64,000 nucleotides of DNA from Nitrospirota bacterium (GTDB lineage Bacteria > Nitrospirota > Thermodesulfovibrionia > Thermodesulfovibrionales > UBA6898), in contig JAJZPM010000009.1 of NCBI GenBank assembly GCA_021811105.1, positions 1-64,000 of the forward strand, written 5' to 3'. A model generated the notes under the pieces. That model was not told the DNA's origin, searched no databases, and was given only the letters and a program-made list of their open reading frames with translations. The translations under genes were made by a program, and so were the position numbers. Of the stretch, positions 1-64,000 are shown one piece after another. How positions within the stretch are numbered: position 1 is the stretch's first letter; each line of letters starts with the position of its first letter.

Positions 1-2
1 AT

Positions 3-2012
3 CACGGAGGATCGGCGGACCCGGGATCTTCGGTCGATCTGGTCGTCTATGGCGCGGGTGCAAGACCCACGACATATTCCCTGGGATCGACGGCCGTACA
101 GTATACGGCAAACGGCACGAGGACGGAAATACAGAAGATCAACAGCCATTGCCTCGGCTGCCATAGTGAGCAGAACAACGCTACGCAGCCCTTCGGAGAC
201 GGAAAGACGCCGAAGCAGTACTCATGGGACGGCTACAGTGTGGGCGCCAAGTACACATCCACGGCAACTACCACGTGGGGAAAATATACGACAGTCGCCA
301 ATGCTGCCAAGAAGAACCTGACCAAGTCGTATTCTGCGCATGGTAATGCGCAGAACAATTTTGGTGGAGGATGGCCTGATGCCCCTCAGTCGTGTTTCGG
401 ACCGAATGTAACGCAGTCAACTTGTCCTGATCTCGGAGGCACATGGGATTCTACAATTCAGCAATGCAATAATATTTCTTCATCTAACTGCACCCAGAAC
501 TTTTGCACCGGGGGACAGTTGACTGCGACAACATGCAGGGAAGTGGGCGGTGTGTGGGGTGCGTCTTCAGGGATTTGCAAGAATATTTCCGAGAGTACCT
601 GTACAACGGGCGATTATTGCTCATGGCCCACTTATCAATATGCGGAATACTTTGCTTGTTATAATGTCGGCGGGCAGTGGCTTGGATGGACCGGGATCGA
701 TTATGTTTGCCTTAACATGACACAATCTGCCTGCCAAACCGCCGGCGGTTCGTGGACCTCTCTGAACGGCGCGTGGAAGACCGGCGGAAGCTATAGTGAG
801 GGAGTGGACTTTGGCCTGAACCCTACAAGGGGCGGCGCAGGCGCAGCAAGCGTAGCGTGTTTCGACTGTCACAACTCTCATGGCTCCAGTGTTTCAGGCG
901 CGACTACATCGTATTCAAGCGCTACGACCAGCGGCGGAATTCTCAAAGATACAACGGCAGGCAAGGGCGGTTATTCCGTAACATACCAGCCGCAGGCAGG
1001 GGGTTCGACAGGAAATAAAAACGCATATAACCCCGGCGCGGGCCTGTGTTTTGATTGCCATCTGACGCCCAGTGCAGGTACTAAGCCCTGGGGGTATAAC
1101 AGCACCTATGGCGCCAGCCAGCCTATCCTCGGATACTTTGACACTGCATTCTTCGGCCCCGGCACGTTCCCTTCGCAACAAAGATATCCCTATAAAGGGG
1201 GGCAGGGGAACCAGGGAGGACATTTCGGCGTTTCATCGGGCTTGACCTCTCCTCCGGATTCGTCGCACCAGATTAATGGGCTTTGCTCTCCATGTCATGA
1301 TCCTCACGGGGTGAGTCCTGCGCTAGGTCTCAACAGTGATTACGGCGTACCGCTTCTGAAAGGCACGTGGATGACGTCGCCGTTTAAGGAGGACGTCGCC
1401 CCCCGCAGTAATAACGTGGCTACTCCGGTCCTCGAGGGTCTCGGGTATCACATAGACCAGAATACCTTTGCGTCAGGAAATATTAATGAGTCAGACAGCC
1501 AGTTTGCCGGATTGTGTCTCAATTGTCATACCAAGGGCAATCTTACGGACGGCGTGACCCACACGTGGAAGAACAAGAACAGGATACACGAGTCTGTGAA
1601 AGGATGGAAGACCGCCAACGGGACTATCCAACACAATTACAGTTGTTCGAAATGCCACACGCCTCATAACGCCAGGCTGCCCAGACTGATGGCGACCAAC
1701 TGTCTGAATAAGAACCATAAGGGACGCGTTAGCAGCAATGCATCTCCGGTCTTGTCAGGGGGCGGTTCCGGCGGTACGACCTGTGAACCCGGCAATCCGT
1801 ACAACTGTTGGGCGGGTTGTACCGGCACAGCGATAGGGTGTTCTGCAGATTATGACGGATCGGGCGGAGGCGGCGCCGGGAGCGGGAGATACCCCGGCTC
1901 TTACAGCGCTTCCGGTAAGCATATCGTCGGAAGCTCGCAGAGCATTACCTGTCATGAGAATGATACAGGCAGCGTAACTGATCAGGACTGGAATTCTAAG
2001 ACGCCCTGGTAA
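3..2012 (+). CDS. Multiheme c-type cytochrome (5' end outside window)
   Basis: Secreted multiheme cytochrome, probably periplasmic or surface-exposed, in electron transfer. The reading frame is open to the left edge, so the N-terminus is missing; an ATG at 240 is internal because the upstream frame already carries a heme motif. Six CxxCH sites are visible: CLGCH (150), CFDCH (858), CFDCH (1047), CSPCH (1284), CLNCH (1515) and CSKCH (1644). Between about 385 and 770 lies a cysteine-rich stretch with four short repeats of the form C-x3-GG-x-W-x(6-10)-C-x-N-[IM]-[ST]. The C-terminus is Gly/Ser-rich and ends in a single orphan CH. The segments at both ends (GDGKTPKQY, YHIDQNTF, RIHESVKGW, HNYxCxKCHTPHN) recur in the next gene, so the two are paralogues. 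Function within a respiratory chain is inferred from the family only. Confidence 0.85.
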   Translation, partial: HGGSADPGSSVDLVVYGAGARPTTYSLGSTAVQYTANGTRTEIQKINSHCLGCHSEQNNATQPFGDGKTPKQYSWDGYSVGAKYTSTATTTWGKYTTVANAAKKNLTKSYSAHGNAQNNFGGGWPDAPQSCFGPNVTQSTCPDLGGTWDSTIQQCNNISSSNCTQNFCTGGQLTATTCREVGGVWGASSGICKNISESTCTTGDYCSWPTYQYAEYFACYNVGGQWLGWTGIDYVCLNMTQSACQTAGGSWTSLNGAWKTGGSYSEGVDFGLNPTRGGAGAASVACFDCHNSHGSSVSGATTSYSSATTSGGILKDTTAGKGGYSVTYQPQAGGSTGNKNAYNPGAGLCFDCHLTPSAGTKPWGYNSTYGASQPILGYFDTAFFGPGTFPSQQRYPYKGGQGNQGGHFGVSSGLTSPPDSSHQINGLCSPCHDPHGVSPALGLNSDYGVPLLKGTWMTSPFKEDVAPRSNNVATPVLEGLGYHIDQNTFASGNINESDSQFAGLCLNCHTKGNLTDGVTHTWKNKNRIHESVKGWKTANGTIQHNYSCSKCHTPHNARLPRLMATNCLNKNHKGRVSSNASPVLSGGGSGGTTCEPGNPYNCWAGCTGTAIGCSADYDGSGGGGAGSGRYPGSYSASGKHIVGSSQSITCHENDTGSVTDQDWNSKTPW

Positions 2013-2604
2013 CGCGGCTTTGGTTTTTTTCGGACCGCCGGCATTACAAGGTGGACTATAACATAAGAAGTTACCCGTAGTTGCAGATAAGGGGGACATG
2101 TGTTGAAGTTGCCGTTGCCGGGCAGAACGACAGAACTGGTCTTAACCCTTGTAATTCTGATCTTAAGTTACGCCTTTGCCCTTGACGCGCCTCATACGAA
2201 TACTCCGGGCTATGGGATCGAGTGCGGGAGTTGTCACTGGACGCACAGCAACTCGACGGCCCCGTGGGAGAATACCCAGGTGCCGGAGGGCCCGGACAAT
2301 ACGATCAACAACAGAAGGTGTTATACCTGTCATGACGGCAGCAAATCCCTCCTGGTAAAGACGCACTCCACCTCCACCACATCGGACTGGTCTGGGTGAC
2401 GGGATCGATAACAGGATCAAATACTGCCGGCGCCCATAATACACATGTCAACACAAAAGCGATCGACTGTGAAGCGTGCCATTACAACAGCGCAGGACGA
2501 AATTCCTCACATGAGGACCACAAGATAACGATCGGATTTAACAACCTCGGCGGTACTACCCAGGGCGGAGCCTACGACGGACAGGCATCGGTGCGAACTA
2601 CGAT

Positions 2605-3732
2605 GTGACCGTTACAACGCCTGCCACTACGGTCTCCAATTCAGACACAAAGACCTGCAGCAATGTCTACCGCCACGGAAATTACTCGGGAAGCGGGAAG
2701 AAAGCTTCTCCCGTCTGGGACCAGCCCGCAAGCGGCGCTTGCGGGACGTGTCATAATGCATCAAATACAACTCCGCCTAACAGCGCGAAACACGGTAAAC
2801 ATGCATCTTCAGCATATTATGAGTTTAAATGCATAATATGTCATAAAGATGTGGTGGACGGGGCTTCACCTGCCAGTTATACGATTATAGACAATAGCAA
2901 GCACGCTAACGGTTATGTAGACTTCAAGTTCGATCCAGTTGACCCAAGGGTTGCAGGAGGCACATACAGTATAGTCTCAGGCACAGCAGCGCCGACAAAT
3001 GGGACAACCCCGCGGGCTTTTGGAAGTTGTAATACTATTTATTGCCATTCTAATGTTCAGCCTGAGGGCGGAGTAGGGGGACCTTCAAGTTATTCAAGCC
3101 CGACATGGGCTCTTGGCGGCACTGCTACATGCGGATCGTGTCATGCCGGCGGTCATGGAGCGCTGCTTGGGACAGGGAGTCGTACAGCACATCTTGCTTA
3201 CACCTTTACCACATCATCTGATTTTTATAAGTGTGTCATATGCCATTCATGGGATCAATCACAGTCGTTAAACTGCTCAAGCTGCCACAATTTACGTGCA
3301 ACTGCTGAATATACGAAGCATGCCAATTATAAAATTGAAGTGATATTTGACCCGGCCTTTAATAGCAGCGCGTCTTACGGCAAAAGTCCATCTTTTACCC
3401 CGGGGACGGGGTACAGCAACTGTTCCAACATATACTGCCATAGTAATGGCACGTCGGTTTCTACCGGGGCGATTCCAAACAATATTTCACTGACCTGGGG
3501 GACGGGCAGCCTGACATGTAACGCCTGTCATAGTTATCCTCCGGATTACAGTAATGGAGGTCCGAAGGCAAACAGCCATCAGGCCCACGCTAATTCGGGA
3601 ATCACATGCGACAAATGCCACAATGCCACGACCATGGACGGATCAACTATCACAAACACAACGAATCACGTAAAACCGTGCCTGGTTTGTTTTGGGGACG
3701 GGTCAGCTTCAGAGCTTTATTCCCGCTCATGA
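2605..3732 (+). CDS. Largest open fragment of the broken multiheme cytochrome
   Basis: This 375-codon fragment holds most of the heme sites of the broken gene: CGTCH, CIICH, CGSCH, CVICH, CSSCH, CNACH and CDKCH, plus CxxxxCH sites CNTIYCH and CSNIYCH. It has no ribosome site or signal peptide of its own, so it is not expected to be made as a separate protein. In-frame coding sequence can be followed upstream of the nominal start to about 2584. Its first CxxxxCH site reads CSNVYRH, a Cys-to-Arg change that would prevent covalent heme attachment there. It ends in CLVCF where CxxCH would be expected, then runs into a stop just after the frame shift. Confidence 0.6.
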   Translation: MTVTTPATTVSNSDTKTCSNVYRHGNYSGSGKKASPVWDQPASGACGTCHNASNTTPPNSAKHGKHASSAYYEFKCIICHKDVVDGASPASYTIIDNSKHANGYVDFKFDPVDPRVAGGTYSIVSGTAAPTNGTTPRAFGSCNTIYCHSNVQPEGGVGGPSSYSSPTWALGGTATCGSCHAGGHGALLGTGSRTAHLAYTFTTSSDFYKCVICHSWDQSQSLNCSSCHNLRATAEYTKHANYKIEVIFDPAFNSSASYGKSPSFTPGTGYSNCSNIYCHSNGTSVSTGAIPNNISLTWGTGSLTCNACHSYPPDYSNGGPKANSHQAHANSGITCDKCHNATTMDGSTITNTTNHVKPCLVCFGDGSASELYSRS

Positions 3733-4207
3733 TTCCGGCTCGACAGTGAACCTGGTCGTATACGGAAACGGCGCGAGACCTACGACTTACGAATTAGGCA
3801 CGACTGCTATTCAGTATGCGGCCAACGGTTCGAGGGCGCAGATATCCAGCATAAATGCTCACTGCCTCGGCTGCCACAGCGATAAGAACAATACGACGAC
3901 TCCGTTTGGAGATGGTAAGACCCCGAAACAGTATGCGTGGGACGGCAACAGTGTGGATGCAAGATATTCGCAGACAGGCACCACGCCATGGGGCAAGTAC
4001 AGCTCCACGACCTACCCGAACGTGACCCCGAAAGACAAGCGTACCAAGGCCTATTCCGCCCACGGCAACGCCGTGCGGATCGTGGCAGGAGGAGCAAAGA
4101 CCGTTGGATGTCGCCCCCGCGAACAACGCTATCGGGACCGTTCGGGACAACACCTATCCCCTGTGACACGACGGAACGCCGCGCGAAGGCGTCCAGTACC
4201 ACATTGA
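3692..4207 (+). CDS. Fragment of the broken cytochrome (GDGKTPKQY module)
   Basis: Fragment continuing the broken cytochrome in another frame. From about 3727 to 4090 it matches the start of the first gene closely (VVYGxGARPTTY, HCLGCHS, PFGDGKTPKQY, AYSAHGNA). After about 4090 the frame is no longer meaningful and true homology resumes at 4107 in a different frame. Relative to the first paralogue, the Cys-rich repeats and three heme sites between the SAHGNA and DVAP segments are absent here. Not likely translated on its own. Confidence 0.5.
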   Translation: MGTGQLQSFIPAHDSGSTVNLVVYGNGARPTTYELGTTAIQYAANGSRAQISSINAHCLGCHSDKNNTTTPFGDGKTPKQYAWDGNSVDARYSQTGTTPWGKYSSTTYPNVTPKDKRTKAYSAHGNAVRIVAGGAKTVGCRPREQRYRDRSGQHLSPVTRRNAARRRPVPH

Positions 4208-4715
4208 TCAGAACACATTTGGTGCGAACATAAGGGCTTCCATTGCCCCCGTAAGCCAGACGGCGAACCAGTTTGCCGGTCTATGCCTGAATTGCCATCC
4301 CAAGGGCAACCTCATCGACGGGACCAACGGCGGCACATGGAAGAGCGTGGACAGGATCCACGAGTCAGTCAAGGGATGGGGGGCCAACGTGCGGCACAAC
4401 TATACATGCGCGAAGTGTCACACCCCCCATAACGGCTCAGCATTGCCCCGTTTGATGATCACGAACTGCCTCAACAGTGCACACAAGGGCAGGGTGGGTT
4501 ATAGCGCCCTCCCCGTGGTCTCAGGGAGTTCGGAGCCGACCATAGAGGCACAGAAGGAGGGGCCGATATATCGGCAGGGACAAACGGAATTTCCGTTTAT
4601 GAGCATGGCGATAATTATATGCCTCCACTGGCTGTATACTCCGGCTCAATCAGTACCACCCAGTGGACGCACATGGCAGTCGTTTATTCGAATAGGCAGC
4701 CACGTATCTACCTAA
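4167..4715 (+). CDS. Fragment of the broken cytochrome (CLNCH and CAKCH sites)
   Basis: Frame running from the in-frame TGA at 4164-4166 to a stop at 4715; the homologous frame already begins at 4107 (DVAPANN) before that TGA. It carries YHIDQNTF, CLNCH, RIHESVKGW and CAKCHTPHN in the same order as the end of the first gene. After about 4545 the reading ceases to look like protein, and the LamG domain continues in another frame. The TGA in the middle of conserved sequence is a nonsense mutation or paired indels. Confidence 0.5.
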   Translation, partial: HDGTPREGVQYHIDQNTFGANIRASIAPVSQTANQFAGLCLNCHPKGNLIDGTNGGTWKSVDRIHESVKGWGANVRHNYTCAKCHTPHNGSALPRLMITNCLNSAHKGRVGYSALPVVSGSSEPTIEAQKEGPIYRQGQTEFPFMSMAIIICLHWLYTPAQSVPPSGRTWQSFIRIGSHVST

Positions 4716-5137
4716 ACGGGGTCCTTGTCCGCACAGGCCTCCAATCAACGAAGGCGCATGTATATGCACCAACGCAGATAGGCGGGGGCTCATACGGTTA
4801 TTTTCCCGGAACTGTTGACGATGTCGCGATTTATGACGGGGCCTTATCTGCCGCTAATATCCTCCTGCACTATCAGCAGATTAGTTCAGCTGTTTGCAAC
4901 ATGTCGGAGGCAAATGTCATATGGGCTACCGATTTTGACGCAACATCGTATGTTGACTATGGATTATCAGCGAACTATGGCTCAACAGCAGGGAATGGTT
5001 CATTGGTAAAGAATCACAGTGTTATCCTGTCAGGCCTTTCGGCACCAGCGACATACCATTACAGGGTGCGCTCTTCTAATACCGGCGGAGAAACCGTCTC
5101 TGGCGATTATACATTCGACGTGAATGCCTGCCCATAG
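4619..5137 (+). CDS. C-terminal LamG/Fn3-like fragment of the broken cytochrome
   Basis: Frame encoding the second half of a LamG (concanavalin A-like) jelly-roll domain, with the typical THMAVVYSN...IYLNGVLV...VDDVAIYDGALS pattern, then about 80 residues resembling a fibronectin type III module (TYHYRVRSSNTGGE). Coding-like sequence of this domain begins near 4580, upstream of the ATG. Attached to a multiheme cytochrome, such domains would suggest carbohydrate or surface binding outside the cell; this is inference. The stop at 5135 is probably premature, since the +1-shifted frame continues in similar composition. Confidence 0.5.
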   Translation: MPPLAVYSGSISTTQWTHMAVVYSNRQPRIYLNGVLVRTGLQSTKAHVYAPTQIGGGSYGYFPGTVDDVAIYDGALSAANILLHYQQISSAVCNMSEANVIWATDFDATSYVDYGLSANYGSTAGNGSLVKNHSVILSGLSAPATYHYRVRSSNTGGETVSGDYTFDVNACP

Positions 5138-5284
5138 GTTCCTCCTATCCTTACTTTCCCACAGCAACAGCAATCGGAAGTATCACAGCGTCGAGCAATA
5201 CCGGAGGAGTAAAACGGCAGCACGAGGTGACGCACGTTTCGAGATGTAAGCTAAGAAATCAAATATTTAAGCATACATTACAGC

Positions 5285-5321
5285 AAAAAATCACCTGTCA
5301 ATTCTGACAGGTGATTTTTTT
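5285..5321. terminator. Perfect rho-independent terminator, bidirectional
   Basis: A 16-bp perfect stem, AAAAAATCACCTGTCA at 5285-5300 paired with 5305-5320, with a 4-base loop ATTC, ends in a T run. The A run on the left and T run on the right make it usable in both directions. It separates the cytochrome pair from the prepilin gene. Confidence 0.93.
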
Positions 5322-5351
5322 GTTCGGGATCTGATATGACAATGGGATACG

Positions 5352-5372
5352 CGGAAGCAGGTGATGCTTCCG
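5352..5372 (+). other. Hairpin in the prepilin 5' leader
   Basis: CGGAAGCA at 5352-5359 and its exact complement at 5365-5372 form an 8-bp stem with a 5-base loop, 29 bases before the prepilin ATG. No T run follows, so it is not a terminator; it could stabilise or regulate the leader. Confidence 0.5.
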
Positions 5373-5401
5373 TAAAACACTAAGGGGAACGTGGAGGGAA
5401 G

Positions 5402-5875
5402 ATGAAAAACGGAGGGATCACGATTATCGAACTTGTCGTTGTTATATCCATCATAGGAATACTCGTTGCGAGCATGGTGTACTCGTATCAGGACTGGGTG
5501 GAAAGATATGAAGTCGAAAGGACGACGAAAGAGCTTTATGCGGACATGATGCATGCCAGACTAAGGGCCATGGAAAGCGGGCGAGAACATTACCTTATCC
5601 TGAATGAGAGGTCTTATTCCGTAGCTGAAGACACGAACGAGAGCGGAGATTACGACGATCCGCCGCTTCCGGGCTTCCCGAAGGCTGTCGCCCACCCGCT
5701 CGACTGGAACGACAGGCACACGGTGAGCAAGGTAATTTTCGAGAGCAGAGGACTGATGTCGGAACTTAGAACGATACGGATCACTTCGGCTGATGCCGAT
5801 TATAATTGTATCGTGGTATCGCAGTCTAGGATCATTACGGGAAAATACGTCGACGGAACATGCAAGAAAAAATGA
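5402..5875 (+). CDS. Type IV pilin-like / GspH-FimT prepilin
   Basis: A 157-residue pseudopilin. The N-terminus MKNGG-ITIIELVVVISIIGILVAS is a class III signal: prepilin peptidase would cut after Gly5, leaving Ile+1 and Glu+5, followed by one hydrophobic helix that packs into a pilus or pseudopilus. A GGAGGG ribosome site precedes the ATG. The rest (ERTTKELYADMMHARLRAMESGREHYLIL) is typical of the GspH/FimT branch of type II secretion and type IV pilus minor subunits. No other pilus gene lies nearby, so the machine it serves is encoded elsewhere. Position after two multiheme cytochrome genes is suggestive but a strong terminator separates them. Confidence 0.88.
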   Translation: MKNGGITIIELVVVISIIGILVASMVYSYQDWVERYEVERTTKELYADMMHARLRAMESGREHYLILNERSYSVAEDTNESGDYDDPPLPGFPKAVAHPLDWNDRHTVSKVIFESRGLMSELRTIRITSADADYNCIVVSQSRIITGKYVDGTCKKK

Positions 5876-5890
5876 GGCCGAAGGCGTCTC

Positions 5891-6892
5891 TCAACGAGTA
5901 CCGGCAGTGCATCTGACGTCGACAGAGTCCGTTCGCCCATAATGGAAATAGCCGTGTGCCGGACACCCTCCGGTGCAGAAAGCCCTGTTGGCACAGTCAG
6001 GCAGCGTGCAGGAGTTCGCCGCAGCTCTTCTAAAGACATCGAGCTTGGGGCTTCCCCATATCACGGCAAGATTGTCCCGGAACATATTGCCGAGATTGAA
6101 TTCCTCAATGTGATGAAAGAGATTGCATGGATACACCGAACCGTCAGGCATAATGGCGAGTTTCCTGACGCCCGCGGCGCAACGCACTCCGGAAGGAAGC
6201 GTATTCTTTTCGAAACAGGAAGCATTGACCTTCAGGATCAACATGTCCGGATTGTCGTTCCGGATTTTTTCATAGAGGGACAAGAATGCGGGATAGCTCA
6301 GGGCCGAGGATCGCGAGGAGTCTGTGCCAGACAGCAGGTCCATATGAAGCAGGTAATATCGCCGCACGCCTATCTCTTTCAGAAGGTCGACTATGTCCTG
6401 AATATCGGCCATCGTCTCCCTGTTGACAACGGTCTTTACGACGGGATTGAATCCTGCAGAAAGAAGTTCTGTTATGTTTCTCAGGACGCCCGAAAAATGA
6501 CCGGCACGGGTCAGCGTGCGATGTCTCTCGCCCGTACTTCCCTCCAGGGATAGTCCGATAGTGAAATCCCTCCCGGAGAAGTCGAGAAATCTTCCGGTAA
6601 TATCAGGAACGCTTCCATTCGTGCTCAGGTTTACTGATAACCCATTTCTTAGAGCGGCCCCCACAAAGTCCGGCATCCAGTCTAAGAGGAGGGGTTCGCC
6701 TCCCATAACGTCCAGTTTTTCTATGCCGTTTTCCGAGAGGATGCGGAGGAGCCTGAGGGCGTTATCGAAGGATATCTCACTACTTTGCGATGAGTCGTTG
6801 AAGCAGAACGAGCACTTTTGGTTGCACCGGAACGTCGGGTAGAACTGGATAAACCGGGGCAGCGGGAAGCGCATCTGATCAATGCGAAACAA
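5891..6892 (-). CDS. Radical SAM protein with SPASM domain
   Basis: A 333-residue radical S-adenosylmethionine enzyme. The N-terminal part has the cluster motif CNQKCSFC (residues about 23-30) and the MGGEPLL SAM-binding segment. The C-terminal part has the auxiliary cluster (SPASM) cysteines: CAAG, CNLFHH and the CTLPDC...FCTGGC group. Such proteins include PqqE-like peptide-modifying enzymes, anaerobic sulfatase maturases and heme-modifying enzymes; the substrate cannot be told from sequence. Its start overlaps the end of the upstream iron-sulfur flavoprotein gene by 14 bases, so the two are cotranscribed and probably translationally coupled. No short precursor peptide was recognised nearby. 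Confidence 0.88.
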   Translation of the reverse strand: MFRIDQMRFPLPRFIQFYPTFRCNQKCSFCFNDSSQSSEISFDNALRLLRILSENGIEKLDVMGGEPLLLDWMPDFVGAALRNGLSVNLSTNGSVPDITGRFLDFSGRDFTIGLSLEGSTGERHRTLTRAGHFSGVLRNITELLSAGFNPVVKTVVNRETMADIQDIVDLLKEIGVRRYYLLHMDLLSGTDSSRSSALSYPAFLSLYEKIRNDNPDMLILKVNASCFEKNTLPSGVRCAAGVRKLAIMPDGSVYPCNLFHHIEEFNLGNMFRDNLAVIWGSPKLDVFRRAAANSCTLPDCANRAFCTGGCPAHGYFHYGRTDSVDVRCTAGTR

Positions 6893-7454
6893 GATCTCTG
6901 CCTGCTTCGAGCGCCTCTTTCATCGCGGTAGGATGTTTCAGGATTGCGCCTTTGGCGTCGACCCCGAGAAAGCTGAGCACCCCGTGTTCCGGGACGCTGA
7001 TTGTTCTGAAGAAGGCCTTTGCCGAGGCATCACTGCATTCGATGCCGACATCCTTCTTCATCCCTCCCACGAGGACAAGCAATCCCTTGCGGCCGGATTC
7101 CCCCGGGGGAATCGGCTTTTTCAAAAGGTATTTCTCGCACCAAAAACTCTGGCAACGGTCAATCATTATCTTGGACTGTGCCGAGAGACCGAAAAAGAAG
7201 ATAGGCGAGGCAAGTATGATCCGGTCGGCAGTCCTGATCTCCGGGTATATCTTCGTCATATCGTCGTCCATGACGCACTCGCCGGTTTTATCGCAACCCC
7301 CGCAGTCCTGGCAGGGTTTGATATCCATCAGATTAAGATTGAAGACGGTCGCGTCCCCTATGGACTTTTCCTTTATGCCCCTGATCACTTCTTTCAGCAG
7401 CAGTTCCGTGTTGCCGTCTTTTCTGGGGCTGCCGAGAAAGGCTATTGTTTTCAT
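6879..7454 (-). CDS. Iron-sulfur flavoprotein / NADPH-dependent FMN reductase family
   Basis: About 191 residues from the chosen start at MKTIAFLGSPRKDGNTE; the longer frame to 7550 reads through a repeat and is not supported. GSPRKDGNT is the FMN phosphate-binding loop of the flavodoxin-like fold. A compact cysteine cluster CQDCGGCDKTGEC (CX2CX2CX5C) follows at about residue 48, the arrangement that binds a 4Fe-4S cluster in archaeal iron-sulfur flavoprotein (Isf). It probably passes electrons or detoxifies oxygen or peroxide. It overlaps the radical-SAM gene and may donate electrons to it (inference). An inverted-repeat element lies directly upstream. Confidence 0.87.
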   Translation of the reverse strand: MKTIAFLGSPRKDGNTELLLKEVIRGIKEKSIGDATVFNLNLMDIKPCQDCGGCDKTGECVMDDDMTKIYPEIRTADRIILASPIFFFGLSAQSKIMIDRCQSFWCEKYLLKKPIPPGESGRKGLLVLVGGMKKDVGIECSDASAKAFFRTISVPEHGVLSFLGVDAKGAILKHPTAMKEALEAGRDLVSH

Positions 7455-7484
7455 GATTGTGTATCCTGATGTTGGATAGAGGAC

Positions 7485-7645
7485 GGGGGCAGACATGCTG
7501 AAAAACGCCATAGAATCGGCAGGATTTGATCGTGATTCACGTAAACGCATGTCTGGCGAATTGAGCTTGTCTGAAAGGTTTGTCCGGTCTGTCCGCGGTC
7601 TATAGCGGAGCCTCGACTATGGCTGTTTTTCAGCACATCCGCCCC
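7485..7645 (-). repeat. Inverted-repeat element, copy 1 (complete)
   Basis: About 161 bp bounded by imperfect terminal inverted repeats of about 29 bp: 7485-7513 (containing TGCTGAAAAACGCCATAG) and 7617-7645 (containing CTATGGCTGTTTTTCAGCA). Inside, read on the minus strand, is GCGTTTACGTGAATCAC, shared with copy 3 and approximately with copy 4. No coding capacity; MITE-like. Lies between the iron-sulfur flavoprotein and flavodiiron genes. Confidence 0.8.
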
Positions 7646-7693
7646 TTTAACGTGCAAGGTAAAGCCTGCTTGGAGAAGGGGATGCCTGTTTCC

Positions 7694-8911
7694 TCACTCG
7701 AACTGGGCGTGATATTCTTTCACCTTTCTGGCGAATTCCTTACCGAATTCATAGCACTTCTGGTCGTCCTCGGGCGCGGGCCTGTAGAGCGCCTGTACTC
7801 CCGGCTCCACTGTCTCCAGTTTCATCGCCTTCAGCCACTCATAGGCCTCCTTGACCGCGCCTCCGCCCCAGCCGTAGCTCCCGAAGGCTCCCGCGATCCT
7901 GTCCTTCGGCCTGAGACCCGAAACATGCTGAAGGAATTCGGCCATTGAGGGGAACATCTTGTTGTTCAGTGTCGGTGTGCCGACCAGAAGCCCTCTGGCT
8001 TTCCAGAACTCCTTGATTGCGATAGACATCGGCGTGGCCCTGAGTTTGAGGACCTTGCAGTCGACGCCTTCTTCCATAATGCCCCGCATCAGGGGCAGTG
8101 TCATCATCTCGGTGCTGTGCCACATCGTATCGTAGATCACCGCAACGCTGAGGTTGGCCTTCCCCGATGCCATGTCGGTGTACATCTGAAGGACCTTGCC
8201 CGGGTTTTTTCTCCAGATGACGCCGTGGTCAGGCGCGATGATCTCGATGTCGAGGCCGAGTTTCTGTACCTCGGCCAATTTGTTTTTGATGATCCCCCCG
8301 AAGGGCATCAGGATATTGGCGTAATAATCGATGACCGAGTCCTCCAATTCAGAGACGGACGCACATTCGATGAACTCGTCGTCGAAGCGCGACGAGGTCG
8401 CGAGATGCTGGCCGAAGCCGTCCTGGCTGATAAGGATCTTGTCTTCCTTGATATACGTCATCATCGAGTCCGGCCAGTGGAGCATCGGCGTTTCGAGGAA
8501 GACGAGGTTCCGTTTGCCGATATTGAGCGTGTCGCCGGTCTTGACTGTCTTGATATTCCATGATGAGATGTCAAAGAACCGTGCAAGCCCCTTCTTGCCC
8601 TTTTCCGTGATATAGATCGTAGCGTTCGGCGCAAAGGCCATAATCCTGTCGAGACTGGTCGCGTGGTCGTTCTCGATATGATTGATCACGACGTATTCGA
8701 TTTTTGACGGGTGCACGATCTGATTGACGTTGTCGAGCATGATCTCGCTGAAGTCGTACTTTACTGTGTCGAAAAGGGTTATCTTCTCGTCCATCACGAG
8801 ATAATTATTGTAGGTGGTCCCGTTGGGCGTCATGTATCCGTGAAAGTCCCGGACCGCCCAATCGATCGCTCCGACCCAGTACACATCGGGTTTTATCTGC
8901 GTTGCGTTCAT
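7694..8911 (-). CDS. Flavodiiron protein (A-type flavoprotein)
   Basis: A 405-residue flavodiiron protein, which reduces O2 to water or NO to N2O using electrons from rubredoxin or a similar donor. The N-terminal metallo-beta-lactamase-like domain keeps the diiron ligands: HIENDH (residues about 77-82), the His in LHWPDSM, the Asp in SQDGFGQH and the His in APDHGVIW. The C-terminal flavodoxin domain (from about residue 255, AVIYDTMWHST) binds FMN. There is no fused rubredoxin, so this is the simple class. Cytoplasmic. It probably protects an anaerobe against oxygen or nitric oxide. It is followed on the same strand, after the repeat, by the iron-sulfur flavoprotein gene. Confidence 0.94.
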   Translation of the reverse strand: MNATQIKPDVYWVGAIDWAVRDFHGYMTPNGTTYNNYLVMDEKITLFDTVKYDFSEIMLDNVNQIVHPSKIEYVVINHIENDHATSLDRIMAFAPNATIYITEKGKKGLARFFDISSWNIKTVKTGDTLNIGKRNLVFLETPMLHWPDSMMTYIKEDKILISQDGFGQHLATSSRFDDEFIECASVSELEDSVIDYYANILMPFGGIIKNKLAEVQKLGLDIEIIAPDHGVIWRKNPGKVLQMYTDMASGKANLSVAVIYDTMWHSTEMMTLPLMRGIMEEGVDCKVLKLRATPMSIAIKEFWKARGLLVGTPTLNNKMFPSMAEFLQHVSGLRPKDRIAGAFGSYGWGGGAVKEAYEWLKAMKLETVEPGVQALYRPAPEDDQKCYEFGKEFARKVKEYHAQFE

Positions 8912-9044
8912 GGTGCCTCCAAAAGATCAGAGATAGTTATTGTTTCCGCGGTAGACGTATAAATTATATCAAAACGGGGCAGGATTGGCTATCCAACCCT
9001 CGTATCAGCACGCAGAGGCGAGACACCCTGCGAATGTCTGCAGG

Positions 9045-10052
9045 TCAATATCCTTCCAGTGTGAAGGGACTGAAGACGATCGGTATCAGAGTAATCAAGA
9101 CAAATACCGTAAATGCCGCGAGCGCGATGAATGTCCACCTACGCTGCACTGCGGGGATTATCGCCGAAAGCGTCTTGATTCTCCCGAGCGGTTGGATAAC
9201 GCCGGCCATCGTCCCGAAGAAACTTCCTGCGAAAAGCGACACGTAAAGCGGGTAACCGGCGTAATAATATCCCGCTTGGAGTATGTCGAAAGGGCAATGA
9301 TGGGTCGGGATCTGGTAGAAATAGAGCGAGATGAAGGAGACAATGGCGGCGATTGAAACGAAGAAGAAGAAGGCCGAGAGTAACGCGAGGAGGACCATAA
9401 AGAGCTTTCGACCTGACTTCAAGGCGATTACTCCGACGAAAAAAATAATCAGAAAAAGGGAATAAAAGACCACTTCGGTCGGGCGAACCGGCAGGGATGC
9501 CAACGAACTCCCCACCCCCGTTCCGCCTTCGCTGAAGAGCACGCCGCAGCAGGAGGTGATGACGTTGGGGTCTATTCCTCCGAAGTATTTTATCTGAAGG
9601 ACATATCCCGCAACGACAAAAGGGACGATCAAGAGAAGCAGTTTATATTTTTTTTTGGTAAGCGGATAGTCTTCTGCCTTGCTGTCAAGACTGTCGAGCG
9701 CGATCCAACCGGCCGCGAGAAAAAGGACCGCGATCTTTGCATAGAGCGCGGGGAACCCGAACGAATTGGCGTTCAGGGACCCGGTCGCACACATTGCACC
9801 GACGAGGAGGTTGTGAAGGTCGTCCGCCGTATAGATGAAGAGAAAGACCGAGACGATCTCGAAGAGGAGTCCGTACTTGACGAGGGTCGAAACGAGATAG
9901 GTCGTTCTTTCGAGTGCGAGCTGCGCCTCGGAGTTGCTTCCGATGTCCCAGTTTCTCCATATCTTCACTCCGAGGAAAGAGGCATAGGCCAAAAGAACGA
10001 GCGTGATGCCCGATCCGAGGAGCAAGGCGATGATACCGGGCTGCATGAACAT
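9045..10052 (-). CDS. Polytopic membrane protein with Cys/His motifs, NosL-ABC cluster
   Basis: A 335-residue integral membrane protein with about eight predicted transmembrane segments. I do not recognise a named family. Three features stand out: a MCATGSLNANSFG segment after the second helix, a SCCG pair in the middle, and THHCPFD before the seventh helix, which could bind copper or heme on one membrane face. It starts 12 bases after the ABC ATPase gene, and the whole cluster (NosL, small secreted protein, FtsX permease, ATPase, this protein) reads on one strand. This suggests a metal- or heme-handling membrane complex; that role is inference. Confidence 0.7.
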   Translation of the reverse strand: MFMQPGIIALLLGSGITLVLLAYASFLGVKIWRNWDIGSNSEAQLALERTTYLVSTLVKYGLLFEIVSVFLFIYTADDLHNLLVGAMCATGSLNANSFGFPALYAKIAVLFLAAGWIALDSLDSKAEDYPLTKKKYKLLLLIVPFVVAGYVLQIKYFGGIDPNVITSCCGVLFSEGGTGVGSSLASLPVRPTEVVFYSLFLIIFFVGVIALKSGRKLFMVLLALLSAFFFFVSIAAIVSFISLYFYQIPTHHCPFDILQAGYYYAGYPLYVSLFAGSFFGTMAGVIQPLGRIKTLSAIIPAVQRRWTFIALAAFTVFVLITLIPIVFSPFTLEGY

Positions 10053-10064
10053 CCTTGGTCCGTC

Positions 10065-10760
10065 CTACTTCCTTGTCACATTTCTCACCGCACCGTCGCG
10101 CATCTCTACGACGAGGGCCGCATATTCATTTTCAAAAACGATAGGATCGTGTGAGGCGATGATGACTGTCTTGCCTCTTTCCCAAAGGTCCTTCATAATG
10201 GACATGAAGTCGCGTGAAAGCGCGGTATCGAGATGGGCGGTCGGCTCGTCGGCCAGCACGATCTCGGGGTCGTTGATGAGTGCACGCGCAATCGCGGTCC
10301 GCTGCTGCTCGCCGCCCGAAAGACCCTGTACCGGAAAATCTCTCCGCTTCATCATGCCGATGCCCTCCAGCAGTCCCTCCGCTTTTTTCTTCAGCTTCGG
10401 GAGGTCGACATCGGTGGGATAAAGCGGGAGCATCACGTTTTGCAGGACGCTCATCCCCTGAATGAGATGGAACTGCTGGAAGATGAACCCGTAAGTCGTC
10501 CTCCTGATATCGGTCAGGAACCTTTCGGGAAGGTGTGATATGTCCCGTCCTTCCAGCGAGATCGAGCCCGATGTAGGCCGGGTCATGCAGCCGAGGAGGG
10601 AAAGCATGGTTGTCTTGCCGGAACCGCTGGGCCCTTTCAGCACTGCGAAATCCCCGCGCCTGATGCCGATGCTCACTCCGCTCACCGCAAGCACCTCATT
10701 CGCCTTGCCCTTGTTGTAATACTTTGTCAGCTCGTTCGTTTTTATAATAATTTCGTTCAT
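10065..10760 (-). CDS. ABC transporter ATP-binding protein, MacB/LolD type
   Basis: A 231-residue ATPase with Walker A GPSGSGKTT (about residue 43), Q-loop IFQQFHLI, signature LSGGEQQR and Walker B VLADEPTAHLD. Closest in pattern to the MacB/LolD/FtsE group, which power FtsX-like permeases that move lipoproteins or peptides, or act mechanically, rather than import solutes. The partner permease is the FtsX-like gene just upstream, although a 188-bp inverted-repeat element now separates them. Transcription through the element would keep the operon intact. Confidence 0.93.
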   Translation of the reverse strand: MNEIIIKTNELTKYYNKGKANEVLAVSGVSIGIRRGDFAVLKGPSGSGKTTMLSLLGCMTRPTSGSISLEGRDISHLPERFLTDIRRTTYGFIFQQFHLIQGMSVLQNVMLPLYPTDVDLPKLKKKAEGLLEGIGMMKRRDFPVQGLSGGEQQRTAIARALINDPEIVLADEPTAHLDTALSRDFMSIMKDLWERGKTVIIASHDPIVFENEYAALVVEMRDGAVRNVTRK

Positions 10761-10844
10761 GTTGTTATCGTCTTACTGTACAGTCTTTAATTTTCTTGGG
10801 TATGTAAGATTTAGTCACAGTTGCATTTTTATTTCGAAAACAGA

Positions 10845-11032
10845 GGACAAATGCGCTGAAAAAGGTCCATAATCTGTCCTCCTCGGGCGGATCCGCCGGG
10901 GCGAAAGGCTCCGCACAGTCGCTGCATGTGCGAAAGACCTTCTTCGGAATTGCAAGTCGAGGTTAAAACTGCGTTTACGTGAATCACAATAGATCATTGC
11001 CGAATTTATGGACTTTTTCAGTGCGTTTGTCC
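10845..11032 (+). repeat. Inverted-repeat element, copy 3 (complete)
   Basis: About 188 bp with terminal inverted repeats of about 28 bp, 10845-10873 (GGACAAATGCGCTGAAAAAG...) and 11004-11032 (...CTTTTTCAGTGCGTTTGTCC). It contains GCGTTTACGTGAATCAC. It fills most of the 314-base gap between the FtsX permease and ATPase genes; the remainder of that gap shows nothing recognisable. Confidence 0.8.
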
Positions 11033-11074
11033 TTTGCGTAGCGTCACGACAAGGTTTGCCATTTACTGTCTTTC

Positions 11075-12247
11075 TCATCCTCTTACCACCTCATCCGGAT
11101 CCGTGATCGCCGCCTTCCAGGACGGAATGATCGTCGACGCAATATAGGGGATGACAGTGAAGGCCATCAGCATCGCAATCTGATAAGGATCTATGAACGG
11201 GGCGAGCCTGAAGTCAGGATAGATGACAGACCATCCTTTCAGCGCGGGTGCGAAGACCGAGGCCCCGAAGAAATACACATGCACGTACGCAAGGATTATC
11301 CCAAGGAGAAAAGACGAGAGGGATATGACAAGTCCTTCCCAGAACTTCATCTCGATGATGTCCGAGGTCTCCCATCCTATCGCCTTGAGGATGCCTATCT
11401 CTTTCTTCTCTTCAGCACTGAGACCGGTCGCCTTGTCCCACGCCAGGATGATGAAGGCGACGAGGGCACCGGCGAAGAGCGTAAGGATCAGACCGCTCCT
11501 CCAGCCGAATACAGCGTCGTAGGTCCGTATGATTTCCTTCCTCAATATCGGCCTTGTGTCGGGGAAACGGGAACGGATCTTCCCCGCGATGACCGGCGCC
11601 TCGGTTTCGTTGCGGACCGTGACGGCGAGGTCCGTGGCCATATCAGGCGGCATTCTGAACAGCCGGATGACATCGGGCCGGCCCAGAACGATGAGGTCGG
11701 CGGTAAGGAGTTCGGACCCCGATTCGAAGATGCCGACCACGTCAAAGTCCATCGCAGCGCCGGCTGAGGACACCAAAGAAATCGTACTTCCCATATCGAT
11801 GAACCGGGCCTTTGCCACCCCTCTGCCGACGGCCGCGACGCCTTTTTCCTCCGGGCCGGGCAGCCGCCCCTGAAGAAGACGGTTGCCGGCTGAAAGCGAC
11901 CCCGAGGAAGCGAGGATGGTATAGTTCGCCTTTACGAGCGGGTCGTAATAATAACCCCAGTAACGGGGCTCGACGCCGGATACGCCCGGTATGGCCGAAA
12001 TCTCTTTTGCCCTGCCGACCGGGATCAGTTCCTGCCGACCGGCGGACATCCTCTGGACGATTAGCTCGGGCGAGCCCTTGAGGATAAGCAGGGCCTCGCG
12101 CTTGAACGAATAGGAAAGAAAAAGGATCGATCCGGTGATGAATACGATAAATGTGAATACGAGAACGATGCCTAAGTTCTTGAACTTCCTCCTTAGTAGA
12201 GACAGGAGCGTGAAATCCAGGACGTTCATATGGCTGTTTAGGCTCAT
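11075..12247 (-). CDS. FtsX-like ABC permease
   Basis: A 390-residue permease with the MacB/LolC layout: one N-terminal transmembrane helix (residues about 27-50), a periplasmic domain of about 200 residues (MacB_PCD-like, ISAIPGVSGVEPRYWG), then three C-terminal helices with the FtsX signature (KKEIGILKAIGWETSDI). The chosen ATG overlaps the stop of the upstream small gene as ATGA and has a GGTGAAG site; a second ATG six codons later lacks one. Works with the ATPase encoded downstream. Substrate unknown; the NosL neighbour suggests assembly of a metalloprotein. Confidence 0.9.
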   Translation of the reverse strand: MSLNSHMNVLDFTLLSLLRRKFKNLGIVLVFTFIVFITGSILFLSYSFKREALLILKGSPELIVQRMSAGRQELIPVGRAKEISAIPGVSGVEPRYWGYYYDPLVKANYTILASSGSLSAGNRLLQGRLPGPEEKGVAAVGRGVAKARFIDMGSTISLVSSAGAAMDFDVVGIFESGSELLTADLIVLGRPDVIRLFRMPPDMATDLAVTVRNETEAPVIAGKIRSRFPDTRPILRKEIIRTYDAVFGWRSGLILTLFAGALVAFIILAWDKATGLSAEEKKEIGILKAIGWETSDIIEMKFWEGLVISLSSFLLGIILAYVHVYFFGASVFAPALKGWSVIYPDFRLAPFIDPYQIAMLMAFTVIPYIASTIIPSWKAAITDPDEVVRG

Positions 12248-12561
12248 CGTTTCTTCACCTTCATCGGCGCTCCGAGCGAGCTAAAATCCGGCGGGGGCGT
12301 CACTGAACCCGACGGAAAGTGCTCAATAGAACCGGGGTAGTCCTGGAATGCGGAAAAGATGTCCGCCTGAGAGGGGTTCCGTGTGTAACGGGCGTCGTCC
12401 GAGAATGAGATGTCCGTCAATTTGAGCGTAGCGGTTATGTCGCTCAGGTCGCGGCTGACCGCAAGAAAATGTGAAACGCGGACCTCCGAAGTCGCCCCGA
12501 GCGCTGCAAGAAACAAGACGCAGCCGAGCACAAAGAGTCCGAAGACCAGGGATTTCCGCAA
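12244..12561 (-). CDS. Small exported or membrane-anchored protein, unknown
   Basis: A 105-residue protein with one N-terminal hydrophobic helix (LVFGLFVLGCVLFLAALGA) that may be an uncleaved anchor or signal peptide, followed by a short polar domain (DLSDITATLKLTDISFSDDARY). No family recognised. Its ATG starts on the base after the NosL stop and its stop overlaps the permease start, so translation is coupled on both sides. It is probably a subunit or accessory factor of the same membrane system. Confidence 0.72.
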   Translation of the reverse strand: MRKSLVFGLFVLGCVLFLAALGATSEVRVSHFLAVSRDLSDITATLKLTDISFSDDARYTRNPSQADIFSAFQDYPGSIEHFPSGSVTPPPDFSSLGAPMKVKKR

Positions 12562-13050
12562 CTACCTGAGGTCCTCTTTCTTCACTTCGCCGAACTTCAA
12601 TATCTTTTTCCCACGGTGGTCTTTCATGAACTCCTTCGCCCTGTCAAACGAACCGACCGGTATGAGTTCGGCCCCCATAGGACCGTTTACGTCGCTTCCC
12701 TGCACGAAGAAAATCCCCTTTCTGGCATCAATAAATTTTGCGGTGTAATATTCGGTCACGTAGATAGCATTGATATCGGACTGTTTCTTTCCGGGGTTAT
12801 ACTTCGCGATGTTGAAATAGTACCGGAACATGTCTTTCGGTCCGTCAAAGACGGAGTAGGTCCCGTCATTAAATATGATCTCGGCCACCCATGTCGGAAA
12901 GCCCGAAACGAACATGCCGCATACCTGACATTTGTCCCCCTTTTTCACTTCTACCGGCTTTTTTTCTTCCGCGGGCGATGCGGAAGAAAAGAGCAGAAGC
13001 AGGGCTACGGATAAGGTGCAGATCGATGAGAGGCGTATGGTTCTTTTCAT
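12562..13050 (-). CDS. NosL family protein
   Basis: A 162-residue exported protein. After a signal peptide (residues 1-27, no lipobox) comes the NosL signature CQVCGMFV at about residues 41-48; in NosL of denitrifiers the Cys-Met motif binds Cu(I) for delivery to the CuZ centre of nitrous oxide reductase. The body (FNDGTYSVFDGPKDMFRYY, IYVTEYYTAKFIDARKGIFFVQGSDVNGPMG) is typical of the family. No nosZ is present in the window, so the target may be another copper enzyme. First gene of the minus-strand cluster, with a GGAGGAAATC site; a truncated repeat element lies upstream. Confidence 0.87.
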   Translation of the reverse strand: MKRTIRLSSICTLSVALLLLFSSASPAEEKKPVEVKKGDKCQVCGMFVSGFPTWVAEIIFNDGTYSVFDGPKDMFRYYFNIAKYNPGKKQSDINAIYVTEYYTAKFIDARKGIFFVQGSDVNGPMGAELIPVGSFDRAKEFMKDHRGKKILKFGEVKKEDLR

Positions 13051-13063
13051 GATTTCCTCCTTT

Positions 13064-13155
13064 ATGTGCGTTTGTGTGAATCACCATCAAACATTGCCGC
13101 TTGCCCGCCAATCTGTTTGGAGTGCTTTTATAGCTTTTTTCAGCACGTCCGCCTC
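13064..13155 (+). repeat. Inverted-repeat element, copy 4 (right part only)
   Basis: About 92 bp holding the internal segment (GCGTTTGTGTGAATCAC) and the right terminal repeat (TTTTTTCAGCACGTCCGCC at about 13134-13152), but no matching left end. It is upstream of the NosL gene, whose leader it forms in part. Confidence 0.65.
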
Positions 13156-13325
13156 TACTTTATGCAATATTATGGTCTGTTTTATTATATACCATCAGCC
13201 CCTGAGTTATTGAGAATCGTTTAAAAAAAGGGAGTTGTGTGGTAAAATAACCGGAAACTTTAGGAGATGAGGCTGCTTCGGGATGCGGTGAGGTCCCTGA
13301 ATGCCGCCGTGAGGAGAATGTGAGT

Positions 13326-15062
13326 ATGAAAATATCGGGCGCGGAAATATTCATAGAAAGTCTGAAGAAGGAGGGCGTCAAGTACATATTCGGGTATCCG
13401 GGCGGTGTGGTCCTGAATATATTCGACTTCCTTCACGACGAAAAAGACCTGCAGCTTATCCTGACGAGGCACGAACAGGGTGCCGTCCATGCGGCCGACG
13501 GCTTCGCGCGCGCGACCGGAAAGGCCGGCGTTGCGCTGGTCACCTCGGGGCCCGGCGCGACGAACACCGTTACAGGAATCGCTACGGCGTCGATGGATTC
13601 GATCCCCCTTGTGGTATTTTCCGGCCAGGTGCCTACACTGCTTATCGGCAACGACGCTTTTCAGGAGGCGGACATAGTCGGGATCACGAGGCCCTGCACC
13701 AAATATAACTATCTTGTGAAGGACGTGAAAGACCTCGCGGCGATTATTAAAGAGGCGTTCTACATCGCGACTACAGGGAGGCCGGGGCCGGTCCTCATCG
13801 ACCTTCCGAAGGACGTTACTTCGGCCAAGGCTGATTTCGTCTGGCCGGACACGGTCGAGATGAGGACGTACAAACCGACCTACGAGGGCAACCGGTATAT
13901 GATCAACCAGGCTGCCCACATGATCGCGAAGGCGAAAAAGCCGGTGATTATTGCTGGCGGGGGGGTGATCAGCTCCGGCGCCTCGAAAGAACTGAAGGAA
14001 CTGGCCGAACATACCGACATCCCGGTCACTATGACGCTGATGGGCCTCGGTGCATTTCCGGGAAGCCACAAGCTTTCCCTCGGCATGCCGGGGATGCACG
14101 GTACCTATTACGCGAACAAGGCGATACAGGATTCGGACCTCCTCGTGGCGGTCGGAATGCGGTTCGACGATAGGGTGACCGGTAAGATCAGCGCCTTTGC
14201 GCCGAACGCCAAGATCGTCCATGTCGACATCGATCCCACGTCGATACGAAAGAACGTACGTGTCGATGTGCCGATCGTCGGAGATGTGAAGAAGGTCCTT
14301 CAGACGATGAACAAGGTCTTGAAGGAAGAAGTGAAGGAGCAGTGGGGCGAGGTGCGGAAGGCCTGGCTGAAACAGATCAACGCGTGGAAGACGGAGAGGC
14401 CGATGTCCTACGAAAAGGACACCGACATTATCAAGCCCCAGTACGTGATCGAAAAAATCCACGAATTGACCAGGGGAGATGCGATCATCGCGACCGAGGT
14501 GGGGCAGAACCAGATGTGGACCGCCCAGTTCTACAAGTTCGACAAGCCCAGGACGCTTCTTACCTCGGGTGGTCTGGGGACGATGGGGTACGGCTTTCCT
14601 GCGGCGATAGGCGCGCAGTTCGCCTTCCCGAACAAGCTTGTCATAGACGTTGCCGGTGACGGCAGCATACAGATGAACATCCAGGAGCTCGCGACTGCGG
14701 TGATCAACAAGCTGCCGGTGAAGGTGGCGATCCTGAACAACCGGTTCCTGGGTATGGTGAGGCAGTGGCAGGAGCTTTTTTATCAGGAGCGGTACGCTCA
14801 TACGAAGCTCGAAGAGACGATCCCCGACTTCGTGAAGATCGCCGAGGCCTATGGAGCGGTCGGGCTTAGAGCGACAAAAAGCTCGGAAGTGGAGCCGGTA
14901 CTGAAAGAGGCCTTCAGTATCAGGAAAACGGTCTTTATGGATTTTGTTATCGACTGGAAGGAAAAGGTTTACCCGATGGTGCCGGCGGGCGCGGCGATAG
15001 ACGAAATGTTGTTCCGCGAAGAGACGAAAAAGTCCGAGAAGAAACTGAAGGCCGTGAAGTAG
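13326..15062 (+). CDS. ilvB: Acetolactate synthase, large subunit
   Basis: Catalytic subunit of acetohydroxyacid synthase, the first step of valine, leucine and isoleucine synthesis. About 578 residues, three TPP-family domains. The catalytic glutamate lies in [12 protein letters not shown] (about residue 49), the TPP-binding segment is [12 protein letters not shown], and the FAD-binding middle domain includes [11 protein letters not shown]. The ATG at 13326 is preferred because GAGGAG lies nine bases upstream; a GTG two codons earlier is too close to it. ilvN follows 49 bases downstream. Together with cimA in this window the organism can make isoleucine through citramalate. Confidence 0.96.
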
Positions 15063-15111
15063 AATGACCACCCCCATTGGGGGAATGAAAGAGGGGTTAT
15101 AGAGGAGAGCT

Positions 15112-15600
15112 ATGAGACATACAATTTCGGTGCTCGTTGAAAATAAATTCGGTGTGCTTTCCAGGATCTCGGGACTTTTCAGCGGAAGAGGATATAACAT
15201 CGAGAGCCTTTCGGTCGGCGAGACGATAGACCCGCAGGTCTCGGTCATGACGATCGTGACGATCGGGGACGACTGGATCATTGAACAGATCACGAAGCAG
15301 CTGAACAAGCTGATCGACGTGATCAAGGTCGTAGACATGACGGAACTCGACCACGTAGAGAGGGAGATGGTCATGATCAAGGTCGCCCCGCGGCAGGAAG
15401 ACAAGGCCGAGGTACTGAGGATCGCGGAGATATTCCGGGGAAGGGTGGTCGATTCGAGTCAGAAGACCTATACCATCGAGATTACGGGCGACGAGAAGAA
15501 GATCGCGGCGATCGTGGAACTCCTGAAGCCGATGGGCATCAAGGAGTTCGTGCGGACCGGCAAGATCGCGATCTCGCGGGAAGGGATCAAAAGACCGTAG
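15112..15600 (+). CDS. ilvN: Acetolactate synthase, small regulatory subunit
   Basis: A 162-residue regulatory subunit with an N-terminal ACT domain ([25 protein letters not shown] at the very start) that binds valine for feedback inhibition, and the conserved C-terminal half that activates the large subunit. A GAGGAG site precedes the ATG. It directly follows ilvB; the 49-base gap holds a small CCCCC-ATT-GGGGG hairpin at 15070-15082. Confidence 0.96.
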
Positions 15601-15601
15601 C

Positions 15602-16090
15602 GTGGATATGTGCCCCTGTGGATCAAACCTTGTCTATGAAGAATGCTGCCGTCCGGTGATTAAGGGTGAGCGACCTGCCTCGACGGCGGAACAGGTCATG
15701 CGCGCCCGCTACAGCGCGTATGTCAGAAAGGAGATCGACTACCTCCTTTCGTCCCTTCATCCCGATCATCGGGCCGACTTCGATGAAAAGAGCACCAGGA
15801 AATGGGCTGAAAACTCGGAATGGCACAAACTCGATATCCTGGAGACCTTCGGAGGAGGACCCGAAGACAACGAAGGCAGAGTAGAGTTTATTGCGTCCTA
15901 CACCGAGCAGGGAATAAAGAAGGAACACCACGAACTAGCCACTTTTTCGAAGCACGAAGGGAACTGGTATTTCGTCAGCGGCGGCGCTGTGCCGCCCAAA
16001 CAGGTTGTCCGCTCAACTCCCAAGGTCGGCCGTAACGATCCCTGCACGTGCGGGAGTGGAAAGAAGTTCAAGAAGTGCTGCGGCCGATAG
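15602..16090 (+). CDS. YchJ-like protein with two SEC-C zinc motifs
   Basis: A 162-residue protein of the YchJ (UPF0225) type. Each end has a SEC-C zinc-binding motif, [13 protein letters not shown] at residues 4-16 and [13 protein letters not shown] near the C-terminus, around an NTF2-like middle domain ([22 protein letters not shown]). The SEC-C motif is that of the SecA C-terminus, which contacts SecB and ribosomes; the function of YchJ itself is unknown. GTG at 15602 starts one base after ilvN; ATG at 15608 is an alternative. Confidence 0.88.
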
Positions 16091-16121
16091 CAGGGGCCAC
16101 CCTCCGAGGAGCAAATAGCTT

Positions 16122-16940
16122 GTGGGAATATTGAACAGATTGGAGAGGAAGTTCGGCCGGTATGCGATCAGGGAACTGATCGTCTATATCGTCGGTATCA
16201 ACGGGCTGGTGTATTTTCTCTCCTACGCATATCCTCGGAGCAGCGCCATAGGGTTGCTCGCCTTCGACCCATACCTGATCATGCACGGTCAGGTATGGAG
16301 ATTGATTACGTTCATTTTCATCCCTCCTGCGACCTCGATACTCTGGATTTTATTCATCCTCTATTTCTATTACATCGTCGGAATCGGCCTGGAACGGGAG
16401 TGGGGCAGTTTCAGGTTCAATGTCTACTATTTTGTTGGGGTGATCGCGACCGCAGTAGCCGCACTTATCATGGGACAGGGCACTACCGCGCTCTATCTGA
16501 ACCTCTCATTGTTTCTCGCTTTTGCGTATGTGTATCCCGATTATCAAATACTCCTGTTTTTCATCCTGCCGGTAAAGGTGAAATACCTGGCGTGGCTGAA
16601 CTGGGCCTTTATCGGCCTCACGGTGATTACCGCCCCCTTTCCGGCGAAGGTCGCAGCAATTGTCTCTGTCGTAAACTATTTCCTTTTTTTCGGGAAGGAC
16701 ATCGCTTCAAATATCGGAAGCAGGAGTTCTACGTACCAGAGGAGGATGTCCTTTACCGCGCGCAGTATGCCGAAAAAAGCCACCATCCACAAATGTACAG
16801 TATGCGGAATGACCGAAAAAGACGACCGCACAATGGACTTCCGGTATTGCTCCACCTGCGAAGGTGATTACGAATACTGCATGAAACATCTGAAGGCCCA
16901 TGAGCATGTGAAGAAGGGGAAAACAGAAGGGCGGACCTGA
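16122..16940 (+). CDS. Rhomboid-like membrane protein with C-terminal zinc-finger-like tail
   Basis: A 272-residue protein with about six transmembrane helices in the rhomboid pattern, including HGQVWRLITFIFIPP after the first helix and GLEREWGSFRFNVYYF before the third. The catalytic GxSG of active rhomboid proteases is not visible in the fourth helix (LYLNLSLFLAFAY), so this is probably an inactive, rhomboid-fold protein. The soluble tail has CTVCG...YCSTCEGDYEYCMKHLKAHEH, a probable zinc site. GTG start with a GAGGAG site upstream. Role unknown. Confidence 0.78.
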   Translation: MGILNRLERKFGRYAIRELIVYIVGINGLVYFLSYAYPRSSAIGLLAFDPYLIMHGQVWRLITFIFIPPATSILWILFILYFYYIVGIGLEREWGSFRFNVYYFVGVIATAVAALIMGQGTTALYLNLSLFLAFAYVYPDYQILLFFILPVKVKYLAWLNWAFIGLTVITAPFPAKVAAIVSVVNYFLFFGKDIASNIGSRSSTYQRRMSFTARSMPKKATIHKCTVCGMTEKDDRTMDFRYCSTCEGDYEYCMKHLKAHEHVKKGKTEGRT

Positions 16941-16956
16941 AGGTTGTATAAAGGAG

Positions 16957-17113
16957 AAGGCGAGCATGCTGAAAAACTCCATAGAATCGGCAGCTCATTG
17001 CCTTATTTACGTAAAAGCAGACATGACTTCACGTATAGTTATAAAAAGGCATTAACCTGAGTGCCAAGCCGATTGAGGGGCCTCGACTATGGCTGTTTTT
17101 CATCACGGCGGAC
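16957..17113 (-). repeat. Inverted-repeat element, copy 2 (complete)
   Basis: About 157 bp bounded by ATGCTGAAAAACTCCATAG (about 16966-16984) and CTATGGCTGTTTTTCATCA (about 17087-17105). It shares GCCTCGACTATGGCTGTTTT with copy 1 at its right end. It fills most of the gap between the rhomboid-like and TlyA-type genes. Confidence 0.78.
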
Positions 17114-17170
17114 TCTATTTGATATGATGTTTTATAAGTGCATGGTTCATTCAGGGGCGGTAATAGCGCG

Positions 17171-17908
17171 ATGAAAAAAAGAGAAAGACTCGACAAACTT
17201 CTGGTGGATAGAGGGCTCGTAAAGAGCCGCGAACGTGCGAGGGCGCTTATCATGGAGGGCAAGGTGGTTGTCGGCGGTGTCGTAGTATCAAAGGCCGGAA
17301 GCATCGTCGACGCCGGCGGTGAACTGGTCCTGAAGGAAAGAGAAATGCCGTATGTCGGCCGGGGGGGGCTTAAACTTGAGGCGGCGCTGAGACATTTCAA
17401 TATAGACCCGCGGGGCATGGTAGCCATGGATGTCGGCTGTTCAACCGGGGGCTTTACCGACTGTCTTCTTAAAAATAATGCGAGAAAGGTATATGCTATT
17501 GACGTGGGCTACGGACAGTTCGACTGGACTCTCAGGTATGATGCAAGGATCGTATTACTCGAAAAGACTAACATACGATATCTTGAACGAGAGGCTGTCC
17601 CGGAGGTCATAGACCTGGCGGTGATAGATGTGTCGTTTATTTCACTGCTGAAGGTGCTGCCGAAAGTCGCCGAGTTCCTCAGCCCCGGAGGAAAGGTGCT
17701 CGCCCTTATCAAGCCCCAGTTCGAGGTCGGAAAGGGGATGGTCGGCAAGGGCGGTGTTGTCAGGGACGAAATGAAAAGGCTTTCGGCAGTAGAGGGAGTC
17801 AGTGAAGAGGCCGCTGCTTTGGGCTATACTGCCCTCGGAGTGTATGAATCGCCGGTGCGGGGACAAAAGGGCAATATAGAATATTTTATATACTTAGGGA
17901 GAAACTAA
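17171..17908 (+). CDS. TlyA family rRNA 2'-O-methyltransferase / hemolysin-like protein
   Basis: About 245 residues. An N-terminal S4 RNA-binding domain (RLDKLLVDRGLVKSRERA) is followed by an FtsJ/RrmJ Rossmann methyltransferase domain with the SAM-binding segment MDVGCSTGGFTDCLL and a conserved KPQFEVG segment. TlyA of mycobacteria 2'-O-methylates 16S and 23S rRNA and affects capreomycin sensitivity; members elsewhere are little studied. ATG at 17171 is preferred over 17138 since the S4 domain begins there. The downstream gene starts at the base after its stop. Confidence 0.9.
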   Translation: MKKRERLDKLLVDRGLVKSRERARALIMEGKVVVGGVVVSKAGSIVDAGGELVLKEREMPYVGRGGLKLEAALRHFNIDPRGMVAMDVGCSTGGFTDCLLKNNARKVYAIDVGYGQFDWTLRYDARIVLLEKTNIRYLEREAVPEVIDLAVIDVSFISLLKVLPKVAEFLSPGGKVLALIKPQFEVGKGMVGKGGVVRDEMKRLSAVEGVSEEAAALGYTALGVYESPVRGQKGNIEYFIYLGRN

Positions 17909-18595
17909 ATGGAAGAGACGCCAAAACTGATCGGGTTTGATTATGCGACCGCCTCTGTTGAGATCCTGGAGATTCTGTTGGAAGATACATCGGAGCCGGA
18001 TGTGTTCGACGAGGTCGCGAAGGCCAATCTGCATCGGCCGGAAGTTCTGAGACTCGTGATCGAGAATCCGGATACTCCCGGGGAGGTAAGGGCATATGTC
18101 GAGGAACGTCTGAGTTTGCCGGCCAGGGCGAGCCTCGCGATGGTGAAGGTCGAAAAGGCGAGAGAGACGGTGGAAACGAGGGGCGAGAGCCTGACGACGA
18201 AAATTCAGAAGCTGACCATCTCGGCCCGAATCCAGCTTGCCCTGAAAGGCGGCAGAGAGATCAGGGGAATCCTGGCGCGGGACACGAACAAGGAGGTAAT
18301 GCTCAGCGTTCTGGAGAACGGAAAGATCACGGAATCGGAGATCGAGACGATCGCCCGGTCGAGGCAGACTCTGGAAGAGGCGCTGAGAAGGATCGCCAGG
18401 AACAGGGAGTGGATGCGGAAATATGCGATTGTGCATGCGCTCGTGACCAACCCCAAGACGCCGGCGGGCATCGCGGTCAGCTATGTGAGTGATTTAAAGA
18501 CGAAAGATCTAGTGATTCTTGAGAGGAACAAGAATCTCGCGGAAGCGGTCCGGAGCGCGGCCAAGAAACTGCTGCACGCAAGAAAGCCAAAGTAG
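17909..18595 (+). CDS. Conserved hypothetical, helical repeat-like
   Basis: A 228-residue, highly charged soluble protein without signal peptide or membrane helix. Repeated short helices such as HRPEVLRLVIENPDTPGEVRAY and MRKYAIVHALVTNPKTPAG look like HEAT or leucine-rich-variant repeats, with the recurring phrase [EV]NP[DK]TP. No catalytic motif. ATG directly follows the TlyA-type stop (TAAATG), so the two are probably cotranscribed. Function not known. Confidence 0.78.
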   Translation: MEETPKLIGFDYATASVEILEILLEDTSEPDVFDEVAKANLHRPEVLRLVIENPDTPGEVRAYVEERLSLPARASLAMVKVEKARETVETRGESLTTKIQKLTISARIQLALKGGREIRGILARDTNKEVMLSVLENGKITESEIETIARSRQTLEEALRRIARNREWMRKYAIVHALVTNPKTPAGIAVSYVSDLKTKDLVILERNKNLAEAVRSAAKKLLHARKPK

Positions 18596-18638
18596 GGCAG
18601 GAGTATAAAAGATATTCGTGCTGCGACCGATAATGCCG

Positions 18639-20714
18639 CTATACCTTGAACTTCTGTAGTTCCTTGAGGAGGTGGAGGGCCTCTTCTTTCAGAGAACCGA
18701 TCACCGTATTCATCTCGTCCCCCGAACGTATCAGCTTGTCCGAAGTAGAATGGATCTTCTCTATAGACTCGACGATGGCGATGCTCTTCTCTTTCTGCTT
18801 GCCCGTGGCGGCGGCTATCTGGGCGGCCTGACGGGAGACATTTTCGATCACGATCCCTATCTGCCTGCTGCCGTCCTTCTGCTCGTTTGTCGCCATTTTC
18901 ACCTGATTCGAGAGATCTTTCACCCGTTCGGACGCCTCGACGATGAACCTGCTTCCCTTGCTCTGTTCCTGTATCGCACGGGCAATGGTTTCGGTCTGTT
19001 CCGTCATCGCCTCAACCGCGTCGATAATCTGCTTGATTACCTGCGATTCTTCGGCGGTCGCCCGCTGGATGGCCTTGGCCATTTCGGTGGAAGCCCGGGA
19101 GCTTTCCACGATCTCCCCCAGCGCGCCGTTTACGTCCCTGACCAGATGGAGACCTTTTTCAACGGTCTGAATCCCGTCGGTTGCCATCATGATGCTCGAT
19201 TTTGTCACGTCCTGGACGGATTTGATGAGAGAGGCAATTTCGTTGGTCGAGACGGAGGCCCTCTCTGCGAGGTTTTTTATCTCGTCGGCAACGATCGAAA
19301 AACCTTTTCCATGCTCTCCTGCCTTCGATGCGAGTATGGCGGCATTGAGGGCGAGGAGGTTCGTCTGGTCCGCAACGTCGTCAATCACGGTGAGTATCTT
19401 GCCTATGTCGTCGGTCCTCTTTCCGAGGAGGTTGATCACATCGGACAGGGCGACGACGCTCTTTTTGATATTTTCCATCCCCGCGAGGGCCGCGTTCGCA
19501 GCCTGCATGCCCTTGTCCGACGCGTTGACCATTACCGCCTCCGCGAGTCGGACCGAGTCGCCGGCCCGATGTTCGATGTCCCTCGTGGTGGCACTCACTT
19601 CGTCGATCGACGACGCAATTTCTTCGGACGAAGTCGAAAGGTTTTCTATGCTCGCGGCGATCTGTTTGATCGAGGATGTCATCTCCTCGATGGACGAGGC
19701 CGTGTCATGGGCGGTCTCGCTGAAGACGTTGGCGTTTTCGGCGATCCGTTCTATGGATGCGGTCATCTGCAGTATCGCCGACGAGGTGTCGCCGGCGGAT
19801 TCCGAGAGGCTGCCCGTGCTCGCGACGACCTGGGAGATAGACCCGTCCACCTCCTCGATCGCAACGGCTGTCTCCTCCACCGCCTTTTTCTGGACGTCCG
19901 CGACCGACAGTATCGACTGCGAGGAAGACGCGATGTTCGCCGTGGCCTCCGAGACGCTGCCGGTGATGCCGCCGATCTTCGAAAGCATGTCCTTAAGGTT
20001 GAAGGCCATTCTGTTGATTGCTCTGCCAAGGGACGCGACCTCATCTTCCCCCCTCACATCCACCACCGCCGTGAGATCTCCCGAAGCGATCCTGTCTGCG
20101 GTTTTTTCCATTACCAGGATGGGCCGCGTAATGAACTTCGAAATCGAAAAATAGACAAGCCCGATCGAAATGATGAAGCAGAGCAGCGAAATACCGAGTG
20201 CCCATAAGAGGAGCATATAAAGTTGCATCCTGATTGCCGCCATCTTGACGCCCACCCTAAAAGTCCCTACGGTCTTCCCCTCGGCGTTGTGCAGCGGAAA
20301 AGAGATGTCGTAATAGGAGCCTACCGCCTGAGTGAGGGGCCGATCCGACGAGAGGGCGGCGGCGGTGGCTTTGTCGGTAAGGGTTTTGCCGACCTGCCCC
20401 GGGTTGTCCCTGAACAGAACTTTTCCGTCTTTGTCAAGCACCATCGCGTACCCTACCGCCTTGTCCCTTGAGACGAACTCCTGCATTTTCTCATTGATAC
20501 CCTCCAGAGACTCGACCGGGACGCCGAGACCGAGGACCTTGTCGAGGTCTCTCTGAAGCCCCTCGCCGACCGCCTCGGTCTTCGAGAGGATCGCTTTCTT
20601 ATATTTTTCGGTCGCCACGAAGGTCAGAACGCCGGTGTTTATCGCAATAATAAAGAAGAGAATCCCCGCTGTTACCAGCACCGCCTTTTTATTGAGATTC
20701 ATTCCGGATTTCAT
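18639..20714 (-). CDS. Methyl-accepting chemotaxis protein
   Basis: A 691-residue chemoreceptor: N-terminal transmembrane helix (residues 10-32), a periplasmic sensor domain of about 130 residues (single-Cache-like, [20 protein letters not shown]...[21 protein letters not shown]), a second helix (about 165-190), HAMP (about 192-245), then a long coiled-coil cytoplasmic signalling domain. The hairpin tip reads [37 protein letters not shown]; the usual AAIEAARAGE is [10 protein letters not shown] here. Its ATG overlaps the stop of the upstream binding-protein gene (ATGA). It is the last gene of the decaheme-barrel operon, so it may steer cells toward an electron acceptor or a ligand of the binding protein. 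Confidence 0.93.
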
Positions 20715-21670
20715 TTAATAACCTTTGTCGCGGACGTCAATAATTCGAAAGGTACCTTCAGCCCCATCGCGGTGGCCTCCTTGAGGTTTATGATCATGTC
20801 GATTTTCTTGGGTTGCTCAACGGGCAGGGAGGAGGGTTTGGCCCCCTTGATCACCTTCGCCGCCATTCTTGCGGCCTCACGGCCCTGCTCGCGGGGGTCC
20901 GCCGCTATGGTGAGTATCACCCCCGATGTCTCCCCGCCTCCGATCGTGGCAGCCGCGGGAATCTTCGCTTTCCTGGCCAGCCCGATTATATTACTGACGC
21001 AGTGCATCGCCGCACACCCCGTCGTGAGGAAAAGCGCGTCTACGTTCGCGATTTTCGGGGTGTCGGTGGCCCTTCTGATATTGAACCGGACGGAGCGGAA
21101 CCCGTAGGCTGCCTCAAGCTTTTTGACTTCGCCGGCCTGCAGCAGCGTGTCCTTTTCGGCGTCATTGACCACGACGCCCAGCGTCGAGAAATTTACAATG
21201 CTCTTGAAGTTTTTGATGAGGCTTGCGACCGGCACCTTGGAACTGATGCCCGTGGCATTTTTCCCCGTTATCCCGAGGGCCTGGGGGTCGGATACCCCGG
21301 CGAAAACGATCGGGATGTCAGACGTCTCGCCCATCGCCGTTATGGTGGCCGGAGCTCCGTAAGAAATGATTACATCGGAACCGATGGCGACCAGTTTTCT
21401 TGCTGCGTTTGTCCAGGACATCGGCTCCGGGGTCGGACTCTGCAGGACGATCTCCGCGTTGCCGGGACCGAGACCTTCGGCGGCCAGGGATTCGGTGAAA
21501 CTCCTGTGGATGTCCTTATAATAGGGGATGCTGCCGGTCATGATGACACCGATCATCTTCTGGTCGGCCGAGGCCGGGCCGGAAGAAAAGATTAGGAAGA
21601 ACGCGAGGAAGAGCGACAGGATGATTTTATCGGTGATCCGATTTGTTATGTATACTTTTTTGTGTTTCAT
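20711..21670 (-). CDS. ABC-type substrate-binding protein (ABC_sub_bind family)
   Basis: About 319 residues, exported: a signal peptide (hydrophobic [20 protein letters not shown]) then a two-lobed periplasmic binding fold ([54 protein letters not shown]). This is the TrpX-like ABC_sub_bind group, whose members bind tryptophan or other small aromatic or amide ligands. No permease or ATPase lies beside it. It sits between an MtrB-like barrel and a chemoreceptor, so it may present its ligand to the receptor. ATG at 21670 avoids overlap with the preceding stop and has GGTAGGGAA upstream; 21688 is the alternative. Confidence 0.87.
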
Positions 21671-21681
21671 AGCGCGGTTCC

Positions 21682-23661
21682 CTACCATCTCTTCGAGAGC
21701 GTCAGCAGGACTACGTGGGCCTTGCCGTCCACGACGTCGTCATTCGGGTTGTCCAGGACGTCGTCAAAATCGCTGTAACGGTACTCCACGCCCATCCCTA
21801 TGCCCCCTTTAAACTGGTACTCGCCTGAAAATGAAAAGAGTAATTCCCTCGTCTTCAACTCCGCGAAAGAAGCTATAGAGACCGGTAGGAGAAGGTTGAC
21901 GTCCGTCGGATAGAAAGCGCCTCTGCCGATCGTGTAACTCACTCCCGCATTGAGCGTTATATTATTTTTCGGAAGATAATTAATGTCAAGCGCATAATTG
22001 TGCATGAGATCCGCGTTCGGTACAAGGGGGTCTATACGGGGCACTCCAGTGATGTCATCGTAGACGATGTCCTGGCGCGTCTTATTGTGCGCATAAGCAT
22101 AGCTTGCCGTGAACGACAGGTCGTTCATCAGGAGATACGTCAAACTCCCCAGCAGCCTGTCTCTGTTGACCTCCCGGTCCCGGGCAGCGAGCGTGTCGGT
22201 AAAATGAAGGTCATCCCTCCGTTTGTTGGCGATCGCGAAACTTACGAGGGCGGTCACCTTCGGGTGGGGCGAGACAGAGACCGACACTTTCCCCTCGTCC
22301 GAACGATCAGGCTCCGTATTGTATGCCGGATCATAGTTGAACTTGTGCGTGTACCCGGCCCTCACGTATACGCCTTTTATGACCCTCAGGTCGGCGGAAA
22401 GGGAGGCAACATTTTTTTCGGTGTGTTCGGGGAGGTCCCATTCGAGCGACACGCTTCTGCGTATATTTTCGTAGGAGTATTCGCCTTTCACCGTCACCCC
22501 TGTCGTGAGACGGTATCTGATGACTGCCGAGGCTCTGTCCGTTACCGAGGATATAGAGGGCTCGACGGCATAAGTATAGGAATTCAGCGGGTTTGTCCTG
22601 TCCGCGATCGTGACCGTGTCGGGGTTGTCGATATCGGATTCCCTGTGACGGTACTTCAGAAAAAACGCCAGCCGAGGGGACTCGATCCACGATATCTCGC
22701 CAGCCCCGATGAAATAGTCGGCCTTCGCGCCGCTGTCACTGTTTTCCCTGTCTATCATGGAAAGGGTTGCCGATGCCACGAGGCTGCCGGTATATGAGGT
22801 ATGAATCTTCAGGGTATTCGAGGACCCCTTGAGGTCCGGGACGAGGTTATGCGGGTATTCTCCAGCGGCCCTTACCGCGGAAGCGGAATAAAAGTCATAA
22901 AGGACCTTGTCTGCTTCCTCCTTGAACCTCTTTTCACCGTGGGAGATGTCCAGCTCCACCGGTCCGAGATGCGTGTTCGCGCCTATGGTCAGGTTCTTGG
23001 TGTCCTGGTCCACGTCCCTGCTCTGCGACGTCCTGACGACATTGCCTGTTGTGCCGGAGCCGAGGAGACTCCTCTGCTGCTGTGTACCGCTTCTTTCTAT
23101 GAGGCTCCCCTCGAGATAGACATGGAGCGGATAATCCGGCGTCTTGAACCTGAGAAAAACGTTTGTCATGCCGAAACGTATCCCGTACTTCTCATTAGCA
23201 TCCCTGACGTCCACACCGGGAGAAGGGGTGGACGGGTCCAGGTCGATCAGCCTCACGTTTTCGAGATTATGGAACAGGGAGCTTTCGATTGTCCTGAAGC
23301 GGACGATGTCTTTATACATGTAGGTCAGGTCGCCGAAGTAGTCCTTCTCGTTCCTGACATCGAGGTCAAGATGGAGCCTGTTCGGAAACGAAAACATGCG
23401 CAGTTTGCCGCCGAGTACGACCGAGTCGTGGAGGTACTCATACTCTTCCGCCCGCCGGGAGCCTTCGCTGCTCACAAAGCGGTATCCCCCAGAGACCCAT
23501 ATCTCGGGTTTTATGCTCGGGAAAGTGTACGTTTCTTCCTGCGGGAGGGCCTCGTCGTCGCCGCTCTGCGCCGCTGTGTCGCTCCCGACCTCCTCGGCAA
23601 AGGCCCTGCCTCCAAAAAACATTATCGAGATACAGAGCAATGTGTAAAATAATTTTCTCAT
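21682..23661 (-). CDS. MtrB/PioB-like outer-membrane beta-barrel of a porin-cytochrome conduit
   Basis: About 659 residues. The chosen ATG gives a clean signal peptide (MRKLFYTLLCISIMFFGGRAFA) and a GGGGGAC site; the longer frame to 23814 runs into the upstream gene. The mature protein is rich in alternating aromatic/hydrophobic beta strands (VFLRFKTPDYPLHVYLEGSLIE; SLTYLLMNDLSFTASYAYAHN) and ends in LLTLSKRW, a typical terminal strand with C-terminal aromatic residue for BAM recognition. Directly upstream, 11 bases away, is a decaheme cytochrome, the pairing found in MtrAB, PioAB and DmsEF. It likely sheathes the cytochrome across the outer membrane. No N-terminal CxxC was seen. Confidence 0.82.
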   Translation of the reverse strand: MRKLFYTLLCISIMFFGGRAFAEEVGSDTAAQSGDDEALPQEETYTFPSIKPEIWVSGGYRFVSSEGSRRAEEYEYLHDSVVLGGKLRMFSFPNRLHLDLDVRNEKDYFGDLTYMYKDIVRFRTIESSLFHNLENVRLIDLDPSTPSPGVDVRDANEKYGIRFGMTNVFLRFKTPDYPLHVYLEGSLIERSGTQQQRSLLGSGTTGNVVRTSQSRDVDQDTKNLTIGANTHLGPVELDISHGEKRFKEEADKVLYDFYSASAVRAAGEYPHNLVPDLKGSSNTLKIHTSYTGSLVASATLSMIDRENSDSGAKADYFIGAGEISWIESPRLAFFLKYRHRESDIDNPDTVTIADRTNPLNSYTYAVEPSISSVTDRASAVIRYRLTTGVTVKGEYSYENIRRSVSLEWDLPEHTEKNVASLSADLRVIKGVYVRAGYTHKFNYDPAYNTEPDRSDEGKVSVSVSPHPKVTALVSFAIANKRRDDLHFTDTLAARDREVNRDRLLGSLTYLLMNDLSFTASYAYAHNKTRQDIVYDDITGVPRIDPLVPNADLMHNYALDINYLPKNNITLNAGVSYTIGRGAFYPTDVNLLLPVSIASFAELKTRELLFSFSGEYQFKGGIGMGVEYRYSDFDDVLDNPNDDVVDGKAHVVLLTLSKRW

Positions 23662-23672
23662 CGCTTGTCCCC

Positions 23673-24671
23673 CTATTGCGTGAGCCTTCTTCTCCCTGTC
23701 GGAGAAGGAAGGTCGGTCCCGTGTATCTGAGAGTGGCAGTCCGTACACCTGGTGTAAAACGCACCTTTTGACTCTGCGGACGAGGTGCTCGATGTCCGGT
23801 GACCCGAATGGCACTGCAGACAGAGGAACGGAGCCTGCAGGGTCAGGAGGTTGTTATTCACGGAACCGTGGGCACTATGGCATGTCCTGCAGTCCTCCAT
23901 CAGGTCTGCGTGTTCGAAGACGAAAGGCCCCTCTTTCTCCGCGTGACACTGCGTGCAGGTCTCTTTGACGGTCTCTTTTCTCAGCATTTTCTCGCTTGAG
24001 GTGCCGTGCGGGTCATGGCAGCTCACGCAGAAAATCTTCTTTTCATGAATCGGGTGATGGCTCGGCAGCGCGAACTGCACCTTGGCGTCCTGATGGCAGG
24101 TCTCGCACATGCTTTCCATGTCCGCAAGCCTAACCGTCAGATCGGGTCCCGCATGTACGTTGTGGCAGTCGAAGCAGGAGACGTCGTTGATCGCATGTTC
24201 GCCGGCGTTCCAGTTATGGAGATTGAATGTCGCATTGGCGGTATGGCATTTGAGACATATCAGGGACTTCGCCTGAGCAGGAAGGTTTTTCAGGTCGATC
24301 AGGGTCCTGTAATCGCATGCGGTCTGTTTTCCTTCCTTCGCGTCCTCCGCCACCTTTTCAGGGGTGAGGCCCTCTACGGCAAGACTTCCAGGTCCGTGGC
24401 ACGATTCGCAGTCCACGAGCGGTATGCCGGACTTCTTCGACAACTGGACCCCCATTGTGCTTGCATCGAAATCGCGCCTAATCTTGTCGTGGTAGTGGCA
24501 GGCGGAAAGACAGGTGGTCGTTCCGACGTAGTTCGCGTCGAGTCTTCCGGCTATCATCCGCTCATATTCCTTCATCGGGAGGATAGCCTTGGAGGATTTA
24601 AGGGATTCGCAGCCCGCGAGATGGACGGTCGCTAAAGCGATAAAAATCAGGAGACTGCGCACAATATTCAT
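23673..24671 (-). CDS. Decaheme MtrA/DmsE-like c-type cytochrome lipoprotein
   Basis: About 332 residues. A lipoprotein signal (LATVHLAGC, lipobox LAGC) begins at the chosen ATG, which has GGAGGGAAGC upstream. Nine CxxCH sites are visible (CESCH, CLKCH, CFDCH, CETCH, CVSCH, CTQCH, CRTCH, CLQCH, CTDCH) plus one CxxxCH, CLSACH, at the first position, giving ten hemes as in MtrA, DmsE and PioA. Distal ligand candidates are present as HxxH pairs (HHPIH, DPHGT, SAHGS). It should form the wire inside the barrel encoded next, carrying electrons between periplasm and cell surface. Lipidation differs from soluble MtrA. Confidence 0.92.
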   Translation of the reverse strand: MNIVRSLLIFIALATVHLAGCESLKSSKAILPMKEYERMIAGRLDANYVGTTTCLSACHYHDKIRRDFDASTMGVQLSKKSGIPLVDCESCHGPGSLAVEGLTPEKVAEDAKEGKQTACDYRTLIDLKNLPAQAKSLICLKCHTANATFNLHNWNAGEHAINDVSCFDCHNVHAGPDLTVRLADMESMCETCHQDAKVQFALPSHHPIHEKKIFCVSCHDPHGTSSEKMLRKETVKETCTQCHAEKEGPFVFEHADLMEDCRTCHSAHGSVNNNLLTLQAPFLCLQCHSGHRTSSTSSAESKGAFYTRCTDCHSQIHGTDLPSPTGRRRLTQ

Positions 24672-24698
24672 GCTTCCCTCCTTATAATTTCGTGTACA

Positions 24699-24727
24699 AT
24701 AATAAGAATTCCTCACTTATATGTCAA
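24699..24727 (-). promoter_or_regulatory. Near-consensus sigma-70 promoter of the decaheme-barrel operon
   Basis: Read on the minus strand: TTGACA (-35, complement of 24722-24727), a 17-base spacer, then TATTAT (-10, complement of 24699-24704). Transcription would start near 24692, about 20 bases before the decaheme ATG at 24671. Five to six matches per box and ideal spacing. Confidence 0.75.
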
Positions 24728-24824
24728 TATCGTTCTGTATCGCGGGGAAACAGCCGATTTTGCTTGTGAAGTTTTGCGTTTTGAAATACGATATTCTTAA
24801 TGTCGGTGATACGGAAGGAACACA

Positions 24825-27083
24825 ATGCTCTCTAAGGAAGATATCATGAAGGTAGTCGAGGGTTTGCATGGCGACCCGTTTTCTGTCCTCGGTCCTCATA
24901 TCGTGGGCGAGGGAGGCGGGAAAAACTGCGAGGTGAGGGCCTTTCTACCCGAGGCGGCAGAGGCCTGGGTGGTGTACGAGAAGGGCCTGAAGGTTCACGC
25001 TTTTGAGAAGGTGCACGAAAAGGGGTTCTTCGCGGTCCGGCTGCCGGTCGAGAAAACTGTCTCTTATCTGGTCCGGATAAAGACATACGACGGACAGATC
25101 GTGGAGTTCAGAGACCCGTACTCCTTCGGACAGATTCTCACCGATTATGACCTCTATCTGATGGGTGAGGGAAGCCATTACAGAAAATACGAGAAACTTG
25201 GTGCGCATATCACCGAGATAGGCGGGGTGGGAGGTGTGCACTTCGCGGTCTGGGCGCCCAACGCAAAGTGCGTCAGCGTGATCGGCGATTTCAACAGATG
25301 GGACGGAAGACGCCATCCGATGCGGCTTCTCGTCGACTCGGGGATATGGGAGATTTTTGTCCCGGATATCGGCGAGGGCGAGCTTTATAAATTCGACATC
25401 AGGTCGAGGTACCACAATTACCGCGCGGTCAAGGCGGACCCTTACGGTTTTTACTTCGAGATGAGGCCCAAGAGCGCCTCAATTGTTCACGATATCAACG
25501 ATTACCGGTGGAACGACGCCTCATGGCTAAAAAAACGCGAACAGAAGAACTGGTTCGAATCCCCCATGGCGATTTACGAGGCACACCTCGGTTCCTGGAT
25601 GAGGGTGCATGAGGAAGGGGACAGGTTCCTAACCTACCGGGAACTGTCCGGCAAACTCATACCTTACGTTAAGTCGATGCGTTACACCCATATAGAGCTT
25701 CTCCCGGTATCGGAGCATCCTCTCGACGCCTCCTGGGGGTATCAAACGGTCGGGTATTTCGCGCCGACGAGCAGGTTCGGCACTCCCGAGGACTTTATGT
25801 TCTTTGTGGATTGCTGCCACGAAAACGATATCGGGGTCATTCTCGACTGGGTCCCGGCCCATTTCCCGAAAGACGGCCACGGTCTCGGCTTTTTCGACGG
25901 CACCTCACTTTACGAACATTTCGACAAGCGCCAGGGGGAGCACAGGGACTGGGGGACGCTCATCTTCAATTACGGCCGGAAAGAGGTGATGAACTTCCTG
26001 ATATCGAACGCCCTCTTCTGGATCGAAAAATATCACATCGACGGGCTGAGGGTGGACGCGGTCGCTTCGATGATCTACCTCGATTATTCGAGAAGGCCGG
26101 GCGAATGGATACCGAACAAGTACGGGGGGAACGAGAACCTGGAAGCGATCTCGTTCATCAAGAAGTTCAACGAGATCACGCACGAGTACTTTCCCGGCAT
26201 ATTGACGATCGCCGAGGAGTCTACGGCGTGGCCTGCTGTTTCGCGGCCAGTCTATCTCGGCGGACTCGGGTTCGATATGAAATGGAACATGGGATGGATG
26301 AACGACATGCTCGTATATGTTTCGAAAGATCCGGTCCACAGGAAATACCATCACAATAATCTTACCTTCAGCCTCGTCTATGCATTTTCTGAAAATTTCA
26401 TCCTCGTTATCTCCCATGACGAGGTCGTACACGGAAAGCGGTCGATGCTGAGCAAGATGCCGGGCGATGTCTGGAGGAAGTTCGCGAACCTAAGGCTTTT
26501 TTACGGGTTCATGTACGGCCACCCCGGGAAGAAACTCCTCTTTATGGGAGGTGAATTCGGGCAGTGGGACGAATGGAAGTTCGACGGGAGCCTCGACTGG
26601 CAGCTCCTTGACCGGGAAGAGCACCGCGGCCTTCAGAAGTACGTCCGCGATCTGAATGCCCTCTACGTCTCCGAACCGGCGCTCCACGAAGTGGATTTCG
26701 AGCCGGCAGGCTTCGAGTGGATCGATTTCCGCGATACGGAGAACAGTGTCGTCTCCTTTATACGCCGGGCGGAAGACCGTGACGAATATGTAGTGGTGGT
26801 CTGTAATTTCACTCCCATTCCCAGAAAGGGTTACAGGATCGGTGTACCCGAGAAATGTTTTTACCGCGAGATACTGAACAGCGATTCACAGGTATACTGG
26901 GGAAGCAACGTCGGGAATATGGGGGGAGTCGTTTCCGATCCCGTTCCCTGGCACGGCAAGGCATGCTCGGTAAAGATAGTTATCCCGCCGCTTGCGGTGG
27001 TTATCTTTAAACCCGAGCGCGAAGCCGCAGCAGAAGCCGCAGCACTTGAGTTATCGGCGCCGGACTCTCTTCCGTCAGAGTAG
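24825..27083 (+). CDS. glgB: 1,4-alpha-glucan branching enzyme
   Basis: Makes the alpha-1,6 branches of glycogen. The 752 residues fit the family: an N-terminal CBM48 pair ([33 protein letters not shown]), a GH13 barrel with region I DWVPAHFP, region [12 protein letters not shown] holding the nucleophile Asp (about residue 407), region III EEST holding the acid Glu (about 464) and region [10 protein letters not shown], then a C-terminal beta domain. ATG with GGAAGGAACAC upstream. Divergent from the cytochrome operon. Its last 223 bases overlap, on the other strand, the tail of a transpeptidase-like frame. A GH57 glucanotransferase at 49.8 kb supports glycogen metabolism. Confidence 0.96.
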
Positions 27084-27820
27084 GGGGGGCAGCGTTCAGA
27101 TGTGGCCCTCTGACCATAATTTGCCAATTCCTGACCGAGCTTTTCGTAGAGATCAGGAAGCCATGACGGCGTTATGCGTATTGCGGAATGAAAAATTTGC
27201 CTGCGAAAATCGTACGGAACTATCACTACCTTCACGTTCTTGATGCCAGTCCGCGCAGTCAGTACGAACAACTCCTCGATCGCCCGGTCGCCGACTGCGA
27301 TGCAGCCTTTCGACTTGGTTTTTCCGTGGAGGTAAATGTCACCTCCGAGGTTGGACCGGCCTTCGGAGTGCGCCATCAAGCGGTCGAAGCCGTTCGGATA
27401 GTCGAGTTTCATCGAAAGGTGAAAGCGGCTGTTCGGATTTAGCTCCGTGACATTGTAAATGCCTTCGGGGACCTGGCCGTCTCCCGCCTTCTGTTTCGGC
27501 CCCAGCCCGCCGCTGGCGCCATAGACGTCATAGGCTGCGACATAGACCCATCGCTGGCCCTTCTCTGCCCAGACCTCGAGTTCCAGCTCATCCTTCAGTC
27601 CGATGAAGGTGACGCGGGAGGGGGGGTACGAGACTCCGGCCTTATCGAAATAGGGTTTCAGGCGTGCCTCTGCCCGGGGCCCGATCTCTCTCAGTATCTC
27701 GGCGACGGTACGGTTCACGGCCGGCGCAGAAGGATGCGAGGGTGTCGGGCCGTCATCGCCCAGCGCGTTAAACACGAAGTACAGCAAAAACACCAAGACG
27801 AATGAAAGGATCTTCTTCAT
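26861..27820 (-). CDS. L,D-transpeptidase-like (YafK/YkuD) protein with read-through tail
   Basis: A signal peptide ([21 protein letters not shown]) precedes a YkuD-type domain with the catalytic block [20 protein letters not shown] (His about residue 172, Cys about 179). The family cross-links murein or attaches lipoproteins to it in the periplasm. The catalytic domain ends near residue 245. The last 75 residues, after [11 protein letters not shown], are antisense to the end of glgB and look like random translation (Ser/Ala/Thr-rich), so the original stop near 27085 has probably been lost. Start chosen at the signal peptide; its ribosome site is weak. Confidence 0.75.
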
Positions 27821-27939
27821 CTGCGGCAGTTCAGTCGCCCGCTGCAAGGAGCAGAAAAGAGGTATACTAATATTGCCGCAGGAGAACACACAGTCGAGAA
27901 CTGTGACATTGAACTTCTTATTGAAGCGGGTGTAACCAT

Positions 27940-28824
27940 ATGAGAAAAACTCTGTCTATGATAGCATTTTTTATCCTCATTTTCCAGTGGCAGGAGGCTG
28001 GAGGCGGAGTGTTCCGCTATCATGAAGACGATACGGTGCTTGGTGAGGTCGGGATCTACAAGGCGAAATCAAATGAATCACTCATCGAGATCGCGAGAAG
28101 GTTCGACCTCGGATATAACGAGATTACCGATGCAAATCCCGCTCTTGACCCGTTTATACCCGGCACGGGGGCATCCGTGAAGGTCCCGACTGCGTGGGTA
28201 TTGCCAGACACCGTATTGCACGACGGCATCGTGATAAATCTTGCCGAGTTGAGGCTGTATTTTTTTTATGAGATCGCCGGAAGGAAGTTCGTCAGGACTT
28301 TTCCAATCGGCATAGGCAGCGAGGGTCATGATACGCCAATCGGAGAATTCAAGGTAATAGAAAAGATCGTGCACCCGGCATGGCACGTCCCCGAGTCGAT
28401 CAAGGAAGAAAAGCCCTGGCTGCCCGACGTAGTGCCTCCAGGGCCGGATAACCCCCTCGGTTCGCATGCGATGAGGCTTTCCGATCCGACAATCCTTATC
28501 CACGGCACGAACAAACCTTTTGCCGTCGGCAGGAGAGCAAGCCATGGGTGCTTACGCCTTTATCCCGAGGACATTCCCTCTCTGTTCAAGTCGACACCTC
28601 CTGGAGTGAGGGTTACGATCGTCAGTCAGCCGGTCAAGGTCGGCGTGAAAGACGGCAGGGTATATGTGGAGGCCCACCGGGTCGACCCCGAATATGATGT
28701 CGATTACTTTGAAGATGCTGTGCAGTTGCTCACGAAGAAAGATCTCATCGGCCGCATTGACACGAAGAAGCTGCATCAGGCGGTCGAGGAAAAGAAGGGC
28801 ATACCTGTAGACATTTCGGACTGA
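27940..28824 (+). CDS. L,D-transpeptidase with LysM-like domain
   Basis: A 294-residue ErfK/YbiS-type enzyme that makes 3-3 peptide cross-links or anchors proteins to murein in the periplasm. A signal peptide (residues 1-21) is followed by a LysM-like segment (YKAKSNESLIEIARRFDLGYNEITDANP) and the YkuD catalytic domain: HGTNKP...ASHGCLRLYPED, with the nucleophile Cys in SHGC (about residue 203). It is divergent from the YafK-like gene, so two murein L,D-transpeptidase-type proteins stand back to back. Confidence 0.93.
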   Translation: MRKTLSMIAFFILIFQWQEAGGGVFRYHEDDTVLGEVGIYKAKSNESLIEIARRFDLGYNEITDANPALDPFIPGTGASVKVPTAWVLPDTVLHDGIVINLAELRLYFFYEIAGRKFVRTFPIGIGSEGHDTPIGEFKVIEKIVHPAWHVPESIKEEKPWLPDVVPPGPDNPLGSHAMRLSDPTILIHGTNKPFAVGRRASHGCLRLYPEDIPSLFKSTPPGVRVTIVSQPVKVGVKDGRVYVEAHRVDPEYDVDYFEDAVQLLTKKDLIGRIDTKKLHQAVEEKKGIPVDISD

Positions 28825-28922
28825 AAAGGGCCGAAAAATACTACCTCCAAGAAATGGAATGCAACATGGAATGAATTAATCTTTGTTGACTCTGTCTGCT
28901 GTCGGTTTTCCGCAGGAAGAAG

Positions 28923-29477
28923 CTACTTCCTTTTGTAAAGACCGATGATCTCGGCCTGCGAGATGATATGCCCTTGCATCGCCTTTTCGAGATCGGCCTT
29001 GCGCGAATTAGGGCCGAGGTTGAGAAGGGCATCGAGCGCGTAGAGCTTGAAGAAATAACGGTGGGTCCCGGAAGGCGGACAGGGCCCGCCGTATGCATGT
29101 TTTCTGAAGTCGTTGATGCCCTGGATCGCCCCTTTCGGAACGGAATCCTCCTTGATCTCTGAGGTGTCCGGGGCGACGTTCCAGAGGATCCAGTGGACCC
29201 ATGTGCCGGCAGGCGCGTCCGGGTCGTCAACGATTAAGGCCAGGGATTTTGCGCCAGGGGGAACATTCCGGATCGCGAGTGAGGGGTTTACGTCCTGTCC
29301 CTCGCAGGTATGTTTTGCCGGGATGTTGCCGTTGTGCCCGAAGGTCGGGCTTGATATCGTGAGTTCGCTCATCGTGGTCGCCTCCTTTGCGGTAAAAGCT
29401 TCGGAAATCTGGACACAGACTAAGACCACCAGTAATGAAAGCAGGAGAAGCGGTCTCTTTCGTCTTTTCATACGCAT
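28923..29477 (-). CDS. YbhB/YbcL family (PEBP-like) exported protein
   Basis: A 184-residue phosphatidylethanolamine-binding-protein-like protein. An N-terminal signal peptide (LLLLSLLVVLVCVQISEA) precedes the PEBP fold: DVNPSLAIRNVPPGAKSLALIVDDPDAPAGTWVHW, GGPCPPSGTHRYFFKLYALD. The family binds small anionic ligands; the bacterial role is unclear. Periplasmic or secreted. A second possible ATG lies two codons inside. Confidence 0.92.
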   Translation of the reverse strand: MRMKRRKRPLLLLSLLVVLVCVQISEAFTAKEATTMSELTISSPTFGHNGNIPAKHTCEGQDVNPSLAIRNVPPGAKSLALIVDDPDAPAGTWVHWILWNVAPDTSEIKEDSVPKGAIQGINDFRKHAYGGPCPPSGTHRYFFKLYALDALLNLGPNSRKADLEKAMQGHIISQAEIIGLYKRK

Positions 29478-29536
29478 AATATTAGCAGGATTCCGGGAAA
29501 TGTCTATGGGCAGGATGCCGGATTATGTACAGGGAT

Positions 29537-29821
29537 TTACTCTTCGTCGGTTTCCGAGGTGAGCTTTGCGATGAACTTTGCGCGGGCTTCGGCATTGTTC
29601 GGGATGCCGTGTTGCTTGCAGTATGCAAGGAGAGCGTCCACATCCACCTCGATGAGTCTGGGTTCGAGACCCTGGTCCGTGATCTTAGTAACGGCGGAAT
29701 CGAGTACCTCTATCCAGTCGTCATAACTCTCTTCCAGCAGGTGCGCATCAATGGCAGTCTCGCGGAGCAACTGCCACTGTTCCCTCCGGTAAAACCCGAT
29801 GCCTATCGCCATTTCTTTCAT
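29537..29821 (-). CDS. Small conserved hypothetical protein
   Basis: About 94 residues from the internal ATG at 29821, which has AAGGGACC upstream; the longer frame to 29938 has no such support. Sequence MAIGIGFYRREQWQLLRETAIDAHLLEESYDDWIEVL is soluble and charged, with an acidic C-terminus (TSETDEE). No family function known to me. Confidence 0.7.
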   Translation of the reverse strand: MKEMAIGIGFYRREQWQLLRETAIDAHLLEESYDDWIEVLDSAVTKITDQGLEPRLIEVDVDALLAYCKQHGIPNNAEARAKFIAKLTSETDEE

Positions 29822-30087
29822 CACGGTCCCTTTGATTCTTATTGTGCACATTTCCTGTCGACTGGACAAGCCGGGGACGTACGTGAGGCGATGGGTGGCC
29901 ATGCGGATGAGTGGGTACCCGACGAGAACGAACGGCAATGCTGCTTTCGCCCGGGTTCCTTATTGATGGTGAATTCCGAATAACGAAAGAGGTTGATAGT
30001 TTTCATTTCTCTGTTTTATCCTTATGTTATGTGTACCGCCTTTGGCGATTTTTTTTGGGCCTGCAGGCGCGGGCAAATCCGAAGAAT

Positions 30088-30741
30088 ATGGGTTGGCAGC
30101 GAGTGAAGGTCTGCGAAATATTCACAAGCATACAGGGTGAATCGACCTATATGGGGCTGCCCTGCACATTTGTAAGACTGGCGGGTTGCAACCTCAGGTG
30201 TGTTTACTGCGATACGCAGTATTCTTTTGATAACGGTATCGAAATGCCGCTCGACGACATCGTCAGCCACGTAAAACTCGTCGGCGTGAACCTAGTAGAG
30301 ATTACCGGTGGAGAACCCCTTCTTCAGGGGAGTGACACGCTTGCCCTCATCAGGACGCTGCTCGACGAAGGCTTCGAGGTGCTGGTGGAGACGAACGGTA
30401 CCCTGTGCGTGAAAGATATCGATAGACGTGCGGTGATAATCCTCGACGTCAAGACCCCGGGCAGCTGGATGAGCAACAAGGCCGATTTATCCAATTTCGA
30501 TCATCTGAAACGGACCGATGAGATCAAGTTCGTAATTTGCGACAGGAGCGATTATGACTGGGCAAAGGATATGGTCGCCAGGTTCGGATTGAGGGAAAAA
30601 GCGAAGCTGCTTTTTTCACCCGCTCTCGGGATGCTTCCTCCCCGGCAGCTTGCGAAGTGGATTGTTGAGGACAGACTTGAGGTGAGGCTCAATGTCCAGA
30701 TCCATAAATATATCTTCGGCCCTGACGAAAGAGGAGTGTAG
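30088..30741 (+). CDS. queE: 7-carboxy-7-deazaguanine synthase
   Basis: Radical SAM enzyme that converts 6-carboxytetrahydropterin to CDG, the first deazaguanine of queuosine synthesis. About 217 residues, the usual size. CNLRCVYC at residues 35-42 binds the 4Fe-4S cluster; the FTSIQGE start and ITGGEPLLQ segment are typical. ATG at 30088 gives the standard N-terminus; upstream sequence back to 29911 in the same frame is not conserved-looking. No other queuosine genes are in the window. Confidence 0.93.
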   Translation: MGWQRVKVCEIFTSIQGESTYMGLPCTFVRLAGCNLRCVYCDTQYSFDNGIEMPLDDIVSHVKLVGVNLVEITGGEPLLQGSDTLALIRTLLDEGFEVLVETNGTLCVKDIDRRAVIILDVKTPGSWMSNKADLSNFDHLKRTDEIKFVICDRSDYDWAKDMVARFGLREKAKLLFSPALGMLPPRQLAKWIVEDRLEVRLNVQIHKYIFGPDERGV

Positions 30742-30888
30742 AGCCGATGTTGTATAAACGCCGCACGAGAACGCCGAAAAAGTCTTGTAATGACGATATC
30801 GTCAAGTTTGTATTTCATGTGGCGTAGTTTTCAGGTTCCCGCCGAGGCCGCTTCCTTTTGTTATAATAAAGCCAAGGGGGAGCGTAAA

Positions 30889-31539
30889 ATGGGCGCAAAA
30901 AATCGTGAACCTGAGAATTTTTCATTCCATCCTTTTGAAGGGCTGAAAGAGATCATCAAGAGCCGGGGCATCGAGATCTCTTCAGACCGCCTGCCCGAAA
31001 AGGAACCTGCGCCGCCCACCGACGAGGAACTGTTCGAGAAGGCGATGGCCGGCGTGAGGGAGATCAAGGAGTATCGGCGGATGCGGACCTGCCGGAAGAA
31101 GGTCCGCCCTCCGGCCATAAAGGAATTCCCGGACTGCGAAGGCTTGCGGGCGCTCGAAGAGATCGTTGCGGGCCGGAGGGCTATGAACCTCGCCGACACT
31201 CAGGAATATGTCGAGTGGATCAACGATGACTTCAGAGGGGATTTCACGAAACTGCTCCATGAAGGCAGATTTTCTGTCAAGGACTGTCTCGACCTTCACG
31301 GCCTCACAGTGGAAGAGGCGGAGGAAGCGGTGGCCCTTTTTTTCAGGGAGTCGCTGAGAAAAGGGTACAAATGCCTGAAGATCATACACGGCAGAGGACT
31401 CCGTTCTCCCCACGGGCCGGTACTCAAGGATAGGCTGATCAGGCGACTATCCGGACACTACAGGAAGAATGTCGTAGCTTTCGTGACCGCCAGGCAGTGC
31501 GACGGCGGTCTTGGCGCGCTCTATGTGCTGCTGAAGTAG
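30889..31539 (+). CDS. Smr domain protein
   Basis: About 216 residues. The N-terminal half is charged and helical; the C-terminal Smr domain (DLHGLTVEEAEEAV, IIHGRGLRSPHG, TARQCDGGLGALYV) is that of MutS2 C-termini and stand-alone Smr endonucleases, which nick branched DNA or cleave RNA. ATG at 30889 follows an AAGGGGGAG site. Likely involved in nucleic-acid quality control; precise target unknown. Confidence 0.88.
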   Translation: MGAKNREPENFSFHPFEGLKEIIKSRGIEISSDRLPEKEPAPPTDEELFEKAMAGVREIKEYRRMRTCRKKVRPPAIKEFPDCEGLRALEEIVAGRRAMNLADTQEYVEWINDDFRGDFTKLLHEGRFSVKDCLDLHGLTVEEAEEAVALFFRESLRKGYKCLKIIHGRGLRSPHGPVLKDRLIRRLSGHYRKNVVAFVTARQCDGGLGALYVLLK

Positions 31540-31679
31540 GTCGGGATCGAAGAAGTTCGCTTAAGCTCAGCCGGTGTTGGGGTAAATATACAGGCAAAGA
31601 AGGTCGTTAAGTATAGAGCGGCAGAGACCGCTAAGGACGAAATACCGGGGAAGAAATAAGCTTCGTGATGGGAGGTGAC

Positions 31680-32120
31680 ATGAATACTGACGATCCATAT
31701 GACCTGAATCGGTTTCTGAGCGCTCAGGAAGGCATATATGAAAGAGCGCTGGCAGAGCTTAAGGGCGGTCAGAAACATACTCACTGGATGTGGTTTATAT
31801 TTCCGCAGATCGATGGATTGGGGTACAGTCCAACGGCGAAGCGATATTCCATCAAGAGCATAGAAGAAGCCCGGCAGTATCTGAGCCATCCCGTCCTCGG
31901 GAAAAGGCTGTTGGAATGTGCGGAAGCTGTGGTCGCTCTCAAGGGCGGATCGGTTTCAGAGATCTTCGGCTACCCCGATGATCTGAAGTTTAAGTCATCG
32001 ATGACGCTGTTTGAGAAAATAGCAGGCCCAGACTCCGTGTTCTCTCTCGCCCTTGACAGGTACTGCCATGGAGAGCGGGATGCCATTACGCTCAGACTGA
32101 TAGAGAAGCTTATTTCTTAG
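31680..32120 (+). CDS. DUF1810 family protein
   Basis: About 146 residues, cytoplasmic. Family landmarks are YDLNRFLSAQEGIYERALAEL, HWMWFIFPQIDGLGYS and MTLFEKIAGPDSVF. Function unknown; members are scattered among bacteria and are usually single genes, which suggests transfer. The ATG at 31680 has GGGAGGTG at ideal distance. Confidence 0.88.
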   Translation: MNTDDPYDLNRFLSAQEGIYERALAELKGGQKHTHWMWFIFPQIDGLGYSPTAKRYSIKSIEEARQYLSHPVLGKRLLECAEAVVALKGGSVSEIFGYPDDLKFKSSMTLFEKIAGPDSVFSLALDRYCHGERDAITLRLIEKLIS

Positions 32121-32296
32121 AATGTGCAAATTAGACATACCCTCTTTATGTAAATTCAAGCAGAAAACCTAACCAGAGTATCGTTTACCGCTTCATTTTT
32201 TGGCGGCACACTGACCACCATTCGTTATATTGTAGATGCAATTTGGGAAGCTGTAACACAAAACAAGTTGCAAAAATAAAAAAGTAAGAATTAAGG

Positions 32297-32326
32297 TTGA
32301 CGAAGTCCACCGCCGTTTGCTAGATT
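32297..32326 (+). promoter_or_regulatory. Probable promoter of the TetR-RND operon
   Basis: TTGACG (32297-32302), 18-base spacer, TAGATT (32321-32326). Transcription would start near 32333, downstream of the ATG at 32331, which supports translation from the ATG at 32367. The AT-rich stretch just upstream (32258-32295) could hold a regulator site, but no clear palindrome was seen. Confidence 0.5.
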
Positions 32327-32366
32327 AACGATGTTAACCAAACAGAACGATGTTAGGATAAGATTG

Positions 32367-32975
32367 ATGGGAGTCACAGAAAAGCGAGCCAAACATAAAG
32401 AAGAGTTTCGAAGGGAAATTCTCGATTCGGCCCGCGAGATATTCATCAATAACGGGTACGACGGGTTTTCAATGCGAAAACTCGCCGAAAAAATAGATTA
32501 TTCTCCGACCACCATTTATTTTTATTTCAAGAACAAGGACGACCTGCTCTTTGCCATATGCGAAGATTTTTTTGCGAATTTTTTCGCTGAGTTGAATCAT
32601 ATCCGCTCGGTTTCCCGGGGTCCGATCGAGACTCTTCGTCGAGCCTTTCTTTATCTCGTCGAATTCGGGCTTAAGAACCCAAATCAATATAAGCTGATTT
32701 TTTTCACGAAGAGTGTCTACGGGACCAGGGAGGAATTAGTCGAAGAGGAATCCATGGCGCGAAACACATACTTCGTCTTCAAAGAGATAGTGCAGGACTG
32801 CATCAACGCCGGGAAACTGCGGGAGATAGAGGTGGACGTAATAGTGGACACCTTGTCAATGGCATCTCACGGTGCAGTAGCGAAGAGTCTGCATTGCCCG
32901 AATTTCTCGAAAGAAAGAAGCGACATCGTCGCTCATACCCTGGGCGACGTATTGTTGCGGGGCTTACAGAAGTAG
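32367..32975 (+). CDS. TetR family transcriptional regulator
   Basis: About 202 residues. N-terminal helix-turn-helix (REILDSAREIFINNGYDGFSMRKLAEKIDYSPTTIYFYFKNKDDLL, residues about 15-60) and a helical ligand-binding domain (GTREELVEEESMARNTYFVFKEIV). ATG at 32367 has AGGATAAG upstream and fits the predicted transcript; 32331 is the longer alternative. As the first gene before an RND efflux operon it most likely represses that operon until a toxic compound binds. Confidence 0.92.
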   Translation: MGVTEKRAKHKEEFRREILDSAREIFINNGYDGFSMRKLAEKIDYSPTTIYFYFKNKDDLLFAICEDFFANFFAELNHIRSVSRGPIETLRRAFLYLVEFGLKNPNQYKLIFFTKSVYGTREELVEEESMARNTYFVFKEIVQDCINAGKLREIEVDVIVDTLSMASHGAVAKSLHCPNFSKERSDIVAHTLGDVLLRGLQK

Positions 32976-33034
32976 ACTTTCCCTCAGGTGACATGAAACA
33001 AAGTTCAGCCGGGAAATGAGGTAACCAATTTTTC

Positions 33035-33115
33035 ATGCATATCATTATTCTTATGAGTAGCATCTGGGTGATGTTTGCGGCAGTTGCACTCTTCATTAAG
33101 AAGAAGTTCAAATGA
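33035..33115 (+). CDS. Possible 26-residue single-helix membrane peptide
   Basis: ATG at 33035 opens a 26-codon frame, MHIIILMSSIWVMFAAVALF followed by IKKKFK and TGA. It has the look of a small one-helix membrane protein with a positive tail. A GAGGT stands about 12 bases upstream, a little far. It lies between tetR and the adaptor gene. Small single-helix subunits such as AcrZ and MetS accompany some transporters; whether this is one is inference. Confidence 0.35.
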   Translation: MHIIILMSSIWVMFAAVALFIKKKFK

Positions 33116-33173
33116 CCCGCAGGGTTCATATACCGGTAACATAGATGTTTTACAGAAACGGGAGGAAAACAAC

Positions 33174-34394
33174 ATGACGCTTGCAGAGTACTTTATGCTG
33201 ATAAGGAGAAGAGCCCCGATAATTACGATCATTGGAATGCTTGCCGGATACCTCGCCCTGTCCGGCTGCGCAAAACAGAGCGCCGCGGTCGCAAAGGGGC
33301 CGGGCGGACCGCCGGAAGTCGGAGTCGTCGTCATACAGCCGCAGCGCGTGGCGCTTACCACAGAGCTTGCCGGCCGGACCTCCGCCCACCTTATTGCAGA
33401 GGTGCGGCCGCAGGTAGGAGGCATCATCCAGAAACGCCTGTTTACCGAAGGTACGGATGTCAAGGCGGGCGAGGTGCTCTATCAGATCGACCCCGCGAGC
33501 TATCAGGCAGCCTACAACAGCGCAAAGGCAGCGCTTGCCAGGGTCGAGGCCAATCTCATTCCCGCCCGGCTGAAGTCCGAGCGGTATAAAGACCTCGTTA
33601 AAATCAATGCGGTCAGTCAGCAGGACTACGACGATGCGACCGCCGCGCTCAAACAGGCCGAGGCGGACGTTGAGGCCGGCAAGGCAGCTCTCGAGACAGC
33701 CAGGATCAACCTGGCCTATACCAAGGTAACTGCCCCGATCTCCGGACGGATCGGCCGGTCATCGGTAACCAACGGCGCCCTGGTAACCGCCAGTCAGCCT
33801 GCTGCGCTGGCCACAATCCAGGATCTCAGCTCCATATATGTCGATGTCACTCAGTCGAGCGCCGAGTTGCTCCGCCTGAAGCGGAACCTGGCCAGCGGCC
33901 TTCTGAAAAGCAACGGTGCAGCTCAGACAAAGGTGAAGCTGCTGCTTGAGGACGGCAGCGCCTATCCCTTGGCGGGGACCCTGAAGTTTTCCGAGGTCAC
34001 GGTCGACCAGAGCACGGGCTCTATCACGCTTCGGGCGATCTTCCCGAACCCGAAGCAGACGCTGCTGCCGGGTATGTTTGTCCGCGCCATTCTGGAAGAA
34101 GGGGTCAGCAATCAGGCTATTCTTGTCCCGCAGAGGGGGGTCACCCGCAACCCGGCGGGCAATGCGATGGTTTTGGTGGTAGGCAGCGACGAGAAGGTGG
34201 CGCCGCGGGTCATCAAGGTCGACCGTACTGTCGGCGACAACTGGCTGGTCAGTGAAGGGCTGAAGGCAGGCGACCGTGTAATACTCGAAGGACTGCAGAA
34301 GGCGCGTCCGGGAACACCGGTCAAGGCCGTGCCGTTCGGCAGCAAGGCTGATGGGACTCCCGCAGGAGCCCCGAAAGTGTCAGCAAATAAATAA
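33174..34394 (+). CDS. RND efflux periplasmic adaptor (AcrA/MexA type)
   Basis: About 406 residues, a lipoprotein (LALSGC lipobox, about residue 32) anchored in the inner membrane. Standard adaptor order: beta-barrel strand, lipoyl half (VRPQVGGIIQKRLFTEGTDVKAGEVLYQID), alpha-hairpin (about residues 95-160), second lipoyl half (VTAPISGRIGRSSVTNGALV), beta-barrel and membrane-proximal domain. ATG at 33174 has a perfect GGGAGG site. Bridges the RND pump encoded next with the outer-membrane factor. Confidence 0.95.
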   Translation: MTLAEYFMLIRRRAPIITIIGMLAGYLALSGCAKQSAAVAKGPGGPPEVGVVVIQPQRVALTTELAGRTSAHLIAEVRPQVGGIIQKRLFTEGTDVKAGEVLYQIDPASYQAAYNSAKAALARVEANLIPARLKSERYKDLVKINAVSQQDYDDATAALKQAEADVEAGKAALETARINLAYTKVTAPISGRIGRSSVTNGALVTASQPAALATIQDLSSIYVDVTQSSAELLRLKRNLASGLLKSNGAAQTKVKLLLEDGSAYPLAGTLKFSEVTVDQSTGSITLRAIFPNPKQTLLPGMFVRAILEEGVSNQAILVPQRGVTRNPAGNAMVLVVGSDEKVAPRVIKVDRTVGDNWLVSEGLKAGDRVILEGLQKARPGTPVKAVPFGSKADGTPAGAPKVSANK

Positions 34395-34406
34395 AGGAGA
34401 CGCGTA

Positions 34407-37400
34407 ATGCCCAGGTTTTTTATAAATCGTCCTATATTTGCCGTGGTGATCGCCATTATCATCATGCTGGCCGGCCTGCTGGCGATCAAGACGCTGCCGG
34501 TTTCGCAGTATCCGCCCATCGCGCCGCCGCAGATCACCATTAACGCCGTGTATCCGGGCGCCTCGGCCCAGACGGTGCAGGATACCGTCACTCAGGTGAT
34601 AGAGCAAAAGCTCAACGGGATCGACAACCTGATCTATATGTCTTCCACGAGCGACTCAGCCGGGGCGGTGGCGATCAACCTGACCTTCAAGGCAGGCACT
34701 GATCCGAATATCGCGCAGGTGCAGGTCCAGAACAAGCTGCAGCTGGCAACGCCGCTCCTGCCGCAGATCGTCCAGAGACAAGGGATCTCGGTGGTCAAGT
34801 CGACCAAGAACTTCCTGATGATAGTCGGGCTGGTGTCAGAGGATGGGTCGATGGACCGCAACGCCCTGACCGACTACATGGTCTCCAATATCCAGGATAT
34901 CATCAGCCGTCTGGAAGGCGTCGGGGAGATACAGCTCTTCGGCACCCAAAACGCAATGCGGATCTGGCTGGACCCGGCCAAGCTGAACAACTTCCACCTG
35001 ACCACCAATGATGTCATCTCGGCAATCCAGGCACAAAACGCCCAGGTCTCGGCCGGTCAGTTCGGCGGCACTCCCGCCACCCAGGGGCAGCAGCTGAACG
35101 CCACCGTCACCGCCCGCACCCTGCTTCAGACCCCGGAGCAGTTCGATGCGATTATTCTTCGCACCAACCCCGACGGCTCGACGGTGAGGCTCAAGGATGT
35201 GGCCGAAAGCAAGATCGGCACTGAAAACTACGACATCCAGTCCTACTATCAGGGAAAGCCGGTGGGCGGTATGGCTATCCGGCTTGCGGCGGGCGCCAAC
35301 GCACTCGAAACCGGGAATCGGGTCAAGGCCAAGATTAAGGAGCTGTCAAGATACTTCCCTGCCGGCATGAAGGTGGTCTATCCCTATGACACCACCCCCT
35401 TCGTGAAGATCTCTATCGAAGAGGTAGTGCATACCCTGATCGAGGCGGTCTGCCTCGTCTTTATCATCATGTTCCTCTTCCTGCAGAACATCCGGGCCAC
35501 CCTGATCCCGACGATCGCGGTGCCGGTGGTGCTTCTGGGCACGATGGCTGTACTGGCGGCCGCAGGTTTTTCGATAAACACACTGACGATGTTCGCACTG
35601 GTTATTGTAATCGGCCTCCTGGTCGACGACGCCATAGTCGTTGTCGAGAACGTAGAACGGATCATGTCGGAAGAGGGACTGTCGCCCCACGATGCCACGA
35701 TCAAATCCATGGGCCAGATTACCAGCGCCCTCTGGGGCATCGCCACGGTGCTGACCGCTGTCTTTCTGCCGATGGCCTTCTTCGGCGGCTCCACCGGCGT
35801 CATCTACCGCCAGTTTTCGGTCACCATCATCTCGGCCATGATACTTTCGGTGATGGTGGCGATGATCCTGACCCCGGCCCTCTGCTCAACGCTGCTCAAG
35901 CCGGTGGAGAAAGGGCATGCGGCCGGAGAGAGCGGCTGGTTCAGGGGGTTCTTCCGCTGGTTCAACCGCATGTTCGATCGCCGAAGGGCACAGTACGAGT
36001 CGATAGTCGGCCGTTCATTCCGAAAGCCGGTACGTTATCTGCTTGTATACGGAAGCATTGTTGCGGCGATGGCCTTTTTCTTCCTGCGGCTTCCCACCGC
36101 CTTTCTTCCTGACGAAGACCAGGGGTTCATAGTCTGCCAGATCCAGCTGCCCGCCGGCGCCACCCAGGAGAGGACCACCCGGGTGATACGCCAGATCGAG
36201 CGGCATTTCCTCGAAAAGGAGACCAAAACGGTCGAAGGAGTTATCACCGTGGCAGGGTTCAGCTTTGCCGGCCGGGGCCAGAATATGGGGCTCGCCTTTG
36301 TAAAACTCAAGGATTGGAAGCTGCGCAACTCGGCTGACCTGAAGGCGCCCGCCATTGCGGCCAGGGCCATGAAGGCCTTCTCGAAGATTCGCGACGGTCT
36401 GGCCTTTGCCTTTTCCCCTCCGGCTGTGGTCGAACTCGGACAGGCCAACGGCTTTGACTTCGAATTACAAGATAGGGGCGGCCTCGGGCATGACAAGCTG
36501 ATGGAGGCCCGGAACCAGCTGCTGGGTATGGCGATGAAAAACCCGAAGCTGATAGCGGTGCGGCCCAACGGTCAGGATGACTCCCCCCAGTTCAAGCTGG
36601 ATATCGATGATGTCCGGGCCGGCGCCCTCGGGGTCTCTCTGGCTGATGTCAACAACGTGCTGGCCACAGCCTGGGGGAGTTCGTACGTAAACGACTTCAT
36701 CCAGAACGGCCGCGTCAAGAAGGTCTATCTCCAGGCAGACGCCAGGTACCGGATGCTGCCGGAGGATATCAATAACTGGTATGTCAGCAATAAAAACGGC
36801 GAGATGGTGCCCTTCTCTGCCTTCTCAACCGCCCGGTGGCAATATGGCTCTCCCCGTCTGGAGCGCTATAATGGCATCCCGTCCGCCGAGATCATGGGGC
36901 AGGCAGCTCCCGGGGTGAGCACCGGTGAGGCGATGGCCGAGATGGAGAAGATGGCCAACCAATTGCCGGCCGGCATCGGGTACGAATGGACCGGCCTCTC
37001 CTATGAAGAAAAGAATGCCGGCGCCCAGGCCCCGGCCCTCTACGCCATCTCTCTCCTGGTCGTGTTTCTCTCGGTAGCGGCGCTGTACGAGAGCTGGACC
37101 ATCCCCTTTGTCAACCTGCTGATGCTGCCTCTCGGCCTGGTCGGAGCGGTTACGGCGGTTACGCTTCGGGGGCTGCCCAACGATGTCTATCTCCAGATCG
37201 GCCTGCTCACCACTGTGGGGCTTTCGACAAAGAACGCCATTCTGATCATACAGTTCATCAAGGAGCAGCTGCGTCAGGGGCACGAGCTGGTTGAGGCCAC
37301 CCTGACGGCGGTGAAGATCAGGCTGCGGCCGGTCATCATGACCTCACTGGCCTTTTTCTTCGGCACCCTGCCGCTTGCCCTCACCAGAGGGGCCGGGGCA

Positions 37401-37574
37401 GCAGCCCAGAACGCCATCGGCACTGCTGTCACAGGCGGTCTGCTCTCGGCTACCTTCATCGACTTGCTCTTTATTCCATTTTTCTTTGTGTTAGTCTCGC
37501 GGCTGTTTGGCCGGGTAAGAAACAAGGCGCATGCGGCAGCACCTGCCGTTGCCGCAGCTTCGGAGGAACGGTGA
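34407..37574 (+). CDS. RND multidrug efflux pump, HAE1 type (AcrB/MexB-like)
   Basis: A 1055-residue proton-driven pump with twelve transmembrane helices and two large periplasmic loops, the family's full length. N-terminus [23 protein letters not shown] is classic. The proton-relay Asp pair is in [15 protein letters not shown] (helix 4) and the matching Lys/Thr region is in the second half ([13 protein letters not shown]). It exports hydrophobic drugs or other toxic compounds from the periplasm and membrane. It starts 12 bases after the adaptor gene. Confidence 0.96.
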
Positions 37575-37575
37575 T

Positions 37576-39192
37576 ATGAAAGGATGGTTGAGACTATGTC
37601 ATAAAATGAAATATTGGCCCGTAAAATCCCTCCTCACCTCCCTTTTCCAAAGGGAGGAATTACCCATACTTGGAGTAACACCCTCAGGCTCCCGGCCTGC
37701 CGGCAGGCATGGCGCCTCTCCCCCTCTTAAGATAAGAGGGGGTAAAGGGGGAGTTATGATTTTCAAAGGGCGAGGGGAGATTTTAAGGTTTCGAGGTGTT
37801 ATCGTTGCTTTTACCTTGCTTGTTCTCTCGGGCTGCGCTAGCATGGCCCCCAAATATGCACGGCCGGCAGCGCCTGTTCCGTCCGAATGGCCGAGCGGTC
37901 CTGCCTACAAAAACGGCGCAGTAAAGGCTACTGAAAAGGCTGCTGCAGATATCACATGGCAGGAGTTCTTTATCGATGAACAGCTGCAAAAGCTGATAGG
38001 TCTCGCACTCGGAAACAACCGTGACCTGAGAATAGCCGCACTCAACATTGAAAGGTCGCAGGCGTTGTATCGCATCCAGCGCGCAGATCTCTTCCCGACA
38101 GTCAACGCCGCCGGCAGCGCGGTGGAGGCGAGGACACCGGGCGTACTCTCCGGCACCGGGCAGGCCATAACAACACACCAGTACAGCGTCAACCTCGGGT
38201 TCAGCGCCTACGAGCTCGATCTCTTCGGCCGCGTGAGAAGCCTCAAAGACCGGGCGCTGGAAGAGTTTTTCGCCACTGAGGAGGCGCGCCGCAGTATACA
38301 GATCAGCCTGGTGGCCGAGGTTGCAAACAACTATCTGACCCTTGCCGCCGATAAAGAGAGTCTGAAAATCGCGCGGGACACTTTCGAGAGTCAGCGGACA
38401 TCGTACAACCTTATAAAGAGCCGTTTCGAAGCCGGCGCCTCCTCGGAGCTTGACCTCCGTCAGGCCCAGACCAGCGTCGATTCGGCCCGGGTGGACATCG
38501 CCCGCTTCACAAGCCTGGTGGCCCAGGACGAAAACGCGCTGGCGCTCGTGATCGGCGCGCCGGTGCCGACTGATCTGCTGCCTTCGGGGCTCAGTGAGAT
38601 TACCGCGCTGAAAGAGCTCAGTCCAGGTCTGCCGTCCGAGGTGCTGCAACGCCGGCCCGACATCATCGAGGCAGAACACCTTCTCAAGGCCGCCAATGCC
38701 AACATCGGTGCGGCGCGTGCGGCGTTCTTCCCGCGCATCAGCCTCACGACGAGCCTTGGTCTCTCAAGCGATCAGCTGTCAGGGCTCTTCAAGGGAGGAA
38801 CTGGAACATGGATGTTTGCGCCGCAAATAACCCTGCCGATTTTCGATGCCGGGCGAAACCGGGCAAATCTGAAAGTGTCTGAGGTCGACCGCGAAATCTT
38901 CCTGGCTCAATATGAGAAAGCTATCCAGGGCGCCTTCAGGGAAGTGGCAGACGCCCTTGCGCAGCGCGGCACCCTTGGCGATCAACTGGAGGCCCAGCAA
39001 TCTCTGACGGATGCCACCGCCGTAAGCTACCGCCTGTCGCAGGCGCGCTACGAAAAAGGCATATCAAGCTACCTGAATGTCCTTGACTCGCAGCGCTCTC
39101 TTTACAGTGCGCAGCAGGGCATGATCTCCGTTCGCCTCTCCCGTCTCACCAATCTGGTGACGCTCTACAAGGTGCTTGGGGGAGGTGCGTGA
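37576..39192 (+). CDS. Outer-membrane efflux factor, OprM/NodT type lipoprotein
   Basis: TolC-type channel of the RND pump; [19 protein letters not shown] is its lipobox and mature start, and two repeats of the OEP domain follow, ending at LYKVLGGGA. The start is uncertain. ATG at 37576 has GGAGG nicely placed right after the pump gene, but between MKGWLRL and the hydrophobic signal core lie about 60 residues encoded by an inverted-repeat block (37623-37784). ATG at 37756, inside the block and after GGGGGAG, gives [27 protein letters not shown], a workable signal peptide. I think the original start was 37576 and the block was inserted later. Confidence 0.9.
37623..37784 (+). repeat. Inverted-repeat block inside the OprM-like gene's 5' end
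   Basis: About 162 bp bounded by AAAATCCCTCCTCACCTCCC and its approximate complement (AAAGGGCGAGGGGAGATTTT at 37765-37784). Inside are CCCTTTTCCAAAGGG (37642-37654), the palindrome GCCTGCCGGCAGGC (about 37696-37709) and CCCCCTCTTAAGATAAGAGGGGG. Length is a multiple of three, and no stop arises in the gene's frame. Confidence 0.65.
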
Positions 39193-39326
39193 GAGTGGGG
39201 TCGTGAGCCAGTAGAAAGACGCTAAAAATCACTGCAGCCTCTACGCATGATCCCCATTTGGGGCGGCGGGTATGCCGTGATATAATGCAACTGAATTCAG
39301 GAAATTGTCATCGGAGGAGAAAAGTC

Positions 39327-40253
39327 ATGAACAGTCCGTGCACACTTTTCGGCGTCATTCGATGTCTTTCATTTCGAACGGCCCGGGTTCTTGTTGTCTC
39401 CTGTTGCTGTCTCGCCTTCGCCGCGGCGGGCAAGGCCAATGGCGAAATGGAAGGGATGTATGACCATCAAATGCAGAATATGAAAGAGCCCGAGGTCAGC
39501 GTTGACATCGAGACGACTCCTTCGGAGCTGAAGGCCGGCAGTCGCGCCGAAATTACGTTTATCATGCGGGACGCCGAAGGTAAACCTTTGCAGGGTCTTA
39601 CGATAATGCACGACCGGCTGATGCACGTAGTCATCGCAAGCGCGGATTTCAGCGTCTTTGCGCATATTCATCCGGAGGATTTCGGGCCGATAACGGAAGA
39701 GATGCGCAAGAAGGCGGAATATCCGGTGCAGTTCACATTCCCGAAGGCAGGAGAGTACATTATTGCGGTTGATTCGGCGGTGGAGGGCCGCCATTTCTCT
39801 GAGCATTCCACTGTAGACGTAACCGGCGAACCGAAGATAGGCTCTTATGTAAGAGACCTTTCCCGGGAGAAAAAATTCGGCGATCTCCAGGTGACCTTTT
39901 CCACTGTCCCCGGGAAGATTGTCGCCGGGGAGCAAGCAGTGCTGAAATATGTGATAAAAAAAGACGGCGGGCCTGTGAACGACCTCGAACCCTATCTTGC
40001 GGCGCCGATGCACGTGGCGATCATATCCTCTGACCTGGACGTTTTTATCCATGCGCACGGGGAGATACCGGGGATGGCGAGCGGCCATCGTCACGAGGGG
40101 CATGAGGAGATGCATATGAACGTGCCGGAGAAATTCGGTCCGGAGCTTGACGTCCCCATCGTCTTTCCGGAGAAGGGTCTTTATCAGATCTTCAGTCAGG
40201 TAAAGCGTAAGGGAAAGGTCATCCTTCTGAGCTTCATGTTAGAGGTGGAATAG
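39327..40253 (+). CDS. Exported His/Met-rich protein with two FixH/YtkA-like domains
   Basis: About 308 residues with a signal peptide (LVVSCCCLAFAAAGKANG). Two related immunoglobulin-like halves each carry the same pattern: LMHVVIASADFSVFAHIHPE (about residue 92) and PMHVAIISSDLDVFIHAHGE (about 228), the second followed by GHRHEGHEEMHMN. The clustered His and Met suggest a periplasmic metal (copper) site. ATG has CGGAGGAGA upstream. It follows the efflux operon by 134 bases and may be cotranscribed or separate. Confidence 0.78.
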   Translation: MNSPCTLFGVIRCLSFRTARVLVVSCCCLAFAAAGKANGEMEGMYDHQMQNMKEPEVSVDIETTPSELKAGSRAEITFIMRDAEGKPLQGLTIMHDRLMHVVIASADFSVFAHIHPEDFGPITEEMRKKAEYPVQFTFPKAGEYIIAVDSAVEGRHFSEHSTVDVTGEPKIGSYVRDLSREKKFGDLQVTFSTVPGKIVAGEQAVLKYVIKKDGGPVNDLEPYLAAPMHVAIISSDLDVFIHAHGEIPGMASGHRHEGHEEMHMNVPEKFGPELDVPIVFPEKGLYQIFSQVKRKGKVILLSFMLEVE

Positions 40254-40418
40254 TCCCGCCTCGGCTCGCCTTTGCGGTGAGGCAATACGCTCCGCTGAAG
40301 CCGCGTAAACGTCGTTTTTGCGCCTGGATATTGACGGTTCGGTTGCAGCTCGCCCTCTTTAAATTATTGTTCTGTTTAAAGTAGAATATATTTTACTTTA
40401 CAGAGGGGAGGTGGTCGC

Positions 40419-41651
40419 ATGGGACATATTAGAGGTCTTAAATGCCGCGAGTGCGGACGGGAATATCCTATCGAGCCGATCTACGTTTGCGAATTCTGTT
40501 TCGGTCCGCTCGAGGTGGCATATGACTACAATAGCATCGCGAAGGCGCTTAACAAAAAAAAGATAGAAAAAAGGGAAAAGAGCCTCTGGAGATACAGGGA
40601 GCTCCTGCCGATAGCCGGCGAGCCGCAGGTGGGACTAACCTCGGGATACACGCCGCTCGTGAAGGCCGACAACCTTGCAAAAGAATTGGGTGTGGAGGAG
40701 CTCTACCTCAAGGACGACACGGTGGTCCACCCCACGCTTTCGTTCAAGGACAGGGTGGTCTCGGTCGCGCTGACCAAGGCGAAAGAATTCGGCTTTGACA
40801 CCGTCGCATGCGCCTCGACAGGCAACCTTGCCCATTCGGTTTCGGCGCACGGGGCCAGGGCCGGTCTCAAGAGGTTTATTTTCATCCCCGCGTCACTGGA
40901 GCCGAGTAAGATCATCGCTTCGCTCGTGTACGAGCCGAATCTTGTCGCGGTCGACGGCAACTACGACGACGTCAACAGGCTCTGCAGCGAGATCGCGAAC
41001 AAATACAGCTGGGCCTTCGTCAATATCAATATACGGCCTTTTTACGCAGAGGGCTCGAAGACCCTGGGGTTCGAGATCATCGAGCAACTTGGCTGGAAGG
41101 CGCCCGATAATGTCGTGGTGCCTTGCGCGAGCGGTTCTCTTCTTACCAAGGTATGGAAGAGCTTCAAAGAGTTCAAGGAAATAGGGATAATCAAAGAACT
41201 GGGGACGAAGGTCTTCGCGGCCCAGGCGACCGGCTGCTCTCCGATCGTGACGGCGATCAAGCAGGGCACGGACGTGATCAGGCCGGTGAAGCCCAACACC
41301 ATTGCGAAGTCGCTCGCGATCGGAAACCCCGCAGACGGATTTTACGCGTCACAGGTCGTCAGGGAAACGGGCGGGGACGGCGAGGACGTCTCGGACCAGG
41401 AGATTATCGACGCCATCAAGCTCCTTGCGAGGACTGAGGGCATATTCGCGGAGACCGCGGGCGGCGTCACGCTCGCCTCTGCAAAGAAACTTATCGCCGC
41501 GGGAAAAATCAGGAGGGATGAAGTCACGGTGATCTGCATCACCGGGAACGGACTGAAGACCCAGGAGGCGCTGCAGGGGCATGTCGCGTCTCCTCATTAT
41601 ATAAAGCCGAATATCGCCTCGTTTGAAGAGGTCCTCAAGAAGATTTCATAA
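40419..41651 (+). CDS. thrC: Threonine synthase
   Basis: PLP enzyme that makes threonine from O-phosphohomoserine. 410 residues. An N-terminal zinc-ribbon-like segment (CRECGREYPIEPIYVCEFC) precedes the fold-type II core; the PLP lysine is in HPTLSFKDRVV (about residue 109), and the phosphate loop is CASTGNLAHS. The end (VICITGNGLKTQEALQ...) is complete. GAGGGGAGG site. It heads a run of aspartate-family genes. A second, different threonine-synthase C-terminus is found at 42.3 kb. Confidence 0.93.
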   Translation: MGHIRGLKCRECGREYPIEPIYVCEFCFGPLEVAYDYNSIAKALNKKKIEKREKSLWRYRELLPIAGEPQVGLTSGYTPLVKADNLAKELGVEELYLKDDTVVHPTLSFKDRVVSVALTKAKEFGFDTVACASTGNLAHSVSAHGARAGLKRFIFIPASLEPSKIIASLVYEPNLVAVDGNYDDVNRLCSEIANKYSWAFVNINIRPFYAEGSKTLGFEIIEQLGWKAPDNVVVPCASGSLLTKVWKSFKEFKEIGIIKELGTKVFAAQATGCSPIVTAIKQGTDVIRPVKPNTIAKSLAIGNPADGFYASQVVRETGGDGEDVSDQEIIDAIKLLARTEGIFAETAGGVTLASAKKLIAAGKIRRDEVTVICITGNGLKTQEALQGHVASPHYIKPNIASFEEVLKKIS

Positions 41652-41679
41652 GTCGTCGATCGACAAGGAGGTAACAGAG

Positions 41680-41991
41680 ATGGCAGTAAAGGTGAGAATC
41701 CCGACCCCGCTTCAGCGGCTGACGCAGGGGAAAGAAGAAGTGGAAGGAACGCCCGGCAAGGTGATCGATCTGGTGAGCGATCTCGACCGGAAGTTTCCGG
41801 GGATAGGAGAAAGGATTTCGGAGAACGGCAAGATAAGGCGATTCGTCAATATCTACGTGAATGACGAGGACATCAGGTTCCTCAACTCCGAAGAGACTCT
41901 CGTAAAGGATGGTGATGAGGTCTCGATAGTGCCTGCTATCGCCGGGGGAGCACAGCCCGGGATGGTGGTCGGGACAGGGGAGGGTGAATGA
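41680..41991 (+). CDS. ThiS/MoaD-like sulfur-carrier protein
   Basis: About 103 residues of ubiquitin-like beta-grasp fold: KVRIPTPLQRLTQGKEEVEG...FVNIYVNDEDIRFLNSEETLVKDGDEVSIVPAIAGG. Carriers of this family are activated as C-terminal Gly-Gly thiocarboxylates. Here Gly-Gly is followed by 13 extra residues (AQPGMVVGTGEGE), so proteolytic trimming would be needed, as known for CysO- and HcyS-type carriers of cysteine and homocysteine synthesis. AAGGAGG site; the stop overlaps the next ATG. Placement after thrC suggests a role in sulfur-amino-acid formation. Confidence 0.85.
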   Translation: MAVKVRIPTPLQRLTQGKEEVEGTPGKVIDLVSDLDRKFPGIGERISENGKIRRFVNIYVNDEDIRFLNSEETLVKDGDEVSIVPAIAGGAQPGMVVGTGEGE

Positions 41992-42224
41992 AAAAAAGGG
42001 TGAAGCTGACATTTCCCCAGCAGCTGATCAAGGAGCCCGTCATCTTTACGATGGCGAAACAGTTTAATGTCATGCCGAACATACGGCGGGCCAGGGTCAC
42101 CGAAACCGTCGGCGAGATGATTCTGGAGATCGAGGGGAGTGAGGAAGACCTTGAAAAGGGAATCCACTGGCTGAGGGAAAGAGGTATAGAAGTCGAGCTT
42201 GTCGAAGGCGACGTGATCGAGTAG
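41988..42224 (+). CDS. NIL domain protein
   Basis: A 78-residue protein made of a single NIL domain, the ACT-like ligand-binding domain found at the C-terminus of MetN methionine-importer ATPases and in some ferredoxins. No cysteine is present, so there is no iron-sulfur cluster. It overlaps the sulfur-carrier gene (ATGA). NIL proteins recur beside sulfur-assimilation genes in strict anaerobes, consistent with sensing or handling methionine or homocysteine; direct evidence is lacking. Confidence 0.87.
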   Translation: MKKRVKLTFPQQLIKEPVIFTMAKQFNVMPNIRRARVTETVGEMILEIEGSEEDLEKGIHWLRERGIEVELVEGDVIE

Positions 42225-42282
42225 CCGGTCCGGCGGGGATAAGGCGGAACGTCCGGTGATGGTCCGCGGCAGCGAGGGGAAG

Positions 42283-42435
42283 GAAGGGTACTTCAAGGCC
42301 GGTGACAGGGTGGTCTGTACGTTGACGGGCAACGGGCTGAAAGACCCCGACACGGTCTTCGGAGTCTCGAAGGCACCGGTCAAAGTAAGGGCGGACCTGA
42401 GGGTGATCGAAGGTATAATAAAGGATATCTTATGA
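42283..42435 (+). pseudogene. Remnant of a second threonine synthase (C-terminal end)
   Basis: About 51 codons in frame 1: YFKAGDRVVCTLTGNGLKDP followed by DTVFGVSKAPVKVRADLRVIEGIIKDIL and TGA. VVCTLTGNGLKDPDT is the hallmark end of threonine synthases of a type different from the complete gene upstream. In-frame sequence before it has no resemblance to the enzyme. Its stop overlaps the apgM start as ATGA, exactly as an operon gene would. Confidence 0.65.
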
Positions 42436-43643
42436 AATATATCGTGATCGTCGGAGACGGAATGGCGGACAGGCCTCTGAGGGAACTGGGTGGGAAAACG
42501 CCTCTCCAGCACGCCTCGACGCCCAATATGGACAGGCTGGCCGCGCAGAGTCAGCAGGGACGGGTGCGTACGATTCCGGAGGGCATGCACCCCGGTTCGG
42601 ATGTGGCGAACCTGAGCATACTCGGATATGACCCCCGTATATATTATTCCGGCAGGGCGCCGCTCGAGGCGGCGAGCATCGGAGTAAAACTTGAAGACGA
42701 CGACGTTGCCTTCCGGTGCAACCTCGTCACTCTGAAGTTCAGCCCGGACAGGTCGACGGCGGTGATGGAGGACTACAGCAGCGGCCATATCACCACGGAA
42801 GAAGCGGCCGGGCTGATAAGGGAAATCGACGCGAAACTGGGAACGGACAAGATCAGATTCTATCCGGGCGTAAGCTATCGGCACCTGATGGTCTGGTCAA
42901 AGGGTCTGGCGGAGATGGAGTGCGTCCCGCCTCACGACATCCTGGGCAAAGATATCGTCGACTATCTTCCGGTCGGCAAAGGTGAGGAAGTACTGAGGAA
43001 ACTGATGCGCGATTCAGCGGACCTGCTCGATGGGCATCCCGTCAACAGAGAGAGGGAAAGAAACGGCAAGAACCCCGGAAACAGCATCTGGTTCTGGGGC
43101 CAGGGGAAAAAGCCGGCAATCCCGACGTTCAAAGAAAAATATGGTGTCGGCGGCTCCCTGATATCGGCCGTAGACCTGACCAGGGGGCTCGGCATCTACG
43201 CCGGCTTTTCGATACTTAACGTCCCGGGGATGACCGGATACCTCGACACGAACTACAAGGGAAAGGCAGAGGCGGCCCTCGCATCCCTGAAGGAGACGGA
43301 CTTCGTCTATATCCACGTAGAGTCTCCTGATGAGGCCGGTCATTCGGGCAGGTGCGAGGATAAAATAAGGGCGATCGAAGATTTCGACAGGCTGGTTGTG
43401 GGGACCGTAATGGGCGGCGCCGCGGCCCTCGGCGAATACAGGATTCTTCTTCTGCCCGACCACCCGACCCCGGTCGAACTGAGGACGCATACCGGCGACC
43501 CGGTGCCGTTTGTTCTCTTCGACAGCAGAGAAGCCAGGGAGAAGAAGGGCGTGAAGTTTGACGAAGAGATCACAAAGATGCCGGACGCGCTCTCTTTCGA
43601 AGACGGCTATACATTAATGGATTTCTTTATCAAGGGAAAATGA
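42432..43643 (+). CDS. apgM: Cofactor-independent phosphoglycerate mutase, archaeal type
   Basis: A 403-residue enzyme of the alkaline-phosphatase superfamily that interconverts 3- and 2-phosphoglycerate, with metal-binding VGDGMADRP at the N-terminus, the HPGSDVANLSILGYDP substrate loop holding the nucleophile Ser, HVESPDEAGHSG and LPDHPTP. The aPGAM branch is frequent next to thr/lys genes in anaerobic bacteria, where a homoserine-kinase-like role has been proposed; the genuine mutase role is the standard annotation. The ATG overlaps the remnant thrC stop. Confidence 0.92.
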   Translation: MKYIVIVGDGMADRPLRELGGKTPLQHASTPNMDRLAAQSQQGRVRTIPEGMHPGSDVANLSILGYDPRIYYSGRAPLEAASIGVKLEDDDVAFRCNLVTLKFSPDRSTAVMEDYSSGHITTEEAAGLIREIDAKLGTDKIRFYPGVSYRHLMVWSKGLAEMECVPPHDILGKDIVDYLPVGKGEEVLRKLMRDSADLLDGHPVNRERERNGKNPGNSIWFWGQGKKPAIPTFKEKYGVGGSLISAVDLTRGLGIYAGFSILNVPGMTGYLDTNYKGKAEAALASLKETDFVYIHVESPDEAGHSGRCEDKIRAIEDFDRLVVGTVMGGAAALGEYRILLLPDHPTPVELRTHTGDPVPFVLFDSREAREKKGVKFDEEITKMPDALSFEDGYTLMDFFIKGK

Positions 43644-43685
43644 GGAGGATCTGAGCGTGAAGTTTTTTTTGTGCGGAGGCGGAAC

Positions 43686-44918
43686 GTGGCACTCATAGTC
43701 CAGAAATACGGGGGGACTTCCGTAGGCAACGTCGAAAGAATAAAGGCGGTCGCTGAACGGGTGGTGAGGACGGCTAAGCAGGGCAACCAAGTCGTGGTGG
43801 TGGTCTCGGCAATGTCCGGCGAGACGGACAAACTGATCGGGCTGGCGCACCAGGTGTCTTCCTCGCCTCCGGAGCGGGAGATGGACATGCTCTTGTCCTC
43901 CGGCGAGAGAGTGACGTCGGCCCTGACCGCGATGGCGGTCGAGGCCCTCGGGTGTAAGGCGAAGTCGATGACCGGAAGACAGGCCGGCATCATCACTGAT
44001 AAGGTGCATACGAAGGCGAGGATTGAGAGGATATCGGGCGAGAGGATTCACAAGGCGCTCAAGGACGGGCATATCGTGGTCATCGCCGGCTTTCAGGGTG
44101 TGACCGAGGGAGAAACGGATGTCACTACCCTCGGCCGTGGCGGGTCCGATCTCTCGGCGGTTGCGGTTGCGGCGGCGGTCGGCGCAGACCTCTGCGAAAT
44201 CTATACCGACGTGGACGGCGTGTATACGACCGACCCGAACATCGTTCCCGCAGCGAGAAAGCTGCGGAAGATTTCATATGAGGAGATGCTCGAACTCGCG
44301 AGCCTCGGGGCGAAGGTGCTCCAGACGAGGTCGGTGGAGTTCGCGATGAAGTACAATGTGCCTGTAGTCGTCAGGTCGAGTTTCAACGACAATCCCGGGA
44401 CACTCGTGGCGGAGGAGGATAAGGACATGGAGAACGTTGTCGTATCAGGAGTTGCGTATGATAAGAACCAGACGAAGATTACGATCGTGGACCTCCCGGA
44501 CAAGCCGGGGATCGCGGCAAAGCTCTTCGATACCATCGCAGGGGCGAATATCGTCGTAGATATGATCGTGCAGAACGTCAGCAGCGACGGAAAGTCCGCC
44601 GACATCTCGTTCACCGTGCCGAAGACCGACTCGCGGCTGGCGCTGGAGGTGACGGAGGCGGTGGCAAAAGAACTTGGCGCGAAAAGGGTCGACATGAGAG
44701 AGGACATCAGCAAGGTCTCGGTCGTGGGAGTCGGGATGAGGACCCATTCGGGGGTCGCCTCGAAGATGTTCCGGACGCTCGCCGAACACGGGATCAATAT
44801 CATGATGATCAGCACGTCCGAGATCAAGGTGTCGTGCGTCATAGACCTGAAATTTACGGAGCTTGCGGTGAGGGTGCTGCACGACGCCTTCGGACTTGCC
44901 GCTTCGGCCGGGACATAG
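43686..44918 (+). CDS. lysC: Aspartate kinase
   Basis: First enzyme of the aspartate pathway to lysine, threonine and methionine. About 410 residues: kinase domain starting with [15 protein letters not shown], catalytic [11 protein letters not shown] and [12 protein letters not shown], then two ACT domains (about residues 265-410) for feedback by lysine and/or threonine. GTG at 43686 is chosen because GGAGG sits six bases upstream; GTG at 43671 would place that site inside the coding region. Confidence 0.95.
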
Positions 44919-44925
44919 AAAGTCG

Positions 44926-46494
44926 ATGCGAAGGATCGAGATATACGATACCACGCTGAGGGACGGCGCACAGTCGGAGGACATTTCCTTTTCGGTGGAA
45001 GACAAGCTGCGGATTACCGAGAAGCTCGACGAACTCGGCGTACACTTTGTCGAGGGCGGATATCCAGGGTCGAACCCGAGGGATGCGGAATACTTCAGGA
45101 AGGCGGTGAAGCTCAAACTCGGAAATGCGAGGGTGGTCGCCTTCGGCAGCACTCACAAGCCGAAGAAGAAGCCTGCGAACGACGAGACGATGAAGTCGCT
45201 GCTGGATGCCGGTACTTCGGTGGTCACGATATTCGGCAAGACATGGGACTTCCACGTGAAAGAGGCGCTCAGGGTGCCGCTCGAGGAAAACCTCGACATC
45301 ATCCACGATTCGGTCGCATACCTGAAGAAGCATGTCGAGAAGGTCTTCTTCGATGCCGAGCATTTCTTTGACGGGTATATCAACAATCCTAAATACGCGG
45401 TGAAATGCCTTCGGGCCGCGCAGGACGCCGGCGCAGATTGCCTGGTCCTCTGCGATACGAACGGCGGGACGATCACCTCGGTCGTCGAGGACGTCGTGAA
45501 AAAGATGATAAAGGACTTCTCTGCCCCGGTGGGGATCCATGCCCATAACGATGCGGAATGCGCGGTCGCCAACTCGGTGGTGAGCGTTGAGGCCGGGGCG
45601 AACCACGTGCAGGGCACGATCAACGGACTCGGCGAACGGTGCGGCAACGCTAACCTCATCTCGATCATCCCGAACGTCCAGCTGAAACTCGGCATCCGCT
45701 GCATAGAACCGGAGCAGCTTGCGAAACTGAGGGACGTATCGAGGTACGTGAACGAGATCGCGAACCTCAGGCATTTCAAGCGGCAGCCCTACACCGGAGA
45801 CAGCGCCTTTGCGCATAAGGGCGGGATGCACGTCAGCGCGATACAGAAGAGGCCCGAGACTTACGAGCACATCAGGCCGGAACTTGTCGGTAATTCCCAG
45901 CGGGTCCTGATCTCCGACCTTGCCGGAAGGAGCAATATCCTGCGCAAGGCCGAGGAATTCGGGATCAGGCTGGCCAGCGATTCGGTGCTGATCCAGGACA
46001 TCGTCACGAAGCTGAAAGACCTCGAAAACCAGGGCTTCCAGTTCGAGGGTGCCGAGGCCTCATTCGAACTGCTCATGAAGAAGTCGCTCGGCCTTCACAA
46101 AAAGTTCTTCGACCTGATGGGGTTCAGACTGATCGTTGAAAAGCGGAGGGAAGGGGAAGAACCGATCAGCGAGGCCACGATCATGGTGAAGGTCGGCGGC
46201 CACGTCGAGCATACCGCCTCGACCGGCCACGGTCCCGTGAACGCGCTCGACAACGCGCTGCGGAAGGCGCTCGACAAATTCTATCCCGAACTCAAAGACG
46301 TGAAGCTGCACGACTACAAGGTCAGGGTACTCACCGCGGGAAAGGGCACGAGCGCGAAGGTGCGCGTCCTTGTGGAGTCGGGAGACAAGGAAAACAAGTG
46401 GGGCACGGTCGGCGTTTCGGAGAATATCATCGAGGCCTCCTACCAGGCCCTTGTCGACAGTATCGAGTACAAGCTACTGAAGGAAGAGAAGTAA
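44926..46494 (+). CDS. cimA: (R)-Citramalate synthase
   Basis: Condenses pyruvate and acetyl-CoA to citramalate, the threonine-independent route to isoleucine. About 522 residues, DRE-TIM metallolyase with DTTLRDGAQ at the start, HAHND metal ligands (about residue 204) and CGNANL, then a LeuA-type allosteric domain (EATIMVKVGGHVEHTASTGHGPVNALDNALRKAL). The length and pattern fit the CimA group rather than isopropylmalate synthase. The longer frame to 44896 overlaps lysC and is less likely. Its last 100 bases are partly copied at 47.4 kb. Confidence 0.93.
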   Translation: MRRIEIYDTTLRDGAQSEDISFSVEDKLRITEKLDELGVHFVEGGYPGSNPRDAEYFRKAVKLKLGNARVVAFGSTHKPKKKPANDETMKSLLDAGTSVVTIFGKTWDFHVKEALRVPLEENLDIIHDSVAYLKKHVEKVFFDAEHFFDGYINNPKYAVKCLRAAQDAGADCLVLCDTNGGTITSVVEDVVKKMIKDFSAPVGIHAHNDAECAVANSVVSVEAGANHVQGTINGLGERCGNANLISIIPNVQLKLGIRCIEPEQLAKLRDVSRYVNEIANLRHFKRQPYTGDSAFAHKGGMHVSAIQKRPETYEHIRPELVGNSQRVLISDLAGRSNILRKAEEFGIRLASDSVLIQDIVTKLKDLENQGFQFEGAEASFELLMKKSLGLHKKFFDLMGFRLIVEKRREGEEPISEATIMVKVGGHVEHTASTGHGPVNALDNALRKALDKFYPELKDVKLHDYKVRVLTAGKGTSAKVRVLVESGDKENKWGTVGVSENIIEASYQALVDSIEYKLLKEEK

Positions 46495-46563
46495 CCGGTA
46501 TAGAATTGCCCAAGACAAGAATTATCAAACTGTTGAAAAACTTTTTTGTTGAGAAAATCTGTC

Positions 46564-46583
46564 ATACCCGCTCAGGCGGGTAT
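46564..46583. repeat. REP-like palindrome
   Basis: ATACCCGC-TCAG-GCGGGTAT, an 8-bp perfect stem with a 4-base loop, in the form GTC-stem-CCAGACGC that resembles short extragenic palindromes scattered in many bacterial genomes. It lies 30 bases before the lipoprotein ATG. Confidence 0.6.
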
Positions 46584-46613
46584 CCAGACGCAAACCAGGG
46601 TAAACGGGGGGGT

Positions 46614-47324
46614 ATGAAAAGGATCAGCGCACTTTTTTCGGTTTTAGTTCTTATTATTTCCTCTGTCTTCCTTCAAGGATGTGCATCAAACAAGCCTTTG
46701 ACAAAAGAAGATGGGGTGTTCCGGACGCCTTTGAAATGCGTCCGGTATGAGACCCCGGGGATCATGAAAAAGACCGCAACCGGCACGTTCCTGCTGGCCT
46801 CTGCTGCCATAGCTTTGCCCGGCGGGTCGGCGTTCTTGGTTTTGGGTGACAATATCGCCCAATCAAGTGGCGAGAGGATGCAGGAGACCATTCCGGACTT
46901 CGGCTATCTAGTCATTAACAAGCTGGGAAAGAGGTTGAACAACGGGAGCAAATCGATGCCCGCAGTGACCGTGCAGGACCAGCCCATACCGGAGGAACGG
47001 ATTGTACCATAGCCCCCGCCTGAGAAGCGTGAGGTCACGTCAACACGGATCGAGGTGAAGGTGAAGAAGATTGTTTACGGTTACCTGGATCCCTTCAAGG
47101 GAAAGGGCTTTTTGACGGATACGGTAGCAACCTTGAGGGACCCGAAAGGTGAGATACTCTGGCAAAGGGACTATACATATTTTTCTAAAGATTTCAATAG
47201 AAGCAAAGAAATCGAGGAATATGAGGCCGATGGCGGAAAATTCCTCAAGGAAGAGTTCGACTTTGCAGCGGACAGGACTGCTTCAGTTTTCTTTGACGAC
47301 CTCTCAGGTGTGGCGAAGAGATGA
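46614..47324 (+). pseudogene. Lipoprotein gene interrupted by an in-frame amber codon
   Basis: ATG at 46614 (after GGGGGGGT) begins a lipoprotein: signal ALFSVLVLIISSVFLQGC, lipobox LQGC. The frame stops at TAG 47010-47012 after residue 132, but the same frame continues PPPEKREVTSTRIEVKVKKIVYGYLDPFKGKGF... to TGA at 47322-47324, and the second half looks like a folded domain (ILWQRDYTYFSKDFNRSKEIEEYEADGGKFLKEEF). One base change therefore explains two short frames as a single gene of 236 codons. The first half alone would still be secreted. No family recognised. Confidence 0.65.
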
Positions 47325-47357
47325 TAGCTGATTACGGAAGACTTAAAAAGAAGGTCA

Positions 47358-47423
47358 TCGTCCGGGGACAAGGGAAGCAAGTGGGCACGGTCGGCGTTTC
47401 GGAGAATATCATCGAGGCCTCGG
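47358..47423 (+). repeat. Partial copy of the cimA 3' end
   Basis: Bases 47383-47421 are identical over 39 bases to 46401-46439 within cimA (GGGCACGGTCGGCGTTTCGG onward), and about 25 bases before that match with a few differences. The copy is followed by unrelated sequence. It flanks the lipoprotein region as a direct repeat. Confidence 0.85.
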
Positions 47424-47457
47424 ACCTCTCCCCGGCGGCCGGCAGCGAAAAGTTCGT

Positions 47458-48417
47458 TCAGCCGATCCTTATCAGTATCTTTCCCCTGGCCCGGCCGGTT
47501 TCGCTGTAGGCGTGGGCGGCTGCTATCTCTTCCAGGCCAAATGTGCGGTCGATGAGCGGGACGAGTCTCTTCTCCTTTGCGAGGAGCGCGAGCCTGCTCA
47601 GGTCTTCGCCGCCGGGACGGACGCTGATGAAGGCCGCACTTTTCCGGTAGCCTAAGAAGGAAAGGACGGGGAGCAGGAGAAAGCAGGCGATGTCGGCGGG
47701 CTTGTTCGGCAGGGTGGTGATGTATCTGCCTTCTTTCGTCAGGTTTCGTCTGACCCAAAAGTACGTCAGCTTGCCTACGGCGTCAAAGATGATATCGTAT
47801 TTGCCCGGCATCTTCGTGAAATCGTGTTTCAGGCGGTCTATGACCCTGTCGGCCCCCAGCGCCTTTACGTGTTCTACGTGGTCCGTGCCGCATACTGCCG
47901 TGACGTTGCAGCCCGCGGCCTTTGCGATCTGTACGGCAAAGGAGCCGACCCCGCCCGAGGCGCCGTTGATGAGCACCGAATCGCAGTCCTCCATAGCGCC
48001 TCTGTAATGAAGCGCCTGAAAAGCGGTTAGGCCGGTCAGCGGTATCGCCGCTGCCTCGCCGAAGTCGATATTCCAGGGGATGAGGGCGAGAAGGTTTTCG
48101 TCCGCACATGCGAATTCGGCATAGGCCCCCCGGACCTTATAGTTGAGCATGCCGAAGACCCTGTCACCTTTGCTGAACCTTGTAACCGAGCGGCCTGTTT
48201 CTTCGACTTCCCCGGCGATGTCGAAACCGAGTTTCATCGGGAACCTCGAGCCGTAAATGAATTTCAGCGAACCGTTTCTGATCCTCCAGTCGACAGGATT
48301 TACGCTCGAATAGCGGACGCGTACCAGTACTCCGCTGTCGGGCACGGCAGGCATTTCGACCTCCTCGACCTTCATCTCATCGGGGGGGCCGAATTTTCTT
48401 ATCAAAACCGCCTTCAT
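47458..48417 (-). CDS. Zinc-independent MDR oxidoreductase (quinone reductase-like)
   Basis: About 319 residues from MKAVLIRKFGPPDEM, which has GAGAAGGTAAC upstream; the frame to 48504 has no support. GroES-like N-terminal domain and a Rossmann domain with the NADPH loop INGASGGVGSFAVQIAKAAG (about residue 148). No zinc-ligand cysteines of alcohol dehydrogenases are evident, so it belongs with NADPH:quinone reductase-like and enone-reductase MDR enzymes. Substrate unknown. It is divergent from proB. Confidence 0.88.
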   Translation of the reverse strand: MKAVLIRKFGPPDEMKVEEVEMPAVPDSGVLVRVRYSSVNPVDWRIRNGSLKFIYGSRFPMKLGFDIAGEVEETGRSVTRFSKGDRVFGMLNYKVRGAYAEFACADENLLALIPWNIDFGEAAAIPLTGLTAFQALHYRGAMEDCDSVLINGASGGVGSFAVQIAKAAGCNVTAVCGTDHVEHVKALGADRVIDRLKHDFTKMPGKYDIIFDAVGKLTYFWVRRNLTKEGRYITTLPNKPADIACFLLLPVLSFLGYRKSAAFISVRPGGEDLSRLALLAKEKRLVPLIDRTFGLEEIAAAHAYSETGRARGKILIRIG

Positions 48418-48523
48418 GAAAGTTACCTTCTCGCCGCGGAGTTTCCCGTGAAGATGATATAAACAGATTATGCCGACAGGGGCGGTCCTTGTCAATTGCC
48501 GCATGAGAATCGTGTCTTCTCTG

Positions 48524-48553
48524 ATGACAACCCTTCATCGCGTAATGTATAAT
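48524..48553 (+). promoter_or_regulatory. Strong sigma-70 promoter of proB
   Basis: ATGACA (48524-48529; 5 of 6 matches to TTGACA), 18-base spacer, perfect TATAAT (48548-48553). The predicted start near 48560 is only a few bases before the proB ATG at 48563, so the mRNA would be almost leaderless; no ribosome site is visible there. Confidence 0.7.
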
Positions 48554-48562
48554 TTTTCTGAA

Positions 48563-49660
48563 ATGAAGAGGCTTGTCGTTAAGATCGGAAGCAACATCCT
48601 TGCCGACGAGAAGGAAGGGCTGAACACGAAGCGCATCGGCGCGATCGCCTCGGACATCGCCGGGTTGAAGGGAGAAGGGTACGAGGTGGTGATCGTCTCT
48701 TCCGGAGCGGTGGCCGCGGGGATGAGAAAGCTCGGTCTGAAGCAGAGGCCCAAGGAAATCAAGCTCAAGCAGGCGGCTGCCGCGGTCGGACAGTCGAGCC
48801 TTATGTGGGCATATGAAAAGAACTTCGCAGAGTTCGGCGCCAAAGTTGCGCAGGTCCTCCTGACGCAGGAGGATTTCTCGGACAGGAAGCGCTACATCAA
48901 CTCCAAAAACACGCTCCTGACGCTGCTTTCCTACGGCGTCGTGCCGATCGTAAACGAAAACGATACGGTTGCGACCGACGAGATACGTTTCGGGGACAAC
49001 GACAATCTCGCCGCTCTTGTCGCAATACTCGTGGAGGCCGACAGGCTTGTTATCCTGTCGGACGTCGAAGGCCTCTATACTGAAGATCCGAGATACAATC
49101 CGAAGGCGGAACTCGTCGCGTGTGTCGAAGAGATCTCGGACGACATTGAAAGGCGTGCCGGCGGCGCGGGAAGCAGGGTCGGAACCGGAGGCATGTATTC
49201 GAAGTTGCTCGCGGCGAAGAAGGCCATTGCGCACTGCATCCCGGTCAATATCATCAACGGCAGAAAAAAAGGCCTGATCATCGAGATACTGAACGACAAG
49301 CAGCACGGGACCTTCTTCAAGCCCGGACCCTGCAGACTTTCCCACAGGAAGGGCTGGATCGCTTACAGCAGCCGCACGAAAGGCAGCCTTGTCCTCGACG
49401 ACGGCGCGGTGAAGGCGCTGACCTCGATGGGCAGGAGCCTGCTTCCTTCCGGCATAGCCGGAGTCGAGGGCGATTTCGAACTCGGCGATGCGGTGAACTG
49501 CGTCGACGGAAAAGGACGTCGGATCGCAAAGGGCATCGTCAACTACTCGGCTTCCGATATCAGGAAGATCATGGGAAAAAAGACCTCCGAGATAGAGAAG
49601 GTGCTCGGATACAAGTATTCCGACGAGGCGATCCACCGGGACAACCTCGTCCTGCTGTAG
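48563..49660 (+). CDS. proB: Glutamate 5-kinase
   Basis: First step of proline synthesis, phosphorylating glutamate. 365 residues: amino-acid kinase domain (MKRLVVKIGSNILADE; VIVSSGAVAAGM; NENDTVATDEIRFGDND) and a C-terminal PUA domain (about residues 275-360), the usual two-domain form. ATG at 48563 fits both the conserved N-terminus and the promoter. No proA lies adjacent. Confidence 0.95.
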   Translation: MKRLVVKIGSNILADEKEGLNTKRIGAIASDIAGLKGEGYEVVIVSSGAVAAGMRKLGLKQRPKEIKLKQAAAAVGQSSLMWAYEKNFAEFGAKVAQVLLTQEDFSDRKRYINSKNTLLTLLSYGVVPIVNENDTVATDEIRFGDNDNLAALVAILVEADRLVILSDVEGLYTEDPRYNPKAELVACVEEISDDIERRAGGAGSRVGTGGMYSKLLAAKKAIAHCIPVNIINGRKKGLIIEILNDKQHGTFFKPGPCRLSHRKGWIAYSSRTKGSLVLDDGAVKALTSMGRSLLPSGIAGVEGDFELGDAVNCVDGKGRRIAKGIVNYSASDIRKIMGKKTSEIEKVLGYKYSDEAIHRDNLVLL

Positions 49661-49769
49661 AAGACCTCAGCCCAACCTTACCCCGTCACCCCCTTCCTTT
49701 AATACTCCCCGGCGTTTGTGGTATAGTGTATAATTGCGTATTATTAATAGTTTTTATTGATTTTTGGGA

Positions 49770-49788
49770 GGGAGAAACGCTTTCTCCC
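49770..49788 (+). other. Hairpin in the GH57 gene's leader
   Basis: GGGAGAAA-CGC-TTTCTCCC, 8-bp perfect stem, about 16 bases before the ATG at 49804. It is not followed by a T run, so it is not a terminator. It is close enough to the AAAAGGAAAA ribosome site to influence translation. Confidence 0.5.
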
Positions 49789-49803
49789 TGATGAAAAGGA
49801 AAA

Positions 49804-51879
49804 ATGTCGAAACTTCATCTTATTCTCGCTTTTCATAACCACCAACCGGTCGGCAACTTCGACCATGTCCTTGAGGACTGCTACCGGAAGTCTTACCTGC
49901 CTTTTCTTGAAACTCTCCTCGACCATCCGGCCCTGAAGATCGTCCTCCACTATTCCGGACACCTCCTGGCATGGATGCAGGAACGCCACCCCGAGGCGAT
50001 CGATATCATCCGGACGCTTGTCGAAAAAGGGAGGATCGAAATCCTCTCCGGCGGACTCTATGAACCTATCCTTCCGGTGCTTCCCGAAAAGGACAGGGTA
50101 CTCCAGGTGAGCGAGATGTCGAAGTTCGTCAGGAAGAGCCTCGGGTATACGCCGAAGGGGATGTGGCTTGCCGAGCGGGTCTGGGAGCCGCAGATGCCCC
50201 GGTTCATCGCCAAGGCCGGCATGGCGTATGCCCCGATCGACGACTACCACTTCAAACTGACCGGGCTGGAAGATGACCAACTCCTGGGATACTATCTCAC
50301 GGAGGATGAAGGTTCCGAGATCTGTGTCTTCCCGGGGAGCGAGAAACTCAGGTACTATATACCGTACAGGACCGTCGACGACAACCTCTCATACCTCAGG
50401 GAGGTTGCGGACCGCGGCGGGGACCCGCTTCTCACGATGGCCGACGACGGCGAGAAATTCGGCGTCTGGCCGAAGACCTACAAACACTGCTACGAGGACC
50501 GTTGGCTGGACCGGTTCTTCACTGCCATCGAGAGGAGCGCAGAATGGCTTGAGACGACGACCTTCAGCGAGTACTGCGGGAAGTTCCGTCCACTCGGCAG
50601 GGTCTATCTCCCGACCGCCTCGTACCGCGAGATGGGCGAATGGGCGCTTCCCCCTGAACAGGGCCTCGAGTATGAGCGCCTCCTTGAAGAGATGAAACGT
50701 ATTGCCGGGGAGCGATCCAAGCAGCTTCTGAGAGGCGGGATATGGCGTTCTTTCATGGTGAAGTATCCTGAGTCGAATCATATTCATAAGCGGATGCTTA
50801 TGATAAGCAGGAAGGCCCATGCGGCCGCCAGGGGGAGCGGCAGGAAGGGGCGGGAGGTGCTCGCGGAACTTTGGAAGGGCCAGTGCAACGACGCTTACTG
50901 GCACGGCATCTTCGGCGGGTTGTATCTGCCCCACCTGAGGTCGTCCCTCTACCGCCACCTTCTCAGGGCCGAGGCGATGTCCTCCGATCTGCTCAAAAAG
51001 CGCATCTCGGTCGAGCGTGGAGATTTCGACTGCGACGGATATGGCGACGTGGTCGTCAATACGAAGCATCTTGCTGTCGCCGCAACCGAAAAAGGGGGCG
51101 GGCTGACTGAACTCTCTTTGTACGGACAGGCCGTCAATATCCTCGACATCATCTCGCGCCGGCCGGAGGCCTATCATTCGAAGATCGCCGGGGGCGCGCA
51201 TGCCGACCCGGGGGAGACGGTGACGATCCACGACCGGCTCACGGTCAAAGAGTCCGGGATATCGGACTATCTCGTGTTCGATGCCTACCGGCGGGCTTCT
51301 CTCCTCGACCGTTTCTTTTCCCATGAGACCCGTATCGAGGACGTGGCGAGGTCCGAGGCCCGCGAACTCGGTGATTTTGTGGAGGGGATTTACCGGCTCG
51401 ACTCTTCACAAAAAGGCGAGTGCTTCAGCCTCTCTTTTTCGAAAGAAGGAATTGTGCGGCAGAACAGGGTCGGCATAGAGAAGACCCTCAGGCTGACCGG
51501 CCCGAAAGAGTTGCGCGTCGATTATCTTTTGTCGGGCGCGTTCTCCGGACTCTTCGGTGTGGAAATGAACATATCGCTCCTTGGTTCGCCCCATACCCTT
51601 ATCAAGAGGGGAGGAAGGACCTTGACTATCCGGAGTTCCGCGGTGCATGAGAACGTTAGGGAATTCAGTATAGGGGACAAACATCTCGGCCTCGTGATAC
51701 ACTTTACATTTGATGAAGGCGTCTGTCTCTGGCACTATCCCGTCGAAACAGTATCACTTTCAGAGCAGGGCGTTGAGAGGCTCTATCAGGGGACGTCTTT
51801 TCTCTTTATACGAAATATGGAATTGCAGGGGAGGAAAAAAATGTGGTTTACGATGAATTTCGGAGGAGAAGGAAGATGA
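49804..51879 (+). CDS. GH57 glycoside hydrolase, 4-alpha-glucanotransferase/alpha-amylase type
   Basis: A 691-residue cytoplasmic enzyme acting on alpha-1,4-glucans, probably glycogen. GH57 motifs in order: HNHQPVG (about residue 11), GGLYEP, WLAERVWEP with the nucleophile Glu (about 124), and TMADDGEKFGVWP with the acid Asp (about 215), followed by the DUF1925 and DUF1926-like beta domains typical of 4-alpha-glucanotransferases. Complements glgB at 24.8 kb. Its stop overlaps the next ATG. Confidence 0.92.
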   Translation: MSKLHLILAFHNHQPVGNFDHVLEDCYRKSYLPFLETLLDHPALKIVLHYSGHLLAWMQERHPEAIDIIRTLVEKGRIEILSGGLYEPILPVLPEKDRVLQVSEMSKFVRKSLGYTPKGMWLAERVWEPQMPRFIAKAGMAYAPIDDYHFKLTGLEDDQLLGYYLTEDEGSEICVFPGSEKLRYYIPYRTVDDNLSYLREVADRGGDPLLTMADDGEKFGVWPKTYKHCYEDRWLDRFFTAIERSAEWLETTTFSEYCGKFRPLGRVYLPTASYREMGEWALPPEQGLEYERLLEEMKRIAGERSKQLLRGGIWRSFMVKYPESNHIHKRMLMISRKAHAAARGSGRKGREVLAELWKGQCNDAYWHGIFGGLYLPHLRSSLYRHLLRAEAMSSDLLKKRISVERGDFDCDGYGDVVVNTKHLAVAATEKGGGLTELSLYGQAVNILDIISRRPEAYHSKIAGGAHADPGETVTIHDRLTVKESGISDYLVFDAYRRASLLDRFFSHETRIEDVARSEARELGDFVEGIYRLDSSQKGECFSLSFSKEGIVRQNRVGIEKTLRLTGPKELRVDYLLSGAFSGLFGVEMNISLLGSPHTLIKRGGRTLTIRSSAVHENVREFSIGDKHLGLVIHFTFDEGVCLWHYPVETVSLSEQGVERLYQGTSFLFIRNMELQGRKKMWFTMNFGGEGR

Positions 51880-53537
51880 GGCGCACACTGCTTGTCCTGA
51901 CAGTCTTTTTTCTCCTGTCGTCGGTCGCCTTCGGAGAGGACGACCCTCTTACGAAACTAAAAGACTTCACAATGGCGTATTTCAAACCGCAGTCGGGTAA
52001 GGTGCTGCGCGTCGAGGGCGACAAAGTTATCCTGTCGCTCGGAGAGAAGGAAGGGGTACAGCCCGGCATGAGGCTGAGGGTCCTTAGAGAAGGCGCTCCG
52101 TTTGTCCATCCCGTCACAAAGGAGGTGATCGGCACGCTTGAGGCCACGGTCGGAAAGATGGAGGTGAAGGAGGTGCTGCCCGACTCCTCGACCGGGGTCA
52201 TGGTTGAGGGGACCGTAAAAGAGGGCGACCGGGTGAGGCTGTCGGAAACGAAGGTGAGGGTCTTTTTCTGCCAGGGGAAAAACATCGACTGGTATCTGGC
52301 CGACGAATACTACCGGAAACTGAAGGCGACGGGAAGGATCGAGATGATCGACACCGCCATCGAAACCGATAATGAGGCGAAAATCCTCGAAGAGGCGAAA
52401 AAGGCCGGGGCCGAGGTCGCCTTGCTATTGACGGCCAAAGAGGCCGAGAAGTCCACGCTTGTGCGTGAGCGCCTCTATTGGGTTTCCGACGGATCGAAGT
52501 TTATCGATACAGAGAGGAAGATCGACGCGTCGTACGAAAAGGAGCTGAAATTCGGGGAAGAATATTTCACGCCGATGACCGGTGAGGCGGTTACGATGTA
52601 CGACCTGCCGTTCGGTGCGCGGTTTGTCGTGTCCGCGGATGTCGAGGGCAACGGACATAAGGAGGTCGTCATGAGCACCGGGAATATTCTCCGTGCCTAT
52701 GTGCCCGGCGCCGACCTTAAATTTATGTGGGAAGTAAAAGGATCGTCCGGCGAAAGCCATCTCTGGCTCGATGCCCTGGATCTGAACCGGGACGGAAGGG
52801 ACGAGATCGTCGTAACCGCGATGAAGAACAACGATGTCGTTTCTTATATCTACGGGTATGACGGTTCGACGATCAAAAAGATCTGGGAGGGTAAGTATTT
52901 TCTCCGGAGGATGGGCGACGGATTGATCGCCCAGGCTTCTGCCGGTCCCGATGGATATTCGGGTGACGTCTTTACCGTACAGTGGGACGGAGACCTGAAA
53001 CTCGGAGAGAAAGTTAAGCTCCCCAAGGGGATAAATATATACGATTTTGTTGTCGTACCGGGCGAGGCGAAGGAGAACCTTGTCCTTGCTTACGACGACG
53101 CCGGGTTTCTGAATCTGTACGACGCGAAGGGCCTGCGGGTATGGAGGAGCGCGACGGGCAACGGTGGTTTTCTGACGACCTTCAAGAGGCAGGAGACCGG
53201 GGCCGTCTATTCGGGATCCGGCTCCTGGTCGGTGAAGGACAGGCTTGTCCAGAGAAACCGGGAGGTGCTTGCCGTAAACAGGGTCCCGCTTGTCGAGATG
53301 GCGAAGGGCATCGGCTACAAGAAATCCCAGATAAAGGATTATTGGTGGAACGGCTTCTCGATGGAAGAGAGCCTGCTGATCGATGACATCAGGGGCAGCA
53401 TTCAGGACTATGCGCTTGCGGGGGACAAGGTGATGGTCCTGACCAGCCCTTTTATGGGAGTCAAGTTCGACAAAATCCTCAAGGGCGAAAATCCCCTCGG
53501 AGTAGTATTATATATCTACTCCATCACAGGGAGGTAA
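51876..53537 (+). CDS. Exported FG-GAP/VCBS-type protein with FlgT-like N-terminus
   Basis: About 553 residues with a signal peptide (MRRTLLVLTVFFLLSSVAFG). Residues about 35-115 form an SH3-like domain as in FlgT (VLRVEGDKVILSLGEKEGVQPGMRLRVLREG); the middle resembles a LpoB/TolB-N-like alpha/beta domain (WYLADEYYRKLKATGRIEMID); the rest are beta-propeller-like repeats with EF-like calcium loops (VEGNGHKEVV, LNRDGRDEIVV). ATG overlaps the GH57 stop (ATGA). Periplasmic; function unknown. Confidence 0.82.
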   Translation: MRRTLLVLTVFFLLSSVAFGEDDPLTKLKDFTMAYFKPQSGKVLRVEGDKVILSLGEKEGVQPGMRLRVLREGAPFVHPVTKEVIGTLEATVGKMEVKEVLPDSSTGVMVEGTVKEGDRVRLSETKVRVFFCQGKNIDWYLADEYYRKLKATGRIEMIDTAIETDNEAKILEEAKKAGAEVALLLTAKEAEKSTLVRERLYWVSDGSKFIDTERKIDASYEKELKFGEEYFTPMTGEAVTMYDLPFGARFVVSADVEGNGHKEVVMSTGNILRAYVPGADLKFMWEVKGSSGESHLWLDALDLNRDGRDEIVVTAMKNNDVVSYIYGYDGSTIKKIWEGKYFLRRMGDGLIAQASAGPDGYSGDVFTVQWDGDLKLGEKVKLPKGINIYDFVVVPGEAKENLVLAYDDAGFLNLYDAKGLRVWRSATGNGGFLTTFKRQETGAVYSGSGSWSVKDRLVQRNREVLAVNRVPLVEMAKGIGYKKSQIKDYWWNGFSMEESLLIDDIRGSIQDYALAGDKVMVLTSPFMGVKFDKILKGENPLGVVLYIYSITGR

Positions 53538-53542
53538 GGGGA

Positions 53543-54262
53543 ATGAGTATTTCAGGGAGAATGCCGGCCCATGTGGGCATTATTATGGACGGTAACGGCA
53601 GATGGGCTCAGCTCAGAGGACTCCCGAGGATCGAGGGACACAGGGTGGGGGCCGAAAGGGCGAAGGAAATCATCGAGTGCTCGGCCGAACTCGGCATCAA
53701 GTGCCTCACCCTCTATACCTTTTCGACGGAAAACTGGGGGCGTCCTTCGTCCGAGGTCTCGACCTTGATGAAGCTTCTTGAGGTGTACCTCAAGAAGGAA
53801 CTGGCGGTACTGATGAAGCAAGATGTGGTATTTCGTGTGATCGGCGAGATATGGAGGCTTCCCGACAATATCCGTGCCCTTGTCAGGGAGACTGAACGGA
53901 AGACCGCCTCAAACAAGGGGATGACGCTCGTCACCGCTCTAAGTTACAGCGGCAGGAATGAGATCATCAGGGCGGTACGGAAGGTTCTGGATTCGGGATT
54001 CAAGGCCGAAGACGTGACGGAGGAGATGTTTTCGCGGTATCTCGACACCGACGGGATTCCGAACCCGGACCTGATCATCAGGACGAGCGGGGAGCGCAGG
54101 CTGAGCAATTTCCTGCTCTGGCAGAGCGCATACACGGAGTTTTATTTCACGGACACGCTCTGGCCCGATTTCGACCGGGAGGAGTTGATGCTGGCCATAC
54201 AGGATTATCAGGGGAGGGAGCGGCGCTTCGGGGCCATATCCGCGAAATCGAATGCATTATAA
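53543..54262 (+). CDS. uppS: Isoprenyl transferase (undecaprenyl diphosphate synthase)
   Basis: Makes the C55 lipid carrier for murein and O-antigen. 239 residues. Catalytic Asp in IMDGNGRWA (residue about 16), TLYTFSTENWGRP, and the substrate-binding end RTSGERRLSNFLLWQSAYTE. Five bases after the previous gene; first of the envelope cluster uppS-cdsA-dxr-rseP, a common bacterial arrangement. Confidence 0.96.
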   Translation: MSISGRMPAHVGIIMDGNGRWAQLRGLPRIEGHRVGAERAKEIIECSAELGIKCLTLYTFSTENWGRPSSEVSTLMKLLEVYLKKELAVLMKQDVVFRVIGEIWRLPDNIRALVRETERKTASNKGMTLVTALSYSGRNEIIRAVRKVLDSGFKAEDVTEEMFSRYLDTDGIPNPDLIIRTSGERRLSNFLLWQSAYTEFYFTDTLWPDFDREELMLAIQDYQGRERRFGAISAKSNAL

Positions 54263-55043
54263 ACGGCTGGTCGTCGCGGCGATACTCGTGCCGCTTCTCT
54301 ATCTCTATATCATGCATCTCCCGGCCGAGTATTTCCTTTTTCTCCTCGTCTTTGTGTCAACTATTGCGCTTATAGAATTCTACGCGATGTTCAGGATCGG
54401 GGCCGTACTAAGATATGCCGGGGTGGCCTGCGGTGCGGCGCTCCTTGCCGTTTTTTTCACGGCACCACATCTTTTTGCGGACGTATTGCTGCTGAGCGCA
54501 CTCAGTTTGATGGGGCTCAGGCTCGTCATAAAAAGAGACCCCTCCTCATCATTGGCGGAAGTGTCGGCGGTCATTCTGGGTCTTCTCTATATCCCCGGCC
54601 TTCTCACGTTCCAACTCGACCTTGTGCGAAGCGGACCGGTATGGATCGTGATGCTTTACGTATCCGTCTGGGTTTCGGACAGTTTGGCCTATTACATAGG
54701 AAAAGGGTTCGGCAAAAGAAAACTCTATGTCGAGGTGAGTCCGAACAAGACCGTTGCCGGCGCAGTGGGGTCCCTGGCCGGCGGCGCGGTCGGGGCGGTT
54801 TTCATCAGGGCCGTCCTGCTCCGTCAGGTGTCCCTCACGCATTCGGTCCTCCTCGGCGTGACGGTAGGCGCCGCAAGTATCGTGGGCGACCTTGTGGAGT
54901 CGATGTTCAAGCGGGACGCCGGAATAAAGGACTCCAGCAATATCCTGCCGGGGCACGGCGGAATACTGGACAAGCTCGACAGCGTGACCTTCGCCGGACC
55001 GGTTTTCTACTGGCTGAGCGTGGGGCTCGGGCTGATCAACTGA
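54252..55043 (+). CDS. cdsA: Phosphatidate cytidylyltransferase
   Basis: Integral membrane enzyme forming CDP-diacylglycerol for phospholipid synthesis. 263 residues, about seven or eight helices, and the family signature GDLVESMFKRDAGIKDSSN...GGILDKLDS near the C-terminus, which holds the metal-binding acids. Overlaps uppS by 11 bases. Confidence 0.94.
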   Translation: MHYKRLVVAAILVPLLYLYIMHLPAEYFLFLLVFVSTIALIEFYAMFRIGAVLRYAGVACGAALLAVFFTAPHLFADVLLLSALSLMGLRLVIKRDPSSSLAEVSAVILGLLYIPGLLTFQLDLVRSGPVWIVMLYVSVWVSDSLAYYIGKGFGKRKLYVEVSPNKTVAGAVGSLAGGAVGAVFIRAVLLRQVSLTHSVLLGVTVGAASIVGDLVESMFKRDAGIKDSSNILPGHGGILDKLDSVTFAGPVFYWLSVGLGLIN

Positions 55044-55109
55044 CCCTTTGCGTTTGAGAAGACGCTTTCGCGGCACACCGCAGAAGAATATTTTAGTATA
55101 ATTGAAGAG

Positions 55110-56264
55110 ATGAAAAGAATCACGATCCTCGGCTCTACGGGCTCGATAGGGCGCAGCACACTCGATGTGGTCGAAAAGAGGAGGGGGGACTTTAAGGTCG
55201 TCGCCCTCACGGCCGGAAGAAACATTGATCTTTTTGAGCGGCAGATACGGTCGTTCGCTCCCGAAGTCGTAGGTGTCGCCGACGGGAAGGCCGCCGATGC
55301 GCTGAGCAAAAGGATCAACGGCCTCGAGATCCTCTCCGGCCCGGAAGGCATAAACTCGGTCGCCTCCTACGGCGATTCGGATTTTGTACTCTCTTCGATC
55401 GTCGGGGCCGCCGGTCTCATGCCGACTATCTCGGCGATCCGCGCCGGCAAGGAGATCGGTCTTGCGAACAAGGAGTCCCTCGTGATGGCTGGCGAGATAG
55501 TGATGGCCGAGGCGAAGAGGCGCGGTGTGGGGGTCATCCCCGTCGACAGCGAGCACAGCGCCGTCTTTCAGTGCATCGAGGGCCGCAAGAAAACGGGGAT
55601 CAGAAGGATCATCCTTACCGCGTCGGGCGGCCCTTTTTTCGACAGAAGAAAAGGGGAACTCAACGACATTACGGCGGCAGATGCGCTGAGACATCCCAAC
55701 TGGAGCATGGGCAGGAAGATCACGATCGATTCGGCAACGCTGATGAACAAGGGACTCGAGGTGATCGAGGCGTGCAGGCTCTTCGATATGCCTGCGGAAA
55801 AGGTGAGCGTCCTGATTCATCCCCAGAGCATCGTGCATTCTCTGGTCGAATTTATCGACAGGAGTTGCATCGCGCAGCTCTCGGTGCCCGACATGCGGGG
55901 ACCGATATCCTATGCGCTCTCGTATCCCGACAGGATCGATGCCCCGATACCCGGGCTCGAACTCGAGCGGGTAGGTACCCTCACCTTTCACCCGCCCGAC
56001 CACGATACCTTCCCCTGTCTTTCGTATGCTTATGAGGCGCTGCGCGAAGGCGGCACGATGCCCAGTGTACTGAACGCGGCGAATGAAGTCGCGGTGCACG
56101 CGTTTCTGGACGGCAGGATCGGGTTCCACGACATACCCCGCGTAATCAGGGAAACTATGGATGGTCATGCGGTCAGGTCTGTCTCTAAACTGGAAGATGT
56201 GCTTGATGCGGACCGGCGGGCGAGAGAGGCCGCCGATAAACTTGTAAAGGAGTCGGAAAAATGA
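55110..56264 (+). CDS. dxr: 1-Deoxy-D-xylulose 5-phosphate reductoisomerase
   Basis: Second step of the MEP isoprenoid pathway, feeding uppS. 384 residues. NADPH loop GSTGSIGRSTLDVV at the start, metal-binding VDSEHSAVFQC (Asp/Glu about residues 148-150) and the flexible-loop segment SATLMNKGLEVIEACRLF. 66 bases separate it from cdsA; its stop overlaps rseP. Confidence 0.96.
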   Translation: MKRITILGSTGSIGRSTLDVVEKRRGDFKVVALTAGRNIDLFERQIRSFAPEVVGVADGKAADALSKRINGLEILSGPEGINSVASYGDSDFVLSSIVGAAGLMPTISAIRAGKEIGLANKESLVMAGEIVMAEAKRRGVGVIPVDSEHSAVFQCIEGRKKTGIRRIILTASGGPFFDRRKGELNDITAADALRHPNWSMGRKITIDSATLMNKGLEVIEACRLFDMPAEKVSVLIHPQSIVHSLVEFIDRSCIAQLSVPDMRGPISYALSYPDRIDAPIPGLELERVGTLTFHPPDHDTFPCLSYAYEALREGGTMPSVLNAANEVAVHAFLDGRIGFHDIPRVIRETMDGHAVRSVSKLEDVLDADRRAREAADKLVKESEK

Positions 56265-57331
56265 CAATGATCTACGCGCTGGTCCTCCTTGGGATCCTTA
56301 TTTTTGTCCATGAATTCGGTCACTTCCTCTTTGCAAAGATGCTCGGCGTGAAAGTGCTCAAATTTTCGCTCGGCTTCGGGCCTACGGTCGTCGGGAAGAC
56401 TTATGGGGAGACCGAGTATGTGATTTCCGCTGTCCCGCTCGGCGGATATGTAAAGATGCTCGGCGAGGAGCCGGGTGAGGAGCTTCCGGAGACCGATAAG
56501 AAAAAGGCCTTTAATTTCCAGCCGGTATGGAAGAGATTAACGATCGTCTTTGCCGGGCCTCTGTTCAATCTATTGTTTGCCGCGGTCGTCTTCTTTTTCA
56601 TCTTTGTGAACGGTGTGCCTTATCTGCTGCCGGTGGTCGGGGAGGTGACCGCAGACTCTCCCGCATACAAGATGGGGCTGAAAAAGGGCGACCGGATAGA
56701 GGAGATCAACGGCAGTCCCATCAAGAGGTGGGACGACATGACGGCTATGATCCATACCAGCGCGGGGAAACCGCTGAAGATGAAGATCGGGAGGGGTTCG
56801 TCCACATTCGATATTGTCATCACCCCGGAGAAGAAGGCGGTGAAAGACATTTTCGGACAAAGCAGTGAAGTGGGGTTGATCGGGATCGCGCCGACCGGCG
56901 AGACCGGCGTGCAGAAAGTAAACGTGCCGAAATCCCTGGTGCTTGCGGTCGAAAGGACATGGGAGCTCTCGGCGCTGACGATCCTGTTCATCGTGAAATT
57001 GATTCAGCATATCATCCCTGCCGACACGATCGGCGGTCCGATCATGATATTCCAGATGGCCGGGAAACAGGCTTCTCAGGGAGCGATGAATTATTTCACC
57101 TTCATGGCCGTGATCAGCATAAACCTCGGTGTCCTGAACATCCTGCCGATACCTTTGCTTGACGGGGGGCACCTGATGTTCCTCGGGATCGAGTGTCTGA
57201 GAGGGAAACCACTCAGCGAAAAGGTTCTTGCGGTCGCCCAGCGCGTCGGGCTTGCCCTGTTGGTCACGCTTATGGTCTTCGCGCTCTACAACGATATCCT
57301 GCGGCTCATTACCGGTAAGATGCTCCCCTGA
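56261..57331 (+). CDS. rseP: Site-2 metalloprotease RseP
   Basis: Intramembrane zinc protease that cleaves anti-sigma factors and signal peptide remnants. 356 residues. HEFGH zinc site in the first helix (residue about 17), one PDZ domain (DSPAYKMGLKKGDRIEEINGSPIKRWDD, about 125-200) and the third ligand in LLDGGHLMF near the C-terminus. Family members often have two PDZ domains; this is the shorter single-PDZ form. ATGA overlap with dxr. Confidence 0.95.
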   Translation: MTMIYALVLLGILIFVHEFGHFLFAKMLGVKVLKFSLGFGPTVVGKTYGETEYVISAVPLGGYVKMLGEEPGEELPETDKKKAFNFQPVWKRLTIVFAGPLFNLLFAAVVFFFIFVNGVPYLLPVVGEVTADSPAYKMGLKKGDRIEEINGSPIKRWDDMTAMIHTSAGKPLKMKIGRGSSTFDIVITPEKKAVKDIFGQSSEVGLIGIAPTGETGVQKVNVPKSLVLAVERTWELSALTILFIVKLIQHIIPADTIGGPIMIFQMAGKQASQGAMNYFTFMAVISINLGVLNILPIPLLDGGHLMFLGIECLRGKPLSEKVLAVAQRVGLALLVTLMVFALYNDILRLITGKMLP

Positions 57332-57756
57332 TGAAGCATCTTTATAAAGTGAGGATTTACTACGAAGACACCGACTGCGGGGGTGTCGTGTACTATGCGA
57401 ATTATCTCAGATATTTTGAACGGGCGCGGACGGAACTGCTCGAGGCCGAGGGGATAAGCATGAAAGGGCTTATGGAAGAGGGAAGGCTTTTTGTCGTTGC
57501 CGAGGCGTTTATTAAATATCTCTCGCCCGGGAGATACGGAGACGTGCTCGTCATCGAAACCTCTGTCGACAAACTGGGACCTGCTTCGATCGTCTTCGGG
57601 CATAGGGTGGTAAAGGAGAGCACGGGCGAACGTCTTGTCGATGGAACGGTGAAACTGGGCTGTGTCGGCCGGAATCTGAGGCCTCTGAGATTGCGCGGCG
57701 ACGTTATTGCGTCTCTTGCACATTACAGTCCGGCCGCTGGCGACGACCGGGAATGA
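57331..57756 (+). CDS. YbgC-type acyl-CoA thioesterase
   Basis: A 141-residue hot-dog-fold thioesterase. The catalytic block YYEDTDCGGVVYYANYLRYFERAR holds the conserved Asp. YbgC acts on short acyl-CoAs or acyl carrier protein near the inner membrane. Start and previous stop share bases (TGATG), and its stop overlaps the following gene. Confidence 0.92.
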   Translation: MKHLYKVRIYYEDTDCGGVVYYANYLRYFERARTELLEAEGISMKGLMEEGRLFVVAEAFIKYLSPGRYGDVLVIETSVDKLGPASIVFGHRVVKESTGERLVDGTVKLGCVGRNLRPLRLRGDVIASLAHYSPAAGDDRE

Positions 57757-58202
57757 AACCGGCTTCTTTGAAACGCCAAATCTCCTCCGGCGGGGTCATC
57801 TACCGGAAGACAGAGGACGTTGTCGAAGTCGCGCTCGTCTCTGTGCGGGGCGGCAGATTCTGGTGCCTGCCGAAGGGAATTGTGGACAAGGGCGAAACGC
57901 CGGAACTTACCGCCGTGCGCGAAGTGAGGGAGGAGTCGGGCCTCTCAGGCAGGATCGTGGACAAACTGGGGGACATCACCTACTGGTATTACATACGCGG
58001 TGAAAATTCGAAATGCAGAAAGACGGTGTATTTCTATCTTATGGAATATATAGGCGGCAACACCTCCCAGCATGACTTCGAGGTGGACGAGGCCGTATGG
58101 TATCCGATAGACGAGGCGCTCCCAAAGGTCAGTTTCAGGGGTGACAGGGCGATCCTGGAAAAGGCTGTGTCGAAATTACGCGAGATGGATGTGATCGCGT
58201 GA
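57753..58202 (+). CDS. Nudix hydrolase
   Basis: A 149-residue Nudix enzyme. The Nudix box runs from about residue 42: G-I-V-D-K-G-E-T, then a seven-residue spacer and REVREESG, matching GX5EX7REUXEEXGU with all metal-binding acids. SSGGVIYRK at the start is similar to diadenosine tetraphosphatases and related NUDT2-like enzymes; substrate not certain. Overlaps both neighbours by four bases. Confidence 0.92.
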   Translation: MKPASLKRQISSGGVIYRKTEDVVEVALVSVRGGRFWCLPKGIVDKGETPELTAVREVREESGLSGRIVDKLGDITYWYYIRGENSKCRKTVYFYLMEYIGGNTSQHDFEVDEAVWYPIDEALPKVSFRGDRAILEKAVSKLREMDVIA

Positions 58203-58660
58203 GAAAGCTTTGTTCGAGAAAGGACCTGATCGCCGTCTGCCGGAGGCTGCAGAGCGAGGGGAAGAAGATTGTCTTTACGAACGGCTGCTTCGACATTCTC
58301 CACAAGGGCCACGTCAGATATCTGCGACAGGCGAAGAGGATGGGGGATGTGTTGGTTGTCGGCGTCAATTCCGACCGTTCCGTCTCCCGCTTAAAGCCGG
58401 GAAGACCGGTCAACCTGGAACGGGACCGGGCGGAGGTACTGGAAGCGCTCTGCGTGGTCGATTATGTGACGATCTTCGATGAAAAGACGCCCTACCGTTT
58501 GATCAAATCCCTGAAGCCTGATGTGCTGGTCAAGGGCGGGGACTGGAAGAAAGAAGATATTGTCGGATCCGATATCGCGAAGGAGACGCACAGTCTTCCC
58601 TATGTGAAGGGCGCTTCGACAACCCGAATCATCGAAAAGATAATCAGTGCCCATCAATAA
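58199..58660 (+). CDS. rfaE2: D-glycero-beta-D-manno-heptose 1-phosphate adenylyltransferase
   Basis: Single-domain form of the HldE C-terminal half (153 residues), making ADP-heptose for lipopolysaccharide core. Cytidylyltransferase fold with FTNGCFDILHKGHVRYL (HxGH) and the closing STTRIIEKI. GTG start overlapping the Nudix stop (GTGA). The separate kinase gene is not in the window. Confidence 0.93.
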   Translation: MRKLCSRKDLIAVCRRLQSEGKKIVFTNGCFDILHKGHVRYLRQAKRMGDVLVVGVNSDRSVSRLKPGRPVNLERDRAEVLEALCVVDYVTIFDEKTPYRLIKSLKPDVLVKGGDWKKEDIVGSDIAKETHSLPYVKGASTTRIIEKIISAHQ

Positions 58661-58663
58661 TCC

Positions 58664-61600
58664 TTGAATATCGCGTCCTTAATTAGAGACCGCTTCCGCC
58701 TCTCATTGACCGGGACCTGTCGCATCTTCAATCTTACCGGTTCGGCGGCTGCTCTTTTCCTTGCCGTCCAGGAAAACCCCTTTGCGGCGGTCGAAAATGA
58801 CGAATCCTCTGCCCGTGCGCTCATGAAGGACATCCTTTTTTACAGGACCCTGATCGGATCAGACGGGCCTGTCTTTTTTCTCCCCGACCCTGACGGTCCT
58901 GATGCCTCAGGTGCCAGGACTGACATCATGTATCGCATGAGAAGATCTGATTCCATTACGACATCCTCGAAAAACCTGTATTCGACATTATGGGACGGAG
59001 GGTCCCTCGCGGAGAATATGCTGCTCTTGAAAAAAGGAGCGCTCAGAGACCGGTCGGCCCTGGAAGAGACGCTGGTCCGCTTCGGCTACAGCCGGGAGGC
59101 GATGGTCGCGGAAAAGGGTGAGTACAGCAGGAGGGAGTGGATTATCGACGTCTTTCCTTCGACTTACGGCGACCCGATGAGGGTTGAGTTTTTCGGGGAC
59201 GAGATAGAAAGAATCAGGACCTTCGAGATAGAGACACAAAGGTCGACTGCCGATATCGAGGAATTTATTTTGCTGCCGGCCCGGGAGTCCGACGAGGTGA
59301 AGGGCCTGAGCGAAGTGATGACGGGGAAAAAGTTCTTTTGTCTCTACCCGGCTCCGGAGCGTGACGGATTTCCGGAAGACACGGTATATCTTTCGCGGTA
59401 CTCGTTCGGGACCGGCGGAACTGGTTCCGGTGACGCAGAAGAGGCAGCGGAGCAAAAGGAATTATCGTCAATCCCGCAGGTCGATGCAGGAATGCTCTCG
59501 ATCAAGGGGCTTGGCATCCTGCCGAACGAACGAAAAGGCCTTGACGCCCTGTCCGGCAACATCGGCGGACTTTCTGCGGGCAACAAAGTGCTGATCGTCG
59601 CATCGTCACCGGGACAGTCCGAGCGCCTCCGGGACCTCTTCAGGGAAAGGGACATGATCGTCCCGGTGATCGACGTTGGGGAGGTGAGCGGATACGGAGG
59701 CAGCGTCGCCATAATCGTTGGGAAGCTGTCTTCCGGTCTTTTCATGCAGGGGCTCGCCATTTTGACCGAAAAAGAGCTTTTCGGCGAGAGACCCGTCTTC
59801 CGGCCGATAAAAAAGTCGAAGATCACGAATCTGCTCGTTTCGCTCGATGATATCTCTCCCGGGGACTTTGTTGTCCACAGAGACCACGGTGTCGGCAGGT
59901 TCTCCGGCGTCGTTATGCAGACCATCGGCGGCAGCGCACTGGAGATGATGCTCATTGAATACGAAGACGGCCGGCTCTATATCCCGGTGCAGTCTATCGA
60001 GAAGATCTCGAAATACCGTTCGGAAGAAGGCGTTACCCCGAAGATCGACAGGCTGGGGGGGAAGACGTGGCAAAAAAAGAAGGAGCGTGCAAGAAAAAGG
60101 ATCCATGAAATGGCTGCGAAACTTCTTGCGCTCTATGCGGACAGGCGTGTCGCCCGGGGCTACACGTTCACGCCCGATACAGACCTGCACAGGGAGTTCG
60201 ACAGTTTTTTCGCCTACGAGGAGACACCCGACCAGTTGAAGGCGATCGAAGAGATCAAAAAGGACATGGAATCGGAGATGCCGATGGACAGGCTTCTCTG
60301 CGGGGATGTCGGATATGGCAAGACCGAGGTGGCGATGCGTGCGGCATTCAAAGCGGTTTACGACAACAGGCAGGTGGCGGTGCTCGTGCCGACGACGATC
60401 CTTGCGGAGCAGCACTACAGGACATTCGGGGAACGTTTCTCGGGCTTCCCGGTCACGATCGACTTCATCAGCAGGTTCAAGTCCCGGAAAGAGATCGAAC
60501 AGACCCTGAAGCGTGCGGCAAAGGGAGAGAACGATGTCGTCATCGGCACACACGGGCTTCTCTCCAGGAAGGCCGAATTCAGCCGGCTCGGGCTGCTAGT
60601 CATCGATGAAGAGCACCGGTTCGGGGTCGGACAGAAGGAGAAGATAAAAGAGATGCGCAGGAACATCGATGTCCTTACGCTTACCGCAACGCCCATCCCC
60701 CGGACCCTGCACATGGCACTCTCGGGGATACGGAACATAAGCGTGATCGAGACGCCGCCCGAAGAAAGGCTCTCGGTGAAAAGTGTGGTCAGCGTTTTTC
60801 ACGACGATCTCATCAGACAGGCGATCGACGCCGAATTGCAGCGAAACGGTCAGGTCTTTTTCGTGCACAACAGAATATCCGACATCCATAAGATAGCACG
60901 CCGGGTCCAGGAACTTGTCCCGGAGGCGGCCGTCGGCGTGGCCCATGGACAGATGCCGGAAAAGGAACTCGAAAGCGTCATGCACAGATTTTTTGCCGGA
61001 GAAATAAACGTCCTCGTTTCTACTGCGATCATAGGATCGGGGCTCGACATTCCCCGGGCGAACACGATCATCATCAACAGGGCCGACAAGATGGGGCTGG
61101 CCGATCTCTACCAACTGAGGGGGCGGGTGGGGAGGTCGAGTCTGAAGGGGTATGCCTATTTCCTTGCGCCGCCTGAACCGGTCCTTACCGAAGAGGCGAG
61201 AAAGCGGCTCCAGGCGGTTCAGGAGATGAGTTACCTTGGCGCGGGCTTCAGGCTCGCGCTGAAAGACCTCGAAATCAGGGGTGTCGGGGAGATATTCGGG
61301 GCGGAGCAGTCGGGACATATCAATGAGATCGGGTTCGAACTCTATATCGAGATGCTCGAAAAAGCGGTCGCCGAACTGAAAGGAGCGGAGATAAAGGAGG
61401 AGGCGGAGCCGGTGATCGAACTGAAGGCATCAGCCTTCATCCCCGAAGAATACATCGGGGAAGTGACCTTGCGGCTCAGCTTTTACCGCAGGATCGCCTC
61501 GTTGAAGACCCAAAAAGAGATCACGGATTTTGAGAGCGAACTGGCGGACAGGTTCGGGGCGCTTCCCGGGGAAGTCGGCAACCTCCTCAGGATCATGGGA

Positions 61601-61858
61601 CTGAAGATACTCGCAAAAAGACTATCGATCACCAGGATCCAGGAACTCAGGGGAAAGGTGCGCGTCGTGTTTTCGTCCGATACGCCCTTGCAGCCTGCCC
61701 ATATCTTCGACCTTCAGAAAAAAAGGAAGAAGGCAATAAAGTTTTTCCCTGACGGCTTTGAACTCGAACTCAAGGGTGCAGGATGGGAGAGGGTATACGA
61801 GGAAGTTCGCAGCGGATTGGAAGAACTTGCCGAAAAGGCGGCAGAAAGAGATTCATAA
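58664..61858 (+). CDS. mfd: Transcription-repair coupling factor
   Basis: Removes RNA polymerase stalled at DNA damage and recruits UvrA. 1064 residues, slightly short for the family (about 1100-1170), with the N-terminal UvrB-like part reduced. CarD-like polymerase-interaction domain at about residues 398-455 (FVVHRDHGVGRFSG), Walker A GDVGYGKTE (about 547), DEEH box (about 648), helicase C half, and the TRCF domain (about 930 on). The TTG at 58664 is the first possible start, since a stop lies two codons upstream; it has no obvious ribosome site, so a later start is possible. Confidence 0.95.
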   Translation: MNIASLIRDRFRLSLTGTCRIFNLTGSAAALFLAVQENPFAAVENDESSARALMKDILFYRTLIGSDGPVFFLPDPDGPDASGARTDIMYRMRRSDSITTSSKNLYSTLWDGGSLAENMLLLKKGALRDRSALEETLVRFGYSREAMVAEKGEYSRREWIIDVFPSTYGDPMRVEFFGDEIERIRTFEIETQRSTADIEEFILLPARESDEVKGLSEVMTGKKFFCLYPAPERDGFPEDTVYLSRYSFGTGGTGSGDAEEAAEQKELSSIPQVDAGMLSIKGLGILPNERKGLDALSGNIGGLSAGNKVLIVASSPGQSERLRDLFRERDMIVPVIDVGEVSGYGGSVAIIVGKLSSGLFMQGLAILTEKELFGERPVFRPIKKSKITNLLVSLDDISPGDFVVHRDHGVGRFSGVVMQTIGGSALEMMLIEYEDGRLYIPVQSIEKISKYRSEEGVTPKIDRLGGKTWQKKKERARKRIHEMAAKLLALYADRRVARGYTFTPDTDLHREFDSFFAYEETPDQLKAIEEIKKDMESEMPMDRLLCGDVGYGKTEVAMRAAFKAVYDNRQVAVLVPTTILAEQHYRTFGERFSGFPVTIDFISRFKSRKEIEQTLKRAAKGENDVVIGTHGLLSRKAEFSRLGLLVIDEEHRFGVGQKEKIKEMRRNIDVLTLTATPIPRTLHMALSGIRNISVIETPPEERLSVKSVVSVFHDDLIRQAIDAELQRNGQVFFVHNRISDIHKIARRVQELVPEAAVGVAHGQMPEKELESVMHRFFAGEINVLVSTAIIGSGLDIPRANTIIINRADKMGLADLYQLRGRVGRSSLKGYAYFLAPPEPVLTEEARKRLQAVQEMSYLGAGFRLALKDLEIRGVGEIFGAEQSGHINEIGFELYIEMLEKAVAELKGAEIKEEAEPVIELKASAFIPEEYIGEVTLRLSFYRRIASLKTQKEITDFESELADRFGALPGEVGNLLRIMGLKILAKRLSITRIQELRGKVRVVFSSDTPLQPAHIFDLQKKRKKAIKFFPDGFELELKGAGWERVYEEVRSGLEELAEKAAERDS

Positions 61859-61876
61859 GGGACACCGAGCAGGACT

Positions 61877-62887
61877 TCAGAAGTCCCCGGCCGGGTTGAT
61901 CCTGCGGGTTGCATCCCCTATCCGGTCAACGTTCCCCATGACGATGAGTACGTGACCCTCTCCCAGCACGGTCGCACGAGAAGGATTAAATGTATACGCA
62001 TCACCCGTTCCCCCTTTCAGGGCCACGATCGACATGTCCTCCATCTCATGAAGCCCGGTTTCGGAGAGGACCTTTCCCGCAAAGGGAGAATGCGGTTCTA
62101 TCACGATCTCTTCAACCCGCACTGTCTTGTCCCGCGCCCGCAGCATGATGTCCAGGAAGTTTACCACCGAAGGCCGCACCATCTCGGACACCATCCTCAA
62201 TCCGCCGATAAAGTCCGGCATCACGACCCCGTCGGCCCCGACCATCCGTATCTTCTGCTCGGACTCTTCCTCGACCGCTTTTGAGATGACCCTGAGGGCG
62301 GGGTTTAATCTTTTCGCCGTGATCACGACGAAAAGATTTTCGGCATCGGAATGAAGCGCAGTAACGAGGCCCTTTGCCTTCGCAATGCCGGCCTTGAGCA
62401 ATATCCCATCGTGAGTAGCATCTCCTTCTATATAAAGGGTGCCCTGCTCCGAAAGGCGACGGACCTTCTCGCGATCTTTCTCTATTACGACAAAGGGTTT
62501 TTTTGTCTTGACGAGTTCCTCGATCGCGTACCTGCCGGTAAGGTCTGCGCCGCAGACGATGTAATGACGGTCCAGAAGCGCTATCCTGTTGTTCATTTTT
62601 CTCCTCCTGAGAACGTCGGTCAATTCGCCTTCCACTATAAAGGCGGTCAGGATAGAAACCGCATAAATCAAGATCCCTGAGCCGCAAAGAATGAGAAATA
62701 CGGTGAATATCCGCGCCTTGTCCGACAGTGGATGGACTTCCATAAAGCCCACGGAGGAGATGGTGATCACCGTCATATACAATGCATCGAGCGGCGGCCA
62801 TCCCTCCATGATTACATAACCGCCTGTCCCCGCCGCGACGACTGCGGCGAGAGCGGCAAATATCCAGATCAGCCTCTCTTTCAGCAT
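61877..62887 (-). CDS. Two-TM potassium channel with RCK (TrkA) domains
   Basis: A 336-residue channel subunit. Two transmembrane helices flank a pore loop whose filter reads TISSVGFMEV, where classical potassium channels have TVGYG. A TrkA-N NAD-binding domain follows (HYIVCGADLTGRYAIEELVKTKKPFVVIEKD, about residues 107-225) and a TrkA-C domain ends it. It would form a gated tetramer, sensing nucleotide or ions from the cytoplasm. Convergent with mfd, 18 bases apart. Confidence 0.88.
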   Translation of the reverse strand: MLKERLIWIFAALAAVVAAGTGGYVIMEGWPPLDALYMTVITISSVGFMEVHPLSDKARIFTVFLILCGSGILIYAVSILTAFIVEGELTDVLRRRKMNNRIALLDRHYIVCGADLTGRYAIEELVKTKKPFVVIEKDREKVRRLSEQGTLYIEGDATHDGILLKAGIAKAKGLVTALHSDAENLFVVITAKRLNPALRVISKAVEEESEQKIRMVGADGVVMPDFIGGLRMVSEMVRPSVVNFLDIMLRARDKTVRVEEIVIEPHSPFAGKVLSETGLHEMEDMSIVALKGGTGDAYTFNPSRATVLGEGHVLIVMGNVDRIGDATRRINPAGDF

Positions 62888-62967
62888 GGAATGAGTTTAG
62901 TAATAATAACCCAACGTGTGTGCATGCGACAAGCGGGGACTGGGAAAAAGGAAAGGAGTGCCCCGGG

Positions 62968-63999
62968 TCAGCCTGGAGTGAATACCGTTATATATCCGGC
63001 ATCGGCAAGGAGCGCATCGCCGGATGTGTTCAGCATGTCCACGAAGGCCTCCGCCACATAAGGATCGAATTGAGTCCCGGCGTTTGCCATGAGTTCCTCT
63101 TTGACCGAACGGAGAGACAAGGCCCTCCTGTATGGCCGGTCGGTCATCATCGCGTCGAAGGTATCGACTACCGAGAGGATCTTCGACTTCAGGGATATCT
63201 CGTCTCCCCTCAAGCCATAGGGATAGCCGTTGCCGTCGTAGCGTTCATGGTGCTGAATGATCGTTTTTCTGACACCCTCAAGTGTTTCAATCGGGCCGAG
63301 AATTTCGTCTCCGATGAGGGGATGGGTCTTGATCAGACTGTATTCCTTCGACGTGAGCTTGCCTTGCTTCTGAAGAATGAAATTGTCGATGCCGATCTTG
63401 CCTATATCGTGCAGTATCGAGGCATGCTCCAGGAGTTCCAGTTCCTTGAAGTCGAGGCCGATGTATTTGCCGAGTTCTACGGAGAGCATCCTGACCCTTT
63501 CGGAATGGCCTTTGGTAAACCTGTCGCTCGCCTCGAGGGCGTTGACGAGGGACTGGATCGTCGCGAAATAGTTTGTCTTTACGCTCTCATACAACCACGC
63601 GTTTTCGATCGCGACCATCGCCTGGTTCGAAAGGGTCGTGAGCAACTCGATCTCGTCTTCCGTGAACGAGCCGCAGTTCTTACCGTTTTCGAGCATCATC
63701 GCCCCGATAATCTGTCCTTTCATCCTGAGCGGTACGCCTATCTTCTGGCCGCATGCAGGGACGCCGGCGTCATCGTCAAACTGGTAGGAAATTATCACCG
63801 GCTTGCCGTGGGAAAAGATGTCATTGAATTCCCTGTTCATGTCGAGCGAGAAATCCTGAACGCTTTCGAGCCCCGCTCCCCTTTTGTACTGGATGGTTGT
63901 GGCCGGTTTATGGGAGTTGCGAAGATGCAGGGTGACGCTTTCGGCCCTGAGCAGGTCCGCCGTAGTCTGGATGATGATCCTCATGAGCTCGTTGGTTTC
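62968..63999 (-). CDS. GAF and HD-GYP domain protein (partial, runs off right edge)
   Basis: The frame stays open past the ATG at 63984 to the window edge (codons for ETNEL precede it), so the N-terminus is outside. A GAF sensor domain (residues about 10-115 of the visible part, LMRIIIQTTADLLRAESVTL) is followed by an HD-GYP domain with HDIGK and HHERYDGNGYPYGL, the signature of cyclic-di-GMP phosphodiesterases. Cytoplasmic signalling protein that probably lowers cyclic-di-GMP, affecting motility versus attachment. Confidence 0.9.
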   Translation of the reverse strand, partial: ETNELMRIIIQTTADLLRAESVTLHLRNSHKPATTIQYKRGAGLESVQDFSLDMNREFNDIFSHGKPVIISYQFDDDAGVPACGQKIGVPLRMKGQIIGAMMLENGKNCGSFTEDEIELLTTLSNQAMVAIENAWLYESVKTNYFATIQSLVNALEASDRFTKGHSERVRMLSVELGKYIGLDFKELELLEHASILHDIGKIGIDNFILQKQGKLTSKEYSLIKTHPLIGDEILGPIETLEGVRKTIIQHHERYDGNGYPYGLRGDEISLKSKILSVVDTFDAMMTDRPYRRALSLRSVKEELMANAGTQFDPYVAEAFVDMLNTSGDALLADAGYITVFTPG

Positions 64000-64000
64000 T

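Follow-up and report, generated by a model that had tools for sequence, protein, structure and literature searches.

Giant multiheme cytochromes, which vary widely even among closely related strains, are believed to act as wiring between environmental bacteria and minerals. Gene conversion between bacterial paralogs leaves within-genome identity above that of positional orthologs, with sharp tract edges. The closest described comparisons come from Geobacter. Between G. sulfurreducens strains PCA and KN400 the heavily mutated genes show an excess of c-type cytochromes (PMC3495685), and when G. metallireducens and G. sulfurreducens are compared, homologs exist in one species for 65 of the 91 putative cytochromes of the other (PMC2700814). 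The locus described here resembles these cases, as far as the available passages of both papers go, in the fast change of cytochrome genes. It differs in having a tandem copy with block losses and in paralog conversion, neither of which appears in those passages. In the accessible portion of the open-access literature, neither conversion nor tandem decay of multiheme cytochromes was the subject of any paper found.

Gene content of the locus

The window, the whole 64-kb stretch of DNA that was analysed, begins at base 1 of contig C66 of its own genome (G000). Two cytochrome genes lie at its start. In the list below L056 is an intact homolog of 2140 codons and G004 is the genome of a congener.

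1-2012 (open frame from 3), + strand: gene 1, 3' part of a large c-type cytochrome, 669 codons, 6 CXXCH
369-840, + strand: Cys-rich non-heme insert in gene 1, repeated C..GG.W motifs, by eye
2100-2396, + strand: gene 2 piece 1, signal peptide (by eye) and the first 2 CXXCH
2396-2608, + strand: gene 2 piece 2, 1 CXXCH
2605-3732, + strand: gene 2 piece 3, CxxxxCH/CXXCH repeat array with 7 CXXCH and 2 CX4CH, 375 open codons
3734-4077, + strand: gene 2 piece 4, SGSTVNLVVYG...AHGNA, 78% amino acid identity to L056
4107-4502, + strand: gene 2 piece 5, in-frame TGA at 4164-4166, 76% DNA identity to G004 with dS saturated
4528-5137, + strand: gene 2 piece 6, LamG-like and purple-acid-phosphatase-N-like domains, 92.6% amino acid identity to G004
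5285-5320, strand not applicable: terminator-like inverted repeat and T run 3' of the cytochrome locus, matched in genomes G001 to G004
5402-5875, + strand: GspH-type pseudopilin, first conserved neighbour of the cytochrome locus

Gene 2 (2100-5137) is a collinear paralog of gene 1, split into six pieces. DNA at 39-243 in gene 1 matches 3752-3956 in gene 2 (71% identical, E 4e-24), and 1499-1671 matches 4268-4434 (70% identical, E 1e-17). These segments bear out an earlier note on this DNA, which had described tandem, collinear, heme-rich paralogs, one intact and one in pieces. The pieces hold good; the intactness of gene 1 does not, the contig start cutting off its 5' end so that only the last 669 codons are visible, open up to the stop.

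Gene 1 scores above the curated cut-off of the Paired_CXXCH_1/TIGR01905 model (30 bits against 25.2) and above that of PF09699 (35 against 20.6). Its best homologs align at 3-368 and then from about 840 onward, and the Cys-rich insert sits where gene 2 has lost a block. On two contigs of other genomes (G007:C7 and G030:C33) the match to L056 stops at residues 1438-1445 and has one TAA, just like the match of gene 1. The gene 2 array (2605-3729) belongs with the CxxxxCH/CxxCH cytochromes, exceeding the cut-offs of TIGR01904 (106.2 bits against 27) and PF09698 (69.4 against 21.7). The LamG-like region gave one marginal match among solved structures, arabinanase 5hon (E 0.0022). Neither the 64-kb window nor the loci L008, L009 and L201 gave a match to any Rfam family at its gathering score.

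The role expected of gene 1 and the intact homologs is electron transport at the cell surface or beyond it. In L056 and the G001 homolog the signal peptide (by eye) and the heme array share one frame. In gene 2 the signal piece (2100-2396) and the array (2605-3732) lie in different frames, and the only piece with an export signal, again by eye, is a 99-residue diheme fragment.

Lesions of gene 2

Aligned to L056, gene 2 runs through frames 2, 1, 3, 1, 2 and 1 from 5' to 3', that is five frame changes. It is without three blocks, at L056 residues ~118-329, ~1009-1220 and ~1372-1523. The features at these sites are as follows.

2384-2411, + strand: block loss 1, with a frame change
4068-4106, - strand: inverted scrap at block loss 2, 39 bp of the lost block, GLCxxCHDPHGV
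4502-4528, + strand: block loss 3, with a frame change; DNA identity to G004 rises from 76% to about 94%

The reverse complement of 4068-4106 encodes the GLCxxCHDPHGV motif. A minus-strand match to this segment was found in 24 of 103 loci searched, a set in which some records are present twice (L040 and L148, for example), the best at 87% identity (E 1.6e-5). All minus-strand matches of genes 1 and 2 together number 52, of which 24 fall on 4068-4106 and the rest are scattered, with at most 2 per place. Junction homology is very short, 2 bp at 2384 and about 3 bp (by eye) at the edge of the scrap. At the site of block loss 1, contig C23 of the same genome retains 157 bp and is itself without a smaller, nested block. 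The C23 copy has its lesion zone in common with gene 2, one loss nested within the other, a pattern that independent decay would not readily produce.

The earlier note had counted at least five frame breaks, an in-frame TGA and two missing blocks, and had mentioned neither the inverted scrap nor the identity of the gene 2 5' end to C23 and C62. The TGA is present, and the five frame changes stand against L056, but the proposed break at 5133 is ruled out: gene 2 ends naturally with the TAG at 5135-5137, the G004 ortholog (L150) stops at the same place, and all four gaps in the alignment of 4528-5398 with G004 lie 3' of it. Block losses relative to L056 are likewise confirmed, their number being three rather than two. 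The note's suggestion of a dying copy is supported by these block losses together with the inverted scrap, the frame changes, the nonsense codon, and the open state of paralog and homologs.

Comparison with relatives

The syntenic ortholog L150, the positional counterpart of gene 2 piece 6, is open at 2-2200 from its contig start, so that 733 codons are visible, and gene 2 carries disrupting lesions relative to this visible part. At the same site G001 has one open cytochrome of 1366 codons and G003 has no cytochrome. The G002 gene at this site (L148) may change frame near its end, to judge from its alignment: L056 residues 1679-1782 match in frame 3 and 1903-1959 in frame 2, and there is one TGA. 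Frame breaks may therefore be commoner than the following test suggests. The gene-1 module, the only part tested, is in one frame in 76 of 79 homologous loci, which were kept from the best 80 of 92 by a score ranking that favours intact loci. Of the remaining three, a neighbouring paralog accounts for two, and the third (L108) may be truly broken. Broken frames are uncommon on this evidence: within the CxxxxCH/CxxCH family gene 2, in its six pieces, has one other possibly broken gene for company among these loci over the module compared. By title, 28 of the 79 are Nitrospirae or Thermodesulfovibrionia and 31 are Geobacter, Geobacteraceae, Geomobilimonas or Pelotalea.

Over 4535-5134, 38 of 600 bases distinguish gene 2 from G004 (93.7% identity), with no coding indel. 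Here dN is 0.034 and dS 0.175, giving dN/dS 0.19, which lies inside the range of seven neighbouring genes (0.015 to 0.33). From these rates, the decay of gene 2 would be too recent to show as loss of constraint in its last piece. None of the seven downstream genes compared with G004 shows a frame change where the two align.

Exchange between paralogs

Parts of gene 2 recur in its own genome. It is 100% identical to contig C23 over 216 bp (2169-2384) and to the end of contig C62 over 119 bp (2168-2286). At the boundary between pieces 5 and 6 (4502-4528) dS against G004 falls from saturated to 0.175, which makes gene 2 a mosaic of paralogs as well.

At two sites the cytochrome signal peptides (by eye) group by genomic position across species. 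The mature N-termini follow the genome: three G000 copies are 100% identical over 118 bp and 73% identical to the G001 positional ortholog. Within-genome identity thus exceeds that of positional orthologs while the flanks follow position, the pattern of a gene-converting family, and these identities indicate gene conversion between cytochrome paralogs. The mosaic form of gene 2 would be due to such exchange of tracts within the lineage. The G000 copies, which match each other above the positional ortholog with sharp tract edges, agree with bacterial paralog conversion in general; unlike the general case, the tract begins where the signal peptide ends and joins genes at two sites, which in G002 flank a metabolic segment.

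In G002 one 11.1-kb contig holds both cytochrome 5' ends in inverted orientation, the pair being 91% identical over the core and 97.7% over 171 bp. Two cytochrome 3' halves of this genome have exactly 127 bp in common and then diverge, and two different 3' halves in G030 likewise have exact 127-bp starts in common. A wider model is that two outward-facing giant cytochrome genes flank the ilvC-to-leuA segment as near-identical inverted repeats; recombination between them would homogenise the cores of their mature N-termini and could also flip the segment, so that the two genes trade 3' halves. Broken tandem copies, gene 2 among them, would be either donors or by-products of this process. We regard this model as distinctly improbable. 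It is not closed in G000, where mnmA had no match in the genome search. C54, the contig expected beyond C23 from the outer flank in G001, ends in an Rhs-like gene (by eye), and its last 2.1 kb gave no match to the cytochrome or mnmA protein. The names ilvC, leuA, LPLAT, mnmA, radical SAM, flavodoxin-like, FprA and Rhs-like come from reading protein sequences.

Interpretation and alternative explanations

We consider it likely that gene 2 once encoded a giant multiheme c-type cytochrome for secretion and is now a recently broken, mosaic pseudogene, in tandem behind its paralog gene 1 and within a converting family. Gene 2 would have become dispensable beside gene 1, and the lesions would have arisen soon afterwards through template switching or end joining at very short homologies. 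Tracts traded between cytochrome paralogs by gene conversion would account for its mosaic form.

Could the assembly have made gene 2, as a chimeric consensus of tangled, near-identical copies (the 5' half of gene 1, C62, C23 and gene 2 itself)? We think this unlikely. The start of C66 and the ends of C62 and C23 all lie inside such cytochrome genes, the 5' half of gene 1 was not found in searches of its own genome, and, of 24 cytochrome-bearing contigs with known ends in 11 genomes, a set chosen among the better matches rather than at random, 14 stop no more than 10 bp from a match. In G000, G002 and G030 contig ends share exact overlaps of 127 bp, which suggests that these are probably k=127 short-read de Bruijn assemblies. 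The C23 repeat of 216 bp is longer than 127, so the route through 2169-2384 could be exchanged with that of C23, although each of the two exits from the repeat is broken. The C62 and C23 ends overlap C66 by 119 and 48 bp and are therefore not plain k-mer overlaps. A de Bruijn misjoin, however, requires a common k-mer, and exact matches of at least 25 bp to the 10 own-genome loci compared cover only 2101-2430 of gene 2; among those loci the later junctions therefore have no repeat to misjoin at. The genome search gave no other near-identical match. Tangles of this kind would not be expected to yield a 39-bp inverted scrap, a nonsense codon or a junction with only 2 bp of homology. Single-base read errors, raised in the earlier note, are unlikely to be the main cause and were set aside: the 127-bp overlaps point to short-read assembly, and the neighbouring genes are clean. 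Chimeras of multiple displacement amplification (MDA) before sequencing are highly improbable as the source. MDA chimeras have been described as mainly inversions that delete the DNA in between, with 2-21 nt of complementarity at the junction in the majority (PMC1855051), and the inversion with deletion seen here would fit that class. The scrap would need two strand switches, however, there is no sign of an amplified sample, the other lesions of gene 2 are of different kinds and the compared neighbouring genes are clean.

As a silent recombination reservoir, a possibility raised in the earlier note, broken copies would be kept as donors of tracts to expressed cytochromes. The mature N-termini, alike within and divergent between genomes while signal peptides follow the site, the 127-bp starts common to different 3' halves in G002 and G030 and the dS jump at 4502-4528 all fit, and the exchange of tracts between copies lends the reservoir indirect support. 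Passive gene conversion could give the same tracts, though, the lesions of gene 2 would damage recipients, and no strain pair shows transfer out of gene 2; we judge its role as a donor very improbable. Phase variation by tract slippage, also proposed there, would suit five frame changes and is scarcely conceivable here, as deleted blocks cannot switch back. The tract scan of 2100-5137 turned up no more than a single G6 (4378) and a single C6 (4423), both away from the breaks, with no A or T run of at least 7 and no 2-4-base unit repeated five times; 1-5400 has no inverted repeat of at least 24 nt.

Significance

The recently broken pseudogene that we favour would be mostly ordinary gene decay within a fast-changing gene family, a useful case yet not a new system. 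The locus also suggests a reason for draft assemblies breaking inside giant cytochrome genes, and heme and gene counts from such drafts may therefore be unreliable. It shows cytochrome change under way, with one copy apparently alive, another probably broken only recently, and conversion tracts whose edges are clear.

Tandem cytochrome genes at the contig edge

The draft genome G000 comprises 3.94 Mb in 93 contigs; the window covers the initial 64 kb of one of them, C66. Its 5' end carries two giant multiheme c-type cytochrome paralogs:

3-2012, + strand: gene 1, open over 669 codons with six CXXCH motifs, 5' end past the contig edge
2100-5137, + strand: gene 2, in six pieces, on the same strand as gene 1 and directly after it

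By Pfam and NCBIfam the pair falls with doubled-CXXCH and CxxxxCH/CxxCH cytochromes, and gene 2 ends in a LamG-like piece. A search of 101 related genomes matched the gene 1 module in 11, G000 being one of them. The earlier note described one cytochrome of the pair as intact; gene 1 is open as far as it is visible, but its start lies outside the contig.

Gene 1 contains a cysteine-rich non-heme insert with repeated C..GG.W motifs, recognised by eye (369-840). Close by, at gene 1 residue 284-285, lie the contig starts of two congeners, G002 and G004, as does a block loss of gene 2, so the region may be prone to change.

Lesions in gene 2

The pieces of gene 2 were compared with homologs, each in its own frame. 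The homologous locus L056 has an intact gene of 2140 codons with 23 CXXCH and five CX4CH motifs, on which the pieces map in order (residues 43-117, 330-388, 391-~777, 894-1008, 1221-1371 and 1524-1760). Against L056 there are five frame changes, in agreement with the earlier note, and the block losses that it reported are present, though they number three, not two. The frame change at 2584-2605 is small and no block is lost there; that at 3672-3734, in a repetitive array, may be of either kind. At the second block loss, 4068-4106 looks like a scrap of the missing block in inverted orientation; it gave a minus-strand match in 24 of 103 loci searched (some records being present twice), and all six of these matches that were translated fall on the motif GLCxxCHDPHGV. 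A supposed break at 5133 is instead the natural stop of gene 2, the gene in the congener G004 ending at the same TAG. In Geobacter sp. OR-1 a homologous module has a possible frame break near its end (L108, 4245-4349).

Exact 127-bp contig-end overlaps occur in G000 (C23 start/C5), G002 (C21/C46) and the related genome G030 (C34/C3), which suggests that these are short-read assemblies with k=127. This k is typical of SPAdes. The first 127 bp of C23 (L008) and the ends of C5, C84, C31 and C70 share 109-127 bp exactly, which probably marks where a mobile element begins or ends. With C66, the overlap is just 119 bp for the cytochrome end of C62 and 48 bp for that of C23, less than 127 bp, so these contigs ended for another reason. 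We consider it unlikely that the lesions are an artefact of some kind; the earlier note had allowed read errors for several of the breaks. The path through a 216-bp repeat might be exchangeable with that of C23, but both exits from this repeat are broken. A k-mer assembler joins sequences via shared k-mers, and gene 2 beyond 2430 has no 25-mers in common with 10 other loci of its own genome, nor any near-identical stretch elsewhere in the whole of G000. The lesions are therefore taken as real.

The orthologous site in related genomes

Neighbour gene names, except the GspH pseudopilin, are our own reading of the protein sequences. In G001 one open cytochrome (1366 codons, 20 CXXCH) sits on a single contig between LPLAT and the window's pseudopilin, radical-SAM and FprA genes. 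G003 also has these flanks, but about 240 bp separate them, which leaves no space for a cytochrome. In G004 and G002 a cytochrome 3' half lies directly ahead of the pseudopilin, both contigs starting inside the cytochrome; that of G004 is open over 733 visible codons, that of G002 (L148, C21, 1170-3442) has a possible frame change near its end. By synteny with G001, C62 would adjoin C66 on the left, gene 1 therefore most likely starts near the end of C62. A short REP/MITE-like intergenic repeat (7456-7649) is dispersed across many contigs; when 4500-10800 was queried, most of the matches listed (47 in G001, 46 in G004) hit it.

Age of the decay

The last piece (4535-5134) compared with G004 has dS 0.175 and dN 0.034, without indels in its coding part; four alignment gaps lie between the gene 2 stop and 5398. 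Seven neighbour genes (5402-12247) have dS 0.08-0.28 and dN/dS 0.015-0.33 against G004, none with a frame change over the aligned range. Divergence jumps at 4502-4528, and 4107-4502 has dN 0.106 with dS saturated (pS 0.71). The jump in dS sets 4107-4502 at a different evolutionary distance from the last piece; either gene 2 or the G004 gene would have taken it from a paralog. The figures for both segments indicate that constraint on the pieces lasted until recently.

Probable exchange among paralogs

A further frame-broken cytochrome copy lies beside ilvC on C23 (L008, 6880-7362), its deletion is nested within the first block loss of gene 2. Gene 2 and the C62 and C23 copies are 100% identical over a 118-bp core. 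In this core the gene that G001 carries at the C62 site shows 73% identity to each of the three, although G001 and C62 are 91% identical over the 4.7 kb that approach and enter the cytochrome, and 85% over the last 1.5 kb. In G002, the copies at the C62 and C23 sites match each other at 91% across the core and at 97.7% across 171 bp; they match the G000 copies at 60-61%. No such homogenisation is seen in the remoter paralogs on C31 and C72 (72% and 66%). Signal peptides at the C62 site resemble each other in three species (z 3.5, 9.2 and 14.2), as do those at the C23 site in two (z 5.4); cross-site pairs show no resemblance (z at most 2.0). Each pair was shuffled 300 times, and the set consisted of six short peptides with limits set by eye.

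We read this as the mark of gene conversion among the cytochrome copies, because flanks follow the site and cores follow the genome. The alternative, independent recent duplication in each genome, accounts less well for the common insertion site next to ilvC and for the site-specific signal peptides.

In G002 one contig (L202, C43) carries two outward-facing cytochrome 5' ends (1-1299 and 10911-11120) in inverted near-identity, and the start of L148 and the end of L147 are two cytochrome 3' halves with exactly 127 bp in common. This inverted layout around ilvC-leuA would allow inversion of the segment. The model is not closed in G000, where mnmA was not found, the outer flank, C54, ends in an Rhs-like gene and the C23-C62 linkage is putative. 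The end of C54 (L211, 13072-13979) has an Rhs-like fragment, identified by eye, and small genes where relatives have mnmA.

Significance

Among the fates proposed in the earlier note, that of a dying copy is supported by the five frame changes, the three block losses, the inverted scrap and the in-frame TGA: gene 2 is best read as a mosaic copy of a cytochrome gene whose decay is real and recent. As is usual for this family, gene 1 and its intact homologs would encode secreted electron-transfer proteins, and gene 2 would make no such protein. The decay illustrates well an already familiar kind of event, and the gene conversion is the more interesting side result.

Follow-up and report, generated by a model that had tools for sequence, protein, structure and literature searches.

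The window, a stretch of 64,000 nucleotides from a Nitrospirota bacterium, carries four genes in a row on its minus strand. The first (23673..24671) encodes a ten-heme c-type lipoprotein of the MtrA/DmsE type with 332 aa, which was assigned by the profile TIGR03508, and the second (21682..23661) a predicted outer-membrane barrel of 659 aa with 26 strands and the MtrB fold, as judged from an AlphaFold2 model and its PDB match. The third gene (20711..21670) furnishes a periplasmic binding protein (SBP) of the ABC_sub_bind/TrpX type with 319 aa, recognised by PF04392 and by its model, while the fourth (18639..20714) encodes a chemoreceptor of 691 aa, in which domain profiles find an sCache_3_2, a HAMP and an MCP signalling domain with long arms. 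The cytochrome and barrel genes are separated by 11 bases, as are the barrel and SBP genes; the SBP and receptor genes share a 4-base ATGA overlap. An earlier note, made from the sequence alone, had described just such a row of same-strand genes with 11-base gaps or overlaps, and all four were found where it had placed them. The promoter that it had marked 5' of the cytochrome gene, TTGACA-17-TATTAT (24699..24727, minus strand), is of the sigma-70 type and indeed has 11 of the 12 consensus bases. When the window is aligned with six relatives, TTGAC and TATTAT do not vary, whereas the upstream sequence around them has mostly diverged, and a sequence scan reported no terminator-like site inside the operon on the minus strand. 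Because the promoter elements are conserved and no such site interrupts the row, the four genes are likely read as one transcript. The operon stands isolated, its divergent upstream neighbour being, by eye, a glycogen branching enzyme gene. At the other end (17909-18595), a gene for 228 aa without a Pfam match runs convergent to the receptor gene, and two close relatives (L031, L034) have a gene of similar length at the same place.

Results and Discussion

The cytochrome reaches 250.5 bits with the DmsE family profile TIGR03508 (cut-off 192.2) and matches chain A of 6R2Q with an E value of 1.8e-40. We take this chain to be MtrA, although its molecule label in our copy is odd; the entry is titled 'Structure of the Mtr complex'. 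With a lipobox reading LAGC and ten heme sites, the ten-heme lipoprotein of the earlier note stands, with one correction: nine of the sites are CxxCH, while the first, CLSACH (24495..24512, minus strand, read from the sequence), is CxxxCH. The CxxxCH site was present in all 44 cytochrome homologues that retain the N-terminus. The barrel model shows 26 long strands at a mean pLDDT of 86.9, and its top PDB match is MtrB (6r2q_B; E 4.9e-22, TM 0.71), with the second match following at E 3.6e-9, so that the proposed outer-membrane barrel is borne out by structure prediction. In sequence searches the protein remains under the cut-offs, with 22.7 against 23 for PF11854 and 27.9 against 240 for TIGR03509. 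As it lies below these curated MtrB/PioB thresholds, it represents a divergent subfamily, and we therefore claim the fold and the arrangement but not an MtrB/PioB identity.

The pair resembles MtrAB, DmsEF and PioAB in that a decaheme cytochrome of the MtrA/DmsE family is encoded next to a 26-strand barrel of the MtrB fold. It differs from them in the lipoprotein nature and the CxxxCH first heme site of the cytochrome, in the scores of the barrel under the MtrB_PioB cut-offs, and in that the conduit is followed by an SBP and a receptor, in an operon without a surface partner. High-scoring named relatives are the Geobacter families GSU2203/GSU2204 (NF041028 and NF041027, 238 and 132 bits), whose curated cut-offs of 325 and 350 are however not reached. 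Judged from the profile matches and the barrel model, the ten-heme lipoprotein would be lodged in the barrel of 26 strands and conduct electrons across the outer membrane.

No surface cytochrome is encoded in the window operon, a point against the conduit as explained below. Among the loci read, L070 and L129 alone have MtrC-like proteins with 12-13 hemes as part of the unit, and some loci encode multiheme proteins upstream of it. Two-gene conduits without a surface cytochrome resemble PioAB and MtoAB, and nothing in the sequence fixes the direction of flow. The conduit could thus also work inward, oxidising an external donor such as Fe(II) that the sensor would track, with the same anatomy as in the reading favoured below and the electron flow reversed. 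We regard this as unlikely, given that the closest named profile is that of the acceptor-side DmsE family and that MtrC-like proteins join the unit in the two loci just named.

A scan of 84,980 species genomes gave 45 named loci, mostly from Nitrospirota; four are titled Deltaproteobacteria or Desulfobulbaceae. The SBP is the next gene after the barrel in 36 of the 39 named loci with sequence beyond the barrel. The remaining three (L047, L050, L072) have a conduit without an SBP, which counts against our best explanation. The output is visible in 35 named loci and consists of a receptor (24 loci), a PhnD-like SBP (10 loci) or, in L049, a PhnD-like protein alone; the lack of a kinase in L049 also counts against this explanation. 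The receptor gene adjoins the SBP gene in 21 of its 24 loci, and stands behind a 12-heme MtrC-like protein in L070. In L052 and L053 it is found upstream of the cytochrome gene, at the opposite end of the unit but still within the cluster. The receptor frame is split in two in L055 and L063. A heme kinase was seen in 8 of the 10 loci with a PhnD-like SBP, the other 2 ending at a contig edge. In a phylum sample of 246 genomes spread over Nitrospirota, the barrel was present in 43; the 20 stretches read, three of which repeat earlier loci, showed the SBP next in 19 cases, a receptor in 13 and a kinase cassette in 4. The gene-neighbourhood search that the earlier note had proposed thus finds its last two genes kept, and their loss in relatives is ruled out by the recurrence of the order in dozens of genomes. 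Because the order recurs so widely, the arrangement is more than chance. A second Nitrospirota family (L135-L143 except L139) carries two tandem receptor genes behind the SBP, and several of its members have a 2-5-heme protein just ahead of the cytochrome.

Among 61 relatives, the sensor domain of the receptor, at more than 100 bits, was detected 28 times, always within 3.5 kb of a barrel (28/28) and never in a barrel-less genome (61 genomes; p 7e-12 by Fisher's test, without correction for ancestry).

The SBP scores 105 bits with PF04392, and its model (pLDDT 90.4) finds 3lkv, 3lft (with L-Trp) and 6hni as top fold matches. The predicted fold is thus that of the family, while the sequence stays under the TrpX equivalog cut-off (NF041285, 115 bits against 390). 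In agreement with the earlier description of a protein without transporter partners, neither a permease nor an ATPase gene is present in the window cluster, and no permease was seen in the clusters read; in these loci the SBP gene is followed by one for a receptor, a PhnD-like SBP or a cytochrome. Elsewhere, other PF04392 proteins are encoded directly ahead of kinases (L096-L100 and L109, including contigs C33 and C31 of the window genome), and in the same genomes other SBP types precede receptors (L108, L118). Two of these loci, L096 (C33) and L109 (C31) of one genome, show a TonB-receptor-like gene, a radical-SAM-like gene (both by eye), an ABC_sub_bind gene and a kinase gene in a row.

The putative sensory part of the unit is exchanged in nature. 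Sister loci have, in place of the SBP-chemoreceptor pair, an SBP, a PhnD-like SBP and a heme-bearing histidine kinase with a CxxCH motif ahead of its HAMP domain. This cassette follows the conduit in L033, L037, L041, L058 and others, and 18 stand-alone loci in relatives hold it away from the conduit, with SBP, PhnD-like SBP (PF12974) and, if the contig is long enough, the kinase. In quick trees, which contain some long branches, the barrels of L033, L037, L041 and L058 fall among the receptor-type barrels of the window's family (support 96), while their SBPs group with those of the stand-alone kinase cassettes (98), all kinase-type SBPs forming one clade (99). A single clade of the barrels from all kinase-type rows was rejected (p-AU 0.0002). 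Since the barrel and SBP trees disagree in the swapped loci, the SBP travels with its receptor and not with the conduit; trees and 61-genome linkage together show that SBP and receptor are inherited jointly. The SBP tree follows the signalling partner and family SBPs precede kinases elsewhere; most likely, therefore, the SBP serves as a subunit for sensing and not as part of a transporter.

The kinases encoded at L128:2131-3972, L033:13823-15784 and L066:13749-15986, each with a single CxxCH ahead of HAMP and two binding proteins as partners, may possibly form a family of heme-based redox sensors. In L033, L074, L075 and L076, a gene resembling DtxR and metal-dependent regulators (by eye) runs convergent to the kinase cassette.

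These trees also bear on the idea that the SBP is a delivery protein, bringing its ligand to the conduit or some other reductase of the periplasm, while the Cache domain of the receptor senses the redox state or a separate ligand. Such a role would fit the fact that the SBP is the part most tightly tied to the barrel, being kept where the receptor lies elsewhere or was not seen (L052, L053, L069, L133), and the conserved Cys pair of the SBP could be redox-active. Against it, the SBP tree tracks the signalling partner instead of the barrel, and SBP-kinase cassettes also stand alone where there is no conduit; we consider this alternative quite improbable.

The Cys pair itself, C219/C224 (CAAMHC, 20999..21016, minus strand), is placed by profile alignment at the DN residues of TrpX, and the motif (CAAMHC and variants) opens a helix in the SBP model. 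In the first sets read it was found in 28 of 29 conduit SBPs that have this receptor next and in none of 28 kinase-cassette SBPs; the SBP of L049, which has the PhnD protein but no kinase, carries it as well. As a general mark of receptor pairing the motif was dropped, being absent in the more distant receptor loci L135-L143. The pocket of AioX includes a Cys, and such a residue can serve in oxyanion sensing (PMC5908839); the Cys of the window SBP may be likened to it by analogy.

The closest solved relatives of the SBP bind aromatic amino acids, as in 3lft with L-Trp, and other SBP-receptor pairs do occur in these genomes. SBP and receptor might then be a common chemotaxis pair that responds to an aromatic amino acid or a similar nutrient, without functional relation to the conduit and tied to it by shared control only. 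This we judge unlikely: in SBPs of the window's class the Cys motif takes the place of the DN of TrpX, neither the receptor sensor nor its SBP type turned up anywhere but next to the barrel, and the kinase-type loci retain an SBP at the same position. In the reading that we prefer, a dedicated sensory pair, the SBP would bind a small periplasmic ligand linked to the use of the conduit; the likeliest candidates are a soluble acceptor or donor of electrons and the product or carrier of such a compound. The SBP would also dock on the sCache domain of the receptor, which would signal to a CheA array. One point against it is that the sCache domain may bind a ligand of its own without the SBP.

The chemoreceptor with a periplasmic sensor domain that had been read from the sequence is confirmed by the scores for sCache_3_2 (48.6 bits), HAMP (57.6 bits) and MCP (141 bits). 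Regarding its output, the window's genome contains flagellin, three CheA genes and several receptors. Contig C70 encodes a CheA, an AAA ATPase, a CheW, two receptors, one of which has a CxxCH motif and the class-40H sensor domain (PF21563), and a HEAT-repeat protein, together with, by eye, a further CheW, CheR, CheB and CheY. From tip to C-terminus, the window receptor has 242 residues, that of the C70 cluster 243 and that of the flagellar cluster on C45 163. Among 23 near-complete receptor genomes, the C70-type CheA is present in 22 (p 0.0006) and the C45-type in 4 (p 0.14), both values uncorrected for ancestry and with other CheA types existing. Arm length and co-occurrence point to the C70 cluster, so that the signal may serve to colonise surfaces or to control genes, in place of flagellar steering or in addition to it; the receptor probably couples to the C70 CheA-ATPase-CheW array. 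The earlier proposal of a self-contained unit that moves electrons and steers the cell is upheld as regards the unit, conserved across Nitrospirota and with an SBP that is sensory by context; its idea that the same acceptor or a shuttle is sensed is conjectural, and the steering is less secure, as the Che cluster indicated is a separate one.

We had also considered receptor class 64H from the raw arm length; this was dropped, as the same-armed receptor has the class-40H sensor domain PF21563. Two further chemoreceptors, L106:10345-13194 on contig C70 and L144:1747-4641, have a domain of the PhnD type (PF12974) appended behind the signalling domain. It is apparently cytoplasmic because no membrane segment lies between (by eye). 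The L144 copy sits in a conduit locus.

Signalling through a membrane receptor by binding proteins, of type I or other kinds, is known from TorT-TorS, XylFII-LytS, MBP-Tar and RBP-Trg, and XylFII (5xss) is among the fold matches of the window SBP. In contrast to these systems, the cluster here lacks a transporter, and an electron conduit accompanies the pair. AioX and ArrX are precedents for binding proteins that sense a respiratory substrate (PMC5908839), and an Mcp gene beside aio is one for a receptor next to respiratory genes (PMC5335332). With AioX-AioS, ArrX, ArxX and TtrS the window cluster shares a transporter-less binding protein, the sensing of a respiratory substrate, here proposed, and the position beside respiratory genes (PMC5908839). 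The likeness to the PhnD-type AioX extends to the kinase cassettes, which hold PF12974 proteins. The window cluster departs from these systems in having a TrpX-type SBP that is partnered with a chemoreceptor, and an outer-membrane conduit as its respiratory part. In Geobacter, conduits and sensing network are found at separate loci. Its electrode-sensing esnC-GSU2221-esnB genes encode CheA, ATPase and CheW, and mutants fail with an electrode but not with Fe(III) oxide (PMC5585712). The C70 cluster, compared by layout, is reminiscent of EsnABCD of Geobacter sulfurreducens, with CheA, ATPase and CheW in a row, which in Geobacter have a tie to extracellular respiration (PMC5585712); EsnA, however, is devoid of a periplasmic domain and has no conduit next to it.

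Conclusion

In summary, we established the four genes, their conserved linkage, the predicted folds of barrel and SBP, and the replacement of the sensory cassette in sister loci. The sequence evidence is best explained, at a probability of roughly 0.6, by an outer-membrane conduit that forms one conserved unit with a dedicated sensory SBP-receptor pair signalling to a CheA array. More tentatively, and at less than even odds, we may be looking at an unnamed, widespread architecture of Nitrospirota and some Desulfobacterota, a conduit with an interchangeable sensory module for the substrate of the conduit or for a shuttle that comes back to the cell; in the window's lineage this module would report to an Esn-like array that decides on the commitment to extracellular respiration. 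The porin-cytochrome kind is already known, and the new part would be the conserved sensory SBP-receptor pairing in the cluster. We found no description of the four-gene unit in the open-access literature, a scope that leaves most subscription papers outside, and the earlier note's view of it as undescribed agrees with this search. It has long been asked how cells with extracellular respiration recognise an electron acceptor that they can use. The natural replacement of the sensory cassettes makes a sensory role directly testable by swapping, and, with conduit and sensor in one conserved cluster, the ligand of the SBP would name the conduit's natural partner. The finding suggests that many Nitrospirota bacteria possess a cell-surface electron port with its own sensor.
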